A stretch of DNA of 36,124 bases from a virus. The notes beneath the pieces were generated by a model. It did not search any database and was not told where the DNA came from. It saw only the letters and a program-made list of their open reading frames with translations. How positions within the stretch are numbered: position 1 is the first letter of the stretch; the number at the start of each line of letters is the position of its first letter. Positions 1 through 36,124 of this stretch are shown here, piece after piece. The DNA lies in the IMG/VR virus record IMGVR_UViG_3300035190_000282, positions 1 through 36,124 of that record; one strand, given 5' to 3'. A program made the translations under genes and the position numbers.

Positions 1-375
1 TGAAACAGAAACAAACCCAGATGCAGCAGTGACGTATCCAATCTTGCTAACACTAAACTTACTGACATACGTCCCGCCGCCCGTGCCAATATCAAGCAGC
101 AGGCTCGCCGCCGCAGACGCCGTGTCCGTCGCGTTGAACTTCAGCCCCGTGAACGTAACCGCAGCATTGTTCCATGTCTGGGACATGTTCAGCACGGGCG
201 CGTCGGCGGTGATGGTCGCGCCAGTCAGAGATGTAGAACCCAGCAGCGTGGTTGCAACCGCCTGCGTGGTATAAACACTCGGAGCGGATGCAGCCTGACT
301 GTCCGCGCCAAACAGAAAGCCCGTCGTGGGCAGCGAGGTGTCAGGCGTCTCGGTCTTCAGATTAATGTCGGCCAT
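1..375 (-). CDS. Fibre-like structural protein, N-terminal part (runs off left edge)
   Basis: An ATG at 375 opens 125 codons with no stop before the window edge. The protein begins MADINLKTETPDTSLP and is rich in Thr, Ala, Ser and Gly. It contains stretches such as LLDIGTGGGTYVSKFSV and ends in KIGYVTAASGF. This low-complexity beta style is typical of phage fibre, appendage or decoration proteins, and it resembles the fibre-like protein at 28919-29539. It starts 3 nt after the 52-residue gene upstream, so it belongs to the head operon. If the window is circular, it continues in frame into the ORF at 35909-36124 to give 196 residues. Its exact function is unknown. Confidence 0.7.
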   Translation of the reverse strand, partial: MADINLKTETPDTSLPTTGFLFGADSQAASAPSVYTTQAVATTLLGSTSLTGATITADAPVLNMSQTWNNAAVTFTGLKFNATDTASAAASLLLDIGTGGGTYVSKFSVSKIGYVTAASGFVSVS

Positions 376-378
376 GTG

Positions 379-537
379 TTATGGTCCCCAAGTGAGATAG
401 TTGCCCGATCCCCAGATCAGATAATTGCCCGTGTCCCACACAAGGCCGTTGCCAGAGGGGCCCGGAGGCGCGCCGCCGGAAATAATCCGGCCAAACGGAC
501 TGCGAATCCCTTCGAGCGGGGATACGATATTACGCAT
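379..537 (-). CDS. Small phage structural-operon protein (52 aa)
   Basis: This short gene reads MRNIVSPLEGIRSPFG and continues through a Gly/Pro linker into two repeats, NYLIWGSG and NYLTWGP, before TAA. Its ATG overlaps the last codons of the upstream gene (ATGCGTAA), and its stop lies 3 nt before the fibre-like ATG, so translational coupling is likely. The SPLEGIRSPFG opening is one I recall from small hypothetical proteins in alphaproteobacterial phages. The repeated N-Y-L-x-W-G motif suggests a short beta or aromatic surface segment. The function is not known. Confidence 0.7.
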   Translation of the reverse strand: MRNIVSPLEGIRSPFGRIISGGAPPGPSGNGLVWDTGNYLIWGSGNYLTWGP

Positions 538-814
538 GCGAGACAACTACAGGCGTGATGTTATCAGCATACGCCCACACGCGATCTCGCCCTGCAAGGC
601 CGGGAAACAGATCACTGAGGGCCACGTTGCGCTCGCCCTGTCCAGGATTGTAGCGGATTGATCCGGCATTCGACGTCGGAGCAGTTGCGTCCGTCGTGGC
701 CTTGATCAGAATATAATTGGAGCCGACGTTCTGAAACGTGATCGACGTTATGTCAGCGTCCGTCAGCTGCGTCCATGCGCCTGCGGGAACCGTAACGGTG
801 GTATTCTGAGCCAT
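530..814 (-). CDS. Small phage head-region protein (94 aa)
   Basis: The start at 814 is chosen because a good ribosome binding site (CGAGGAA) lies just upstream; an upstream in-frame extension would run into the preceding gene. The product starts MAQNTTVTVPAGAWTQL and looks like a small beta-rich domain (TFQNVGSNYILIKATTD). Small proteins of this style, placed just after the capsid gene, are often head decoration or minor structural proteins. That role is inferred from position only. It follows a stem-loop at 846-869. Confidence 0.75.
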   Translation of the reverse strand: MAQNTTVTVPAGAWTQLTDADITSITFQNVGSNYILIKATTDATAPTSNAGSIRYNPGQGERNVALSDLFPGLAGRDRVWAYADNITPVVVSHA

Positions 815-845
815 GATAATTCCTCGGTCATTTCGAGAGGGCAAC

Positions 846-869
846 AGGAGCGAGCCTAAGCCCGCTCCT
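846..869 (-). terminator. Stem-loop between head genes
   Basis: On the minus strand AGGAGCGGGC and GCTCGCTCCT pair over 10 bp (one G-T wobble) around a TTAG loop. No T tract follows, so it is more likely a partial terminator, RNA-stability element or processing site that tunes expression of the genes after the capsid than a full stop. Confidence 0.55.
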
Positions 870-879
870 AGTGTCGTTG

Positions 880-1323
880 TTAGGTGGCAGCCACCGAGGT
901 GCCGACGAAGGTCGCCGGAGCCTGAGCGTCGTGGCTGATGACGGCATAGACAGTCACAACCGCATTCGTGCCCGTGGTGCCGACGCCATTGAGGCGCAGA
1001 TATCGCTTGGAGCCGCGATAGCCGACCGCACCGATGCACTTGTTGTCATCGGCATCAGACGTCACGGTGAGAGAGATCGTGCCGTCCGTCGTGTCAGCAG
1101 CCACCAGAGCAGCAGCCGATGCAGCGGTCGTCAGGTCCGAATGCTGGGCCGTGAAGGTGAAGCCCGCAGAGTCGCCGGCGTCCGTCACGGTGTTGGTGTG
1201 CAGGACAATCGCGCCGCTGTCGAAGCCACGCATGTCAACCCACGCAGACGCTCCCGGCGTGGTGCCAGACAGCGTGATCGAGCCGAGATGCACGATCTGA
1301 ATATTACTTTTGAGGTCACGCAT
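880..1323 (-). CDS. Conserved phage protein downstream of capsid (147 aa)
   Basis: ATG at 1323 follows an AAGGAA ribosome binding site. The protein begins MRDLKSNIQIVHLGSITLSG and continues as a beta-rich domain with FDSGAIVLHTNTVTD and RGSKRYLRLNGVG. This style of protein, with a conserved MRDLK opening, is familiar directly after HK97-type capsid genes in phages. Its position between two hairpins right after the capsid gene fits a capsid-stabilising or decoration protein. That is inference; the family has no function I can name. Confidence 0.8.
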   Translation of the reverse strand: MRDLKSNIQIVHLGSITLSGTTPGASAWVDMRGFDSGAIVLHTNTVTDAGDSAGFTFTAQHSDLTTAASAAALVAADTTDGTISLTVTSDADDNKCIGAVGYRGSKRYLRLNGVGTTGTNAVVTVYAVISHDAQAPATFVGTSVAAT

Positions 1324-1353
1324 TGATGATGTTCCTTATGCGCTGAATTGAGG

Positions 1354-1377
1354 AAGGGGCGGCATCAACCGCCCCTT
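1354..1377 (-). terminator. Stem-loop after the capsid gene
   Basis: Directly after the capsid stop codon the minus strand has AAGGGGCGG and CCGCCCCTT pairing perfectly over 9 bp around a TTGATG loop. It is followed by CCTC rather than a T run. A strong hairpin without U tract here is typical of mRNA 3' protection or partial termination, which would keep capsid mRNA in excess over downstream messages. Confidence 0.65.
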
Positions 1378-1383
1378 GATTGA

Positions 1384-2679
1384 TTACGAGCCGAGCTTGA
1401 TCAGCTTGATGGCCTCGAAGTTGACCACATCACCGCCGACGCGCTTCGTGGTGTAGAACTCCACATAGGGCTTGGCCGAGTAGGGGTCACGCAGAGTGCG
1501 GATGCCGAGGCGGTCCACGATCTGATAGGCCTCGCGCATATCGCCGACAGCGATGGAGAGCGAGTTCGTGGCCGGATCGGGCATGTCCTCGAACGCTGCG
1601 ACCGGATAACCGAGCAGCGAGGCAGGCTGACCAGCGGCGATGCCAGGCACCCAGATATACGAGCCGTTGCTGTCCTTGGCCTTGCGAACAAGGCGCGTGG
1701 AGGCGCGGTTCATGAACCAGGTGGCATTGGCGCGATACTGCTGCTTGAGGCCGTACAGGGCGTTGATGAGAACGTCACCGCCATCGGGCGTCGCGGCGAG
1801 AGCGCCGTTAACACCAGATGGGAACTGCTCAATCGTGCCGGGGAGCGTGGTGCCAGACGAGTAGGTCAGGATCCCGCGCGGCTTGTTGACGCCGTTGCCA
1901 GTGACGAAGGCATTCGCCTCATCGCGCGAGAACTTCTCGGCAACCTTGGAGGCAAGCCATGCTTCCATGTTGATCGAGGCGTCATCGAGCAGCTTCTGCG
2001 TGGCCTTGGGCTTCGCATAGAGTTCGAAGACCGGAATGCGCCACTTGCCGAGCTGCGGCGTGTTGGTTTCCGCGCGGGAATCCGTCTCGCCAACCCAGCC
2101 CGAAGAGGCTTCGTTCAGGTCGAACAGGCCTTCGAGTGCATCCGAAGAGATGACCTGAACCGAGGCATAGGCGCGCATCGGAGAGGTTTCGAAGACCTTC
2201 GTCACGATGCGGCCAGAGAGGTCGGGATATACCACATAACCGCCATCGGGATCTGAGCCGACCGAGAGGGCCTTGCGCTCATCGACGCCCATGACCTCTT
2301 CGCCCCTGCGGACAAAGGTATCAAATGCAGCCTTGTAGCCGTCCATGTCGCTGGCGCGGAAGTCGCCAACCACGACGCCACGGCGGCGAGCATTCATCGA
2401 CGCCCAATCCTGTGCCTTGCGGTCCAGATCCACGGCATTGCCGTTGGCGTCGGTGGTCACGCGAGCCTGACGCTTGGAAGCCAGCACGGCTTCGTCAGCG
2501 ATCTTCTGGGCCTTCTCGAGATCGGCTTCGATCTTCTGAAGCTTGGCCTCGGTCACGACATCGGCGCTGCCCTTCTTTTCGATCTGGGCAAGGCGTTCGT
2601 CGTTGGCCTTCTTGAACTCTTCGAATCCGGCGTGCAGCGCATCGATTGCGCTAGCAGCCTTCTTGATTTCCTCTGACAT
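1384..2679 (-). CDS. Major capsid protein, HK97 family
   Basis: The 431-residue protein has the HK97-fold layout. The N-terminal ~110 residues are charged and predicted coiled coil (IEADLEKAQKIADEAVLASK), matching the scaffolding delta domain removed by the prohead protease. The shell domain follows, opening with ALSVGSDPDGGYVVYPDLSG and continuing with LLDDASINMEAWLASKVAEK, FVTGNGVNKPRGIL and a C-terminal FYTTKRVGG. The length is normal for the family. The start overlaps the end of the protease gene by 29 bp, the usual protease-capsid coupling. Stem-loops follow it. Confidence 0.96.
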   Translation of the reverse strand: MSEEIKKAASAIDALHAGFEEFKKANDERLAQIEKKGSADVVTEAKLQKIEADLEKAQKIADEAVLASKRQARVTTDANGNAVDLDRKAQDWASMNARRRGVVVGDFRASDMDGYKAAFDTFVRRGEEVMGVDERKALSVGSDPDGGYVVYPDLSGRIVTKVFETSPMRAYASVQVISSDALEGLFDLNEASSGWVGETDSRAETNTPQLGKWRIPVFELYAKPKATQKLLDDASINMEAWLASKVAEKFSRDEANAFVTGNGVNKPRGILTYSSGTTLPGTIEQFPSGVNGALAATPDGGDVLINALYGLKQQYRANATWFMNRASTRLVRKAKDSNGSYIWVPGIAAGQPASLLGYPVAAFEDMPDPATNSLSIAVGDMREAYQIVDRLGIRTLRDPYSAKPYVEFYTTKRVGGDVVNFEAIKLIKLGS

Positions 2680-3328
2680 GCAGGGATTCCTTCAGCTTTG
2701 ACAGTGACTGTAAAAGGGCATCAACGCCCTCGGTTACGGCCTCTTCATCGCCAGCGTCCCGCTGTCTCTGTAGGGCTTTGAATCCGTGGAGAGTGAGAGC
2801 CACGGCCTCTTTGCGTGAGTATCCTGCATCACGCAGGAAACGCTCGAAATCTCTTTCGGTGGTGATCGACTTGACGTTCGTGACCTTTGCATCTGGGAGC
2901 ATTGGGAACGTGACAAGGCTGATCTCGAACAGATCCACTTCCATCAGCTTGCGAACACGGCCATCACCTTCCGGGACGGCTTCCATTGTGCGGTATCCGA
3001 TGGACATTGAATCGATGGCTCCAGCGCGGAGGAGGGCCATTGCCTCGCGGCCTTTGGCAACTTCCTTGAGTAGACGGCCACGAACAAACAGGCCGCGTTC
3101 GTCCTCGTAGATTTCGTCCCAGACGCCGATGGGCTGGCTCATGTCGTGCTGCCAGAGCATTTTGACTTTGCGCGAGCCGAGCGACTTGCGAAATGCGCCG
3201 CGCTCCATGACGTCCATGCCTTTGTCGACAACGCCGAAGACGGATGCGTAGCCTTCGAAGACGCCGTCCTGATCCGGTTCTTTCTTGAGCGTGAGGTCAA
3301 CGGATTTGTGCTGGATTTCACCAATCAT
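2651..3328 (-). CDS. Prohead protease, HK97 / U35 family
   Basis: Starting at ATG 3328 (AAGGAAAG ribosome binding site upstream) this gives 225 residues, the usual size for a phage maturation protease that removes the capsid delta domain. The expected features are present: FEGYASVFGVVDKGMDVMER at about 25-43, the catalytic His in WQHDMSQPIG (about 61) and the catalytic Ser in SMSIGYR (about 109), then LFEISLVTFPMLPDA. The C-terminal tail is charged and helical. It overlaps the capsid gene. Upstream, its frame stays open for a further 318 codons across an antisense HNH gene, so the real N-terminus needs checking. Confidence 0.93.
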   Translation of the reverse strand: MIGEIQHKSVDLTLKKEPDQDGVFEGYASVFGVVDKGMDVMERGAFRKSLGSRKVKMLWQHDMSQPIGVWDEIYEDERGLFVRGRLLKEVAKGREAMALLRAGAIDSMSIGYRTMEAVPEGDGRVRKLMEVDLFEISLVTFPMLPDAKVTNVKSITTERDFERFLRDAGYSRKEAVALTLHGFKALQRQRDAGDEEAVTEGVDALLQSLSKLKESLHVRGNQEGC

Positions 3329-4282
3329 TGTGTTTACTTCTTTCCTTGCTTGTGATACCGATTGGGGTGAAACACAGCGGAGGTTAGATTGAAGAGTACT
3401 GCTGAACGATTTTGGGAAAAGGTCAACAAGGGCTTTAGCAAGAACGATTGCTGGAATTGGACTGGCGCAAAAAACAGCGGTGGATATGGGAATTTCGCTC
3501 TTGTAGCTATTAGGGGAAGTGAAAAGACCATCCCAGCTCATAGATTTTCTTACGAGCAAATCATCGGCCCAATCCCAGCCGGATTTCATGTCGATCATCT
3601 TTGCCGCAACAGATGTTGCGTCAACCCCATTCACCTTGAGCCTGTGCCATGTGGCGAGAACCTCAAGCGTGGAAGAAATAAGAACTTCATCGCGCATAAA
3701 CTTAAAACCTGCACGAGAGGTCATCTTATCGAAGGTGACAACGCAATCATCGAAAAAAGACAAGACGGCAGCTTTAGAACTCGTTGCCGAGAGTGTGCGA
3801 AGATGAGAGAAAAAAAGCGAAGCAGATGACTTTTTATCATCAATCTTTGCGACAATAGCCTCAGCCCAAGCACGCCCTGGGTCGCCTGACCAAAGCGCCC
3901 AGGCTATGCGGCCTGCTGACGGGTAGCCGTCATCGCCGGGAGACCAGCCTTGACCTTGCTTGTCCACCTCATGGCGGGCGAAATAGGACTTCATCCGCTT
4001 GACGGTATCGAGCGAGAGGTTGCGGCGATTCTTGATGTCACGGGCGCGGGCAACGCCGATTTCGGTTCCGCCCCGGTTGAATTCGTCACGCCATTCAAGG
4101 CCGCGCGTGGCTTCGCGTGCCATTGCCTCGGTGGGAGAAAAGCCATCGGCCTTGCCTTCCCAGTTCGAGATGCAGACGGCATATCGTTGATCTTCATCCG
4201 GAAAATCTGCCATAGCCTCATCGTCGCTCATGCATCGAGCGATGAATTCGTCCTCGGTTTCAGATGATCCGGGCATAGGCAT
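2651..4282 (-). CDS. Long open frame: phage N-terminal module, antisense HNH region, protease
   Basis: One frame stays open from ATG 4282 to the protease stop (543 codons). Residues 1-150 are a recognisable phage module: MPMPGSSETEDEFIARCM, DFPDEDQRYAVC, then RGGTEIGVARARDI and YFARHEVDKQGQGW ending PSAGRIAWALWSGDPGRAWA. Residues ~151-305 are only the complement of the HNH gene at 3389-3829 and look like no protein family. The rest is the prohead protease. Most likely the N-terminal module was once a separate gene, or was fused directly to the protease, and the HNH gene was inserted between. Whether a 543-residue fusion is made, or translation restarts at 3328, cannot be decided here. Confidence 0.5.
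   Translation of the reverse strand: MPMPGSSETEDEFIARCMSDDEAMADFPDEDQRYAVCISNWEGKADGFSPTEAMAREATRGLEWRDEFNRGGTEIGVARARDIKNRRNLSLDTVKRMKSYFARHEVDKQGQGWSPGDDGYPSAGRIAWALWSGDPGRAWAEAIVAKIDDKKSSASLFFSHLRTLSATSSKAAVLSFFDDCVVTFDKMTSRAGFKFMRDEVLISSTLEVLATWHRLKVNGVDATSVAAKMIDMKSGWDWADDLLVRKSMSWDGLFTSPNSYKSEIPISTAVFCASPIPAIVLAKALVDLFPKSFSSTLQSNLRCVSPQSVSQARKEVNTMIGEIQHKSVDLTLKKEPDQDGVFEGYASVFGVVDKGMDVMERGAFRKSLGSRKVKMLWQHDMSQPIGVWDEIYEDERGLFVRGRLLKEVAKGREAMALLRAGAIDSMSIGYRTMEAVPEGDGRVRKLMEVDLFEISLVTFPMLPDAKVTNVKSITTERDFERFLRDAGYSRKEAVALTLHGFKALQRQRDAGDEEAVTEGVDALLQSLSKLKESLHVRGNQEGC
3389..3829 (+). CDS. HNH homing endonuclease
   Basis: A 146-residue protein starts at TTG 3389 behind a strong GGAGG site at 3379-3383. 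It carries the HNH_3-type core: a hydrophobic lead-in with HRFSYEQIIGPIPAGFH, then VDHLCRNRCCVNPIHLEPVP, where His70, Asn79 and His82 are the metal and catalytic residues. C-terminal Cys pairs (CTRGH, CREC) suggest a zinc finger. It is AT-richer than its surroundings and runs against the head operon, which indicates a recent mobile insertion. A short AAAAAG/CTTTTT stem at its stop could end its transcript. Confidence 0.88.
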   Translation: MKSTAERFWEKVNKGFSKNDCWNWTGAKNSGGYGNFALVAIRGSEKTIPAHRFSYEQIIGPIPAGFHVDHLCRNRCCVNPIHLEPVPCGENLKRGRNKNFIAHKLKTCTRGHLIEGDNAIIEKRQDGSFRTRCRECAKMREKKRSR

Positions 4283-4288
4283 GATGTG

Positions 4289-4317
4289 AATATATCATTG
4301 GTTGATGGTTTTCACAA
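4289..4317 (-). promoter_or_regulatory. Candidate sigma70-like promoter before the 4282 frame
   Basis: On the minus strand TTGTGA (4312-4317) and TATATT (4289-4294) are separated by exactly 17 bp. The start codon at 4282 is only 6 nt past the -10 box and has no ribosome binding site. If used, the promoter would give a leaderless message or serve genes further on. Based on consensus matching alone. Confidence 0.3.
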
Positions 4318-5106
4318 CATGGCCTCAAGGGCTTCGTCATCGATGATGTAGCCGAGTGTGCAGCGGCAGTTGATGACCTCTTTTGGATGGTCTGCACCGC
4401 CATTAGGATCGCCGGGAAAATCAAGCTCGGAATCGCCTACCACGAACTTCTCGTCCATGCCGACCGTGCTGCCGTCAGCTTCCCGATGCGTTTCGCGCGT
4501 GCGTTCATCCGCCGCGGCGAGCCACTCTTTCTTCATCGGCAAGCCCGTTTGCTTTGCGGCTTCCTGGGAGCCATAGTTTGCAGCCCCGTGCGTCTCGGTG
4601 CGGGCGATCAGGTTGGCACGGGTTGAGGACAAGGATGGCACCAGATCCAGGATGGCATCGGCAACGCCACGCTGGCCTAGGCCTTCACGATAGCCGCGAT
4701 CCACGGCATTGACGATCTGGCGGCGAGTGGTTTCTGTGACCTCGGTGATGCGCCGGCGGATCATCTCCTGCTGGACATAGCGCAACGCCAGCCGCGTCAT
4801 GATCTGCGCGAAGCTCTCTTTTGTCTCCAGCGGCAGGCCATGTGCCTTGCCTTGGTCGAGAATGCGCAGCCCGAATTGCGTGATCGACGCCATCGCCATC
4901 TGCCGATAGGTCGACTCGATGCGATCATAGAAGCCGCGCGGCAGTGTCACCTGATTTGTCTGGAGCCACATCTCCACCATGTCTTTCATGGCGGTGGCGA
5001 TCTCGCGTTGCAGGCGGGCGCGGAATTGAACCGTCAGGCGGTCGAGCAGTGCGACCTGACGGCGATGCTCCCGGCGCTTGTTATTATCGACCAGGCGTCG
5101 TGCCAT
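4312..5106 (-). CDS. Head morphogenesis protein, SPP1 gp7 / Mu F family
   Basis: The 264-residue product has a helical, charged N-terminal half and the conserved C-terminal Mu F-like domain. Visible motifs are RANLIARTETHGAANYG (about 160-177), EWLAAADERTRETHREADG and the terminal DHPKEVINCRCTL with its paired cysteines. Members are minor head proteins packaged with the portal, and some are ejected with the DNA. The start overlaps the portal stop by 23 bp, the standard portal-Mu F gene order. Confidence 0.93.
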   Translation of the reverse strand: MARRLVDNNKRREHRRQVALLDRLTVQFRARLQREIATAMKDMVEMWLQTNQVTLPRGFYDRIESTYRQMAMASITQFGLRILDQGKAHGLPLETKESFAQIMTRLALRYVQQEMIRRRITEVTETTRRQIVNAVDRGYREGLGQRGVADAILDLVPSLSSTRANLIARTETHGAANYGSQEAAKQTGLPMKKEWLAAADERTRETHREADGSTVGMDEKFVVGDSELDFPGDPNGGADHPKEVINCRCTLGYIIDDEALEAML

Positions 5107-6346
5107 AGGCCACAGCTTTCATTTCCTCGACTGTCATGTCGACTGAGGTGTCTCCTGCCATGCCGAGGGGAATCTCGGCACTGGACACAAACAACGTATC
5201 GCCTCCGTCAATCGGCCCATAGCCCTTCAAGGCGCGGCGCTCATTGATGGTGAGATCTTGGCTGGCATCCGCCATCTGCCACATGCGCAGGCGCTTCTCG
5301 GCAATCGCCGGGATGCCGTCAACGTCGGGGCGAATCGTGACTCCGTAGAGCGATCCGAGCCATGAATTCCAGTCGTGGACAATCATGTCCAAGAGCGGCA
5401 GCGCCGTGTCCTCCCAGAAGGCAAGGCGGGCTTCGGCGTAATTGGCATAGGTGTTATCGCCCGGGATGCCGAGCAATTGAGGCGGCACACCGAAGGCCAG
5501 GGCAACGTCACGGGCCGATGCAAACTTGCTTTCGATGATGCCCATGTCGGTGGGCGACAGCCCCATCTGCTGCCATTCAAGCCCGCCTTCGAGGAGCATC
5601 GGTCGACCTGCATTGATCGAGCCGGAATACTGCTCCTCGATCTGGGCCTTGAGGCGGTTGAAGTTCTCATCGGCGAGCGTGCCGCCGTCCTTGACGGTGA
5701 GAGCGCCGGAAGGCCTGGCTGAGTTCTGGAGCAGGGCCTGCATCCACGCCATCGATTCATTGTTCTGGTCGAGCGCATAGGCTCCCGCCTCGATGGGGGA
5801 CATGCCATACCAGTCGTTGAGCGGGTTGAAGAGTTTGATATGCCGCACATCGCTGTTGAGCGTTCGGGGGTCGACGTCCCAGCGCGTGGTGTTCTGGCCG
5901 ACTTTGTAGATGTAGGCAGCGGGCACGCCATTGGTCGACGGCATGATCGACATGCGGTCGGGGCGCAGCTGATACAGCTCCTTGACCTCCGAGCCAACGA
6001 TGAATCGCTCCTCGTATCCATTGCCCGCGATCATGAGATAGGAGACCTTGGCGCGGACGTAATCGCCATAGGACTGCATCGGGTTCGGACGGCGCAGGAG
6101 CGTCAGCAGCGGGTGGTCGACCAGTTCTGTCTCGCCTCGGTAGACGCCAAGCTTGACGGATGCAATGGCGTCAGCAATGCGGTTGATCGACTGGTAGGCC
6201 ACAACGTTCTTGCCGTAGGCCTCGCGCGCGAAGCTCTCGTAATTGCGCGGCGACCAGACAGGCTGGCCCGGATTGATCACCATCAATTTCGAGGCCTGAC
6301 TTTCTTTGCGTTCCGGCAGGCGGCGGAAGAGGTCGAGAATTCCCAT
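5084..6346 (-). CDS. Portal protein, HK97 family
   Basis: A 420-residue protein of normal length for the HK97 portal family. It shows MGILDLFRR at the start, NVVAYQSINRIADAIASVKL (clip/wing entry), HPLLTLLRRPNP, the WYGMSPIEAGAYALD segment, and later GVPPQLLGIPGDNTYANYAE followed by FWEDTALPLLDMI. Portals form the dodecameric ring at one capsid vertex through which DNA is pumped and the connector attaches. It starts 7 nt after the large terminase stop and overlaps the head morphogenesis gene. Confidence 0.95.
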   Translation of the reverse strand: MGILDLFRRLPERKESQASKLMVINPGQPVWSPRNYESFAREAYGKNVVAYQSINRIADAIASVKLGVYRGETELVDHPLLTLLRRPNPMQSYGDYVRAKVSYLMIAGNGYEERFIVGSEVKELYQLRPDRMSIMPSTNGVPAAYIYKVGQNTTRWDVDPRTLNSDVRHIKLFNPLNDWYGMSPIEAGAYALDQNNESMAWMQALLQNSARPSGALTVKDGGTLADENFNRLKAQIEEQYSGSINAGRPMLLEGGLEWQQMGLSPTDMGIIESKFASARDVALAFGVPPQLLGIPGDNTYANYAEARLAFWEDTALPLLDMIVHDWNSWLGSLYGVTIRPDVDGIPAIAEKRLRMWQMADASQDLTINERRALKGYGPIDGGDTLFVSSAEIPLGMAGDTSVDMTVEEMKAVAYGTTPGR

Positions 6347-6353
6347 TATGTCC

Positions 6354-7739
6354 TCATAGGGCGCGGATGGCGGGAGCCGACTGCGGCGCGGTCAAATCTG
6401 CAATAGCACTCATGGTTGCGTCTATCATATCATCGTGGGTTCCGTTTGGAAACACGGCGGCTTCGGAGAGGAAATCTGCAAGGTGGGGCGTGGTGCGCAT
6501 GAGGTAGACGTTGCCGGATTGGATGTAGGGCGCGGCGTCGAATGCGCGAGTGACTTTGTCGACATTGCGTTGGATCGGCACAATTGGAATGCCCTCGCGC
6601 TTCAGCTTCTGGATGAGGCCGGTGCCGCTTACCTTGTCTTCGACTTTGAAGGTTCTGAGCGGCCCATGATACGGCTGGGAATGATGCTTCTGCCAGAATG
6701 CGCGAGCCATCGTTTCAAGTTCCGGGGCCTCCCATTTGCCGCGCGCCATGTCGAGCATAACCATCTGATTGTCTGGCGTGACGCCCCAGCATTGCAAAAC
6801 GGAATAGTCATTCTGCTCCTTTGTTTTTTGTGCGGTGTCTGCATAGATTGAACGATGCTTGATCGGCGGCATGGCGTCGAAGTAGCGCCACCACTCGTCT
6901 TTGAAGATGCCACCGCCAAGCGGTGCGGGGCGTTGCATGTATTGGCCCGCGAAGACGTAGGGGCTGGTGAGTTCCAGGCGGTCGAGCATCTCGGGCGGGA
7001 ATTGTTCCGGCCAAAATGACTCGCCGGATTCATCGCGAGCGGGGATCACGAGGTGCTCCCAGGTCTCTCCAGATCCACCGCTGAGCAGCCAGCCAGATAG
7101 GTCTTCCTCGTGGAGCCGCTGCATGATGACGATGATCGGAGTATCGGTTTTGTTGAGGCGGGATTGAATTGTTGTCTGATACCAGTCGATCACGTTCTGG
7201 CGCATGACGGATGATGTGGCTTCGCCGGCCTTGTGCGGGTCATCGATGATGATGGCACCGCCGAAGCCGTCTCGCATCTTGCCAGCGCCATAGCCGGTGA
7301 TGGTGCCGTCTGCGCCTGTTGCGTACACAATGCCGCCAGCGGTGGTTCTAAACTCGTCCTTGGCCTTGCTATCGTCTTGGAGCCGCAGCCAGGGGAAGAC
7401 GAGCCGATAGGCCTCATGCTGCATCATGGCGCGGATATCGTAGGCGTTCGCGGTTGCGAGGCGTTTGGAATAGCTGGCATGTATGAATTCGGAATCGGGC
7501 GCGAGGCCCATTGTCCATGCGATAAATGCCTTGACGGCGACCTCGGTCTTGCCGGATCGGGGCGGCACATTGATGATCAGGCGCGTGGTGCGGCCCGTGT
7601 AGACTCGCTCCAAGGCCCTGCAAATGCGGGCTTGGTGCCAGTTGTCGAGCATGTCAATGTTGCGCCTCGAGCGGAACATGTAGCGGCTGAAGTTGTGCAA
7701 TCGCGCCGCTAGAAGCGCATAGTCATTCGCCTTCAGCAT
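6354..7739 (-). CDS. Terminase large subunit
   Basis: A 461-residue packaging motor with both domains. In the ATPase domain PPRSGKT (59-65) is the Walker A variant and GGAIIIDDPHK (about 160-170) the Walker B. The RNase H-like nuclease domain has SIYADTAQKT (Asp301), FKVEDKVSG (Glu367/Asp368) and NGTHDDMIDA (Asp436-Asp440). It couples ATP hydrolysis to DNA packaging at the portal and cuts concatemers. Its start lies within the small terminase gene (17-bp overlap). Confidence 0.96.
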   Translation of the reverse strand: MLKANDYALLAARLHNFSRYMFRSRRNIDMLDNWHQARICRALERVYTGRTTRLIINVPPRSGKTEVAVKAFIAWTMGLAPDSEFIHASYSKRLATANAYDIRAMMQHEAYRLVFPWLRLQDDSKAKDEFRTTAGGIVYATGADGTITGYGAGKMRDGFGGAIIIDDPHKAGEATSSVMRQNVIDWYQTTIQSRLNKTDTPIIVIMQRLHEEDLSGWLLSGGSGETWEHLVIPARDESGESFWPEQFPPEMLDRLELTSPYVFAGQYMQRPAPLGGGIFKDEWWRYFDAMPPIKHRSIYADTAQKTKEQNDYSVLQCWGVTPDNQMVMLDMARGKWEAPELETMARAFWQKHHSQPYHGPLRTFKVEDKVSGTGLIQKLKREGIPIVPIQRNVDKVTRAFDAAPYIQSGNVYLMRTTPHLADFLSEAAVFPNGTHDDMIDATMSAIADLTAPQSAPAIRAL

Positions 7740-8106
7740 CTTGAATCTTGTTCAGTGCGATCAGGACTGCTTGCTGGATAGGGGCCTGCTGGAGTGAACC
7801 GTCTTCGTTCGACAGATCGATTGTCTCGCGCCATCTGGCTTGCGTCTTGAGCCAGAAGATCATTGCCGTGGTGTCGCCATCCATCGCCTTCTTGTAGAGC
7901 CGACCTGCGATCTGTGCGTTGGCCTGTGCTTTGGCGGTGTCGAGTTCGTCTCGGTAATATTTGCTCATGGTCTCGGTCGCCATGCCGAGGATCTTGGCGA
8001 GCGTTGGCTGGGGCGTGCCGACGAGGGTATGGAGCTGTACCACTTGAGCGATGCGCTCATCGCGGCCTATCGGTGGTCTGCCTCCTGGGTTCTTTGGTTT
8101 GGTCAT
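7723..8106 (-). CDS. Terminase small subunit (probable)
   Basis: A 127-residue protein with a basic start (MTKPKNPGGRPPIGRDERIA), a helix-turn-helix (QPTLAKILGMATETMSKYYRD) and a helical region RLYKKAMDGDTTAMIFWLKT typical of phage small terminases that recognise the packaging site. It sits directly before the large subunit with overlapping ends and begins inside the stop of the ParB-methyltransferase gene (8103-8106). The assignment rests on the HTH plus position. Confidence 0.88.
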   Translation of the reverse strand: MTKPKNPGGRPPIGRDERIAQVVQLHTLVGTPQPTLAKILGMATETMSKYYRDELDTAKAQANAQIAGRLYKKAMDGDTTAMIFWLKTQARWRETIDLSNEDGSLQQAPIQQAVLIALNKIQDAEGE

Positions 8107-9434
8107 GAGGAGGCTTTGAGTTCGGCCCGCTTGGCCGCGATGGCGTCAGTGTAGGAGCCAGCGGCGTCCTTTTCCCAATCGTAGCGGGAGGTGGCGACAT
8201 CCTCGAATGTCTGGCCGGTGGATTCGAGTGTTGCCTTGTGGCCGGTGAACTCCTGCCAGCGTTTGACGGCCACATCGACATACTCGGGCGACAGCTCCAT
8301 CGCGTAGATGCATCGCCCGGTCATTTCGCCTGCAATGATGGTCGTGCCGGAACCAGAGAAGGGCTCATAGACGGCTTGGCCGGGGCTCGAGTTGTTTTCT
8401 ATCGGGCGCTTCATGCACTCGACGGGTTTTTGCGTGCTGTGCCCGGTGCTGTTCTCTTTCGGCTTCTGTATTTGCCAAAGCGTTGACTGCTTCCTATCCC
8501 CCGCCCAATGACCGGTGGCGGATTTTCGGACTGCATACCAACATGGCTCATGGTGCGGGTGATAATGGCCGCGACCGATCACAAATTGATGTTTAGCCCA
8601 TATGATCTGAGAGCGGATTTGAAGGCCACAACTCAACAGACTTTCCGCAACGATGTGCGCCATGTTTCCGGCGTGCCACACATAGGCAACGTCACCGGGG
8701 AACAGCGCCCACGCCTCGCTCCAGTCCGCCTTCTCGTCGTTCATAACCTTGCCGTGCATGCCGCCGCGCTTTCCCGGATTTGTGTCCGGCATGGCGTCCT
8801 TGCGCCAAGTCGCATCATACTCCACGCCATACGGCGGGTCCGTCACCATGAGGTGCGGCTTGACGTTAGCCAGCAGCGCCTCAACATCGGTCGCCACCGT
8901 GCTATCGCCACACATCAGCCGATGCTTACCCATCAGCCAAACGTCGCCCAGCACCGTCACAGGGTTGACCGGCGTTTCCGGCACCGCATCCGGATCGGTC
9001 AAGCCCTCGGTCTTGTCGGCCAGCAGGTTGCCGAGTTCGCCGGGATCGAAGCCGGTGAGGGACAGGTCGAAGTCGAGCGCCTGGAGATCACCTAGCTCGA
9101 TCTTCAGCAGATCAATGTCCCATCCGGCGTTTAGCGCCAGCTTGTTGTCGGCGATCACATAGGCGCGGCGCTGGGCCTCCGTGAGGCCGTCGAGCACAAT
9201 GCACGGGGCTTCGGTGATGCCGAGCTTCCTGCCCGCCATGATGCGCCCGTGGCCCGCGATGATGCCTCCCTCGGCGTCGATCAGGACGGGATTCGTCCAG
9301 CCGAATTCCTTGATGCTGGCGGCGATCTGGGCCACCTGGGCGTCGGAGTGGGTGCGGCTGTTGCGGGCATATGGGATCAGGGATTCGATTGGGCGGTAGG
9401 TGATTTGAAGGTTTTTAGCTTTGCTCGGCTTCAT
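8103..9434 (-). CDS. ParB-like nuclease / DNA methyltransferase fusion
   Basis: Two domains are clear in 443 residues. Residues 10-95 are a ParB/sulfiredoxin-type domain (PYARNSRTHS, GWTNPVLIDAEGGIIAGHGR). From about 160 is an N6-adenine or N4-cytosine methyltransferase with GDVWLMGKHRLMCGDS, catalytic DPPYGVEYD (199-207) and the SAM motif FSGSGTT (359-365). DPPY before FSGSGTT is the beta-class order. It is the first gene of the late operon and overlaps the small terminase by 4 bp, so it probably modifies phage DNA before packaging, against host restriction or to mark packaging sites. The target sequence is unknown. Confidence 0.94.
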   Translation of the reverse strand: MKPSKAKNLQITYRPIESLIPYARNSRTHSDAQVAQIAASIKEFGWTNPVLIDAEGGIIAGHGRIMAGRKLGITEAPCIVLDGLTEAQRRAYVIADNKLALNAGWDIDLLKIELGDLQALDFDLSLTGFDPGELGNLLADKTEGLTDPDAVPETPVNPVTVLGDVWLMGKHRLMCGDSTVATDVEALLANVKPHLMVTDPPYGVEYDATWRKDAMPDTNPGKRGGMHGKVMNDEKADWSEAWALFPGDVAYVWHAGNMAHIVAESLLSCGLQIRSQIIWAKHQFVIGRGHYHPHHEPCWYAVRKSATGHWAGDRKQSTLWQIQKPKENSTGHSTQKPVECMKRPIENNSSPGQAVYEPFSGSGTTIIAGEMTGRCIYAMELSPEYVDVAVKRWQEFTGHKATLESTGQTFEDVATSRYDWEKDAAGSYTDAIAAKRAELKASS

Positions 9435-9489
9435 TTTTTACCATCTGGTCAGTTTTTTACTTGCGAATAACGTAACGGCTCCGAAACGA

Positions 9490-9505
9490 TTGCGACAATA
9501 TGCAA
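9490..9505. promoter_or_regulatory. Degenerate operator-like palindrome before the late operon
   Basis: TTGCGACAATATGCAA keeps the outer TTGC-N8-GCAA of the repeated 16-bp palindrome but has changed inner bases. It lies 56 bp before the ATG at 9434, next to a weak promoter (TTGTCG, 18 bp, TACGTT on the minus strand). It may let the same regulator act on the late operon. Weak evidence. Confidence 0.3.
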
Positions 9506-9506
9506 T

Positions 9507-9535
9507 AAAAAAAGCCCCACCACAAGGGCGGGGCC
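9507..9535 (-). terminator. Rho-independent terminator
   Basis: On the minus strand GCCCCGCC pairs with GGTGGGGC (8 bp, one wobble) around CTTGT and is followed by seven T. It ends the leftward transcript from the 9573-11896 genes and insulates the late operon that begins at 9434. A second 7-bp hairpin (CTGCGGT/ACCGCAG, 9541-9566) lies just before it. Confidence 0.85.
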
Positions 9536-9572
9536 AAGTACTGCGGTAGGGAGGAGTAAACCGCAGGGTGAG

Positions 9573-9815
9573 TTAGGTGATCCTCGTGACTCTTACGCCG
9601 GTGATGCCGCCTTTGCAAACGGTGCGGCAACGAAACTTGATTGGCGTGATTGAGTTCCGCACCCTGAGATTGCAGATTGCCTTGTTGACGTTTTGCCGGA
9701 TGGCTCCGGCCAGGAACGTGGATTCCCCGACCTTGAGTGCGCGGAGTGGGTATTTGGGCGGGCGTCCACGGCCTCTGTTGTCGGCAAACTCGGTGTAGTG
9801 CGGGAGTGTGATCAT
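9573..9815 (-). CDS. Small phage protein with AT-hook-like segment (80 aa)
   Basis: The product starts MITLPHYTEFADNRGRGRPP and carries an AT-hook-like RGRGRPPKYP at about 14-23, then a basic domain KVGESTFLAGAIRQNVNKAI ending GGITGVRVTRIT. Similar small proteins with a KYPxxxLxVGES core are scattered through phages. DNA binding is plausible from charge and the hook motif but not shown. Its ATG overlaps the stop of the 33-residue gene upstream (ATGA), and a strong terminator follows. Confidence 0.7.
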   Translation of the reverse strand: MITLPHYTEFADNRGRGRPPKYPLRALKVGESTFLAGAIRQNVNKAICNLRVRNSITPIKFRCRTVCKGGITGVRVTRIT

Positions 9816-9913
9816 GGCGTCACCAGCAGGAAGGCGTAGGTGAGTCCGTAGATGGCGAGGCAGAAGGCCGCGACCTTGGCGAGCTGGGCGGCGAGGAAGA
9901 GGTAGGCGGTCAT
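9812..9913 (-). CDS. Tiny membrane protein (33 aa)
   Basis: ATG 9913 (GGAGAT site) opens MTAYLFLAAQLAKVAAFCLA and ends IYGLTYAFLLVTP; nearly the whole chain is one hydrophobic helix. Both ends overlap neighbours by 4 bp (ATGA), which argues for a real coupled gene. Such phage miniproteins can be inner-membrane effectors or accessory lysis proteins. No function can be assigned. Confidence 0.55.
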   Translation of the reverse strand: MTAYLFLAAQLAKVAAFCLAIYGLTYAFLLVTP

Positions 9914-11304
9914 TGATGTATCTCCATATATGATTTGATCACTTCTGCCGCTGCTTGCGGGACGATGGCATTGCCGTAGGCGCGCAGGCGTCCCACTCTG
10001 GCGGGAGCCCCATGTCCGATGGGGAAGCCAATCTCGGCATAGGTTTCGTAGGCGTGAGCCCAAGACGCCTGTGCATGGCGTGCCAGAAGTGATGACAAAA
10101 GATGCACAGCGTCTGCAGATTTTCGGGCGCGTTGTTCTTCCAGTTCTCGTCTATGTGGTGAACCTGCAGCCGCTTCGTCGCCCCGCAGCACTCGCATGAA
10201 CCCAGCCTCTGCTTCCTCGCGTGATAGTGCGCCGCCTTCCTTGAGGCACCACCCTTCGATCTGGAGTTGGCGCAGGAAAGCGAGCAGAAACGGCGCCTCA
10301 TGAAGTCCCGGTAGCCTTCCAGCCGCCCAGACTGATCGCGCCTGCGCTCCAAGGTTTTCGCGCAATGCTCGCAGGAGCGCGGATCGTGAACTTTCGCTTT
10401 CCATTGCTGCCGCATCTAGGGCTTCCTCGATTTCTTGAATTGCCTCGGGGCGCACTCGTCCCAGGCTTTCGGCAGACCCATCAGCCAGCGGCTGTGGGCG
10501 GGCCTCAACTGGCCGCCACTTTCCATCCCGGCAGAAGAGCCAGTCAGCAGCTCGCCAGTGGCCGTCAGTCGGGCGGGCCCTGCCAGTTGCGCCGTCACGT
10601 CCAACCGATCCGTTGAGAGTTTCCCGTCCCTGATCCGACCGCCCTGATACCCACCCTTGTGGTCCGTCGTTGCAGGCGTCGGCCAGCCCGCCAGTTGCGC
10701 CTGATCCTGTAGCGCGCCCGAGCGGCCCTCGCCCTTCCCGGCTTCCGAGTAGCGGTTGTAGTCCGTGCCCTTCGTGTCGTGGACTGTCGGCGTCGGCCAG
10801 CCGCTCACCAACAAACCAGAGACGCTGGCGGATGTGCGGGGCGCCGACGCTCGCCGCGCACAAATCTGCCGCCCCAATGGCGTAGCCCGATGCTTCCATG
10901 TCAGACTGTACAGTGTCGAGCCAGCCGAGGCCGTCCTTGCTCGCAACCTGCTCTCCAAAGACAACTGGAGGATGGCACTCTGCGATGAGGCGGTGGAACT
11001 CAGGCCAGAGGTGCCGGTCGTCATCGAAGCCTTTTCCCTTTCCGGCGGCGCTGAATGGCTGGCAGGGGCAGGAGCCGGTCCAGACAGGTCGGTCGTCGGG
11101 CCATCCTGCGAGACGGAGGGCATAGGACCAGACGCCGATGCCGGCGAAGAAGTGGCACTGGGTGTAGCCGCGGAGGTCCGCAGCAGCCACGTCCCGAATG
11201 GATCTGTCATCTACGTCACCTTCCGCTATCAGTTTACTGTCGATCAGGTTGCGCAGCCACTGCGCGGCGTAGGGGTCTATCTCGTTATAGTATGCGGCCA
11301 TCAC
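9910..11304 (-). CDS. C5-cytosine DNA methyltransferase with internal insertion
   Basis: Motifs appear in order: FFAGIGVWS (I, about 52-60), GSCPCQPFSAAGKGKGF (IV, catalytic Cys81), VFGEQVASKDG (VI, EQV for the usual ENV), APHIRQRLWFVGERLADA (VIII) and RVGRLRAYGNAIVPQ (X, C-terminal). Between RPVE (about 275) and the GHGAPARVGRL near the C-terminus lie about 150 extra residues; this stretch encodes an HNH nuclease in another frame. The enzyme's own frame stays open through it. GTG 11304 or ATG 11301 can be the start, both behind GAGGAG. It probably protects phage DNA from host restriction; whether it is still active with the insert is unclear. Confidence 0.88.
   Translation of the reverse strand: MMAAYYNEIDPYAAQWLRNLIDSKLIAEGDVDDRSIRDVAAADLRGYTQCHFFAGIGVWSYALRLAGWPDDRPVWTGSCPCQPFSAAGKGKGFDDDRHLWPEFHRLIAECHPPVVFGEQVASKDGLGWLDTVQSDMEASGYAIGAADLCAASVGAPHIRQRLWFVGERLADADSPRHEGHGLQPLLGSREGRGPLGRATGSGATGGLADACNDGPQGWVSGRSDQGRETLNGSVGRDGATGRARPTDGHWRAADWLFCRDGKWRPVEARPQPLADGSAESLGRVRPEAIQEIEEALDAAAMESESSRSALLRALRENLGAQARSVWAAGRLPGLHEAPFLLAFLRQLQIEGWCLKEGGALSREEAEAGFMRVLRGDEAAAGSPHRRELEEQRARKSADAVHLLSSLLARHAQASWAHAYETYAEIGFPIGHGAPARVGRLRAYGNAIVPQAAAEVIKSYMEIHQ
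9939..10415 (-). CDS. HNH endonuclease nested in the methyltransferase gene
   Basis: This 158-codon frame lies entirely inside the methyltransferase gene in a different minus-strand frame. It has a first zinc ribbon (CEHC at 15-18, FCSLSC at 43-48) and a classic HNH core: CECCGATKRLQVHHIDENW (74-92), then NNAPENLQTLCIFCH with His86/His87, Asn95 and Cys104/Cys107. Such a motif set would not arise by chance. Its ATG follows immediately after a TAG in the same frame. Its last 24 codons are the out-of-frame reading of methyltransferase motif X, so the true nuclease probably ends near residue 120. It is a homing-type mobile gene. Confidence 0.75.
   Translation of the reverse strand: MRQQWKAKVHDPRSCEHCAKTLERRRDQSGRLEGYRDFMRRRFCSLSCANSRSKGGASRKAAHYHARKQRLGSCECCGATKRLQVHHIDENWKNNAPENLQTLCIFCHHFWHAMHRRLGLTPTKPMPRLASPSDMGLPPEWDACAPTAMPSSRKQRQK
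10416..11210 (-). other. Overlapping alternate-frame ORF inside the methyltransferase gene
   Basis: A 264-codon frame starting at ATG 11210 covers most of the methyltransferase gene. It contains ESRLRARTASAGSTLYSLTW, two GWPTPT/GWPTPA motifs and a C-terminus AHSRWLMGLPKAWDECAP. I recall proteins with these motifs in many phage genomes, so the frame may be translated. Because it is the shifted reading of conserved methyltransferase sequence in GC-rich DNA, conservation alone does not prove translation. It sits in the same frame as, and directly before, the HNH gene. Confidence 0.3.
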
Positions 11305-11525
11305 GCCTTCTCCTCTGCTAGGTAGGTGGTCCAGACCACGCGAGCGCCGGGGCCGATGTTGCCGATGCGGAGTGCCATCTCTGCCATTTGGATGCGGGCG
11401 GGTTTGCTCTTGGTGTGGCGGCGCATCGCCTCAATGATGAGGAGGGCTTCCCAGGCGGTCTGCGGAGGCTTGCGGGGGCGTGACAAACGGACAGGGCGGA
11501 TGAAGGTGGTTGTTCCGGTGATCAT
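11301..11525 (-). CDS. Small basic phage protein (74 aa)
   Basis: ATG 11525 has an excellent ribosome binding site (AAGGAGGAACC). The protein starts MITGTTTFIRPVRLSRPRKP, then a helical WEALLIIEAMRRHT segment and ARIQMAEMALRIGNIGPGAR. It is basic and could bind nucleic acid, but I do not recognise the family. Its TGA overlaps the methyltransferase start, so the two are translationally coupled. Confidence 0.65.
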   Translation of the reverse strand: MITGTTTFIRPVRLSRPRKPPQTAWEALLIIEAMRRHTKSKPARIQMAEMALRIGNIGPGARVVWTTYLAEEKA

Positions 11526-11552
11526 TTTTGGTTCCTCCTTGGTGATGGGTGG

Positions 11553-11570
11553 GAGGGGCCGAAGCCCCTC
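11553..11570 (-). terminator. UUCG-capped stem-loop
   Basis: On the minus strand GAGGGGC-TTCG-GCCCCTC forms a perfect 7-bp stem with the very stable UUCG tetraloop in the 47-nt gap after the 11573-11896 gene. No T tract follows, so partial termination or mRNA protection is more likely than full termination. Confidence 0.6.
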
Positions 11571-11572
11571 GG

Positions 11573-11896
11573 TTAGGCGGCGTGCCAGAATGATGCGATG
11601 AATCCCTCGTAGCGGCAGGACTCGGTGACGGAGTCGATTGTCTCCTGATTTTGCCCGTCGTGGACAATCATAACCGCATCGCTGCCGTCGATGTCGGCGC
11701 GGTATACGTGATAGCCAGTCTGGTTGCTGGCGTTCGGGCGGCTCTGCTCCTCATAGGTGCGGCCTTCTCCGCCGATGCTTTCGTCGAGTGCCTTGGCAAA
11801 TTCCAGCGCGGTCCCTGCGAAGATTTTGCCATTGAGGTCGGCGCTGTCGCCCCAGATGAAGCCAGAGTAATTGTCGATCAGAATGTAGCGTGCCAT
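11573..11896 (-). CDS. Hypothetical phage protein (107 aa), first gene after the paired operator
   Basis: ATG 11896 is chosen for its AGGGAG site; the longer in-frame form would run over the operators. The product starts MARYILIDNYSGFIWGDSAD, is acidic, and contains TALEFAKALDESIGG, TGYHVYRADIDGSDAVMIVH and a C-terminal GFIASFWHAA. I do not recognise the domain. It is the promoter-proximal gene of the leftward unit under the 18-bp inverted repeat, so it is probably made early and under phage regulator control. Confidence 0.7.
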   Translation of the reverse strand: MARYILIDNYSGFIWGDSADLNGKIFAGTALEFAKALDESIGGEGRTYEEQSRPNASNQTGYHVYRADIDGSDAVMIVHDGQNQETIDSVTESCRYEGFIASFWHAA

Positions 11897-11933
11897 GTGC
11901 GTGCTCCCTTGTTGATGCCCCCACCATAGCGCC

Positions 11934-11975
11934 ATTGCAGGAATCTGCAAGCGGAATCTTGCAGATTCCTGCAAT
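11934..11975. promoter_or_regulatory. Paired operators OL1/OL2 forming an 18-bp perfect inverted repeat
   Basis: Two 16-bp palindromes, TTGCAGGAATCTGCAA (11935-11950) and TTGCAGATTCCTGCAA (11959-11974), lie 24 bp apart. Together they make a perfect inverted repeat with 18-bp arms and a 6-bp spacer. On the minus strand one half site (TTGCAG) sits 16 bp before TATGGT (11923-11928), so binding would cover the promoter of the gene starting at 11896. The same palindrome pair with the same spacing recurs at 14991-15030. Confidence 0.8.
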
Positions 11976-12424
11976 CCCGTGGTGACGTAGCGTAACAGCC
12001 TGTACTGGGGGGGCAATTACCGATATGTCAGTACATCGGCTAGACATGGCCTGTCCGGGAAAATAATCGCCAGAAACCCTATGAAACACTGTACTTCTCT
12101 CTTAATAGTTCTTTTTTTTTATTATTAAGTACACCACCTTTCCCCCTCTCTATAGGGGGAGGGGGGAGGGGGGAGGGTGCCGGGTGTGTATATGACCCCC
12201 GCCCAAGTTAATGGATAATTCGCTTTTTTTCGCGTTTTATCTTTTGCAATCAATGACTTGAACGAAAAAAGTGCCTGTCCTTGATATTCCCCGGCATTGT
12301 CCCGGCAATGTTTTATTCGCACTGAGGGTCGAGGTCATCCCTGGCCACACCTTAGAGCAGGCCACAGATCAACACAGAGGGGCCACCAGTGGCAAAGACC
12401 TCGCAGCGGCTATGGTGGTGGCCC
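11976..12424. other. Gene-free region, candidate replication origin
   Basis: No convincing gene lies here. Visible structure: TGTACT/AGTACA at 12001, 12030, 12090 and 12128; an AT-rich inverted repeat CTTAATA...TATTAAG (12101-12129) enclosing a run of nine T; a G-run tract at 12155-12177 (G5, G6, G6 and G3 separated by single A) able to fold as a G-quadruplex; a second T-rich patch near 12223-12243; and two near-identical CCGGCAWTG units at 12290-12310. AT-rich DNA plus repeats beside the primase-helicase gene fits a replication origin. This is inference. Confidence 0.4.
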
Positions 12425-12454
12425 AAAACAGAAAAGGGGCCTGTGGAGGCCCCT
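12425..12454 (-). terminator. Rho-independent terminator after the primase gene
   Basis: Reading on the minus strand, AGGGGCCT and AGGCCCCT form a perfect 8-bp stem around CCAC, followed by the T-rich TTTCTGTTTT. It lies about 50 nt past the primase-helicase stop at 12503 and should end the regulator-primase transcript before the candidate origin. Confidence 0.85.
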
Positions 12455-12502
12455 AATCGCGTTGGCGCGGTGTATGATAAGGTTAAGAAACCTTTCTCTC
12501 CT

Positions 12503-14800
12503 TTACGGGGCGAACCATGCCAGCCGGGGGCGGCCCCTTTTGCCCTCGGTGGTATTGCGGCACTCAATGCCGTAATCTGCAACCAGCGTGTCCATCACCG
12601 CCTTACGCTTGAGCGGCTCCAGGCCTTTGAAGCCCCGGATCGCAGCAGCAAGTTCCGGCTCGGAAATTCCCTTGAGGCCCGACGTCTCGATCCGCTCATA
12701 GACCTGCTTGCACGTCTTTTCAAAAATGCCATCAGCCATCTTGCGCTTGAGGCCATCGACTGCGCGAAACGCGTAAAACCTAGCATAGTCTATCGCCCAT
12801 CTAAGACTGTCGGCACTGACCTCGCTCTCGCCCCGGCTCACGGCTACGATCAGGCCAAGCCGCATTGAGATCTCTTTTGTGCGGCCAAACATGGCATCAA
12901 GCCCAAGTCGATCATGGGCGTTCATGGCCTCGATCATCTCAGCGTCAAACTTCATAATCAGGTCTGCGCATTCGGTTGAAAAATTGACCAGCACCGGAGA
13001 CGGCGGCGTCTCATGGCTGTCGGCATCCAGGTTTCCGGCTTTTGCGGTAGCGCAGGCCTTTGCCCACTCGAGCAGGCGGTCAGTCGGCTGGATCATGCGC
13101 CGCATCTGCGAGACCTGCCTCCCGATAGGGCTTTCGACAATCAAGAAACGGCCCAGGAATCCATCAAGGACCGATTGCGAGGAGATGCCATCAAAGAGGG
13201 TTGACGGCGTGGTCATGGTCAGGAGTGTCAGGGACGGATTACGGACAAAACGGTCAAGCTCTTTTGCGTCCTGCTTCCGAAGGCCGAACTTGCTCATGCC
13301 GTGGCCGCGCAGGATGCTGTCCTGCCGCCCGAAAGCCTCCATCATGATAGTCTGGGCATCGGATTTGTGATGGTTGCCTTGGGCCTTTGCAGATTGCAGG
13401 ACGCGGCCTAACTCATCAATGACGGCGATATGGCAGGGCTGGTCGATGAGTGACGAGATAACGCCCGATGCCGAGGCATAGCCCGCAGGGCCGATGAGGC
13501 GTTCAAGGCCAGCCGTTTCAAGTAGTTTCTCAATCGTGGTCTTGGCATGCTCCTTGCCAGCCGAGGAGACGGCGACATTCAGGAAATACAGGCTGGAATA
13601 GTTGCGCTGGTCTGTCATCCATCGTCGCCCCATGACGACGGACCCGAATGCAAGAGCGGATTGGACAGCGAACTGCGGCTGCGCGCGTGCGGCAGTGGTG
13701 TTGTAATAGTTGACCACATCCTGGAGGATGCCGGGCACGGAGAGCAGATGATCCGGAATCGAGGCCAGAGGGTTGTCGGGCGGGGCAGCGCGGCGGCTGG
13801 GGATGATGTTGTTGGCGACTTGCCCGCCGTGGTCGATCCACTCGGCATCCTCCGGGGCATAGGCATTGGCTGGATCGGTGGTGATGTTGAGATAGGCCGC
13901 AGCGGCCTTAACTGCCTCTCGGGTGTTTCCGGCGTGTTCGCAGTGTGTGTAGAGGTCGAAGCAGTCGAAGGAGTGGGCCGAGTCAAATGGATCTGACCCA
14001 TGATGGCTGTAGGCGGTGCCGTCGTCGAACAGGATGACACCGGCGAGGCCTGATTTGCTGTTCGGACTGAGAAATCGATCCTTGGCTGTCTGCCGATAGC
14101 CGTACTGGGGCAGGAGCTGCGCCAACGCGTGCGCGGCATTGTAGGCATCAATGACGCTCGTGGCCTCGGACTGGATGCGCTTGCGCAGCGGGGCTTGCAG
14201 TTGAGGCTTTGTCTTCCACGAGCAGGCATCGATGAGCTGGATGCGAAATTTGTCCCACTGCTCCCACATGATCTGGAGAGGTTCCGGGAGCATGGGCAAA
14301 TCGGCATAGGACGGGCCGTCCCATTGATATGGCTCCTGCGTGTCTGGATGGATTGATGGCGGCAGCACATCTTGAGATCCGCAGGCGCGGAATTCAAAGA
14401 CGACTGTGGAGCCTTTGCCCTCGGGGTTCGGCCATGCGACCTTGTGCGTCTTGAGATCATCTCGGTGGGCGCGAAATATGGCCTTGCCTCGCCCTGGGCG
14501 ACCGATGATGCGCGGGGCTTTGGCGAGAATGGCATCGATGTCGACGCCCATTGCTGCGAAGGCCATCCGGCTCCACTCGAGGTGGTCGATGTCAATGGCG
14601 CATGTGCCGGATGCCGCGTGCAGCAGGCCGACGTTGTGCGTGGGATTCGCGGTGTAATATCGCTCGGCATCGTCGGGCTGACGTAGTGCCCGTTCGGGCT
14701 GCTGCCAGCCGAGTGCTGTCGGGGCTTTTGATCCAGCCGGGATGGTGACGAGCGCCCATCCCAGCTCCGTATAGTGTCTGACGCTCGCGATGATGTTCAA
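12503..14800 (-). CDS. Primase-helicase: Prim-Pol domain plus DUF3987-type ATPase
   Basis: About 765 residues. The N-terminal bifunctional primase/polymerase domain shows GWALVTIPAGSKAPTALGWQ, HNVGLLHAASGTCAIDIDH (metal-binding Asp72/Asp74) and RPGRGKAIFR. From about 360 a helicase-like ATPase follows with SSAGKEHAKTT (Walker A region, about 414-424), CHIAVIDELGRVL (Walker B) and the arginine-rich FDGISSQSVLDGFLGRFLIV. It probably primes and unwinds DNA at the phage origin, since no replicative polymerase is encoded. TTG 14800 is the preferred start because AAGGAGG sits 7 nt before it; TTG 14806 is only about 2 nt from that site. Confidence 0.9.
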   Translation of the reverse strand: MNIIASVRHYTELGWALVTIPAGSKAPTALGWQQPERALRQPDDAERYYTANPTHNVGLLHAASGTCAIDIDHLEWSRMAFAAMGVDIDAILAKAPRIIGRPGRGKAIFRAHRDDLKTHKVAWPNPEGKGSTVVFEFRACGSQDVLPPSIHPDTQEPYQWDGPSYADLPMLPEPLQIMWEQWDKFRIQLIDACSWKTKPQLQAPLRKRIQSEATSVIDAYNAAHALAQLLPQYGYRQTAKDRFLSPNSKSGLAGVILFDDGTAYSHHGSDPFDSAHSFDCFDLYTHCEHAGNTREAVKAAAAYLNITTDPANAYAPEDAEWIDHGGQVANNIIPSRRAAPPDNPLASIPDHLLSVPGILQDVVNYYNTTAARAQPQFAVQSALAFGSVVMGRRWMTDQRNYSSLYFLNVAVSSAGKEHAKTTIEKLLETAGLERLIGPAGYASASGVISSLIDQPCHIAVIDELGRVLQSAKAQGNHHKSDAQTIMMEAFGRQDSILRGHGMSKFGLRKQDAKELDRFVRNPSLTLLTMTTPSTLFDGISSQSVLDGFLGRFLIVESPIGRQVSQMRRMIQPTDRLLEWAKACATAKAGNLDADSHETPPSPVLVNFSTECADLIMKFDAEMIEAMNAHDRLGLDAMFGRTKEISMRLGLIVAVSRGESEVSADSLRWAIDYARFYAFRAVDGLKRKMADGIFEKTCKQVYERIETSGLKGISEPELAAAIRGFKGLEPLKRKAVMDTLVADYGIECRNTTEGKRGRPRLAWFAP

Positions 14801-14802
14801 AT

Positions 14803-14976
14803 TCAATCCTCCTTGGGGCTGAGATACCTCGACAGTTTCTCGATGGTCTCACTGTAAGCGCCGCCATTCCCGGCCTTGAGCGACTTGATTGTATTGTAGG
14901 CGAGGCCTGTGTCGCGGGCGACCTCGGCAGTTCGACGGCCTTGGAGGGCGGCAGTGATTTGTTCAACGGTCATCAT
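14803..14976 (-). CDS. Small helix-turn-helix regulator (57 aa)
   Basis: The product begins MMTVEQITAALQGRRTAEVA and continues as an XRE/Cro-like HTH, RRTAEVARDTGLAYNTIKSL, with a closing helix SETIEKLSRYLS. At 57 residues it is close to a minimal Cro-size DNA-binding domain. It sits next to the paired palindromes at 14991-15030, which overlap its likely promoter, so autoregulation is expected. Its stop overlaps the primase start region and carries that gene's AAGGAGG site. It is the only clear lysis-lysogeny-style regulator candidate in the window. Role inferred. Confidence 0.85.
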   Translation of the reverse strand: MMTVEQITAALQGRRTAEVARDTGLAYNTIKSLKAGNGGAYSETIEKLSRYLSPKED

Positions 14977-14990
14977 GGCTTAAACCTTTC

Positions 14991-15030
14991 TTGCAGGGGA
15001 TTGCAATTTTCTTATTGCAGACAACTGCAA
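14991..15030. promoter_or_regulatory. Paired operators in the divergent early control region
   Basis: TTGCAGGGGATTGCAA (14991-15006, one half site changed) and TTGCAGACAACTGCAA (15015-15030, full consensus) lie 24 bp apart, the same spacing as at 11935/11959. They occupy the 94-bp gap between the leftward HTH gene and the rightward early operon. On the plus strand TTGCAG (14991) lies 16 bp before TATTGC (15013), a weak promoter that binding would block. Confidence 0.78.
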
Positions 15031-15070
15031 AACATGCAAGAGATGGCCGTGTTGAGAAGAGGAGTGCGAG

Positions 15071-15460
15071 ATGCACAGTAGTAACGTCGAGGGGCTTTGC
15101 GGGGCCTGGCTGGAAGCCAAACGCCGCGAGGACGAGGCAAAAAAGGCGCGTCTGGAAGTCGAGGCCCAGATTGGTGCGGCCTTGGAGAAAAAGCCCGAAG
15201 GGGCCATCACTCACAAACTCACTGCCTACAAGGTCACGCTCACCCAGCCGATCTATCGCAAGCTGGACATTGAGACGTGGCATGGTCTCAAGATGCTCAT
15301 TGGTCAGGACTACTGGCCGGTGAAAACCATCCTCGAGGCCGATCCGTCGGGCTGCAAGTGGTTGGCGAAAGAACGTCCCGATCTCTGGGCGCTGATCGCT
15401 GATGCCTTCACCGTCTCGCCGGGTAAACTCGGCGTTGAAGTGAAGGAAGTCGACAAGTGA
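15071..15460 (+). CDS. Phage early protein (129 aa), first gene of rightward operon
   Basis: The start at 15071 has a GAGGAG site. The protein opens with a helical, charged stretch (AWLEAKRREDEAKKARLEVE), then TAYKVTLTQPIYRKLDIETW and a C-terminal CKWLAKERPDLWALIADAF followed by TVSPGKLGV. This coiled-coil plus small-domain build matches a family found beside Sak4-type recombination genes in phages. No function is established that I know of. Its stop overlaps the GTG of the next gene. Confidence 0.75.
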   Translation: MHSSNVEGLCGAWLEAKRREDEAKKARLEVEAQIGAALEKKPEGAITHKLTAYKVTLTQPIYRKLDIETWHGLKMLIGQDYWPVKTILEADPSGCKWLAKERPDLWALIADAFTVSPGKLGVEVKEVDK

Positions 15461-15636
15461 GCGCGAGCATCTGGGACGCAGCCGACGCACTGCAAAACGC
15501 ACGGGATCATCTTGTTGTTGCTCGCGCATCGCGCGGCATCCAGCGGGATCACGACATCAACCGAGCGAAAGAAAATGTCCGGGACGCCATGAAGCTTCTT
15601 GGAATCAAGGAGGTGGAAGATGGAAACAATTATTGA
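15457..15636 (+). CDS. Small helical early protein (59 aa)
   Basis: A GTG at 15457 overlaps the preceding TGA (GTGA) and opens 59 codons: VSASIWDAADALQNARDHLV, then RASRGIQRDHDINRAKENVR and DAMKLLGIKEVEDGNNY. It is almost wholly helical and charged. It ends 17 nt inside the next gene, whose AAGGAGGT site it contains. The 4-bp overlap supports a real gene. Function unknown. Confidence 0.6.
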   Translation: MSASIWDAADALQNARDHLVVARASRGIQRDHDINRAKENVRDAMKLLGIKEVEDGNNY

Positions 15637-16408
15637 AATCATCACGCCTGACAAAGCAGAAGAGTATCTGTCTCTCAACTCTGGCAACAGAGCACTGCGA
15701 AAATCACATATTGCAAAACTTGCTGCTGAAATGAAGCAAGGCAACTGGCAATGCACCCATCAAGGCATTGCATTTAACGACAAAGGCATCTTGGTGGACG
15801 GCCAGCACAGGCTTCACGCTGTGAAGATGTCAGGAGTCTGCGTCAAGATGCAAGTCACTAGGGGCGTCAAGACACTAGATCATCTGTCTCTCAAGATTGA
15901 TTTGTCGGCAAGGCGGTCTACGGGTGACTTGCTGAAAATGCCGACTAAAGTTGCCAGCGTCATAACTGTGCTGGCGCGACTTATGAATGGCTGGGGGAGT
16001 GTTCCGATTTCATACGTCGAAGAATGTTCCAAAGTATTTCGAAGCGATGCTGAAAGCATTTGCGCGCTTTCATCGTCTCATATGGCTTTGATTGACACCG
16101 CTCCGGTCAAAGCGGCGGCAGTCGCCATGTTAACACTCAGCAAGTCTTATTATGCTAATTCAGTCATGGTTAGGCTGAACGGTCAAATGTACGATCAGAT
16201 GACTCCTATTGAGCATGCATATTGCAAGATTTGCGCAATGCGAACCTATGACAAAAATGATCCATATAACACGTTCGCAAAGGCCTTGTCGGTTTTTGAT
16301 GAACGCAATGCTGCTGCTACTAAAGTGTATTTGTCAGAATTTCGCTACGCAGAAGCAAAAGATGCAGTGATAGCTAGAATGAAGGAGCATCAGAATAATG
16401 GCAATTGA
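15620..16408 (+). CDS. ParB-like / DGQHR-type phage protein (262 aa)
   Basis: ATG 15620 lies 5 nt after AAGGAGGT and is preferred over the upstream TTG 15599. The N-terminal third is a ParB-fold region: ITPDKAEEYLSLNSGNRALR, KSHIAKLAAEMKQGNWQ, then GILVDGQHRLHAVKMSGV with the signature DGQHRL. The rest is helical. Members occur in phages as predicted DNA-binding or nucleotide-dependent regulators. Base composition is clearly AT-richer than neighbours, suggesting later acquisition. Exact role unknown. Confidence 0.8.
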   Translation: METIIEIITPDKAEEYLSLNSGNRALRKSHIAKLAAEMKQGNWQCTHQGIAFNDKGILVDGQHRLHAVKMSGVCVKMQVTRGVKTLDHLSLKIDLSARRSTGDLLKMPTKVASVITVLARLMNGWGSVPISYVEECSKVFRSDAESICALSSSHMALIDTAPVKAAAVAMLTLSKSYYANSVMVRLNGQMYDQMTPIEHAYCKICAMRTYDKNDPYNTFAKALSVFDERNAAATKVYLSEFRYAEAKDAVIARMKEHQNNGN

Positions 16409-17153
16409 TCTCAAAACCCTGAGCAAGCCGGTGGGGCAACGCCCCATCATCGCCACGCTGTTTGGCGAGGGCGGCATGGGCAAGACGACGCTGGGGGCAA
16501 TGTTTCCCAGTCCGGTCTTTATCCGCACCGAGGACGGCACGGCATCGCTGGCGGGGAATGAGGGTGTCGCCTTGTTTCCTCTGGCGACAAAGAGCCAAGA
16601 CGTCCTCGACGCCATCGAGGCGCTGGCTTCCCAGCAGCACAATTATAAAACGCTAGTGCTGGATTCGATCACGCAGCTTGCTACGCTGATCGAGAGCGAG
16701 ATTGTGGCGGCTGATCCAAAGGCCAAGAGCATCAATCAGGCGGGCGGCGGTTACGGGGCGGGATACAATGCCGCCGCCGATATGCATCGCAAGATCCGCG
16801 ATTGGGCTGGGACACTGGCCTACGACAAGGGGATGAATGTCGTCTTTATCGGCCACGCTGACACTGAGACGCTGGATCTGCCTGACAGCGATTCCTATGC
16901 TCGCTATACAATCCGGATGCACAAGAAGAGCATTCCGCATTACACCGACAACGTCGACCTGGTTGGGTTCATCCGGCTCAAGACGTACCTCACTGGAACG
17001 GGGGAGAAGAAGCGCGCGGTCTCGACAGCGGAGCGGGAGATCATCTGCCACCCGCAGGCGTCGAGCGTCACCAAGAACAGGTTCAACATTGACAAGCCGG
17101 TGCCATTCACTTTTGGCGGCGGCAACCCCTTCAACAATTTCGTAGCAAAGTAG
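16398..17153 (+). CDS. Sak4-like RecA-fold ATPase (AAA_24), single-strand annealing recombinase
   Basis: 251 residues with Walker A GEGGMGKTT at 23-31, VFIRTEDGTASL, Walker B-type KTLVLDSITQL at about 83-93 and NVVFIGHADTETLD. This is the phage nucleotide-binding AAA_24 / Sak4 family, a short RecA relative that pairs single strands during recombination-dependent replication. It precedes a DUF669 protein, the usual partner in such cassettes. Its start overlaps the previous gene by 11 bp. Confidence 0.88.
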   Translation: MAIDLKTLSKPVGQRPIIATLFGEGGMGKTTLGAMFPSPVFIRTEDGTASLAGNEGVALFPLATKSQDVLDAIEALASQQHNYKTLVLDSITQLATLIESEIVAADPKAKSINQAGGGYGAGYNAAADMHRKIRDWAGTLAYDKGMNVVFIGHADTETLDLPDSDSYARYTIRMHKKSIPHYTDNVDLVGFIRLKTYLTGTGEKKRAVSTAEREIICHPQASSVTKNRFNIDKPVPFTFGGGNPFNNFVAK

Positions 17154-17162
17154 GAGACGAGA

Positions 17163-17633
17163 ATGAGACTTGACGGATTTAATGCCGGCGCCATTGAGCC
17201 AGCGGCACCCCGCGGGGCAATCCCGGCGGGAAAGTACAAGTGCGTGATTGTGTCGAGCGAAGAGCGTCCGACCAAGGCGATGACAGGATCAATGCTCAAA
17301 CTTCAGATGCAGGTCATCGAGGGGCCGCATCAGGGGGCAATGGTGTTTGACCAGCTGAACATCAACAATCCCAGCCAGACGGCGCAGGAAATCGCCCAGC
17401 GCACGCTCTCGGCCATCTGCCGCGCAACTGGCGTGATGATGCCGCAGGATTCGAGCGATCTCCACAACAAGCCGCTGCTGGTGACGGTGCGGGTGGAGAA
17501 CTCGCAGGAGTACGGGGCGCAGAACAAGGTGAACGGTTACGAGCCATGCGGTGGTGGTGCAGCGGCTCCTGTTGCTGCGGCTGCTGCGGTTGCAGCTCCT
17601 GCGCCATCGAATCTGCCGCCCTGGAAGCGGTGA
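17163..17633 (+). CDS. DUF669 protein, probable single-strand DNA-binding partner
   Basis: The 156-residue product has the DUF669 pattern: IPAGKYKCVIVSSEERPTK, GSMLKLQMQVIEGPHQGAMV, FDQLNINNPSQTAQEIAQRT and LSAICRATGVM. The C-terminus is an Ala/Pro linker ending SNLPPWKR, similar in style to SSB tails that recruit partners. DUF669 genes commonly sit next to Sak4/Erf-type recombinases. Single-strand binding is inferred from context and tail. Confidence 0.85.
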   Translation: MRLDGFNAGAIEPAAPRGAIPAGKYKCVIVSSEERPTKAMTGSMLKLQMQVIEGPHQGAMVFDQLNINNPSQTAQEIAQRTLSAICRATGVMMPQDSSDLHNKPLLVTVRVENSQEYGAQNKVNGYEPCGGGAAAPVAAAAAVAAPAPSNLPPWKR

Positions 17634-17644
17634 TGTGAAACACG

Positions 17645-17664
17645 GGGGCGGCTTCGGTCGCCCC
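17645..17664 (+). terminator. UUCG-capped stem-loop in early operon
   Basis: GGGGCGGC-TTCG-GTCGCCCC forms an 8-bp stem (one G-T) with a UUCG loop in the 54-nt gap after the DUF669 gene. No T run follows, so it probably stabilises upstream mRNA or reduces read-through rather than ending the operon. Confidence 0.55.
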
Positions 17665-17687
17665 TGATCACAATCAAAGGATAAACC

Positions 17688-17912
17688 ATGAAAATCGAGC
17701 AACTCGCAGAGATCGTAACAATGTTGGCGCAAAACCATCCCGGCGCGGAAGTGTCGGTTGTGCATCGCGCAAAGCATGGCCCGAAGGGCTACAGCAATAT
17801 TCTCAAGCCGATCACGGGGTATCAGACCAGAATGAGGTTCAAGCCTGGTGCAATTTATTTGAACGTAGATGGAGCGGAATACGATGGAAAGAATGACGCC
17901 AATGCCGAGTGA
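17688..17912 (+). CDS. Small early protein (74 aa)
   Basis: ATG 17688 with AAAGG upstream. The sequence is MKIEQLAEIVTMLAQNHPGA, then EVSVVHRAKHGPKGYSNIL and GAIYLNVDGAEYDGKN. It has a helical N-terminus and a beta C-terminal half. I do not recognise it. It overlaps the next gene by about 29 bp. Confidence 0.6.
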   Translation: MKIEQLAEIVTMLAQNHPGAEVSVVHRAKHGPKGYSNILKPITGYQTRMRFKPGAIYLNVDGAEYDGKNDANAE

Positions 17913-18123
17913 ACCGGTTCAGATCACATGGGCGTGCGGGAATGATGCCCGCAAGGAGCTGAACGAGTTCAGAGAGATCGCTGCATTCTTGAACGGATAC
18001 AAGGCCGCGCGTTTTGTTGCCGAGAGCATGGGGACGAGGCCGTGGAGCGAGTTTCCCAAGGAGCCTGACTTTACCTATCTGGAATCGATGATCGAAGACT
18101 TGGCGACAAAGACGGCTGAATGA
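17884..18123 (+). CDS. Small early protein (79 aa)
   Basis: Several ATGs are possible (17869, 17884, 17893); 17884 has the best GGAG spacing. The core is EPVQITWACGNDARKELNEF, REIAAFLNGYKAARFVAESM and a C-terminal YLESMIEDLATKTAE, mostly helical. No family recognised. The stop overlaps the next ATG (ATGA). Confidence 0.55.
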   Translation: MERMTPMPSEPVQITWACGNDARKELNEFREIAAFLNGYKAARFVAESMGTRPWSEFPKEPDFTYLESMIEDLATKTAE

Positions 18124-18566
18124 CAATGTGGACCGAGGCCAGAATCAAAGAAAAACTGGACGGCAATTTCTGGTTCTTCGATCAGGAAGGCAAGCAGCAC
18201 CATCAATTCGTCGACCCAACGTGGATGCCGAAGCATAAGAAATCAAATAATCCATACGCCATTGTCATTAAGAAAGACCCAGGGGTGAAGTGGAGTCGTG
18301 AATCCTACGACCTGATCCTGGAGATGCGCGGTGACGGCATGTCGTGGCCGATGATCGGAGACATATTTCAGGTGCCGGTGTCGACCCTGACAGACTACAC
18401 AAAAAAGATGCAGCGCATTCGTGCGATGCAGGCCGAGCGGGATGCAAACAAGATTAAGGTTGATGAGGTGCGCCGCATGATTGCGGCAGGGTATGATCTG
18501 GAGCGGATCAGAAAAGAGACGGGATACGATAGACGGTTAATCAAGGACGTGTTTGAGGAGGAGTGA
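18120..18566 (+). CDS. Probable DNA-binding protein with two HTH-like segments (148 aa)
   Basis: The N-terminal 50 residues (GNFWFFDQEGKQHHQF, DPTWMPKHKKS) are unfamiliar. Two HTH-like segments follow: RGDGMSWPMIGDIFQVPVST (about 70-90) and IAAGYDLERIRKETGYDRRL (about 121-140), separated by a charged helix. This fits a DNA-binding regulator or replication accessory factor. It ends directly before the Cas4-like nuclease and contributes that gene's GGAGGAG site. Confidence 0.65.
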   Translation: MTMWTEARIKEKLDGNFWFFDQEGKQHHQFVDPTWMPKHKKSNNPYAIVIKKDPGVKWSRESYDLILEMRGDGMSWPMIGDIFQVPVSTLTDYTKKMQRIRAMQAERDANKIKVDEVRRMIAAGYDLERIRKETGYDRRLIKDVFEEE

Positions 18567-19499
18567 ATGAAATTGGACATGCGAGCAGCAATCGTAAAGG
18601 CAATCTATCAGGTATACGAGGACCGCCGGAAGGAGCCACACAGGCCGCATCTAGGTGGATCTCAGATCGGCAATTCGTGCAGTCGCGCGCTCTGGTATCA
18701 GTTTCGGTGGGCATGGCATCAGCAGCACGAGGGGCGCATCCTGCGCTTGTTCGAAACAGGCGAACGGGAAGAGTCGCGTGTCATCCAGAACCTGCGCGCC
18801 GTGGGATGCACGGTATGGGAGCGTGATCCTGACACTGGAATGCAGCCTCGGTTCACTGCGCACGGTGGGCATTTTGCCTTGAGCCTCGACGGCGTGATCG
18901 AGGGGTTGCCGGAAAGCTCCAAGCCTCACACGCTCGAGGTCAAGACGATGAGCGAGAAGTATTTCAAGGCACTGAGCAACCTTGGCCTTGAGAAGGCGAA
19001 GCCGATCTATTGGGCGCAATGCCAGATCGGAATGCATCTAAGCGGGCTGGATCGTTGCCTGTTCGTCTCGGTGAATAAGAACACGGATGAGATTTATGCC
19101 GAGCGAGTTCGGCACGACAAGGCATATTGCCAGACGCTGATCGACAAGGCCGGAGGTATCATCTTTTCTGATAAGCCGCCGTCTGGCATCAGTTCCGATC
19201 CGGCATGGTTCGAGTGCAAGTTCTGTCCCTATCATTCAGTCTGCCAAGGTGATCAAATGCCCGAATTGAATTGCCGCACATGCGCCTTCTCAACACCTGA
19301 GAAGGCTGGCAACTGGTCATGCGCAAGGCACAAGAAGGCGCTGGACGAGATTGAGCAATACACAGGCTGCGGAGACCACATCTATATCCCTGACCTTGTG
19401 AAGCTGCCTGTGCATGATACGGGCGAGGATTGGGTTGAATATGTGACCGAGGAAGGCGAGGTAGTGCGCAATCACAAGAGGAGGATGGGGAATGCTTGA
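18567..19499 (+). CDS. Cas4/RecB-like PD-(D/E)XK nuclease with Cys clusters
   Basis: 310 residues. Nuclease motifs: HFALSLDGVIEG (Asp107) and HTLEVKTMSEKYF (Glu123, Lys125), then a QxxxY-type region around YWAQCQIGMHLSG. Cys38 (IGNSCSRALWY) plus Cys216, Cys219 and Cys225 (WFECKFCPYHSVCQG) match the 4Fe-4S staple of Cas4/AddB nucleases. A second cluster (ELNCRTCAF, NWSCARH) may bind zinc. It would resect DNA ends to feed the Sak4 annealing system and overlaps the helicase by 8 bp. Confidence 0.88.
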   Translation: MKLDMRAAIVKAIYQVYEDRRKEPHRPHLGGSQIGNSCSRALWYQFRWAWHQQHEGRILRLFETGEREESRVIQNLRAVGCTVWERDPDTGMQPRFTAHGGHFALSLDGVIEGLPESSKPHTLEVKTMSEKYFKALSNLGLEKAKPIYWAQCQIGMHLSGLDRCLFVSVNKNTDEIYAERVRHDKAYCQTLIDKAGGIIFSDKPPSGISSDPAWFECKFCPYHSVCQGDQMPELNCRTCAFSTPEKAGNWSCARHKKALDEIEQYTGCGDHIYIPDLVKLPVHDTGEDWVEYVTEEGEVVRNHKRRMGNA

Positions 19500-21114
19500 A
19501 CTCCGCCCCTATCAACGCGCTGCCATTGATGGCCTGTACGAATACTGGGCCAACAAGAAAGGTGATAACCCATTATTAGTTTGCCCCACTGGATCAGGCA
19601 AGAGCCTCATCATCGCGCACCTGGTCAAGGATGCAATGAGCTTCCTTGGCACGCGCGTCTTGATGCTCACGCATGTCAAGGAGCTGCTAGAGCAGAACGC
19701 AACGGAACTGCTCAACCTGTATCGCGATGCCGATGTCGGTTTCTATAGCGCGAGCCTCAAGAAAAAAGTGCTGCATCGCGCCGTCACATTCGCTGGCATT
19801 CAGTCTATTCACAAACGCGCTTTCGACATGATCCCGCCGCCTGACCTCGTGATCGTAGACGAATGTCACCTGATTCCGCGATCCGACAGCACACGCTACA
19901 ACAAGTTTCTGTCCGATCTGAAGCTGGCGAATCCTGCGGTGAAGATTGTTGGCCTCACCGCAACGCCATACAGGCTTGACAGCGGGTGGCTGCACAAAGG
20001 CGAAGGCGCGATCTTCGACGGGATTGCCTACGATATCCCGGTGGCCGATCTCATGGAGCAGGGATTCTTGGCTCCGGTTGTGAGCAAGGCTGGAGTGCGC
20101 AAGATCGACCTTTCCGAGGTAGGACATCGCGGCGGGGAGTTCATCGAGAGCGAGCTTGCCAAGGCGGCATCTGATCCAGAATTGGTGCGGGAGACGGTGG
20201 CCGAGATTGTCCAATATGGATCCGACCGCAAGGCGTGGCTGATTTTTGCTTGCGGCGTGATCCATGCGAACATGATCCGCGATGAGTTCCAAGTGCACGG
20301 GATCGAGGCGCATGTCGTGACCGGAGCCGATGGCATGACGGAGCGGGCCGAAAAGATCGAGCGGTTCCGCCGGGGCGCTTACAAGTGCCTGATAAATGTC
20401 AACGTGCTGACCACGGGATTCAACGTGCCGCATGTGGATCTGATCGGCATTGTGCGGGCGACGGAGAGCGCAGGGCTTTACGTCCAGATCGTTGGGCGTG
20501 GAACCAGGCTTGCGCCGGGGAAGACTGATTGCCTCGTGCTGGACTACGGCGACAACGTGATGCGCCACGGATTCATTGACAAGGTCAAGCCCAAGATCAA
20601 GAGCAAGACCGATGATGGTGAAGCGCCGTGCAAGGAATGCCCTAGCTGCCAGACCATCCAGCACGCGGCGATGCGAAACTGTGTCACCTGTGGTTACGCA
20701 TTCCCGCCACCTGTTCTCAACCACGGGAATAAGGCCTATAGTGGGGCCATGATCTCGACACAGGTACAGGCCGAATGGGTGATTGTTGACGATGTGGGAT
20801 ATTCCCGCTGGCGCAAGGAAGGCAAGCCTGACAGCATCCGCGTCACCTATTATTGTGGCCTCATCAAAGTATCTGAGTGGCTTTGCCCCGATCACGGAGG
20901 CTATGCTGCCGAGCGTTATATCAAGCGCATGGCCGCACTGGGTGCAACAGCAACCACCACCGAAGAGGCGATAACTGAATGCGACACATGGATCAGGCCG
21001 AGCAAAATCAAGGTAAAACCGAATGACAAATTCTACGACATCGTCCAGCTCGACTACAGCAAGCCCCAGCGCCTCACAGAGGCCGAACGAGCAGAACTCA
21101 TGGAACCTCTGTAG
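19492..21114 (+). CDS. SF2 DEAD/DEAH-box helicase
   Basis: 540 residues with all core motifs: Q-like LRPYQRAAI, CPTGSGKS (31-38), DECH (123-126), GLTATPY (about 154-160), NVLTTGFNVPHVD, and motif VI QIVGRGTRLAPGK. A zinc ribbon (CKECPSCQ, CVTCGYAFPPP) follows, then a C-terminal domain containing YYCGLIKVSEWLC. This is the UvrB/RAD3-like phage helicase type. With the neighbouring nuclease it forms a processing pair for replication or recombination. AGGAGG precedes the ATG. Confidence 0.94.
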   Translation: MLELRPYQRAAIDGLYEYWANKKGDNPLLVCPTGSGKSLIIAHLVKDAMSFLGTRVLMLTHVKELLEQNATELLNLYRDADVGFYSASLKKKVLHRAVTFAGIQSIHKRAFDMIPPPDLVIVDECHLIPRSDSTRYNKFLSDLKLANPAVKIVGLTATPYRLDSGWLHKGEGAIFDGIAYDIPVADLMEQGFLAPVVSKAGVRKIDLSEVGHRGGEFIESELAKAASDPELVRETVAEIVQYGSDRKAWLIFACGVIHANMIRDEFQVHGIEAHVVTGADGMTERAEKIERFRRGAYKCLINVNVLTTGFNVPHVDLIGIVRATESAGLYVQIVGRGTRLAPGKTDCLVLDYGDNVMRHGFIDKVKPKIKSKTDDGEAPCKECPSCQTIQHAAMRNCVTCGYAFPPPVLNHGNKAYSGAMISTQVQAEWVIVDDVGYSRWRKEGKPDSIRVTYYCGLIKVSEWLCPDHGGYAAERYIKRMAALGATATTTEEAITECDTWIRPSKIKVKPNDKFYDIVQLDYSKPQRLTEAERAELMEPL

Positions 21115-21226
21115 TAATTGCATGAGCCTTTACGATAAAAAATATTGCACGCACTGGCGCGATGTCGTGCCGGATGAGGTGCAGAAAAGAGGCTGCGATG
21201 CGTTTGATTCAATCCCTCCCTTCTGA
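21023..21226 (+). CDS. Small Cys-rich, zinc-finger-like protein (67 aa)
   Basis: The frame overlaps the helicase C-terminus by 92 bp in another frame. After a Ser/Thr-rich start (MTNSTTSSSSTTASPS) comes LCSNCMSLYDKKYCTHWRDV and KRGCDAFDSIPPF. The C-x2-C-x8-C...C pattern and the PPF end match a type of tiny phage zinc protein I recall. Two of the cysteines precede the next internal ATG, so the early start at 21023 is needed for an intact site. Confidence 0.6.
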   Translation: MTNSTTSSSSTTASPSASQRPNEQNSWNLCSNCMSLYDKKYCTHWRDVVPDEVQKRGCDAFDSIPPF

Positions 21227-21584
21227 ACACGACGAGCAGGCTGGATTCGTTCAATGGTTCCGCGCGAAGTGGCCGAACGTGCTGATCTATGCGATTCCAA
21301 ATGGTGGCAAGCGCAGCATCTCGACGGCTAAAAAACTGCGGCGAGAGGGCGTCACGCCTGGCATTCCTGATCTCCATATCCCTGCATGGGCGATATGGAT
21401 CGAGATGAAACGGCAGAAAGGCGGGCGCACCTCGCCGGATCAGGATGCGATGATTGAATATCTTGAGCATGTCGGTCATCGCGTGATTGTCGGCAATGGG
21501 GCGATGGACGCGAGCGATAAGTTGCTGAAGTTGCTAAATTTGGGCGGGGCGGCAGGCGAAGGAGTGGCACCCACCGCCCCATGA
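21198..21584 (+). CDS. VRR-NUC domain nuclease (128 aa)
   Basis: ATG 21198 has a GAGG site 6 nt upstream and is preferred over 21162. The VRR-NUC / Holliday-junction-resolvase-like fold is shown by SEHDEQAGFVQWFRAKWP, IPNGGKRSISTAKKLRREGV, TPGIPDLHIP (Asp) and WIEMKRQKGGRTSPDQ (Glu-x-Lys, Gln). These phage nucleases are thought to cut branched or flap DNA and fit the recombination cassette. The last residues are Ala/Gly-rich. Confidence 0.9.
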   Translation: MRLIQSLPSEHDEQAGFVQWFRAKWPNVLIYAIPNGGKRSISTAKKLRREGVTPGIPDLHIPAWAIWIEMKRQKGGRTSPDQDAMIEYLEHVGHRVIVGNGAMDASDKLLKLLNLGGAAGEGVAPTAP

Positions 21585-21623
21585 CCTCGTGACGGCGAGC
21601 AACGTCAGAGGCCGTTAAACATC

Positions 21624-21639
21624 TTGCAGATTGGTGCAA
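21624..21639. promoter_or_regulatory. Operator-like palindrome before the secreted-protein gene
   Basis: TTGCAGATTGGTGCAA matches the 16-bp consensus at all but one half-site base. It lies in the only sizable gap of the early operon, 53 bp before ATG 21677. TTGGTG repeats overlap it and a weak -10 (GATACA) lies about 18 bp on, so a separately regulated promoter is likely. Confidence 0.5.
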
Positions 21640-21676
21640 TTGGTGCATGATACATCCCAGCGAGAGGAGGTACAAG

Positions 21677-22030
21677 ATGCGTTTGACATTGTTCGCCGCA
21701 ATGGCCGCGCTGTTGATTGCTGCCGGGAGCGCAGAGGCGCGTGAGCCAGGCCAGCCGAAGGGTTGCCCCTTGCGTTGGTGCGGCTGCTATCTCGCCCACT
21801 ATTTCGGCATGCCGCATCGCAAGGATCTATGGCGGGCACGCAACTGGGCCAAGATCGGACGTGCGACCAAGGCGCGGATTGGAGCCATTGTGGTCTGGCC
21901 CAATCACGTTGGTGTGATCGTGGGCAGGACGGCCAAGGGCTGGGTTGTGAAATCCGGCAACGACGGCAACCGTGTGCGAGCGCGGGTGAGGACAGTCCAC
22001 AATGCAATTGCTTTTAGGGCGCTGAAGTAA
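21677..22030 (+). CDS. Secreted CHAP-like protein (117 aa), host-type moron
   Basis: ATG 21677 lies after GGAGGT. Residues 1-22 form a signal peptide (MRLTLFAAMAALLIAAGSAEA). The mature part has CPLRWCGCYLAHYFGMPHRK, LWRARNWAKIGRATKARIGA and IVVWPNHVGVIVGRTAKGW then VVKSGNDGNRVR. This Cys...His CHAP/NlpC-like core closely resembles small exported proteins I recall from Rhizobiales chromosomes. A periplasmic cell-wall amidase or endopeptidase role is inferred. With its own operator-like site it looks like a cargo gene in the early operon. Confidence 0.8.
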   Translation: MRLTLFAAMAALLIAAGSAEAREPGQPKGCPLRWCGCYLAHYFGMPHRKDLWRARNWAKIGRATKARIGAIVVWPNHVGVIVGRTAKGWVVKSGNDGNRVRARVRTVHNAIAFRALK

Positions 22031-22044
22031 AGGAGAGCTACGTC

Positions 22045-22302
22045 ATGAGCTACAGAATGTGCCCATCGTGCGGGGCCTCAGACGGACAGGGCTGCTACAG
22101 CACCTGCCCGACGATGCTTCAGGCCCGCGTTGCGGAGCTGGAGGCGGCGCTGCAATGGATCAACATGCAGCGGTACACCGACCGCAGCACGATCACCCCC
22201 GACAATGCGTTTGAGCAATGGGCGCGCCTCAATGATCAGCTTGTCATGATCATGGACAAGGCCCGCGCTGTGCTTAACCCCACCACACAACAGGAGAGGT
22301 AA
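22045..22302 (+). CDS. Small early protein with N-terminal Cys motif (85 aa)
   Basis: A zinc-knuckle-like N-terminus (MCPSCGASDGQGCYSTCP) is followed by a coiled coil (MLQARVAELEAALQWINM) and a helical tail. The build suggests a small zinc-binding adaptor. AAAGGAGAG precedes the start. I do not recognise a named family. Confidence 0.65.
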   Translation: MSYRMCPSCGASDGQGCYSTCPTMLQARVAELEAALQWINMQRYTDRSTITPDNAFEQWARLNDQLVMIMDKARAVLNPTTQQER

Positions 22303-22303
22303 A

Positions 22304-22603
22304 ATGACCAAGAACGTAATCATTGATGGAGTTGAATGTGCCCCGATCAACAAAAACAGTAGCAATCGTGCTGTAGTTGTCGTGGACCGTGGCTGGATTT
22401 TCGCTGGCGATGTGACACGTGAAAACGGACGTATCCGCCTTGCCCGAGCCCTGCATGTTTTTAAGTGGGAAAGCGTCGGATTTGCCGGGATGATCGACAG
22501 CCCCAAGAAGGCAAAAGCGGATTTGCGCCCCGTCGCTGATGTTGACATCCCCGAGGGCGCAGAGATTTTCTGTGTTCCCGTCACTGAAGATTGGGGGCTG
22601 TGA
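22304..22603 (+). CDS. DUF6948-type phage protein (99 aa)
   Basis: The product runs MTKNVIIDGVECAPINKNSS, VVVVDRGWIFAGDVTRENGR, IRLARALHVFKWESVGFAGM, ending IPEGAEIFCVPVTEDWGL. The pattern of a short beta domain with DRGxxFAGD and an aromatic K/Y-W motif matches phage DUF6948 proteins as I recall them. Function unknown. Its TGA overlaps the next ATG (TGATG). Confidence 0.65.
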   Translation: MTKNVIIDGVECAPINKNSSNRAVVVVDRGWIFAGDVTRENGRIRLARALHVFKWESVGFAGMIDSPKKAKADLRPVADVDIPEGAEIFCVPVTEDWGL

Positions 22604-22704
22604 TGACCCCTATTATGAGGCCAGTCGGCTACGGCCCCGGCGGCGGCATGGGCTACGGCTACGGCTACGGCACGGTCGAATCATCACGGCGGAGACGGTT
22701 GTGA
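22603..22704 (+). CDS. Gly/Tyr-rich miniprotein (33 aa)
   Basis: ATG 22603 overlaps the previous stop and its TGA overlaps the next GTG. It reads MTPIMRPVGYGPGGGMGYGY and ends GYGTVESSRRRRL: a flexible Gly-Tyr repeat with a basic tail. The overlaps on both sides support translation. Function unknown; the low-complexity make-up means a non-coding bridge cannot be ruled out. Confidence 0.45.
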   Translation: MTPIMRPVGYGPGGGMGYGYGYGTVESSRRRRL

Positions 22705-22910
22705 GGTGGAGGCCGATCAGTGAAGCGCCGCCCTATCGGCGTGTGAGCGTTTGGGTGCCAGCATCCGCAGCGCGGAACGGCCACATCCGGCACAATACAA
22801 TTTGGGGTGCCGATGAAGGTAAATGGGTAGACGCGAATTTGGATGTCCTTGAAGTCCAGCCCACCCACTTCATTCCGCTCAGCGCCCTTGGAGAGCCTAA
22901 CAATGACTGA
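22701..22910 (+). CDS. DUF551-like protein (69 aa)
   Basis: A GTG at 22701 follows CGGAGA and overlaps the prior stop. The product has the DUF551 layout: an opening RWRPISEAPPYRRVSVWVP, a middle NTIWGADEGKWVDA, and the closing QPTHFIPLSALGEP. DUF551 proteins are common phage accessory proteins of unknown function. Its stop overlaps the next gene. Confidence 0.75.
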   Translation: MRWRPISEAPPYRRVSVWVPASAARNGHIRHNTIWGADEGKWVDANLDVLEVQPTHFIPLSALGEPNND

Positions 22911-23100
22911 CATCACCATTCCGCCAGAGGCACTGGAGGCGGCACGAACAGCATTTGCCAATGCCGGAACTGCGGATGACGCTGTTGACCCGATCCATGC
23001 CGCCTGTCTCGCCATGCTGAAGGCGTGGCCGGGGGCGATGCCGAAGTTGGATGGCAGGTATTACCTGCTCCCCCTGCCGCAGGAGAATACCAATGATTGA
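22903..23100 (+). CDS. Small early protein (65 aa)
   Basis: MTDITIPPEALEAARTAFAN, then DPIHAACLAMLKAWPGAMPK and a C-terminal RYYLLPLPQENTND. The helical N-terminus with the AACLAMLxAWPG motif is familiar from phage and prophage hypothetical proteins of Rhizobiales. Overlaps both neighbours by a few bases. Confidence 0.65.
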   Translation: MTDITIPPEALEAARTAFANAGTADDAVDPIHAACLAMLKAWPGAMPKLDGRYYLLPLPQENTND

Positions 23101-23293
23101 CATCGCAAAGACCTACAAGACCCGCGATGGCCGTGAAGTCCGCATCTATGCAACTGATGGAGGTGGAGAATACCCTGTCCACGGTGCAATCAAATATGAT
23201 GGCGGATGGTTTTCAAGGTGTTGGGCAGCGGATGGGGCATTGTTTTTAGACTACCAGCATTCTTCCGGTGACCTCATCGGAGAACACCAATGA
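23093..23293 (+). CDS. Small early protein, first copy of a tandem pair (66 aa)
   Basis: MIDIAKTYKTRDGREVRIYA is followed by GGGEYPVHGAIKYDGGWFSR and an acidic end. The first 20 residues are almost identical to those of the next gene, with matching DNA, so the two arose by duplication. The VHGAIK motif is kept in both. Function unknown. Confidence 0.7.
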   Translation: MIDIAKTYKTRDGREVRIYATDGGGEYPVHGAIKYDGGWFSRCWAADGALFLDYQHSSGDLIGEHQ

Positions 23294-23637
23294 TTGACAT
23301 CACAAAGACCTACCGGACCCGCGATGGCCGTGAGGTTCGTATTTATGCGGTGGATGGACGCGGCTCTGTGCCTGTGCATGGTGCAATCAAGAACACCTAC
23401 GGTTGGGAACCATACCAATGGATCAATGACGGGAGGTCATATCTTCAGGATGGCCCTGAAGACCTTATCGAAGTGAAGCACCGGATCAAGCGTGAGGTGT
23501 GGCTGAATGTGCATAAGGATCGTTGCACTGTGCGCAAAACAAAAGAGGTGGCGGATTTGTTGGCGGTGACGGGACCTCACCCCCGCCTCGCCTGCGTGAA
23601 GATCGTCATCGATGTGGAAGAGGGGGAAGGACTGTGA
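23290..23637 (+). CDS. Early protein, second copy of a tandem pair (115 aa)
   Basis: The N-terminal half (MIDITKTYRTRDGREVRIYA, SVPVHGAIKNTYGWEPYQW) is the paralogue of the preceding protein. An extra C-terminal part follows: REVWLNVHKDRCTVRKTKEV and CVKIVIDVEEGEGL, a small beta domain. The first copy may be a truncated duplicate of this one. Overlaps both neighbours by 4 bp. Confidence 0.72.
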   Translation: MIDITKTYRTRDGREVRIYAVDGRGSVPVHGAIKNTYGWEPYQWINDGRSYLQDGPEDLIEVKHRIKREVWLNVHKDRCTVRKTKEVADLLAVTGPHPRLACVKIVIDVEEGEGL

Positions 23638-23849
23638 CTGATATCGTAGAGCGGTTGCAGCGTAAGGTGTTTCGCGGTCCCACAATGGAAGCAGTCCACA
23701 TTAAAACGCTTGAATGGGAAGCCGCCGACGAGATCGCCCGCCTCCGCGCTGAGAACGAGAGGCTGCGGGCGGCGCTGAAGCAGATCAACGTGGGTGAGGG
23801 CTGGGCGGCATTGACTGCCCGCGCCGCACTCTCAGGAGACAAGCAATGA
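23634..23849 (+). CDS. Coiled-coil early protein (71 aa)
   Basis: GTG 23634 overlaps the previous TGA. The chain is VTDIVERLQRKVFRGPTMEA, then a clear coiled coil ARLRAENERLRAALKQI and ALTARAALSGDKQ. The same D-x-x-E-R-L opening, coiled coil and end pattern recur in the gene at 24201-24614, so the two are related. Function unknown. Confidence 0.7.
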   Translation: MTDIVERLQRKVFRGPTMEAVHIKTLEWEAADEIARLRAENERLRAALKQINVGEGWAALTARAALSGDKQ

Positions 23850-23852
23850 GTG
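23832..23852 (+). repeat. 21-bp direct repeat, copy 1 (copy 2 at 24188-24208)
   Basis: The 21 bases spanning the end of the 23634 gene and the start of the 23846 gene, beginning caggagacaagc and including atgagtga, recur exactly at 24188-24208 at the next gene junction. This is the footprint of a local duplication that carried a ribosome binding site and start codon. Confidence 0.75.
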
Positions 23853-24208
23853 ACGTTATCAATCTTTCAGAGCGCCAAAAACCAGTGAAATACACACTTG
23901 AAATTACGCAACATTACGATGGTACAGTGGAGGCTTTTGTGCGCGATGTGTCCGATGATGCTCGCAGCATGAACGCCGTGATCTCCGCCCTACTGCGTGT
24001 CGTAGAGGCGCGCCTTAACCGCAGGGTAGGCCATGCGGGTGATGCCATGCTTGCCGTTATGCTTGCCAACATAGATCATGCGATGGACTGTACTGAAGAT
24101 AATCCGGCTGTTTTCAAAGTTGGGCCTAAAGAGTTGTCAACATGGGTTGATGCGGCGATGGAATATGAACAGGCGCGCTTTCCGCTACAGGAGACAAGCA
24201 ATGAGTGA
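23846..24208 (+). CDS. Early protein (120 aa)
   Basis: MSDVINLSERQKPVKYTLEI, then VEAFVRDVSDDARSMNAVIS, ALLRVVEARLNRRVGHAGDA and LSTWVDAAMEYEQARFPL. Mixed alpha/beta with a long central helix. Not recognised. Its ribosome binding region is the first copy of a 21-bp direct repeat. Overlaps the next gene by 8 bp. Confidence 0.7.
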   Translation: MSDVINLSERQKPVKYTLEITQHYDGTVEAFVRDVSDDARSMNAVISALLRVVEARLNRRVGHAGDAMLAVMLANIDHAMDCTEDNPAVFKVGPKELSTWVDAAMEYEQARFPLQETSNE

Positions 24209-24614
24209 TGTTGCAGAGAGGCTCAAGAGAGGCGAAAGTTGTCTTAAGGGAGGTGGGCGAACTTGCATCAGAATGGTCGCCGAGAACGGGTGTCTCTGCG
24301 CTATTGCCGCCGACGAGATCACCCGCCTCACCGCAGAGAGAGACGCGCTTGCCTCCGATGAGTTGGACGAAATACTGGATGAGAAAAACGCTCTGATTGA
24401 CCGCCTCACCGCAAAGAACGAGAAGCTGCGGGCGGCGCTGGAGACGGTGATGATTGGCGGAAACCACCTTGTCGGCATCATTGGCGCGACACACCCGCAA
24501 ACTGGGTCACACTATGAGGCAACGTTGCAGTTCTACGGCCCCGGCCATAAGTATGATACGTGGTGCTGCTGGAACGTAATCATGGAAGCCCGCGCCGCAC
24601 TGGAGGAGAAGTGA
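24201..24614 (+). CDS. Coiled-coil early protein (137 aa)
   Basis: ATG 24201 is set by the duplicated ribosome binding region. The product is MSDVAERLKRGESCLKGGGR, a Cys-containing stretch ENGCLCAIAADEITRLTAER, a coiled coil KNEKLRAALETVMIG and a C-terminal ATLQFYGPGHKYDTWCCWNV. Coiled coil and ends match the smaller protein at 23634-23849. Function unknown. Confidence 0.68.
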   Translation: MSDVAERLKRGESCLKGGGRTCIRMVAENGCLCAIAADEITRLTAERDALASDELDEILDEKNALIDRLTAKNEKLRAALETVMIGGNHLVGIIGATHPQTGSHYEATLQFYGPGHKYDTWCCWNVIMEARAALEEK

Positions 24615-24898
24615 TGACTGACATTCTCAACGAACGCGCGAAGACGCACGGTGATTTTTACCTCACTGCCATGATCGCCCAGGAACTGAAAGGCGCTATG
24701 CGCCGGAGCCAGAACTGGAGTGAAATGGACGATACTGAACGCGAGGCGCTGGAATTGATCGCCACAAAGATCGGGCGCATCCTGTCAGGCTACCCGCATG
24801 AGGTCGATCACTGGCGTGACATTGCGGGCTACGCCACGCTGATCGAGCGATGGCTGACCCGCGATGTCGAAGAGCCTACTTCCTCAGAACACTGCTGA
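24614..24898 (+). CDS. DUF6378-like protein (94 aa), last gene of early operon
   Basis: ATG 24614 overlaps the prior stop (TGATG). The pattern RAKTHGDFYLTAMIAQELKG, DTEREALELIATKIGRILSG and VDHWRDIAGYATLIERWL is the phage DUF6378 type as I recall it: helical with conserved KIGRI and DIAGYA motifs, somewhat like MazG-fold proteins. Its 3' end overlaps the last leftward late gene tail to tail by 23 bp. Confidence 0.75.
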   Translation: MTDILNERAKTHGDFYLTAMIAQELKGAMRRSQNWSEMDDTEREALELIATKIGRILSGYPHEVDHWRDIAGYATLIERWLTRDVEEPTSSEHC

Positions 24899-25043
24899 TG
24901 CCGTCGCGGAGCGTAGCGCCCAACGCGGCGGTCACGGCAAGCTGCACCGCCGCCTGAAGCGTGATGTCGCCAACCAGGTACGACGCGGCTGCGCCGATGA
25001 TGGTGACGCCTGCGAGGATGTAGGTCTTGTAACCATTGAGCAT
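24876..25043 (-). CDS. Putative holin (55 aa)
   Basis: ATG 25043 (GGGAA site) gives MLNGYKTYILAGVTIIGAAA, SYLVGDITLQAAVQLAVTAA and LGATLRDGISSVLRK. Two hydrophobic helices (about 8-24 and 28-43) with a short basic tail fit a small holin that lets the endolysin through the inner membrane. It starts 1 nt after the endopeptidase stop and is the last gene of the late unit. Confidence 0.65.
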   Translation of the reverse strand: MLNGYKTYILAGVTIIGAAASYLVGDITLQAAVQLAVTAALGATLRDGISSVLRK

Positions 25044-25044
25044 G

Positions 25045-25464
25045 TCATTTCCCTTTCGTTGTGCCGGGGTGAGATGCCCACGGCAGTTGGTAGTGAGGGC
25101 CGTCTTGGAAGGTTTTCCAGTCGCCGCCCCATTCGATAGGCACGTTTTCTGCTTTCGCAGCTGCCTTCATGGCTGCTGCGAGCTTGTGATAGAGGGGCCA
25201 GTCGCCACGGTATTGCCCACCGATGATGGCTCCGAGATCGACTGCGTGGGAGTAGCCGTTCTTGGCGATGAGGTGACGGGACTTCAAAGTCTTTGAGGCT
25301 CCGCTCGCCTTTAGAATCTTCTGCTCTGCGAGGGTGCGCGGCCCGCAGGTGATGATGAATGTGAGGGTCTTGTCGCGCCAGTCGGCGGCGCAGCGAGTGA
25401 CGACGCGCACCAAGTCAGGATGGACGCCGCGCAGCTTGGCAATCGACGCTGTGTTGAGCTTCAT
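25045..25464 (-). CDS. Endolysin: M15-type L-Ala-D-Glu / D-Ala peptidase
   Basis: 139 residues from ATG 25464. It carries the VanY/endolysin M15 signature: TFIITCGPRTLAEQKILKAS, KSRHLIAKNGYSHAVDLGA (zinc ligands His64 and Asp76) and IEWGGDWKTFQDGPHYQLPW (His124, catalytic Asp/Glu region). Spacing between SRH and VDL is a few residues longer than usual. It cuts peptidoglycan cross-links at lysis. There is no signal peptide, so it needs a holin; a candidate overlaps on each side. Confidence 0.92.
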   Translation of the reverse strand: MKLNTASIAKLRGVHPDLVRVVTRCAADWRDKTLTFIITCGPRTLAEQKILKASGASKTLKSRHLIAKNGYSHAVDLGAIIGGQYRGDWPLYHKLAAAMKAAAKAENVPIEWGGDWKTFQDGPHYQLPWASHPGTTKGK

Positions 25465-25703
25465 TTCCTGAGTGCCTCCTCGATGCTGTCGAGTTTCGCC
25501 ATGATGGCGCGGCTCGTTTCGCGGATCTCCTTGATCTCGCGGTCGTGGGCTAATGTAGCGGTTGTAGTCTGCGCTTGAAGCACGGCGATGGCCGTCTCGT
25601 GATTCTGCTGCTGTCGGTAGATGACCCAGACGAACGCAGCGACTGGCATAATCACCCACTGCATAATGGAGTTTAGAACTTTGAGCGTTTGATCATCAAT
25701 CAT
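25461..25703 (-). CDS. Membrane-anchored coiled-coil protein, lysis-associated (80 aa)
   Basis: MIDDQTLKVLNSIMQWVIMP then VAAFVWVIYRQQQ gives one membrane helix (about 13-30). The rest, TATLAHDREIKEIRETSRAI and DSIEEALRK, is a coiled coil. This one-helix plus coiled-coil build next to an endolysin fits a holin partner or an inner-membrane spanin-like protein. Its stop overlaps the endolysin ATG. Confidence 0.65.
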   Translation of the reverse strand: MIDDQTLKVLNSIMQWVIMPVAAFVWVIYRQQQNHETAIAVLQAQTTTATLAHDREIKEIRETSRAIMAKLDSIEEALRK

Positions 25704-25712
25704 GGCTCAACC

Positions 25713-26333
25713 TCACGGCAATGACGCATATTCGCGGCGGCGGAAGAGATAGGCTTTGCCACCGTCGACGTTGCCTGTTGAGAAGATCAGGCGTGCCCGA
25801 AGCAGCTTCTGTGCGGGCCCGTCGTACATGTCGGAATCCAAATCAACGTTGGCAGAATATGTGTCTCCAGCGTGCCCCAATGTCGCAACAAAATGAGCAA
25901 CGCTCGCCACTCTTGGCAGATGAAATTCCGCATGGAATCCAAAAAGAGCATTTGAACTTGCAGATGCAGTGGCTCGTGTCAATCGATACACAGCATCTGT
26001 TTGCTTGTAAGATTCTAGCCTAAGCGTGCTGTTTCCAAGTGTATAATCATGACTCAAATCCAGCGCGACAAGGCGATATTCATAGCCGTCCTCGAAGTCA
26101 GGCGTCACGATGCTGCTGACGGCTCCGGTAACTGAGAAGTCATAAAACAACCCCGTCTTGCCATCACCCACCGACACCTTGTCATAAGGGTGCCATCCGG
26201 CAAAAACCACCGGCGCGCCAGTCGATGCCTCGGCCACCGCAGAGGGGTTGTCCCGCAGAGCCGTGACCGTGGAGCTGGACGGAATGCCGCCCACTGCCAC
26301 CGCTGCGTTTGAGATGCTGGTCCAGGTCGTCAT
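25713..26333 (-). CDS. Tail-associated protein of unknown function (206 aa)
   Basis: ATG 26333 (AGGTGG site) overlaps the prior TAA (TAATG) and is preferred over 26342. The product has TTWTSISNAAVAVGGIPSSS, LRDNPSAVAEASTGAPVVFA, then a beta-rich body with YEYRLVALDLSH and a C-terminal RLIFSTGNVDGGKAYLFRR. The LRDNP opening recurs in phage distal-tail or appendage proteins as I recall. Position after the large tail protein suggests a tail tip or receptor component. Confidence 0.7.
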   Translation of the reverse strand: MTTWTSISNAAVAVGGIPSSSTVTALRDNPSAVAEASTGAPVVFAGWHPYDKVSVGDGKTGLFYDFSVTGAVSSIVTPDFEDGYEYRLVALDLSHDYTLGNSTLRLESYKQTDAVYRLTRATASASSNALFGFHAEFHLPRVASVAHFVATLGHAGDTYSANVDLDSDMYDGPAQKLLRARLIFSTGNVDGGKAYLFRRREYASLP

Positions 26334-28135
26334 TAGAGCCACCTATACGGCTGTGGAGTTCCGCCGCCATCATTACCACTGTTATCGAGCCAGCGCCACG
26401 GCTGTGCCACGCCATTGACATCAAGGCCAGCGTCGGTGAGCCAGTTCCAGAGCGTTCCGCCCTTCTCGTTGTCCTCGGCTGTAAATCGATACGTCAGGCC
26501 ATTGCGTGCCACCTCGGCGCTCGTAATCAGCCACTCGCCAGAGCGAGGCGCGCCTGTGAAATCAACGTCCAGATAGTGCTGCACCGTGACCACGCTGCCC
26601 GTCCAGATATTCTCGGCGTCTTTGGCAGACAGGTCGAAGGTGATTTCCTTCCTGACGTCCGAAAACCTGTTGAGGTACGTCTGCGCCACCGCATTGGCGA
26701 TGGCCTGGGTGCCGACGAATCTGCAAAACAGCTCCCTGATTTGCGGCTCCCCGCCATACTGAATCTGCTTCTCGACGTCGATGTAGACTGACACACGAGT
26801 GTAGTTGGTCTTCTCGGTCACACTCGGAACAGGCGTGCGCTGCAAATAATAGACATGCGTCTGCGAGGTGCGCTCCTCAGGCTTCTCGCTGATGGTCAGG
26901 CTTCCGGCAACAATCGCATCATCGTCTGTGAGCAAATAGGGCGACGGTTCAGGCTTGACCGCATTCATGATGATCTGCTGCGTGCGCTCGTCCCACCAGA
27001 CGTTCGCGACCGACTGCAAGCACACCTCGCCAGCAAGTTCGTCGATCTTTGTCGGCTCCGCTATGTAGGCCGTGAAATTGTAATCCGGCCTGTAGGTCGT
27101 CTTCTCGAGCGCCCAATCAGCCTCGTTGATATAGCGATCAGGAATCCCGCCCCAGATCACAAAGAGATCGTGAAGGATTTCGTTGAACGGAACGGCGTTG
27201 TAATAGATCACCCGCTGCACGCGGTCGTTTTGATTGTGGGCCGCTGCGGTGGTGTTCGCGACTGCCCGCGTCACGTTAGAGAAATAGAGGTTCCCGCCAT
27301 CCGTCTCATAGACTTGAGTGTATGAAACAATCTCGGAGTTGAGGCGTAGATAGCCTGCGGATTCATATTCCGAAATCGTAGCGCCAGCCACTGTCAGATT
27401 GGTCTGGCTGTTGGTGATGGCCGATGCGAGTTCGCCACGGCTCAGATAGGGCGCAGTCAGATTGGTGTCGGTGATCTTGCGCAGAATGTCCTTTGCCGTG
27501 ATCGACACGCCATCCTTGCCGCGATCAATCTTCTCGATCACATATTCGCGCCTGGTCATAAGGCTGAGCGGCTGGCCGATCAGGCCCTCATAGATGTTGA
27601 GTGTATAGCCGACATGGAACGGATTCCGCGCCAGCCACTTGGTCCAGAAGCTGCCCTGCCGCGCGGGTGTGTAGGCTCGTGTTCCAACATAGGGATCGGT
27701 GATAATGTCGTTCCACGGGAAGTCTTTGACATTGACCTGGCAGACGGCGCGATAGCCGAGCGGTGATTTGTCCTTTGATCCGGATGCCACATTGAGAACG
27801 GTCGGCGCAGTGTTGTATCCGGCAAGTGCCGGAATATCCATCGCGGGCTGATAGTAATAATCGACCAACAGTTGATCACCAGCCTCGGTGGTCAGCGTGT
27901 CTCCTGCCTCGGTCAAGAGATTGATGTCGTTCGACTGCCAGTCGTAGACGGCCTCCGGGACAAAGCGAAGCGAGATCGTCTTGCTCATGTCGAGAGCAGA
28001 TCGATACTTGCAAGTCGCATCCGTGTTCCAGCACGCATCGCCAGTCGCAAGACATGGCGATGACCCAAACACTCGCGAGCAGATCGGCTGGATGATCTCG
28101 ACAATCTCGATTGGCCGCGCGGCGAAGGTAGCCAT
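26333..28135 (-). CDS. Large tail tip / baseplate protein (600 aa)
   Basis: The N-terminus has a conserved Cys cluster, SRVFGSSPCLATGDACWNTD then ATCKYR, seen in hub-type tail proteins of alphaproteobacterial siphophages. The body includes YVGTRAYTPARQGSFWTKWL, NIYEGLIGQPLSLMTRREYV and EKIDRGKDGVSITAKDILRK, and ends in two repeats AQPWRWLDNSGN and PQPYRWL. It probably forms the tail hub that contacts the host. Overlaps both neighbours by 1-3 bp. Confidence 0.8.
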   Translation of the reverse strand: MATFAARPIEIVEIIQPICSRVFGSSPCLATGDACWNTDATCKYRSALDMSKTISLRFVPEAVYDWQSNDINLLTEAGDTLTTEAGDQLLVDYYYQPAMDIPALAGYNTAPTVLNVASGSKDKSPLGYRAVCQVNVKDFPWNDIITDPYVGTRAYTPARQGSFWTKWLARNPFHVGYTLNIYEGLIGQPLSLMTRREYVIEKIDRGKDGVSITAKDILRKITDTNLTAPYLSRGELASAITNSQTNLTVAGATISEYESAGYLRLNSEIVSYTQVYETDGGNLYFSNVTRAVANTTAAAHNQNDRVQRVIYYNAVPFNEILHDLFVIWGGIPDRYINEADWALEKTTYRPDYNFTAYIAEPTKIDELAGEVCLQSVANVWWDERTQQIIMNAVKPEPSPYLLTDDDAIVAGSLTISEKPEERTSQTHVYYLQRTPVPSVTEKTNYTRVSVYIDVEKQIQYGGEPQIRELFCRFVGTQAIANAVAQTYLNRFSDVRKEITFDLSAKDAENIWTGSVVTVQHYLDVDFTGAPRSGEWLITSAEVARNGLTYRFTAEDNEKGGTLWNWLTDAGLDVNGVAQPWRWLDNSGNDGGGTPQPYRWL

Positions 28136-28917
28136 CAGTAGTATCCCGTCACGCTGAGGCTGACTGACATAAACGCCTGGACGCCCATGTTTGTCGGGCG
28201 GGCATCGCTGTCAGTCCACACAAATCCGACGTCGCTGGTGATCTTGGAGGGGTTGCCAGCGATGCAGAAAGGTTGAAGCGGGAGTGTCTGGGCGAACGGT
28301 TCAAAGTATTCCGCGTACCACGATGGCGTCAGATAATCCCACTCATAGGTGCTGACCACGGCGCGGCGCTTGATGATGCGACCGAGCCACTGTCCTGTCT
28401 CCGAGAACTGCTGCTGCGCCTCTGTGACGCGATTGAGGTTAAGCGGATTGTGACCACCGTAGATCGGGATTGTCATTTGCAGGGCTTTGCCAGCCTTGAT
28501 GATCCCAATGGCGATGTCAGTGCCGTCATTGATGCCGATGCGGAGTTCGCGGATTGTGTAGGGCGTCCCGGCATTGTTGAACATGATGCAGATGGTCGTG
28601 TTATCTGTCGGAGACAGGGTTGCCCTGGTCGTGTAGGCACCTCCAACTGTCGAACTGGTCTGGACGGTGATTGTCTTGCCGGAAAGATTATGCGCGGCGA
28701 TGAAGACGCAATCGATCTCGGCATCTGCGGTTGTGGTGAGGTTCCAGTTCATCGCGCCGGATGAAAGTGTCCACCGCTGCGATGTGTAGTCATTGGCGGC
28801 ATAGGCGGGATTTGTTCCATCGCCAGACACAGTCCCGCTCAGAGGCGCATAGAGAATGCGCGCATGATTGAGTGGCTGATTGGAGCCGACTGTGTAATTG
28901 GCGGTGGAAATTGTCAT
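28135..28917 (-). CDS. Tail protein (260 aa)
   Basis: ATG 28917 lies 1 nt past the previous stop and is preferred over the in-frame start at 28974. MTISTANYTVGSNQPLNHAR, IYGGHNPLNLNRVTEAQQQF, SETGQWLGRIIKRRAVVSTY and WYAEYFEPFAQTLPLQPFCI are its main features: beta-rich with an aromatic C-terminal half. Position between the fibre-like protein and the hub fits a distal tail component. No named family assigned. Confidence 0.75.
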   Translation of the reverse strand: MTISTANYTVGSNQPLNHARILYAPLSGTVSGDGTNPAYAANDYTSQRWTLSSGAMNWNLTTTADAEIDCVFIAAHNLSGKTITVQTSSTVGGAYTTRATLSPTDNTTICIMFNNAGTPYTIRELRIGINDGTDIAIGIIKAGKALQMTIPIYGGHNPLNLNRVTEAQQQFSETGQWLGRIIKRRAVVSTYEWDYLTPSWYAEYFEPFAQTLPLQPFCIAGNPSKITSDVGFVWTDSDARPTNMGVQAFMSVSLSVTGYY

Positions 28918-28918
28918 T

Positions 28919-29539
28919 TTATGATGTTCCCAATGCACCAGCGGCGATGATCCAGTTGGTGCCGTCGCATACAAGCATTACCCATGCGCCGTCACCACCA
29001 GTCGCCGGAATGATTGCTGTTCCGGCAGAACCTCCGGCACGCGGCACGACGTTGGATGATGCAGAACTGACAGCAAAAGCTCCACCGATGTTTGTTATGT
29101 ACAGGATACGACCTGTATTTGTTGCGGCTGATGGCAGCGTAAGTGTGTTCGTTGCTGCACGATTGGAGATGATGAAGCTGGCAGTATCGGCCACCGTGTA
29201 ATTGGTGGTCACGGTCACAGGCGCATTGATGGCAAACGATCCATTCACTTGCAGCTTCGCAGTAGGCGTTGCCGTGCCAATGCCAACGCGGTCGGTTGAT
29301 GCGTCGACATAGACAAGGTTTGCATCCGTGTCGCCCTCGATGCGCTGATCGACATCTGCGCCAGCATCATTGAAGACGTTGGCACCCGCGAAGGATGCCG
29401 CTGGAACATTCTGAAACAACTCCGCGCGGGTTTGTTTCTTGGTCTCCGGTACACTGCTATCCACGACAACATAGAGATCATCCGTTGCCGTGTTGGCTCC
29501 GGTCAGTGCTGAGAGAGCCGAGATTTTAATGTCAGCCAT
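28919..29539 (-). CDS. Fibre-like tail protein (206 aa)
   Basis: The opening MADIKISALSALTGANTATD then DLYVVVDSSVPETKKQTRAE matches the capsid- and tail-fibre N-terminal style. The repeat-type segment DRVGIGTATPTAKLQVNGSF is typical of phage fibre shafts, and the C-terminal GDGAWVMLVCDGTNWIIAAG of fibre tips. Likely a side or central tail fibre. Its N-terminus resembles the protein that runs off the left edge. Confidence 0.82.
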   Translation of the reverse strand: MADIKISALSALTGANTATDDLYVVVDSSVPETKKQTRAELFQNVPAASFAGANVFNDAGADVDQRIEGDTDANLVYVDASTDRVGIGTATPTAKLQVNGSFAINAPVTVTTNYTVADTASFIISNRAATNTLTLPSAATNTGRILYITNIGGAFAVSSASSNVVPRAGGSAGTAIIPATGGDGAWVMLVCDGTNWIIAAGALGTS

Positions 29540-31326
29540 CAGGCTATCACTCCGCGAATTGTGCCGCCGTTGCGCTGCGTGCTGTTAAGCTGATCGATGA
29601 ACTGACGGGCGAACTTCTCGCCAAAGCCCATCGGATCATTCATGAGGGTGAAGGAGAATGTCGTTGTGGGGCTTGGAGCCGCTGCGCCGCCGCCTGCGGC
29701 CATGCCACCACCACGGCCACCACCGCCACCGCCACCGCCTCCACCGCCGCCGCCCGAGTCAGATACGCCTTTGATTGCCGCGACGGCTGACATGCCCTTG
29801 GCGAAAACAGCGGCATAGGCTGCAAACTTGGAAGCAGGGTCGATGAGCAATGGGTTTTTCATGGCGTCCACTGCCGCCTGGATAGTGGCAACAATGGCCT
29901 GCGCTGCGGCTATTGCCTTGGACACCTTGAGCATTTTCTTGCCGCCGCTCTGGAAGGCCGCTGCCATGCTTCCAAGGCCATTGGTGATATTGGACAAGTC
30001 TTCCGAGATTCGTGCCGACTGAATGGCATTCAGGGCAGCGGCATGATCCTCTGCCAGCTGTTGCGAGAGGTCATAATATTGCTGCTCTGAAATCAGCTTG
30101 TTCGCCAGAGAGGCATCTAACGTTTGCTGGTTGAGCGCATATTCTTCGACAAGCAATTCGCGCTCTGTTGCGAACTGCTCTTTGATCATCGCAAGCCTGT
30201 CGGTGAATGCCCTGCCAGGCTCCTGCGATGGGGATGCGCTGACATCCTGCGATGCATCGTTGCCCGCGCCACCCGTGTCTGGCAGCATAGGAGCCGCGCT
30301 TTTGGGTGTCGGAAGATCGCCTTTTAACTCGCTGTTGACGCTCTGGACCTCTCCGCGAAGCTGGGCAAGAATTTCAGTGTTGCGTTCCCACACCTTTCCG
30401 ACTTGCATTGAAGATGCCGCCCACGCATCCATTGCATTGGCGAATTGTCCCTGCTTGATGTATTCGAGCATGACACCAGCAGCATTCAACCTGATCGAGA
30501 GAGCTTCCCATGCGGATGAAACCCATTGGACAGCCTCGGCCAGCTTGTCCATTGCATAACCGATCATGTTCGCAATCGACTCAACATAGCCACCCTCATC
30601 AATAAACTTGATGAACCGATCCGTGAGGTTTTTCATCGCTGGCGCTGAGCGTTCAGATATTTTATTCGCCAGTCCCGTCAAAACACCACCCAACCTTGTC
30701 AGGTTATCGTTAAATCCCTCTGCGGCTTTTGATGTCTGTGTTGATATCGTGAGACCAAATCGATCAGCCTCGTTTGTCAATTGAGCAATGCCGTCACGGC
30801 CAGCATTCAGGAACGGGATAAGATCAGCGCCGGATCGCCCGAAAATCTGCATGGCAAGTGCAGTCTTGCCTGCACCGTCTTCAATGCCAGCAAATCGTTC
30901 CGCGACATCGAGGAGCACTTCTTCCGTGCCGCGCAAGAGGCCTTGAGAATTCGTTACGCTAATCCCAAGCGCAGTGAATGCGTCATCGCCAGCCTGCATA
31001 TTCTTGGAGAGCTGACCGAGTCCAACCTGCAATTGCCCAAGCGAAATATCCGAAAGCTTCGCAGCATATTCCAGCCGCGAAAGGCTTTCAGAAGTCATGC
31101 CGATCTTCTGGGCCGTCTTGCCAATCTCATCTGCGAAATTAATGGCCTGCCTGGTCAATGCACCAAGCGCAAGGCCTCCAGCGGCTGCGGCTGCGGCCAT
31201 ACCCGCAAGGCCAATCGCCGCCATCTTTCCGAAGCTCTGTATCTTGCTCCCGGCACTGGCAATCCCCTTGTCGAGATCACTTGTATCGGCGCTGAACTTG
31301 ACTTCGATTCCGCTAACTTGAGCCAT
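29539..31326 (-). CDS. Tail tape measure protein (595 aa)
   Basis: Features of tape measure proteins: a helical N-terminus (FSADTSDLDKGIASAGSKIQ), a Gly/Ala-rich membrane-active segment MAAIGLAGMAAAAAAGGLAL (about 34-55), long coiled-coil stretches, and KMLKVSKAIAAAQAIVATIQ. A 13-Gly tract occurs near residue 530. The length implies a tail of roughly 90 nm by the usual 1.5 angstrom per residue rule. It starts within the end of the frameshifted chaperone gene, the classic order. Confidence 0.93.
   Translation of the reverse strand: MAQVSGIEVKFSADTSDLDKGIASAGSKIQSFGKMAAIGLAGMAAAAAAGGLALGALTRQAINFADEIGKTAQKIGMTSESLSRLEYAAKLSDISLGQLQVGLGQLSKNMQAGDDAFTALGISVTNSQGLLRGTEEVLLDVAERFAGIEDGAGKTALAMQIFGRSGADLIPFLNAGRDGIAQLTNEADRFGLTISTQTSKAAEGFNDNLTRLGGVLTGLANKISERSAPAMKNLTDRFIKFIDEGGYVESIANMIGYAMDKLAEAVQWVSSAWEALSIRLNAAGVMLEYIKQGQFANAMDAWAASSMQVGKVWERNTEILAQLRGEVQSVNSELKGDLPTPKSAAPMLPDTGGAGNDASQDVSASPSQEPGRAFTDRLAMIKEQFATERELLVEEYALNQQTLDASLANKLISEQQYYDLSQQLAEDHAAALNAIQSARISEDLSNITNGLGSMAAAFQSGGKKMLKVSKAIAAAQAIVATIQAAVDAMKNPLLIDPASKFAAYAAVFAKGMSAVAAIKGVSDSGGGGGGGGGGGGGRGGGMAAGGGAAAPSPTTTFSFTLMNDPMGFGEKFARQFIDQLNSTQRNGGTIRGVIA
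29704..29754 (-). repeat. GGN triplet repeat coding polyglycine in the tape measure gene
   Basis: Seventeen codons, sixteen for Gly (GGT/GGC/GGA) with one Arg, lie in a row as a near-perfect triplet repeat. They form a flexible hinge before the C-terminal AAPSPTTTFSFTLM segment. Such tracts can change length by slippage, which could alter the protein without a frameshift. Confidence 0.75.
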
Positions 31327-31566
31327 GCAACAGTTCCTTTAGTTCCTCTACATCGGCTCTTGTTAACTTCCCGGCGAACTTCTCGCCGTCTTTCTGCACG
31401 TTCAGTTCATATTCAAGCCACCATTCCGGGATTGTCATCTCCCAAAATTCAGATGGCTGTATTCCCCATTGCCGCGCCCAGAGATACATTCCGTTCCAGT
31501 CAATCGGGCCAGGCTCATGTTCGCCCTCGCCTACGACTGGCTGTCGGTCTGGGCGTCTGGATTTTT
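31313..31566 (-). CDS. Tail assembly chaperone, C-terminal part made by -1 frameshift
   Basis: In the -1 frame after the chaperone gene the coding continues: GEGEHEPGPIDWNGMYLWAR, QWGIQPSEFWEMTIPEWWLE, YELNVQKDGEKFAGKLTRAD, ending at TAG 31313. The IDWxxxYLWA...PSEFWEMT motif is the usual second domain of siphophage tail chaperones. It has no good start of its own, and the frames join at AAAAAAT (31561-31567), so it is expressed as an extension of the 31531-31872 gene, as in lambda G/GT. Confidence 0.8.
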
Positions 31567-31872
31567 TCCTTTCTGCTCCACTGGCGAGAAGGCCATCAGG
31601 ACGAATGAAATAAGATCGGTGACTTTGTCCTGCGATCCGCCGATCAGTTCGGCATAGACCTCCTCATCCGTGACCTTGCATCCGACTGAGGATAGCATTT
31701 TTGAAAGCACGAATGCGATGTGCGAGATCGGCGGGCGTCCCTGCGAGGTGCGAACGGCGATGTCTGTGAAGGAGATATCGCCCATCTCGATGGAGCGCAT
31801 GAGTTTCATGGAAGGGACGAAGCGATAATCCGTCCCTTTCCAGTTGATTGTAAGCTCGCGGAACACAGCCAT
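31531..31872 (-). CDS. Tail assembly chaperone, G-like (113 aa)
   Basis: MAVFRELTINWKGTDYRFVP, then SMKLMRSIEMGDISFTDIAV, ISHIAFVLSKMLSSVGCKVT and LISFVLMAFSPVEQKGKNP. This matches the short tail-chaperone family found between the tail tube and tape measure genes. It coats the tape measure protein before tube assembly. A slippery site near its end gives a longer form. Its start overlaps the tube gene stop by 1 bp. Confidence 0.88.
   Translation of the reverse strand: MAVFRELTINWKGTDYRFVPSMKLMRSIEMGDISFTDIAVRTSQGRPPISHIAFVLSKMLSSVGCKVTDEEVYAELIGGSQDKVTDLISFVLMAFSPVEQKGKNPDAQTDSQS
31561..31567 (-). promoter_or_regulatory. -1 ribosomal slippery site (A AAA AAT)
   Basis: In frame-0 reading the codons GGA AAA AAT create the X-XXY-YYZ heptamer AAAAAAT. 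A shift of -1 here joins the 31531-31872 frame to the open -1 frame ending at 31313, with no stop between. The site lies 28-34 nt before the frame-0 TAG, the normal arrangement. Confidence 0.75.
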
Positions 31873-32261
31873 TAGGATGCCGTGAAGGTGATGGTGCCAG
31901 AGGATTGGATCGACGCCGTGAAGGTCGTGGCGTCTGCCTGCTCACCAGTGACGGCGAAGCTGGCAAGGTAGAAGTTCCCGGTGAAGGAGCCGAGGCCGAG
32001 CAGCTCGATGGTGTAGGCCTCGAGCAGGGCCGAGGCCGTGCCAACCGCAAGCGCCAGGAACGTGGTGTCTTCGAGGATACCTTCGACTTCGGCGTCGATG
32101 GATCGCACTCCGACATCAGCCAGGTACTTGCGCCAGCCGTTGTCATCCTTTTCGGTGATGTCAATCGGCTCATTGTTGATGGTGAGGCTATCGGCTCGCG
32201 CACCAGCGACGGCGGTTGAGCCGCGCTTGATACGGACTTTGCGTCCAGCGATTGCGGGCAT
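31872..32261 (-). CDS. Tail tube protein, single-domain paralogue (129 aa)
   Basis: The chain MPAIAGRKVRIKRGSTAVAG, NNEPIDITEKDDNGWRKYLA, DVGVRSIDAEVEGILEDTTF and GSFTGNFYLASFAVTGEQAD matches the TP901-1-type major tail protein family. It is clearly paralogous to the next gene upstream along its full length. A good AAGGAAC site precedes ATG 32261. It may be the main tube protein or a minor variant of the larger copy. Confidence 0.88.
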   Translation of the reverse strand: MPAIAGRKVRIKRGSTAVAGARADSLTINNEPIDITEKDDNGWRKYLADVGVRSIDAEVEGILEDTTFLALAVGTASALLEAYTIELLGLGSFTGNFYLASFAVTGEQADATTFTASIQSSGTITFTAS

Positions 32262-32276
32262 TTGTTAGTTCCTTTC

Positions 32277-32957
32277 TTAGGTCACAGGTCCACGGATGTT
32301 GGAGAATGCCACCGTGGAGCCTACGCTATTGGTGGCGGTTACGCGGCACCGGATATATTTTCCGGTGTCAGATCCAGTGAGGGTGTAGGTCAAGCCAGTC
32401 GCGGATGCGATGTTTGCCCATGACGGATCATTGGAATCTGCCACATTGCCGCGCTGCCATTGGCGGGCGAAGGTGATGGTGGCGTCTCCTGCCCATGTGC
32501 CGTTCGTGGTGGTCTGGACATTGGTGCCGGAGAGCGTGCCAGTGATGGCCGGGAGCACGGTATTGTATGGGCCAATGGTGGCGGTCATGGATTCGCCGCT
32601 CTCCAGCGTGGCCGTGAAGGTCACGACGTCTGCCTGCTCGGCACCAATCTGGATGCTGTTGAGATAGAAGTCTCCGGTCAGCGTGCCGATGCCGCTGATT
32701 GTGACAACGCACTCCTTGAGCAGGGCCGTGGTTGGTGTGCCAACACTGTCGGCGAGCAGGACGGTGTCCTTGAGCACGCCCTCGATCTCGCAAGAGACAG
32801 AGCGCAAGCCGACATCGGCCAGCATGGTGCGCCAGCCGGAATCATCCTTGTCCGTGATGTCGAGAGGCTCATTATTGATGGTCACGCTGTCGGTGCGAGC
32901 GCCAACAATGTTCGAGCCGTTTCGGCTGATTCGGACTGATCGGCCAGACAGAGCCAT
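32277..32957 (-). CDS. Tail tube protein with C-terminal Ig-like domain (226 aa)
   Basis: ATG 32957 has AAAGG at good spacing; GTG 32966 is an alternative. Residues 1-125 repeat the tube fold (NNEPLDITDKDDSGWRTMLA, DVGLRSVSCEIEGVLKDTVL, GDFYLNSIQIGAEQADVVTF). Residues ~130-226 form an Ig/bacterial-repeat domain: ITGTLSGTNVQTTTNGTWAG, QWQRGNVADSNDPSW and YTLTGSDTGKYIRCRVTATN. The extension would decorate the tail surface and could bind carbohydrate loosely. Confidence 0.88.
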   Translation of the reverse strand: MALSGRSVRISRNGSNIVGARTDSVTINNEPLDITDKDDSGWRTMLADVGLRSVSCEIEGVLKDTVLLADSVGTPTTALLKECVVTISGIGTLTGDFYLNSIQIGAEQADVVTFTATLESGESMTATIGPYNTVLPAITGTLSGTNVQTTTNGTWAGDATITFARQWQRGNVADSNDPSWANIASATGLTYTLTGSDTGKYIRCRVTATNSVGSTVAFSNIRGPVT

Positions 32958-32995
32958 CGGCGGCACCTTTCGTTTCGATTATTTTACCATAAACA

Positions 32996-33424
32996 TCAGG
33001 CAATCCACAAGACGCGGTAGAGTATCAGCGCCCGCTTGGTCTTGCCGTCAGGATCACGGGAGAAATTGCAAGAATCCAGTTCAGTGGTGATGTGCGTGAC
33101 GCCGGCAATGGAAAGGGGCTGGCGGCGCAAGCGGCCATCGACGGCGTCGACCACGGTCTTGAGATCGAGCATGGATGCGGCACGGTCCCAGACGTCAATC
33201 TGCACGATTGCCGAGCCACCGAGATCGTCCTTGCTGTCGAACGGATTTATGGTGTCGGCACCGATCGTGATGAACGGGAATGCCGTCTCCAGCTCGCTGT
33301 CTGCGGCTTGTGGGACGTCCGTGAAAATCGCCACAAGGGGTGTGTATGCCGTGCTGAGTAGGCTGGTGACGGCAGTATCATTGAGCCGCGTATAGATTGC
33401 CTGTTGCAGATCATCGGACTTCAT
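32996..33424 (-). CDS. DUF3168 tail completion / terminator protein (142 aa)
   Basis: DUF3168 pattern: LQQAIYTRLNDTAVTSLLST, FPFITIGADTINPFDSKDDL, GGSAIVQIDVWDRAASMLDL and LRRQPLSIAGVTHITTELDS. These proteins cap the tail tube and join it to the head. Located between the gp10-like and tube genes as expected, overlapping the former by 4 bp. Confidence 0.9.
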   Translation of the reverse strand: MKSDDLQQAIYTRLNDTAVTSLLSTAYTPLVAIFTDVPQAADSELETAFPFITIGADTINPFDSKDDLGGSAIVQIDVWDRAASMLDLKTVVDAVDGRLRRQPLSIAGVTHITTELDSCNFSRDPDGKTKRALILYRVLWIA

Positions 33425-33897
33425 TTTGTGGTCTTCTCCGCACGGGCTTTGGCCTTACGCAATATGCGCTCGATACGTTTTTGCAGAATAGGGCCAGCCC
33501 ATTCGGCGGCTGGGAGCCATGCCTTACGAGCGCCACTAGGGCCACCCATCTTGAAGGTTCCGAATTCTAGGTAATATGCATAATCCAGTCGCGATCCGAT
33601 GGATGCGGTCAAGTCGTCAACCATCATGTAATAGATTGAGCCTGTGAGAGTGCCGGTGTCAATCGCGGGAGGGTTCGGGGCTTTTGAAGCAATGTGAATT
33701 TTTGTTCCGCCCTTTCGGCGCGGATATTCCTTGCCTGTCTTGGGGGTGTCACGCATTGACCTGCGAACTCGCGTGAGTGCCTCTAGTGCAGTTGCCTGTA
33801 CAGCGGATTTCAAAGAAACTTGAACGTCCTGCATATAGAACTTGAGCGCATCTTCGATTTCCTTTGCGCCTTTTATTTCAACGCCTGGACGAATCAC
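33421..33897 (-). CDS. HK97 gp10-family tail-joining protein (158 aa)
   Basis: The start is GTG 33897, overlapping the previous stop as GTGA. GVEIKGAKEIEDALKFYMQD, ALEALTRVRRSMRDTPKTGK, PAIDTGTLTGSIYYMMVD and SRLDYAYYLEFGTFKMGG show the HK97 gp10 fold, including the conserved YYLEFGTxKM motif. It works at the head-tail interface. The C-terminus is highly basic. Confidence 0.92.
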   Translation of the reverse strand: MIRPGVEIKGAKEIEDALKFYMQDVQVSLKSAVQATALEALTRVRRSMRDTPKTGKEYPRRKGGTKIHIASKAPNPPAIDTGTLTGSIYYMMVDDLTASIGSRLDYAYYLEFGTFKMGGPSGARKAWLPAAEWAGPILQKRIERILRKAKARAEKTTK

Positions 33898-34238
33898 GCG
33901 GCAACCCCGCCGTCAACGTCGATCTGCAACCATTTGTTTGCGAATTCGATGTTGTCGATAAATCGGATGTTGTGGACCTTGTTCCTGATCTGCACGCGAT
34001 CACTCTCGAGGAGGCCGCTCGTGTAGCGCACCACAAGGCGCAGCCGCACGGTGGCCTCAACGCGGTCAGATGCATAGCGTTCTGAGCCGCTGACAGGCAG
34101 GACATAGGCGCGTGTTGGAGCGGCGCTGATGGTGGCCCATGTCTGCGTCATGCCGCCTGCGCCATCGCTTGTGAGCGTCTTGCGCTGGAACGTGACTGGC
34201 TCTTTGAGCTTGCCGGAATTGAGGTCGCAGCATTTCAT
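33894..34238 (-). CDS. Head closure / head-tail adaptor protein (114 aa)
   Basis: Phage_H_T_join type: KLKEPVTFQRKTLTSDGAGG, MTQTWATISAAPTRAYVLPV, SGSERYASDRVEATVRLRLV and VRYTSGLLESDRVQIRNKVH. SPP1 gp16-like proteins seal the connector after packaging. Gene order connector - adaptor - gp10 - DUF3168 - tube is standard. Confidence 0.9.
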   Translation of the reverse strand: MKCCDLNSGKLKEPVTFQRKTLTSDGAGGMTQTWATISAAPTRAYVLPVSGSERYASDRVEATVRLRLVVRYTSGLLESDRVQIRNKVHNIRFIDNIEFANKWLQIDVDGGVAA

Positions 34239-35005
34239 CGGGCGTTGAACTCCACAATGTCCATGTTGACGGCGACATCGACGGTGCTGGCCGATACGTT
34301 GGCGAGGAATCCGAAATCAGTCAGCGGCGGGAAGTAGAGCGGCGGATCGAAGATTACATCGAACAGGCCAGAGCTTTGCGGATACTCGGTTATAAGCAAC
34401 AGTGATGTGTAGGGTGCGGCAATCTCGAGGATGTTCTCGCGCTTGTACAGGACGATATTAGCCTTCTTGTCGGCGTCGCTCGAGACGGTGATGTTGCGGA
34501 GTGCCGCGCTGCGGTCTCTGGGCGTGGTATAGACGGCCATCTCGGTCTTGCCTCGACCCAGCGCACCATCTGTGATCGTCGCCCAGTCTTGGCCTCCTGT
34601 GGCGTTCTCGATGGTGATCGTTCCAGCGTGCGATCCTGCCGTCTGCGTTGCATAGGTGCCAGACTTGGAGACATAGGCGTCGAATAGCCGGATAAAGGAC
34701 TTCGTGGTTTGCGCGCTGGCGGATGCGCCTGCCGTTGCCAGCGCCTGGGTGGTGTAGTCGCCAAACTCATCGATGCCGATGAGTGTAACCTCTCGCGCAC
34801 CTGAGCCGTTGGCGGTGTCGTTGGCATTGCCTCCGGCTTTGATGCGAAGGTGAACATGGGCATTGGCTTGCGGCGTGCGATAGAATCCGGATCGCGTGAC
34901 AGGCGTGAAGTTCGAGCCGATGGATGTGTTCCGGCCAAACTTGTTGAACGACCGACAGCCAGGAGCAAGGCCGCGCGCGATGTCGAGGCTGCTGGGCCAG
35001 CTCAT
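34235..35005 (-). CDS. Structural protein in the connector region (256 aa)
   Basis: MSWPSSLDIARGLAPGCRSF then NKFGRNTSIGSNFTPVTRSG, a beta-rich middle with HAGTITIENATGGQDWATIT, and a C-terminal FLANVSASTVDVAVNMDIVE. The NKFGxNTxIG opening recurs in phage structural proteins as I recall, without a named role. Located between connector and adaptor genes with 4-bp overlaps, so it is likely a virion component such as a head fibre or collar. Confidence 0.75.
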   Translation of the reverse strand: MSWPSSLDIARGLAPGCRSFNKFGRNTSIGSNFTPVTRSGFYRTPQANAHVHLRIKAGGNANDTANGSGAREVTLIGIDEFGDYTTQALATAGASASAQTTKSFIRLFDAYVSKSGTYATQTAGSHAGTITIENATGGQDWATITDGALGRGKTEMAVYTTPRDRSAALRNITVSSDADKKANIVLYKRENILEIAAPYTSLLLITEYPQSSGLFDVIFDPPLYFPPLTDFGFLANVSASTVDVAVNMDIVEFNAR

Positions 35006-35682
35006 ACGCGCATGACCTTGAACTGCGCCATGATGGATTCTGCGCCGGAATCCACATAGGCTTGCGAGGGGTCACAATCATCGCCGCGATGGGCGTACAG
35101 GAATGCTGCGAGTTGCTTGACGGCGCGCTTCATGGTCGACGGCACAGCGGCAGCGTTGGCATATCCTGCCACATAGACGATCTGAATGGCATTGTTTGCG
35201 CGCAGGGCAATGGGCCATGTCTGGCCGCGCTTCAGTGTCAGGCGTCCCGGCGTCTGATAGGTGTCGACGTCGAAGACATTGGCGGTCGTGACTGATGTTG
35301 AGTTGCTGTCCTCGTCGAAGGTCGTGATCGATGTGACCGAGACGAGCGGCCAGCGCGGTAGAACAACCGACTGTAGCGTGTTGCTGCGATAGAGTTCCGT
35401 GATCGACATCTCGCGCACGCCGTCCCACCAAGCTTCACCGCCAGCGGGCCAGCGATCAATCGAAAGCCTCCACGACTGCGAGATGAAGGCAAGGCCAACC
35501 ATGTTCTCAATCTCGGTGCGGGCATCGGTGATCAGTCCGTTGGCCTCTGCGTCGGGGAGTTCCGTGCTGTCGGTGCGAAGGTGTGTGCGAAGCTCCGCCG
35601 CCGTCACAGGCTCGGAGCCGGGGGCCGTGACGATGACGGAACCACGTTGCTGGTAGAGCGGGACGGCGGGACGGAGGCTCAT
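35002..35682 (-). CDS. Head-tail connector, gp6 / phiE125 gp8 type (226 aa)
   Basis: The family signature is visible: EPVTAAELRTHLRTDSTELP, LITDARTEIENMVGLAFISQ, SWRLSIDRWPAGGEA, LPRWPLVSVTSITTFDEDSN and MKRAVKQLAAFLYAHRGDD. These proteins form the first ring below the portal. Its presence here, without capsid genes in front of it in this window, supports joining the window ends. Confidence 0.92.
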   Translation of the reverse strand: MSLRPAVPLYQQRGSVIVTAPGSEPVTAAELRTHLRTDSTELPDAEANGLITDARTEIENMVGLAFISQSWRLSIDRWPAGGEAWWDGVREMSITELYRSNTLQSVVLPRWPLVSVTSITTFDEDSNSTSVTTANVFDVDTYQTPGRLTLKRGQTWPIALRANNAIQIVYVAGYANAAAVPSTMKRAVKQLAAFLYAHRGDDCDPSQAYVDSGAESIMAQFKVMRV

Positions 35683-35909
35683 TCAGATGCTTCCTTTCGG
35701 GGGCGACCGCGCGGGCGTTTGATTTCCGGCGGCTGATCGATCTTGGTTTCGAGTTCTGGATTATAAGGCGTATCGAAGTGCGGAGCAGCGGCGTGGTCGG
35801 CCATTGCCATTTCAGCGACGGCACCCTCAACGACATCGCCAGGGCTGAACTGGACCGTTGTGTGGCCTTCCGGGGCGCATCGGTATACGCGGGTGATCTT
35901 GGCTCGCAT
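35679..35909 (-). CDS. Small protein with AT-hook tail (76 aa)
   Basis: ATG 35909 overlaps the previous TAA (TAATG). MRAKITRVYRCAPEGHTTVQ, FSPGDVVEGAVAEMAMADHA, and a C-terminal PPEIKRPRGRPRKEASE with an AT-hook-like RPRGRPRK. Small proteins of this pattern (a short beta N-terminus, then a basic hook) occur before connector genes in phages. Role unknown. Confidence 0.72.
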   Translation of the reverse strand: MRAKITRVYRCAPEGHTTVQFSPGDVVEGAVAEMAMADHAAAPHFDTPYNPELETKIDQPPEIKRPRGRPRKEASE

Positions 35910-36124
35910 TATTCCACCGGCGGAACAGGCGCAGGAGGCTGGATCGGCGTGATCGGCGGCACGTTGGCTGCGGCTTCTGCTGCGGCCTGCTGCTGGTCCC
36001 ACTGGTAAGCCTGCTGGAGGATGCTGTTCATCACGCTTTCGGCGTATGCCGTGACGGCCTCTTCCGGCGTGGCGGGGCGGGATACCCAAGACTGCTGCTG
36101 GATGAACTCGGGCGGGTCCAGCGG
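35909..36124 (-). CDS. Structural protein, C-terminal part (enters from right edge)
   Basis: The frame is open at the window edge and ends at TAA 35909: PLDPPEFIQQQSWVSRPATP, EEAVTAYAESVMNSILQQAY, QWDQQQAAAEAAANVPPITP and a Pro-rich end. Codons begin exactly at base 36124, in frame with the last codon of the left-edge ORF (bases 3-1). If the window is circular, the two form one 196-residue protein with a fibre-like N-terminus and a helical, Gln/Ala/Pro-rich C-terminus. Confidence 0.65.
   Translation of the reverse strand, partial: PLDPPEFIQQQSWVSRPATPEEAVTAYAESVMNSILQQAYQWDQQQAAAEAAANVPPITPIQPPAPVPPVE

Follow-up and report, generated by a model that had tools for sequence, protein, structure and literature searches.

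Paired palindromes at a fixed 24-bp spacing, probable operators of a 57-residue Cro-type protein in an uncultured phage family

The early region and its HTH protein

The window, the whole stretch of DNA that was analysed, is the 36,124-base IMG/VR virus record IMGVR_UViG_3300035190_000282. Its leftward early operon begins with the gene for a 57-aa Cro/C1-type HTH protein (P0001; 14803..14976, minus strand), which is followed in the same direction by a primase-polymerase/helicase gene (12503..14806, minus strand; Prim-Pol, E 6e-19; phrog_3022, E 4e-81). Divergent from it is a rightward early operon (15071..21584, plus strand) that encodes a Sak4-like annealing protein, a ssDNA-binding protein, a Cas4-type exonuclease, a helicase, and a VRR nuclease. 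A further leftward operon, whose first gene is of unknown function (11573..11896, minus strand), lies downstream of the primase. The roughly 530 bp between the primase end and this operon's upstream sites (11975-12502) are noncoding, contain an A/T-rich stretch next to a run of C/G, and are partly common to the relative L009; this DNA is possibly a replication origin. In seven related loci (L012, L013, L032, L066, L077, L095, and L097), the interval between the HTH gene and the primase is about 0.6-1.1 kb longer than in the window, possibly because a gene, for example that of a homing endonuclease, has been inserted there.

Sequence profile and a compact helical fold both point to the 57-aa protein as a Cro/C1-type HTH transcriptional regulator. 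It matches phrog_18104 (transcriptional regulator, E 3.4e-8) and the Pfam family HTH_26 (E 4e-4), the latter at 21 bits, just under the cut-off of 22. Its AlphaFold2 model has four helices (pLDDT 85.8), for which Foldseek returns a probability near 1 to SinR, C.Kpn2I, P22 c2, and 434 Cro, with no E-value below 0.001; further fold matches include the N-domain of AcrIIA15, C-proteins, and Aca11. A PDB sequence search with the HTH profile gave no convincing relative, no sequence homology with λ Cro was detected, and no oligomerisation domain was recognised in the protein, its C-terminal part included. In one relative (L061:7023-7202), the HTH protein carries about eight extra residues past the recognition helix (DNSRRLIDGSESGARYETI).

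Palindromic sites in the window

The original prediction held that TTGCAG-N4-CTGCAA palindromes at 11935, 11959, 14991, and 15015 form two pairs with identical 24-bp spacing, with variants at 21624 and 9490. The sites at 11935, 11959, and 15015 match this sequence exactly, and that at 14991 has one mismatch to it and none to the core TTGCA-N6-TGCAA. With the site at 21624, the window holds five exact cores, and the site at 9490 is one mismatch away. Both pairs (11935/11959 and 14991/15015) measure 24 bp start to start, leaving 8 bp between palindromes, a spacing that is kept across relatives as well. All five exact cores lie in noncoding DNA, in agreement with the intergenic control positions that had been proposed, and none lies in coding DNA, so that the motif is not equally frequent within genes. 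The noncoding share of the window is 6% by a hand-made gene list, and random sequences of the same noncoding composition contain on average 0.004 exact cores. Furthermore, a 24-bp pair was absent from all 2000 Markov sequences, even when one mismatch per site was tolerated. The palindromic sites are real and far above chance.

The proposed consensus requires revision. When up to three mismatches to TTGCAG-N4-CTGCAA are allowed, there is only slight enrichment in the window (33 versus 20.7), and thus the weak matches inside genes are background. Among 17 distinct sites from the pair downstream of the primase (pair 2), columns 1, 2, 4, 5, 12, 13, 15, and 16 are invariant and columns 3 and 14 almost so, while column 6, the inner G/C of the longer consensus, is almost free. 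The idea of a specific operator therefore stands, but its conserved form is TTGCA-N6-TGCAA. A perfect 18-nt inverted repeat (11934-11951/11958-11975) had also been pointed out at pair 2. It is present in the window, but relatives do not keep it, and consequently it is an incidental effect of the complementary centres that two palindromes have; a conserved cruciform was rejected on the same ground. An Rfam search gave no match.

Arrangement of the two pairs at putative promoters

Promoters were positioned by conservation; a scan with the E. coli consensus did not pick them up and gave nothing above shuffles. The putative promoter of the HTH gene, P_HTH (15011..15039, minus strand), would consist of a -35 TTGCAT (15034-15039), 17 bp, and a -10 AATAAG (15011-15016), and TTGCAN-N17-AATARN is conserved here among distinct relatives. 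The putative divergent promoter of the recombination/replication operon, P_right (15015..15043, plus strand), would have a -35 TTGCAG, 17 bp, and the sequence AAGAGA, a weak -10 that reads AATAAG in L009 and L010. The two would overlap nearly as mirror images, each -35 lying beside or inside the other's -10. At this HTH promoter, L009 and L081 share the flank CTTATTGCA, in which the mirrored -10 is AATAAG.

Two operators make up pair 1. O1 (TTGCAGACAACTGCAA, 15015..15030), an exact core that is conserved in L004-L006 and has one mismatch in L009, overlaps the spacer and -10 of the putative P_HTH and covers the region common to both promoters. O2 (TTGCAGGGGATTGCAA, 14991..15006), also an exact core, lies 24 bp away and spans the predicted HTH transcript start. 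The O1-O2 spacing recurs in L004, L005/L014, L006, and L009, and two palindromes or near-palindromes 24 bp apart are found upstream of the HTH gene in the window's group and L009. In the L010 and L015 groups, half-sites or one-mismatch palindromes occupy nearly the same places in the HTH promoter, with no clean 24-bp pair.

At pair 2, the downstream operator (TTGCAGGAATCTGCAA, 11935..11950) contributes a half-site as the -35 of a putative promoter, P_left2 (11923..11950, minus strand; -35 TTGCAG at 11945-11950, 16 bp, -10 TATGGT at 11923-11928), before the gene that starts at 11896. The upstream operator (TTGCAGATTCCTGCAA, 11959..11974) would lie at about -51. Counterparts of P_left2 in relatives read TTGCAR-N16-TATGGT/TAGGAT or N17-GATAAG, and reading frames homologous to the 11573..11896 gene follow the pair in L012, L030, L033, L044, and L061. 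In every locus where the primase end could be placed, pair 2 is found downstream of the primase. The search admitted any spacing from 16 to 50 bp, and 14 of 14 distinct sequences have 24 bp. The DNA between the palindromes varies (gattccgc, cataacgc, catggggc, gattactc; taagaaaa at the HTH promoter, on its coding strand). Thus, it is the length of the spacer that is kept, not its sequence.

Conservation across relatives and an unbiased scan

The original prediction had proposed comparison with related phages, and in these the 24-bp pairs recur. Relatives in IMG/VR were found with the HTH protein (four) and with the primase (eleven loci); they form one clade, and their counts are consequently not independent events. 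The 17 related records that were scanned whole, 459 kb in all, contain 37 exact cores versus none for reversed-motif controls, and those cores that were placed belong to pair 1, to pair 2, or to the late site discussed below.

A second comparison started from the sites themselves. IMG/VR was scanned for two exact cores separated by any gap of 0-30 bp, and 88 tandem pairs in 80 loci were kept (95 stretches reported). A gap of 8 bp, that is, 24 bp start to start, accounts for 30 of the 88, the next largest gap classes having 8 each. Homologues of the window phage's HTH, primase, Sak4, ParB, or leftward genes are carried by 28 of the 30 gap-8 loci; of the remaining two, one (L053) shows the same pair sequence at the end of a contig, and the other (L062) probably arose by chance. 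Among the other loci kept, L081 alone, with a 7-bp gap, is a member of the family. The operator pattern is thus a marker, since an unbiased scan with it retrieves the phage family.

The suggestion that the 57-aa HTH protein is the likely binder gains support from these comparisons: the conserved palindromes adjoin its gene, and the gene is present in pair-bearing relatives whose contig covers that place. The HTH gene and its upstream half-sites persist down to about 40% protein identity, with the recognition helix YNT[IV]K retained. In the distant phages CRP-901 and CRP-902, which have been described as strictly lytic Roseobacter phages (PMC10149686), the HTH-primase order and divergent layout are kept, the recognition helix is SHPTVK, and the half-sites are TTTACAG-N13-CTGTAAA, present in each genome as a single copy ahead of the HTH gene. 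This single contrast fits a regulator and site that change together. Many marine relatives (L171-L250) have a conserved TTTACA-N17-TAAAGA promoter upstream of CRP-901-type HTH genes, with mirrored TTTACAG/CTGTAAA half-sites.

Single sites and the breadth of the regulon

The site at 9490..9505 (TTGCATATTGTCGCAA on the minus strand; one mismatch to the core) follows a terminator and precedes the ParB/methyltransferase gene that leads the terminase-portal-capsid late operon. Its counterpart is identical in L060, an exact palindrome in L009, and two palindromes 23 bp apart in L081; L047 and L037, which have the same late operon, have none. The exact site at 21624..21639 (TTGCAGATTGGTGCAA) is downstream of the VRR nuclease gene, and its left half could serve as the -35 of TTGCAG-N16-CATGAT before a secreted-protein gene (21677-22030). 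The homologous place holds two one-mismatch sites in L081 and one in L009, the next gene being different, and no counterpart was found in L010/L011-, L014-, or L017-type relatives. The secreted-protein gene was rejected as a conserved target; its homologues (L114-L128) lie in other contexts and have no site. Both single sites are lineage-restricted and belong to the circuit only in the window's close kin. In most relatives, exact sites are confined to the leftward pair, and the HTH promoter retains half-sites; the regulon is consequently small. The notion of a regulon thus holds for a specific operator but not for its breadth, the conserved pairs being confined to two places.

Similar pairs in bacterial genomes

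Erythrobacteraceae and other alphaproteobacteria carry TTGCAAWCGWTTGCAA pairs at 24 bp (L129, L133, L134, L136-L143, L146-L148, L151, L153-L155, L160, L162-L166, L169, and L170). In L146 and L137, these adjoin genes for an MFS transporter and a LacI-family regulator, and the pairs are probably those of a sugar-uptake regulon. A third pair type, which has no central CG (TTGCACGTTCATGCAA / TTGCACAGTTGTGCAA; L130:2713, L145:4124, L161:830), is conserved among Hoeflea, Oricola, and a Rhizobiaceae MAG, the copy in L130 lying between aldehyde dehydrogenase and 3-hydroxyisobutyrate dehydrogenase-like genes. On two Ruminococcus contigs (L156:145-232 and L159:6320-6407), at least four TTGCA-N6-TGCAA palindromes form tandem repeats with a period of 24 bp, an arrangement that resembles iterons or an array of several operators.

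A model for early regulation

Taken together, these results have led to a model, to which we assign a probability of about 0.7, in which the 57-aa Cro-type HTH protein that the phage itself encodes uses the palindromes as operators, represses its own synthesis, and shuts off early promoters. The protein would be the first to be made from the leftward early HTH-primase operon, and it would probably dimerise and bind TTGCA-N6-TGCAA. At pair 1, which would cover the spacer, -10, and start region of P_HTH, with one operator also overlapping P_right, this geometry implies that the bound protein would repress its own gene and lower the expression of the recombination/replication operon. At pair 2, one operator would overlap the putative -35 of the next leftward operon, with the other 24 bp upstream. 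That this distance is fixed is most likely a consequence of contact between neighbouring dimers or of coupled binding via the DNA. The spacing is not a by-product of promoter geometry, since the promoter register differs between the pair locations while the spacing does not; two registers with one spacing argue for contact between the bound proteins or some other coupling. Cooperativity is thus favoured by the constant spacing in two promoter contexts, but cooperativity of the λ CI type cannot be assumed, because the protein has just 57 residues and no recognised oligomerisation domain.

It could be argued that a host regulator, rather than the phage protein, binds the sites, which the phage has borrowed; the 24-bp TTGCA-N6-TGCAA pairs of bacterial genomes, mainly Erythrobacteraceae, would be in line with this. 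However, LacI-type proteins normally need a central CG in the operator. Such a CG is present in 63 of 90 host sites, which in the two cases checked lie beside LacI-family and sugar-transporter genes, but in none of 25 distinct phage sites. A LacI-type host binder was rejected for this reason, and because the phage sites also track the phage HTH gene, a host regulator is very unlikely. We give equally little credence to the proposal that the TTGCA elements are mainly promoter parts, namely -35 hexamers together with -10s that overlap in mirror image. In its favour, TTGCA and TGCAATAA stand 17 bp apart in both directions at the HTH promoter, and at pair 2 a half-site falls at the putative -35. 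Promoter parts alone, however, would not explain full palindromes that keep 24 bp in two promoter registers, or single palindromes that recur at other promoters; moreover, one of the paired operators lies upstream, near -51, a position at which promoter elements are not expected.

An extension of the model, in which the same protein is an early repressor and also a late activator, is unlikely. At the late operon, a possible -35 (TTGCAA-N15-TATAAT in L009) follows immediately after the single site, which stands where activators typically bind, and activation there is possible. Nevertheless, the promoters are putative, the site is missing in L047 and L037 despite the same late operon, and small Cro proteins are usually plain repressors; we infer repression over activation. 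Somewhat more doubtful still is the fullest version, in which an HTH protein of minimal size (57 aa) that lacks an oligomerisation domain would act cooperatively at λ-like 24-bp pairs, run the whole programme of a lytic family, repress mirror-image early promoters, and activate the late operon in some lineages.

Relation to known systems

The operator circuit proposed for the 57-aa protein is of the Cro type, familiar in kind, in a phage family that is probably lytic. Like Cro and OR/OL of λ and lambdoid phages, it combines a small HTH protein of the Cro/C1 fold with operators at divergent early promoters, palindromes some 16-17 bp long, and would act on two early operons. In λ, OR1 and OR2 are 24 bp apart centre to centre, the same distance as in the window pairs. 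In contrast to λ, no CI-type repressor, integrase, or other integration gene was seen among the subset of ORFs scanned, no third operator was found, and the HTH gene precedes the primase rather than lying in an immunity region. A prophage search with the primase in bacterial genomes gave no relative.

Other regulators share parts of this arrangement. Phage φ29 p4 is an early-encoded regulator that acts at inverted repeats at divergent promoters and switches early to late transcription; the window protein is likewise early-encoded with inverted repeats at divergent promoters, but it is unrelated in size and family, and its predicted role is repression. The Aca (anti-CRISPR-associated) proteins are small HTH proteins of phages that repress their own genes; the promoters of these genes contain one inverted repeat or two, of which IR1 lies in the core promoter (PMC9410906). 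The window protein resembles them in being a small phage HTH protein with inverted repeats at its own promoter, and Aca11 and AcrIIA15 are among its fold matches. Unlike in the Aca systems, however, no anti-CRISPR gene was identified beside the HTH gene, whose neighbours are primase and recombination genes, and sites are also present at other operons. The tandem operators attributed to LacI-family proteins in Erythrobacteraceae share the 24-bp TTGCA-N6-TGCAA pairs but differ in the central CG, the chromosomal sugar-uptake genes, and the protein family. Since the phage sites never have a central CG, they are a separate system with the same geometry. Neither the LacI-like operator sequence nor a lytic Cro system that matches this one was found in the literature searched, which also gave no description of transcriptional timing in this phage family.

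The least usual features of the system are the very small protein, the fixed λ-like spacing, and the mirror-image promoters. With its fixed 24-bp spacing and so small an HTH protein, it would show cleanly whether a separate domain is required for adjacent operators to be occupied cooperatively. The sites and their probable binder provide a concrete, conserved, and small regulatory circuit in a phage family that is itself uncultured but has links to lytic Roseobacter phages that have been isolated.
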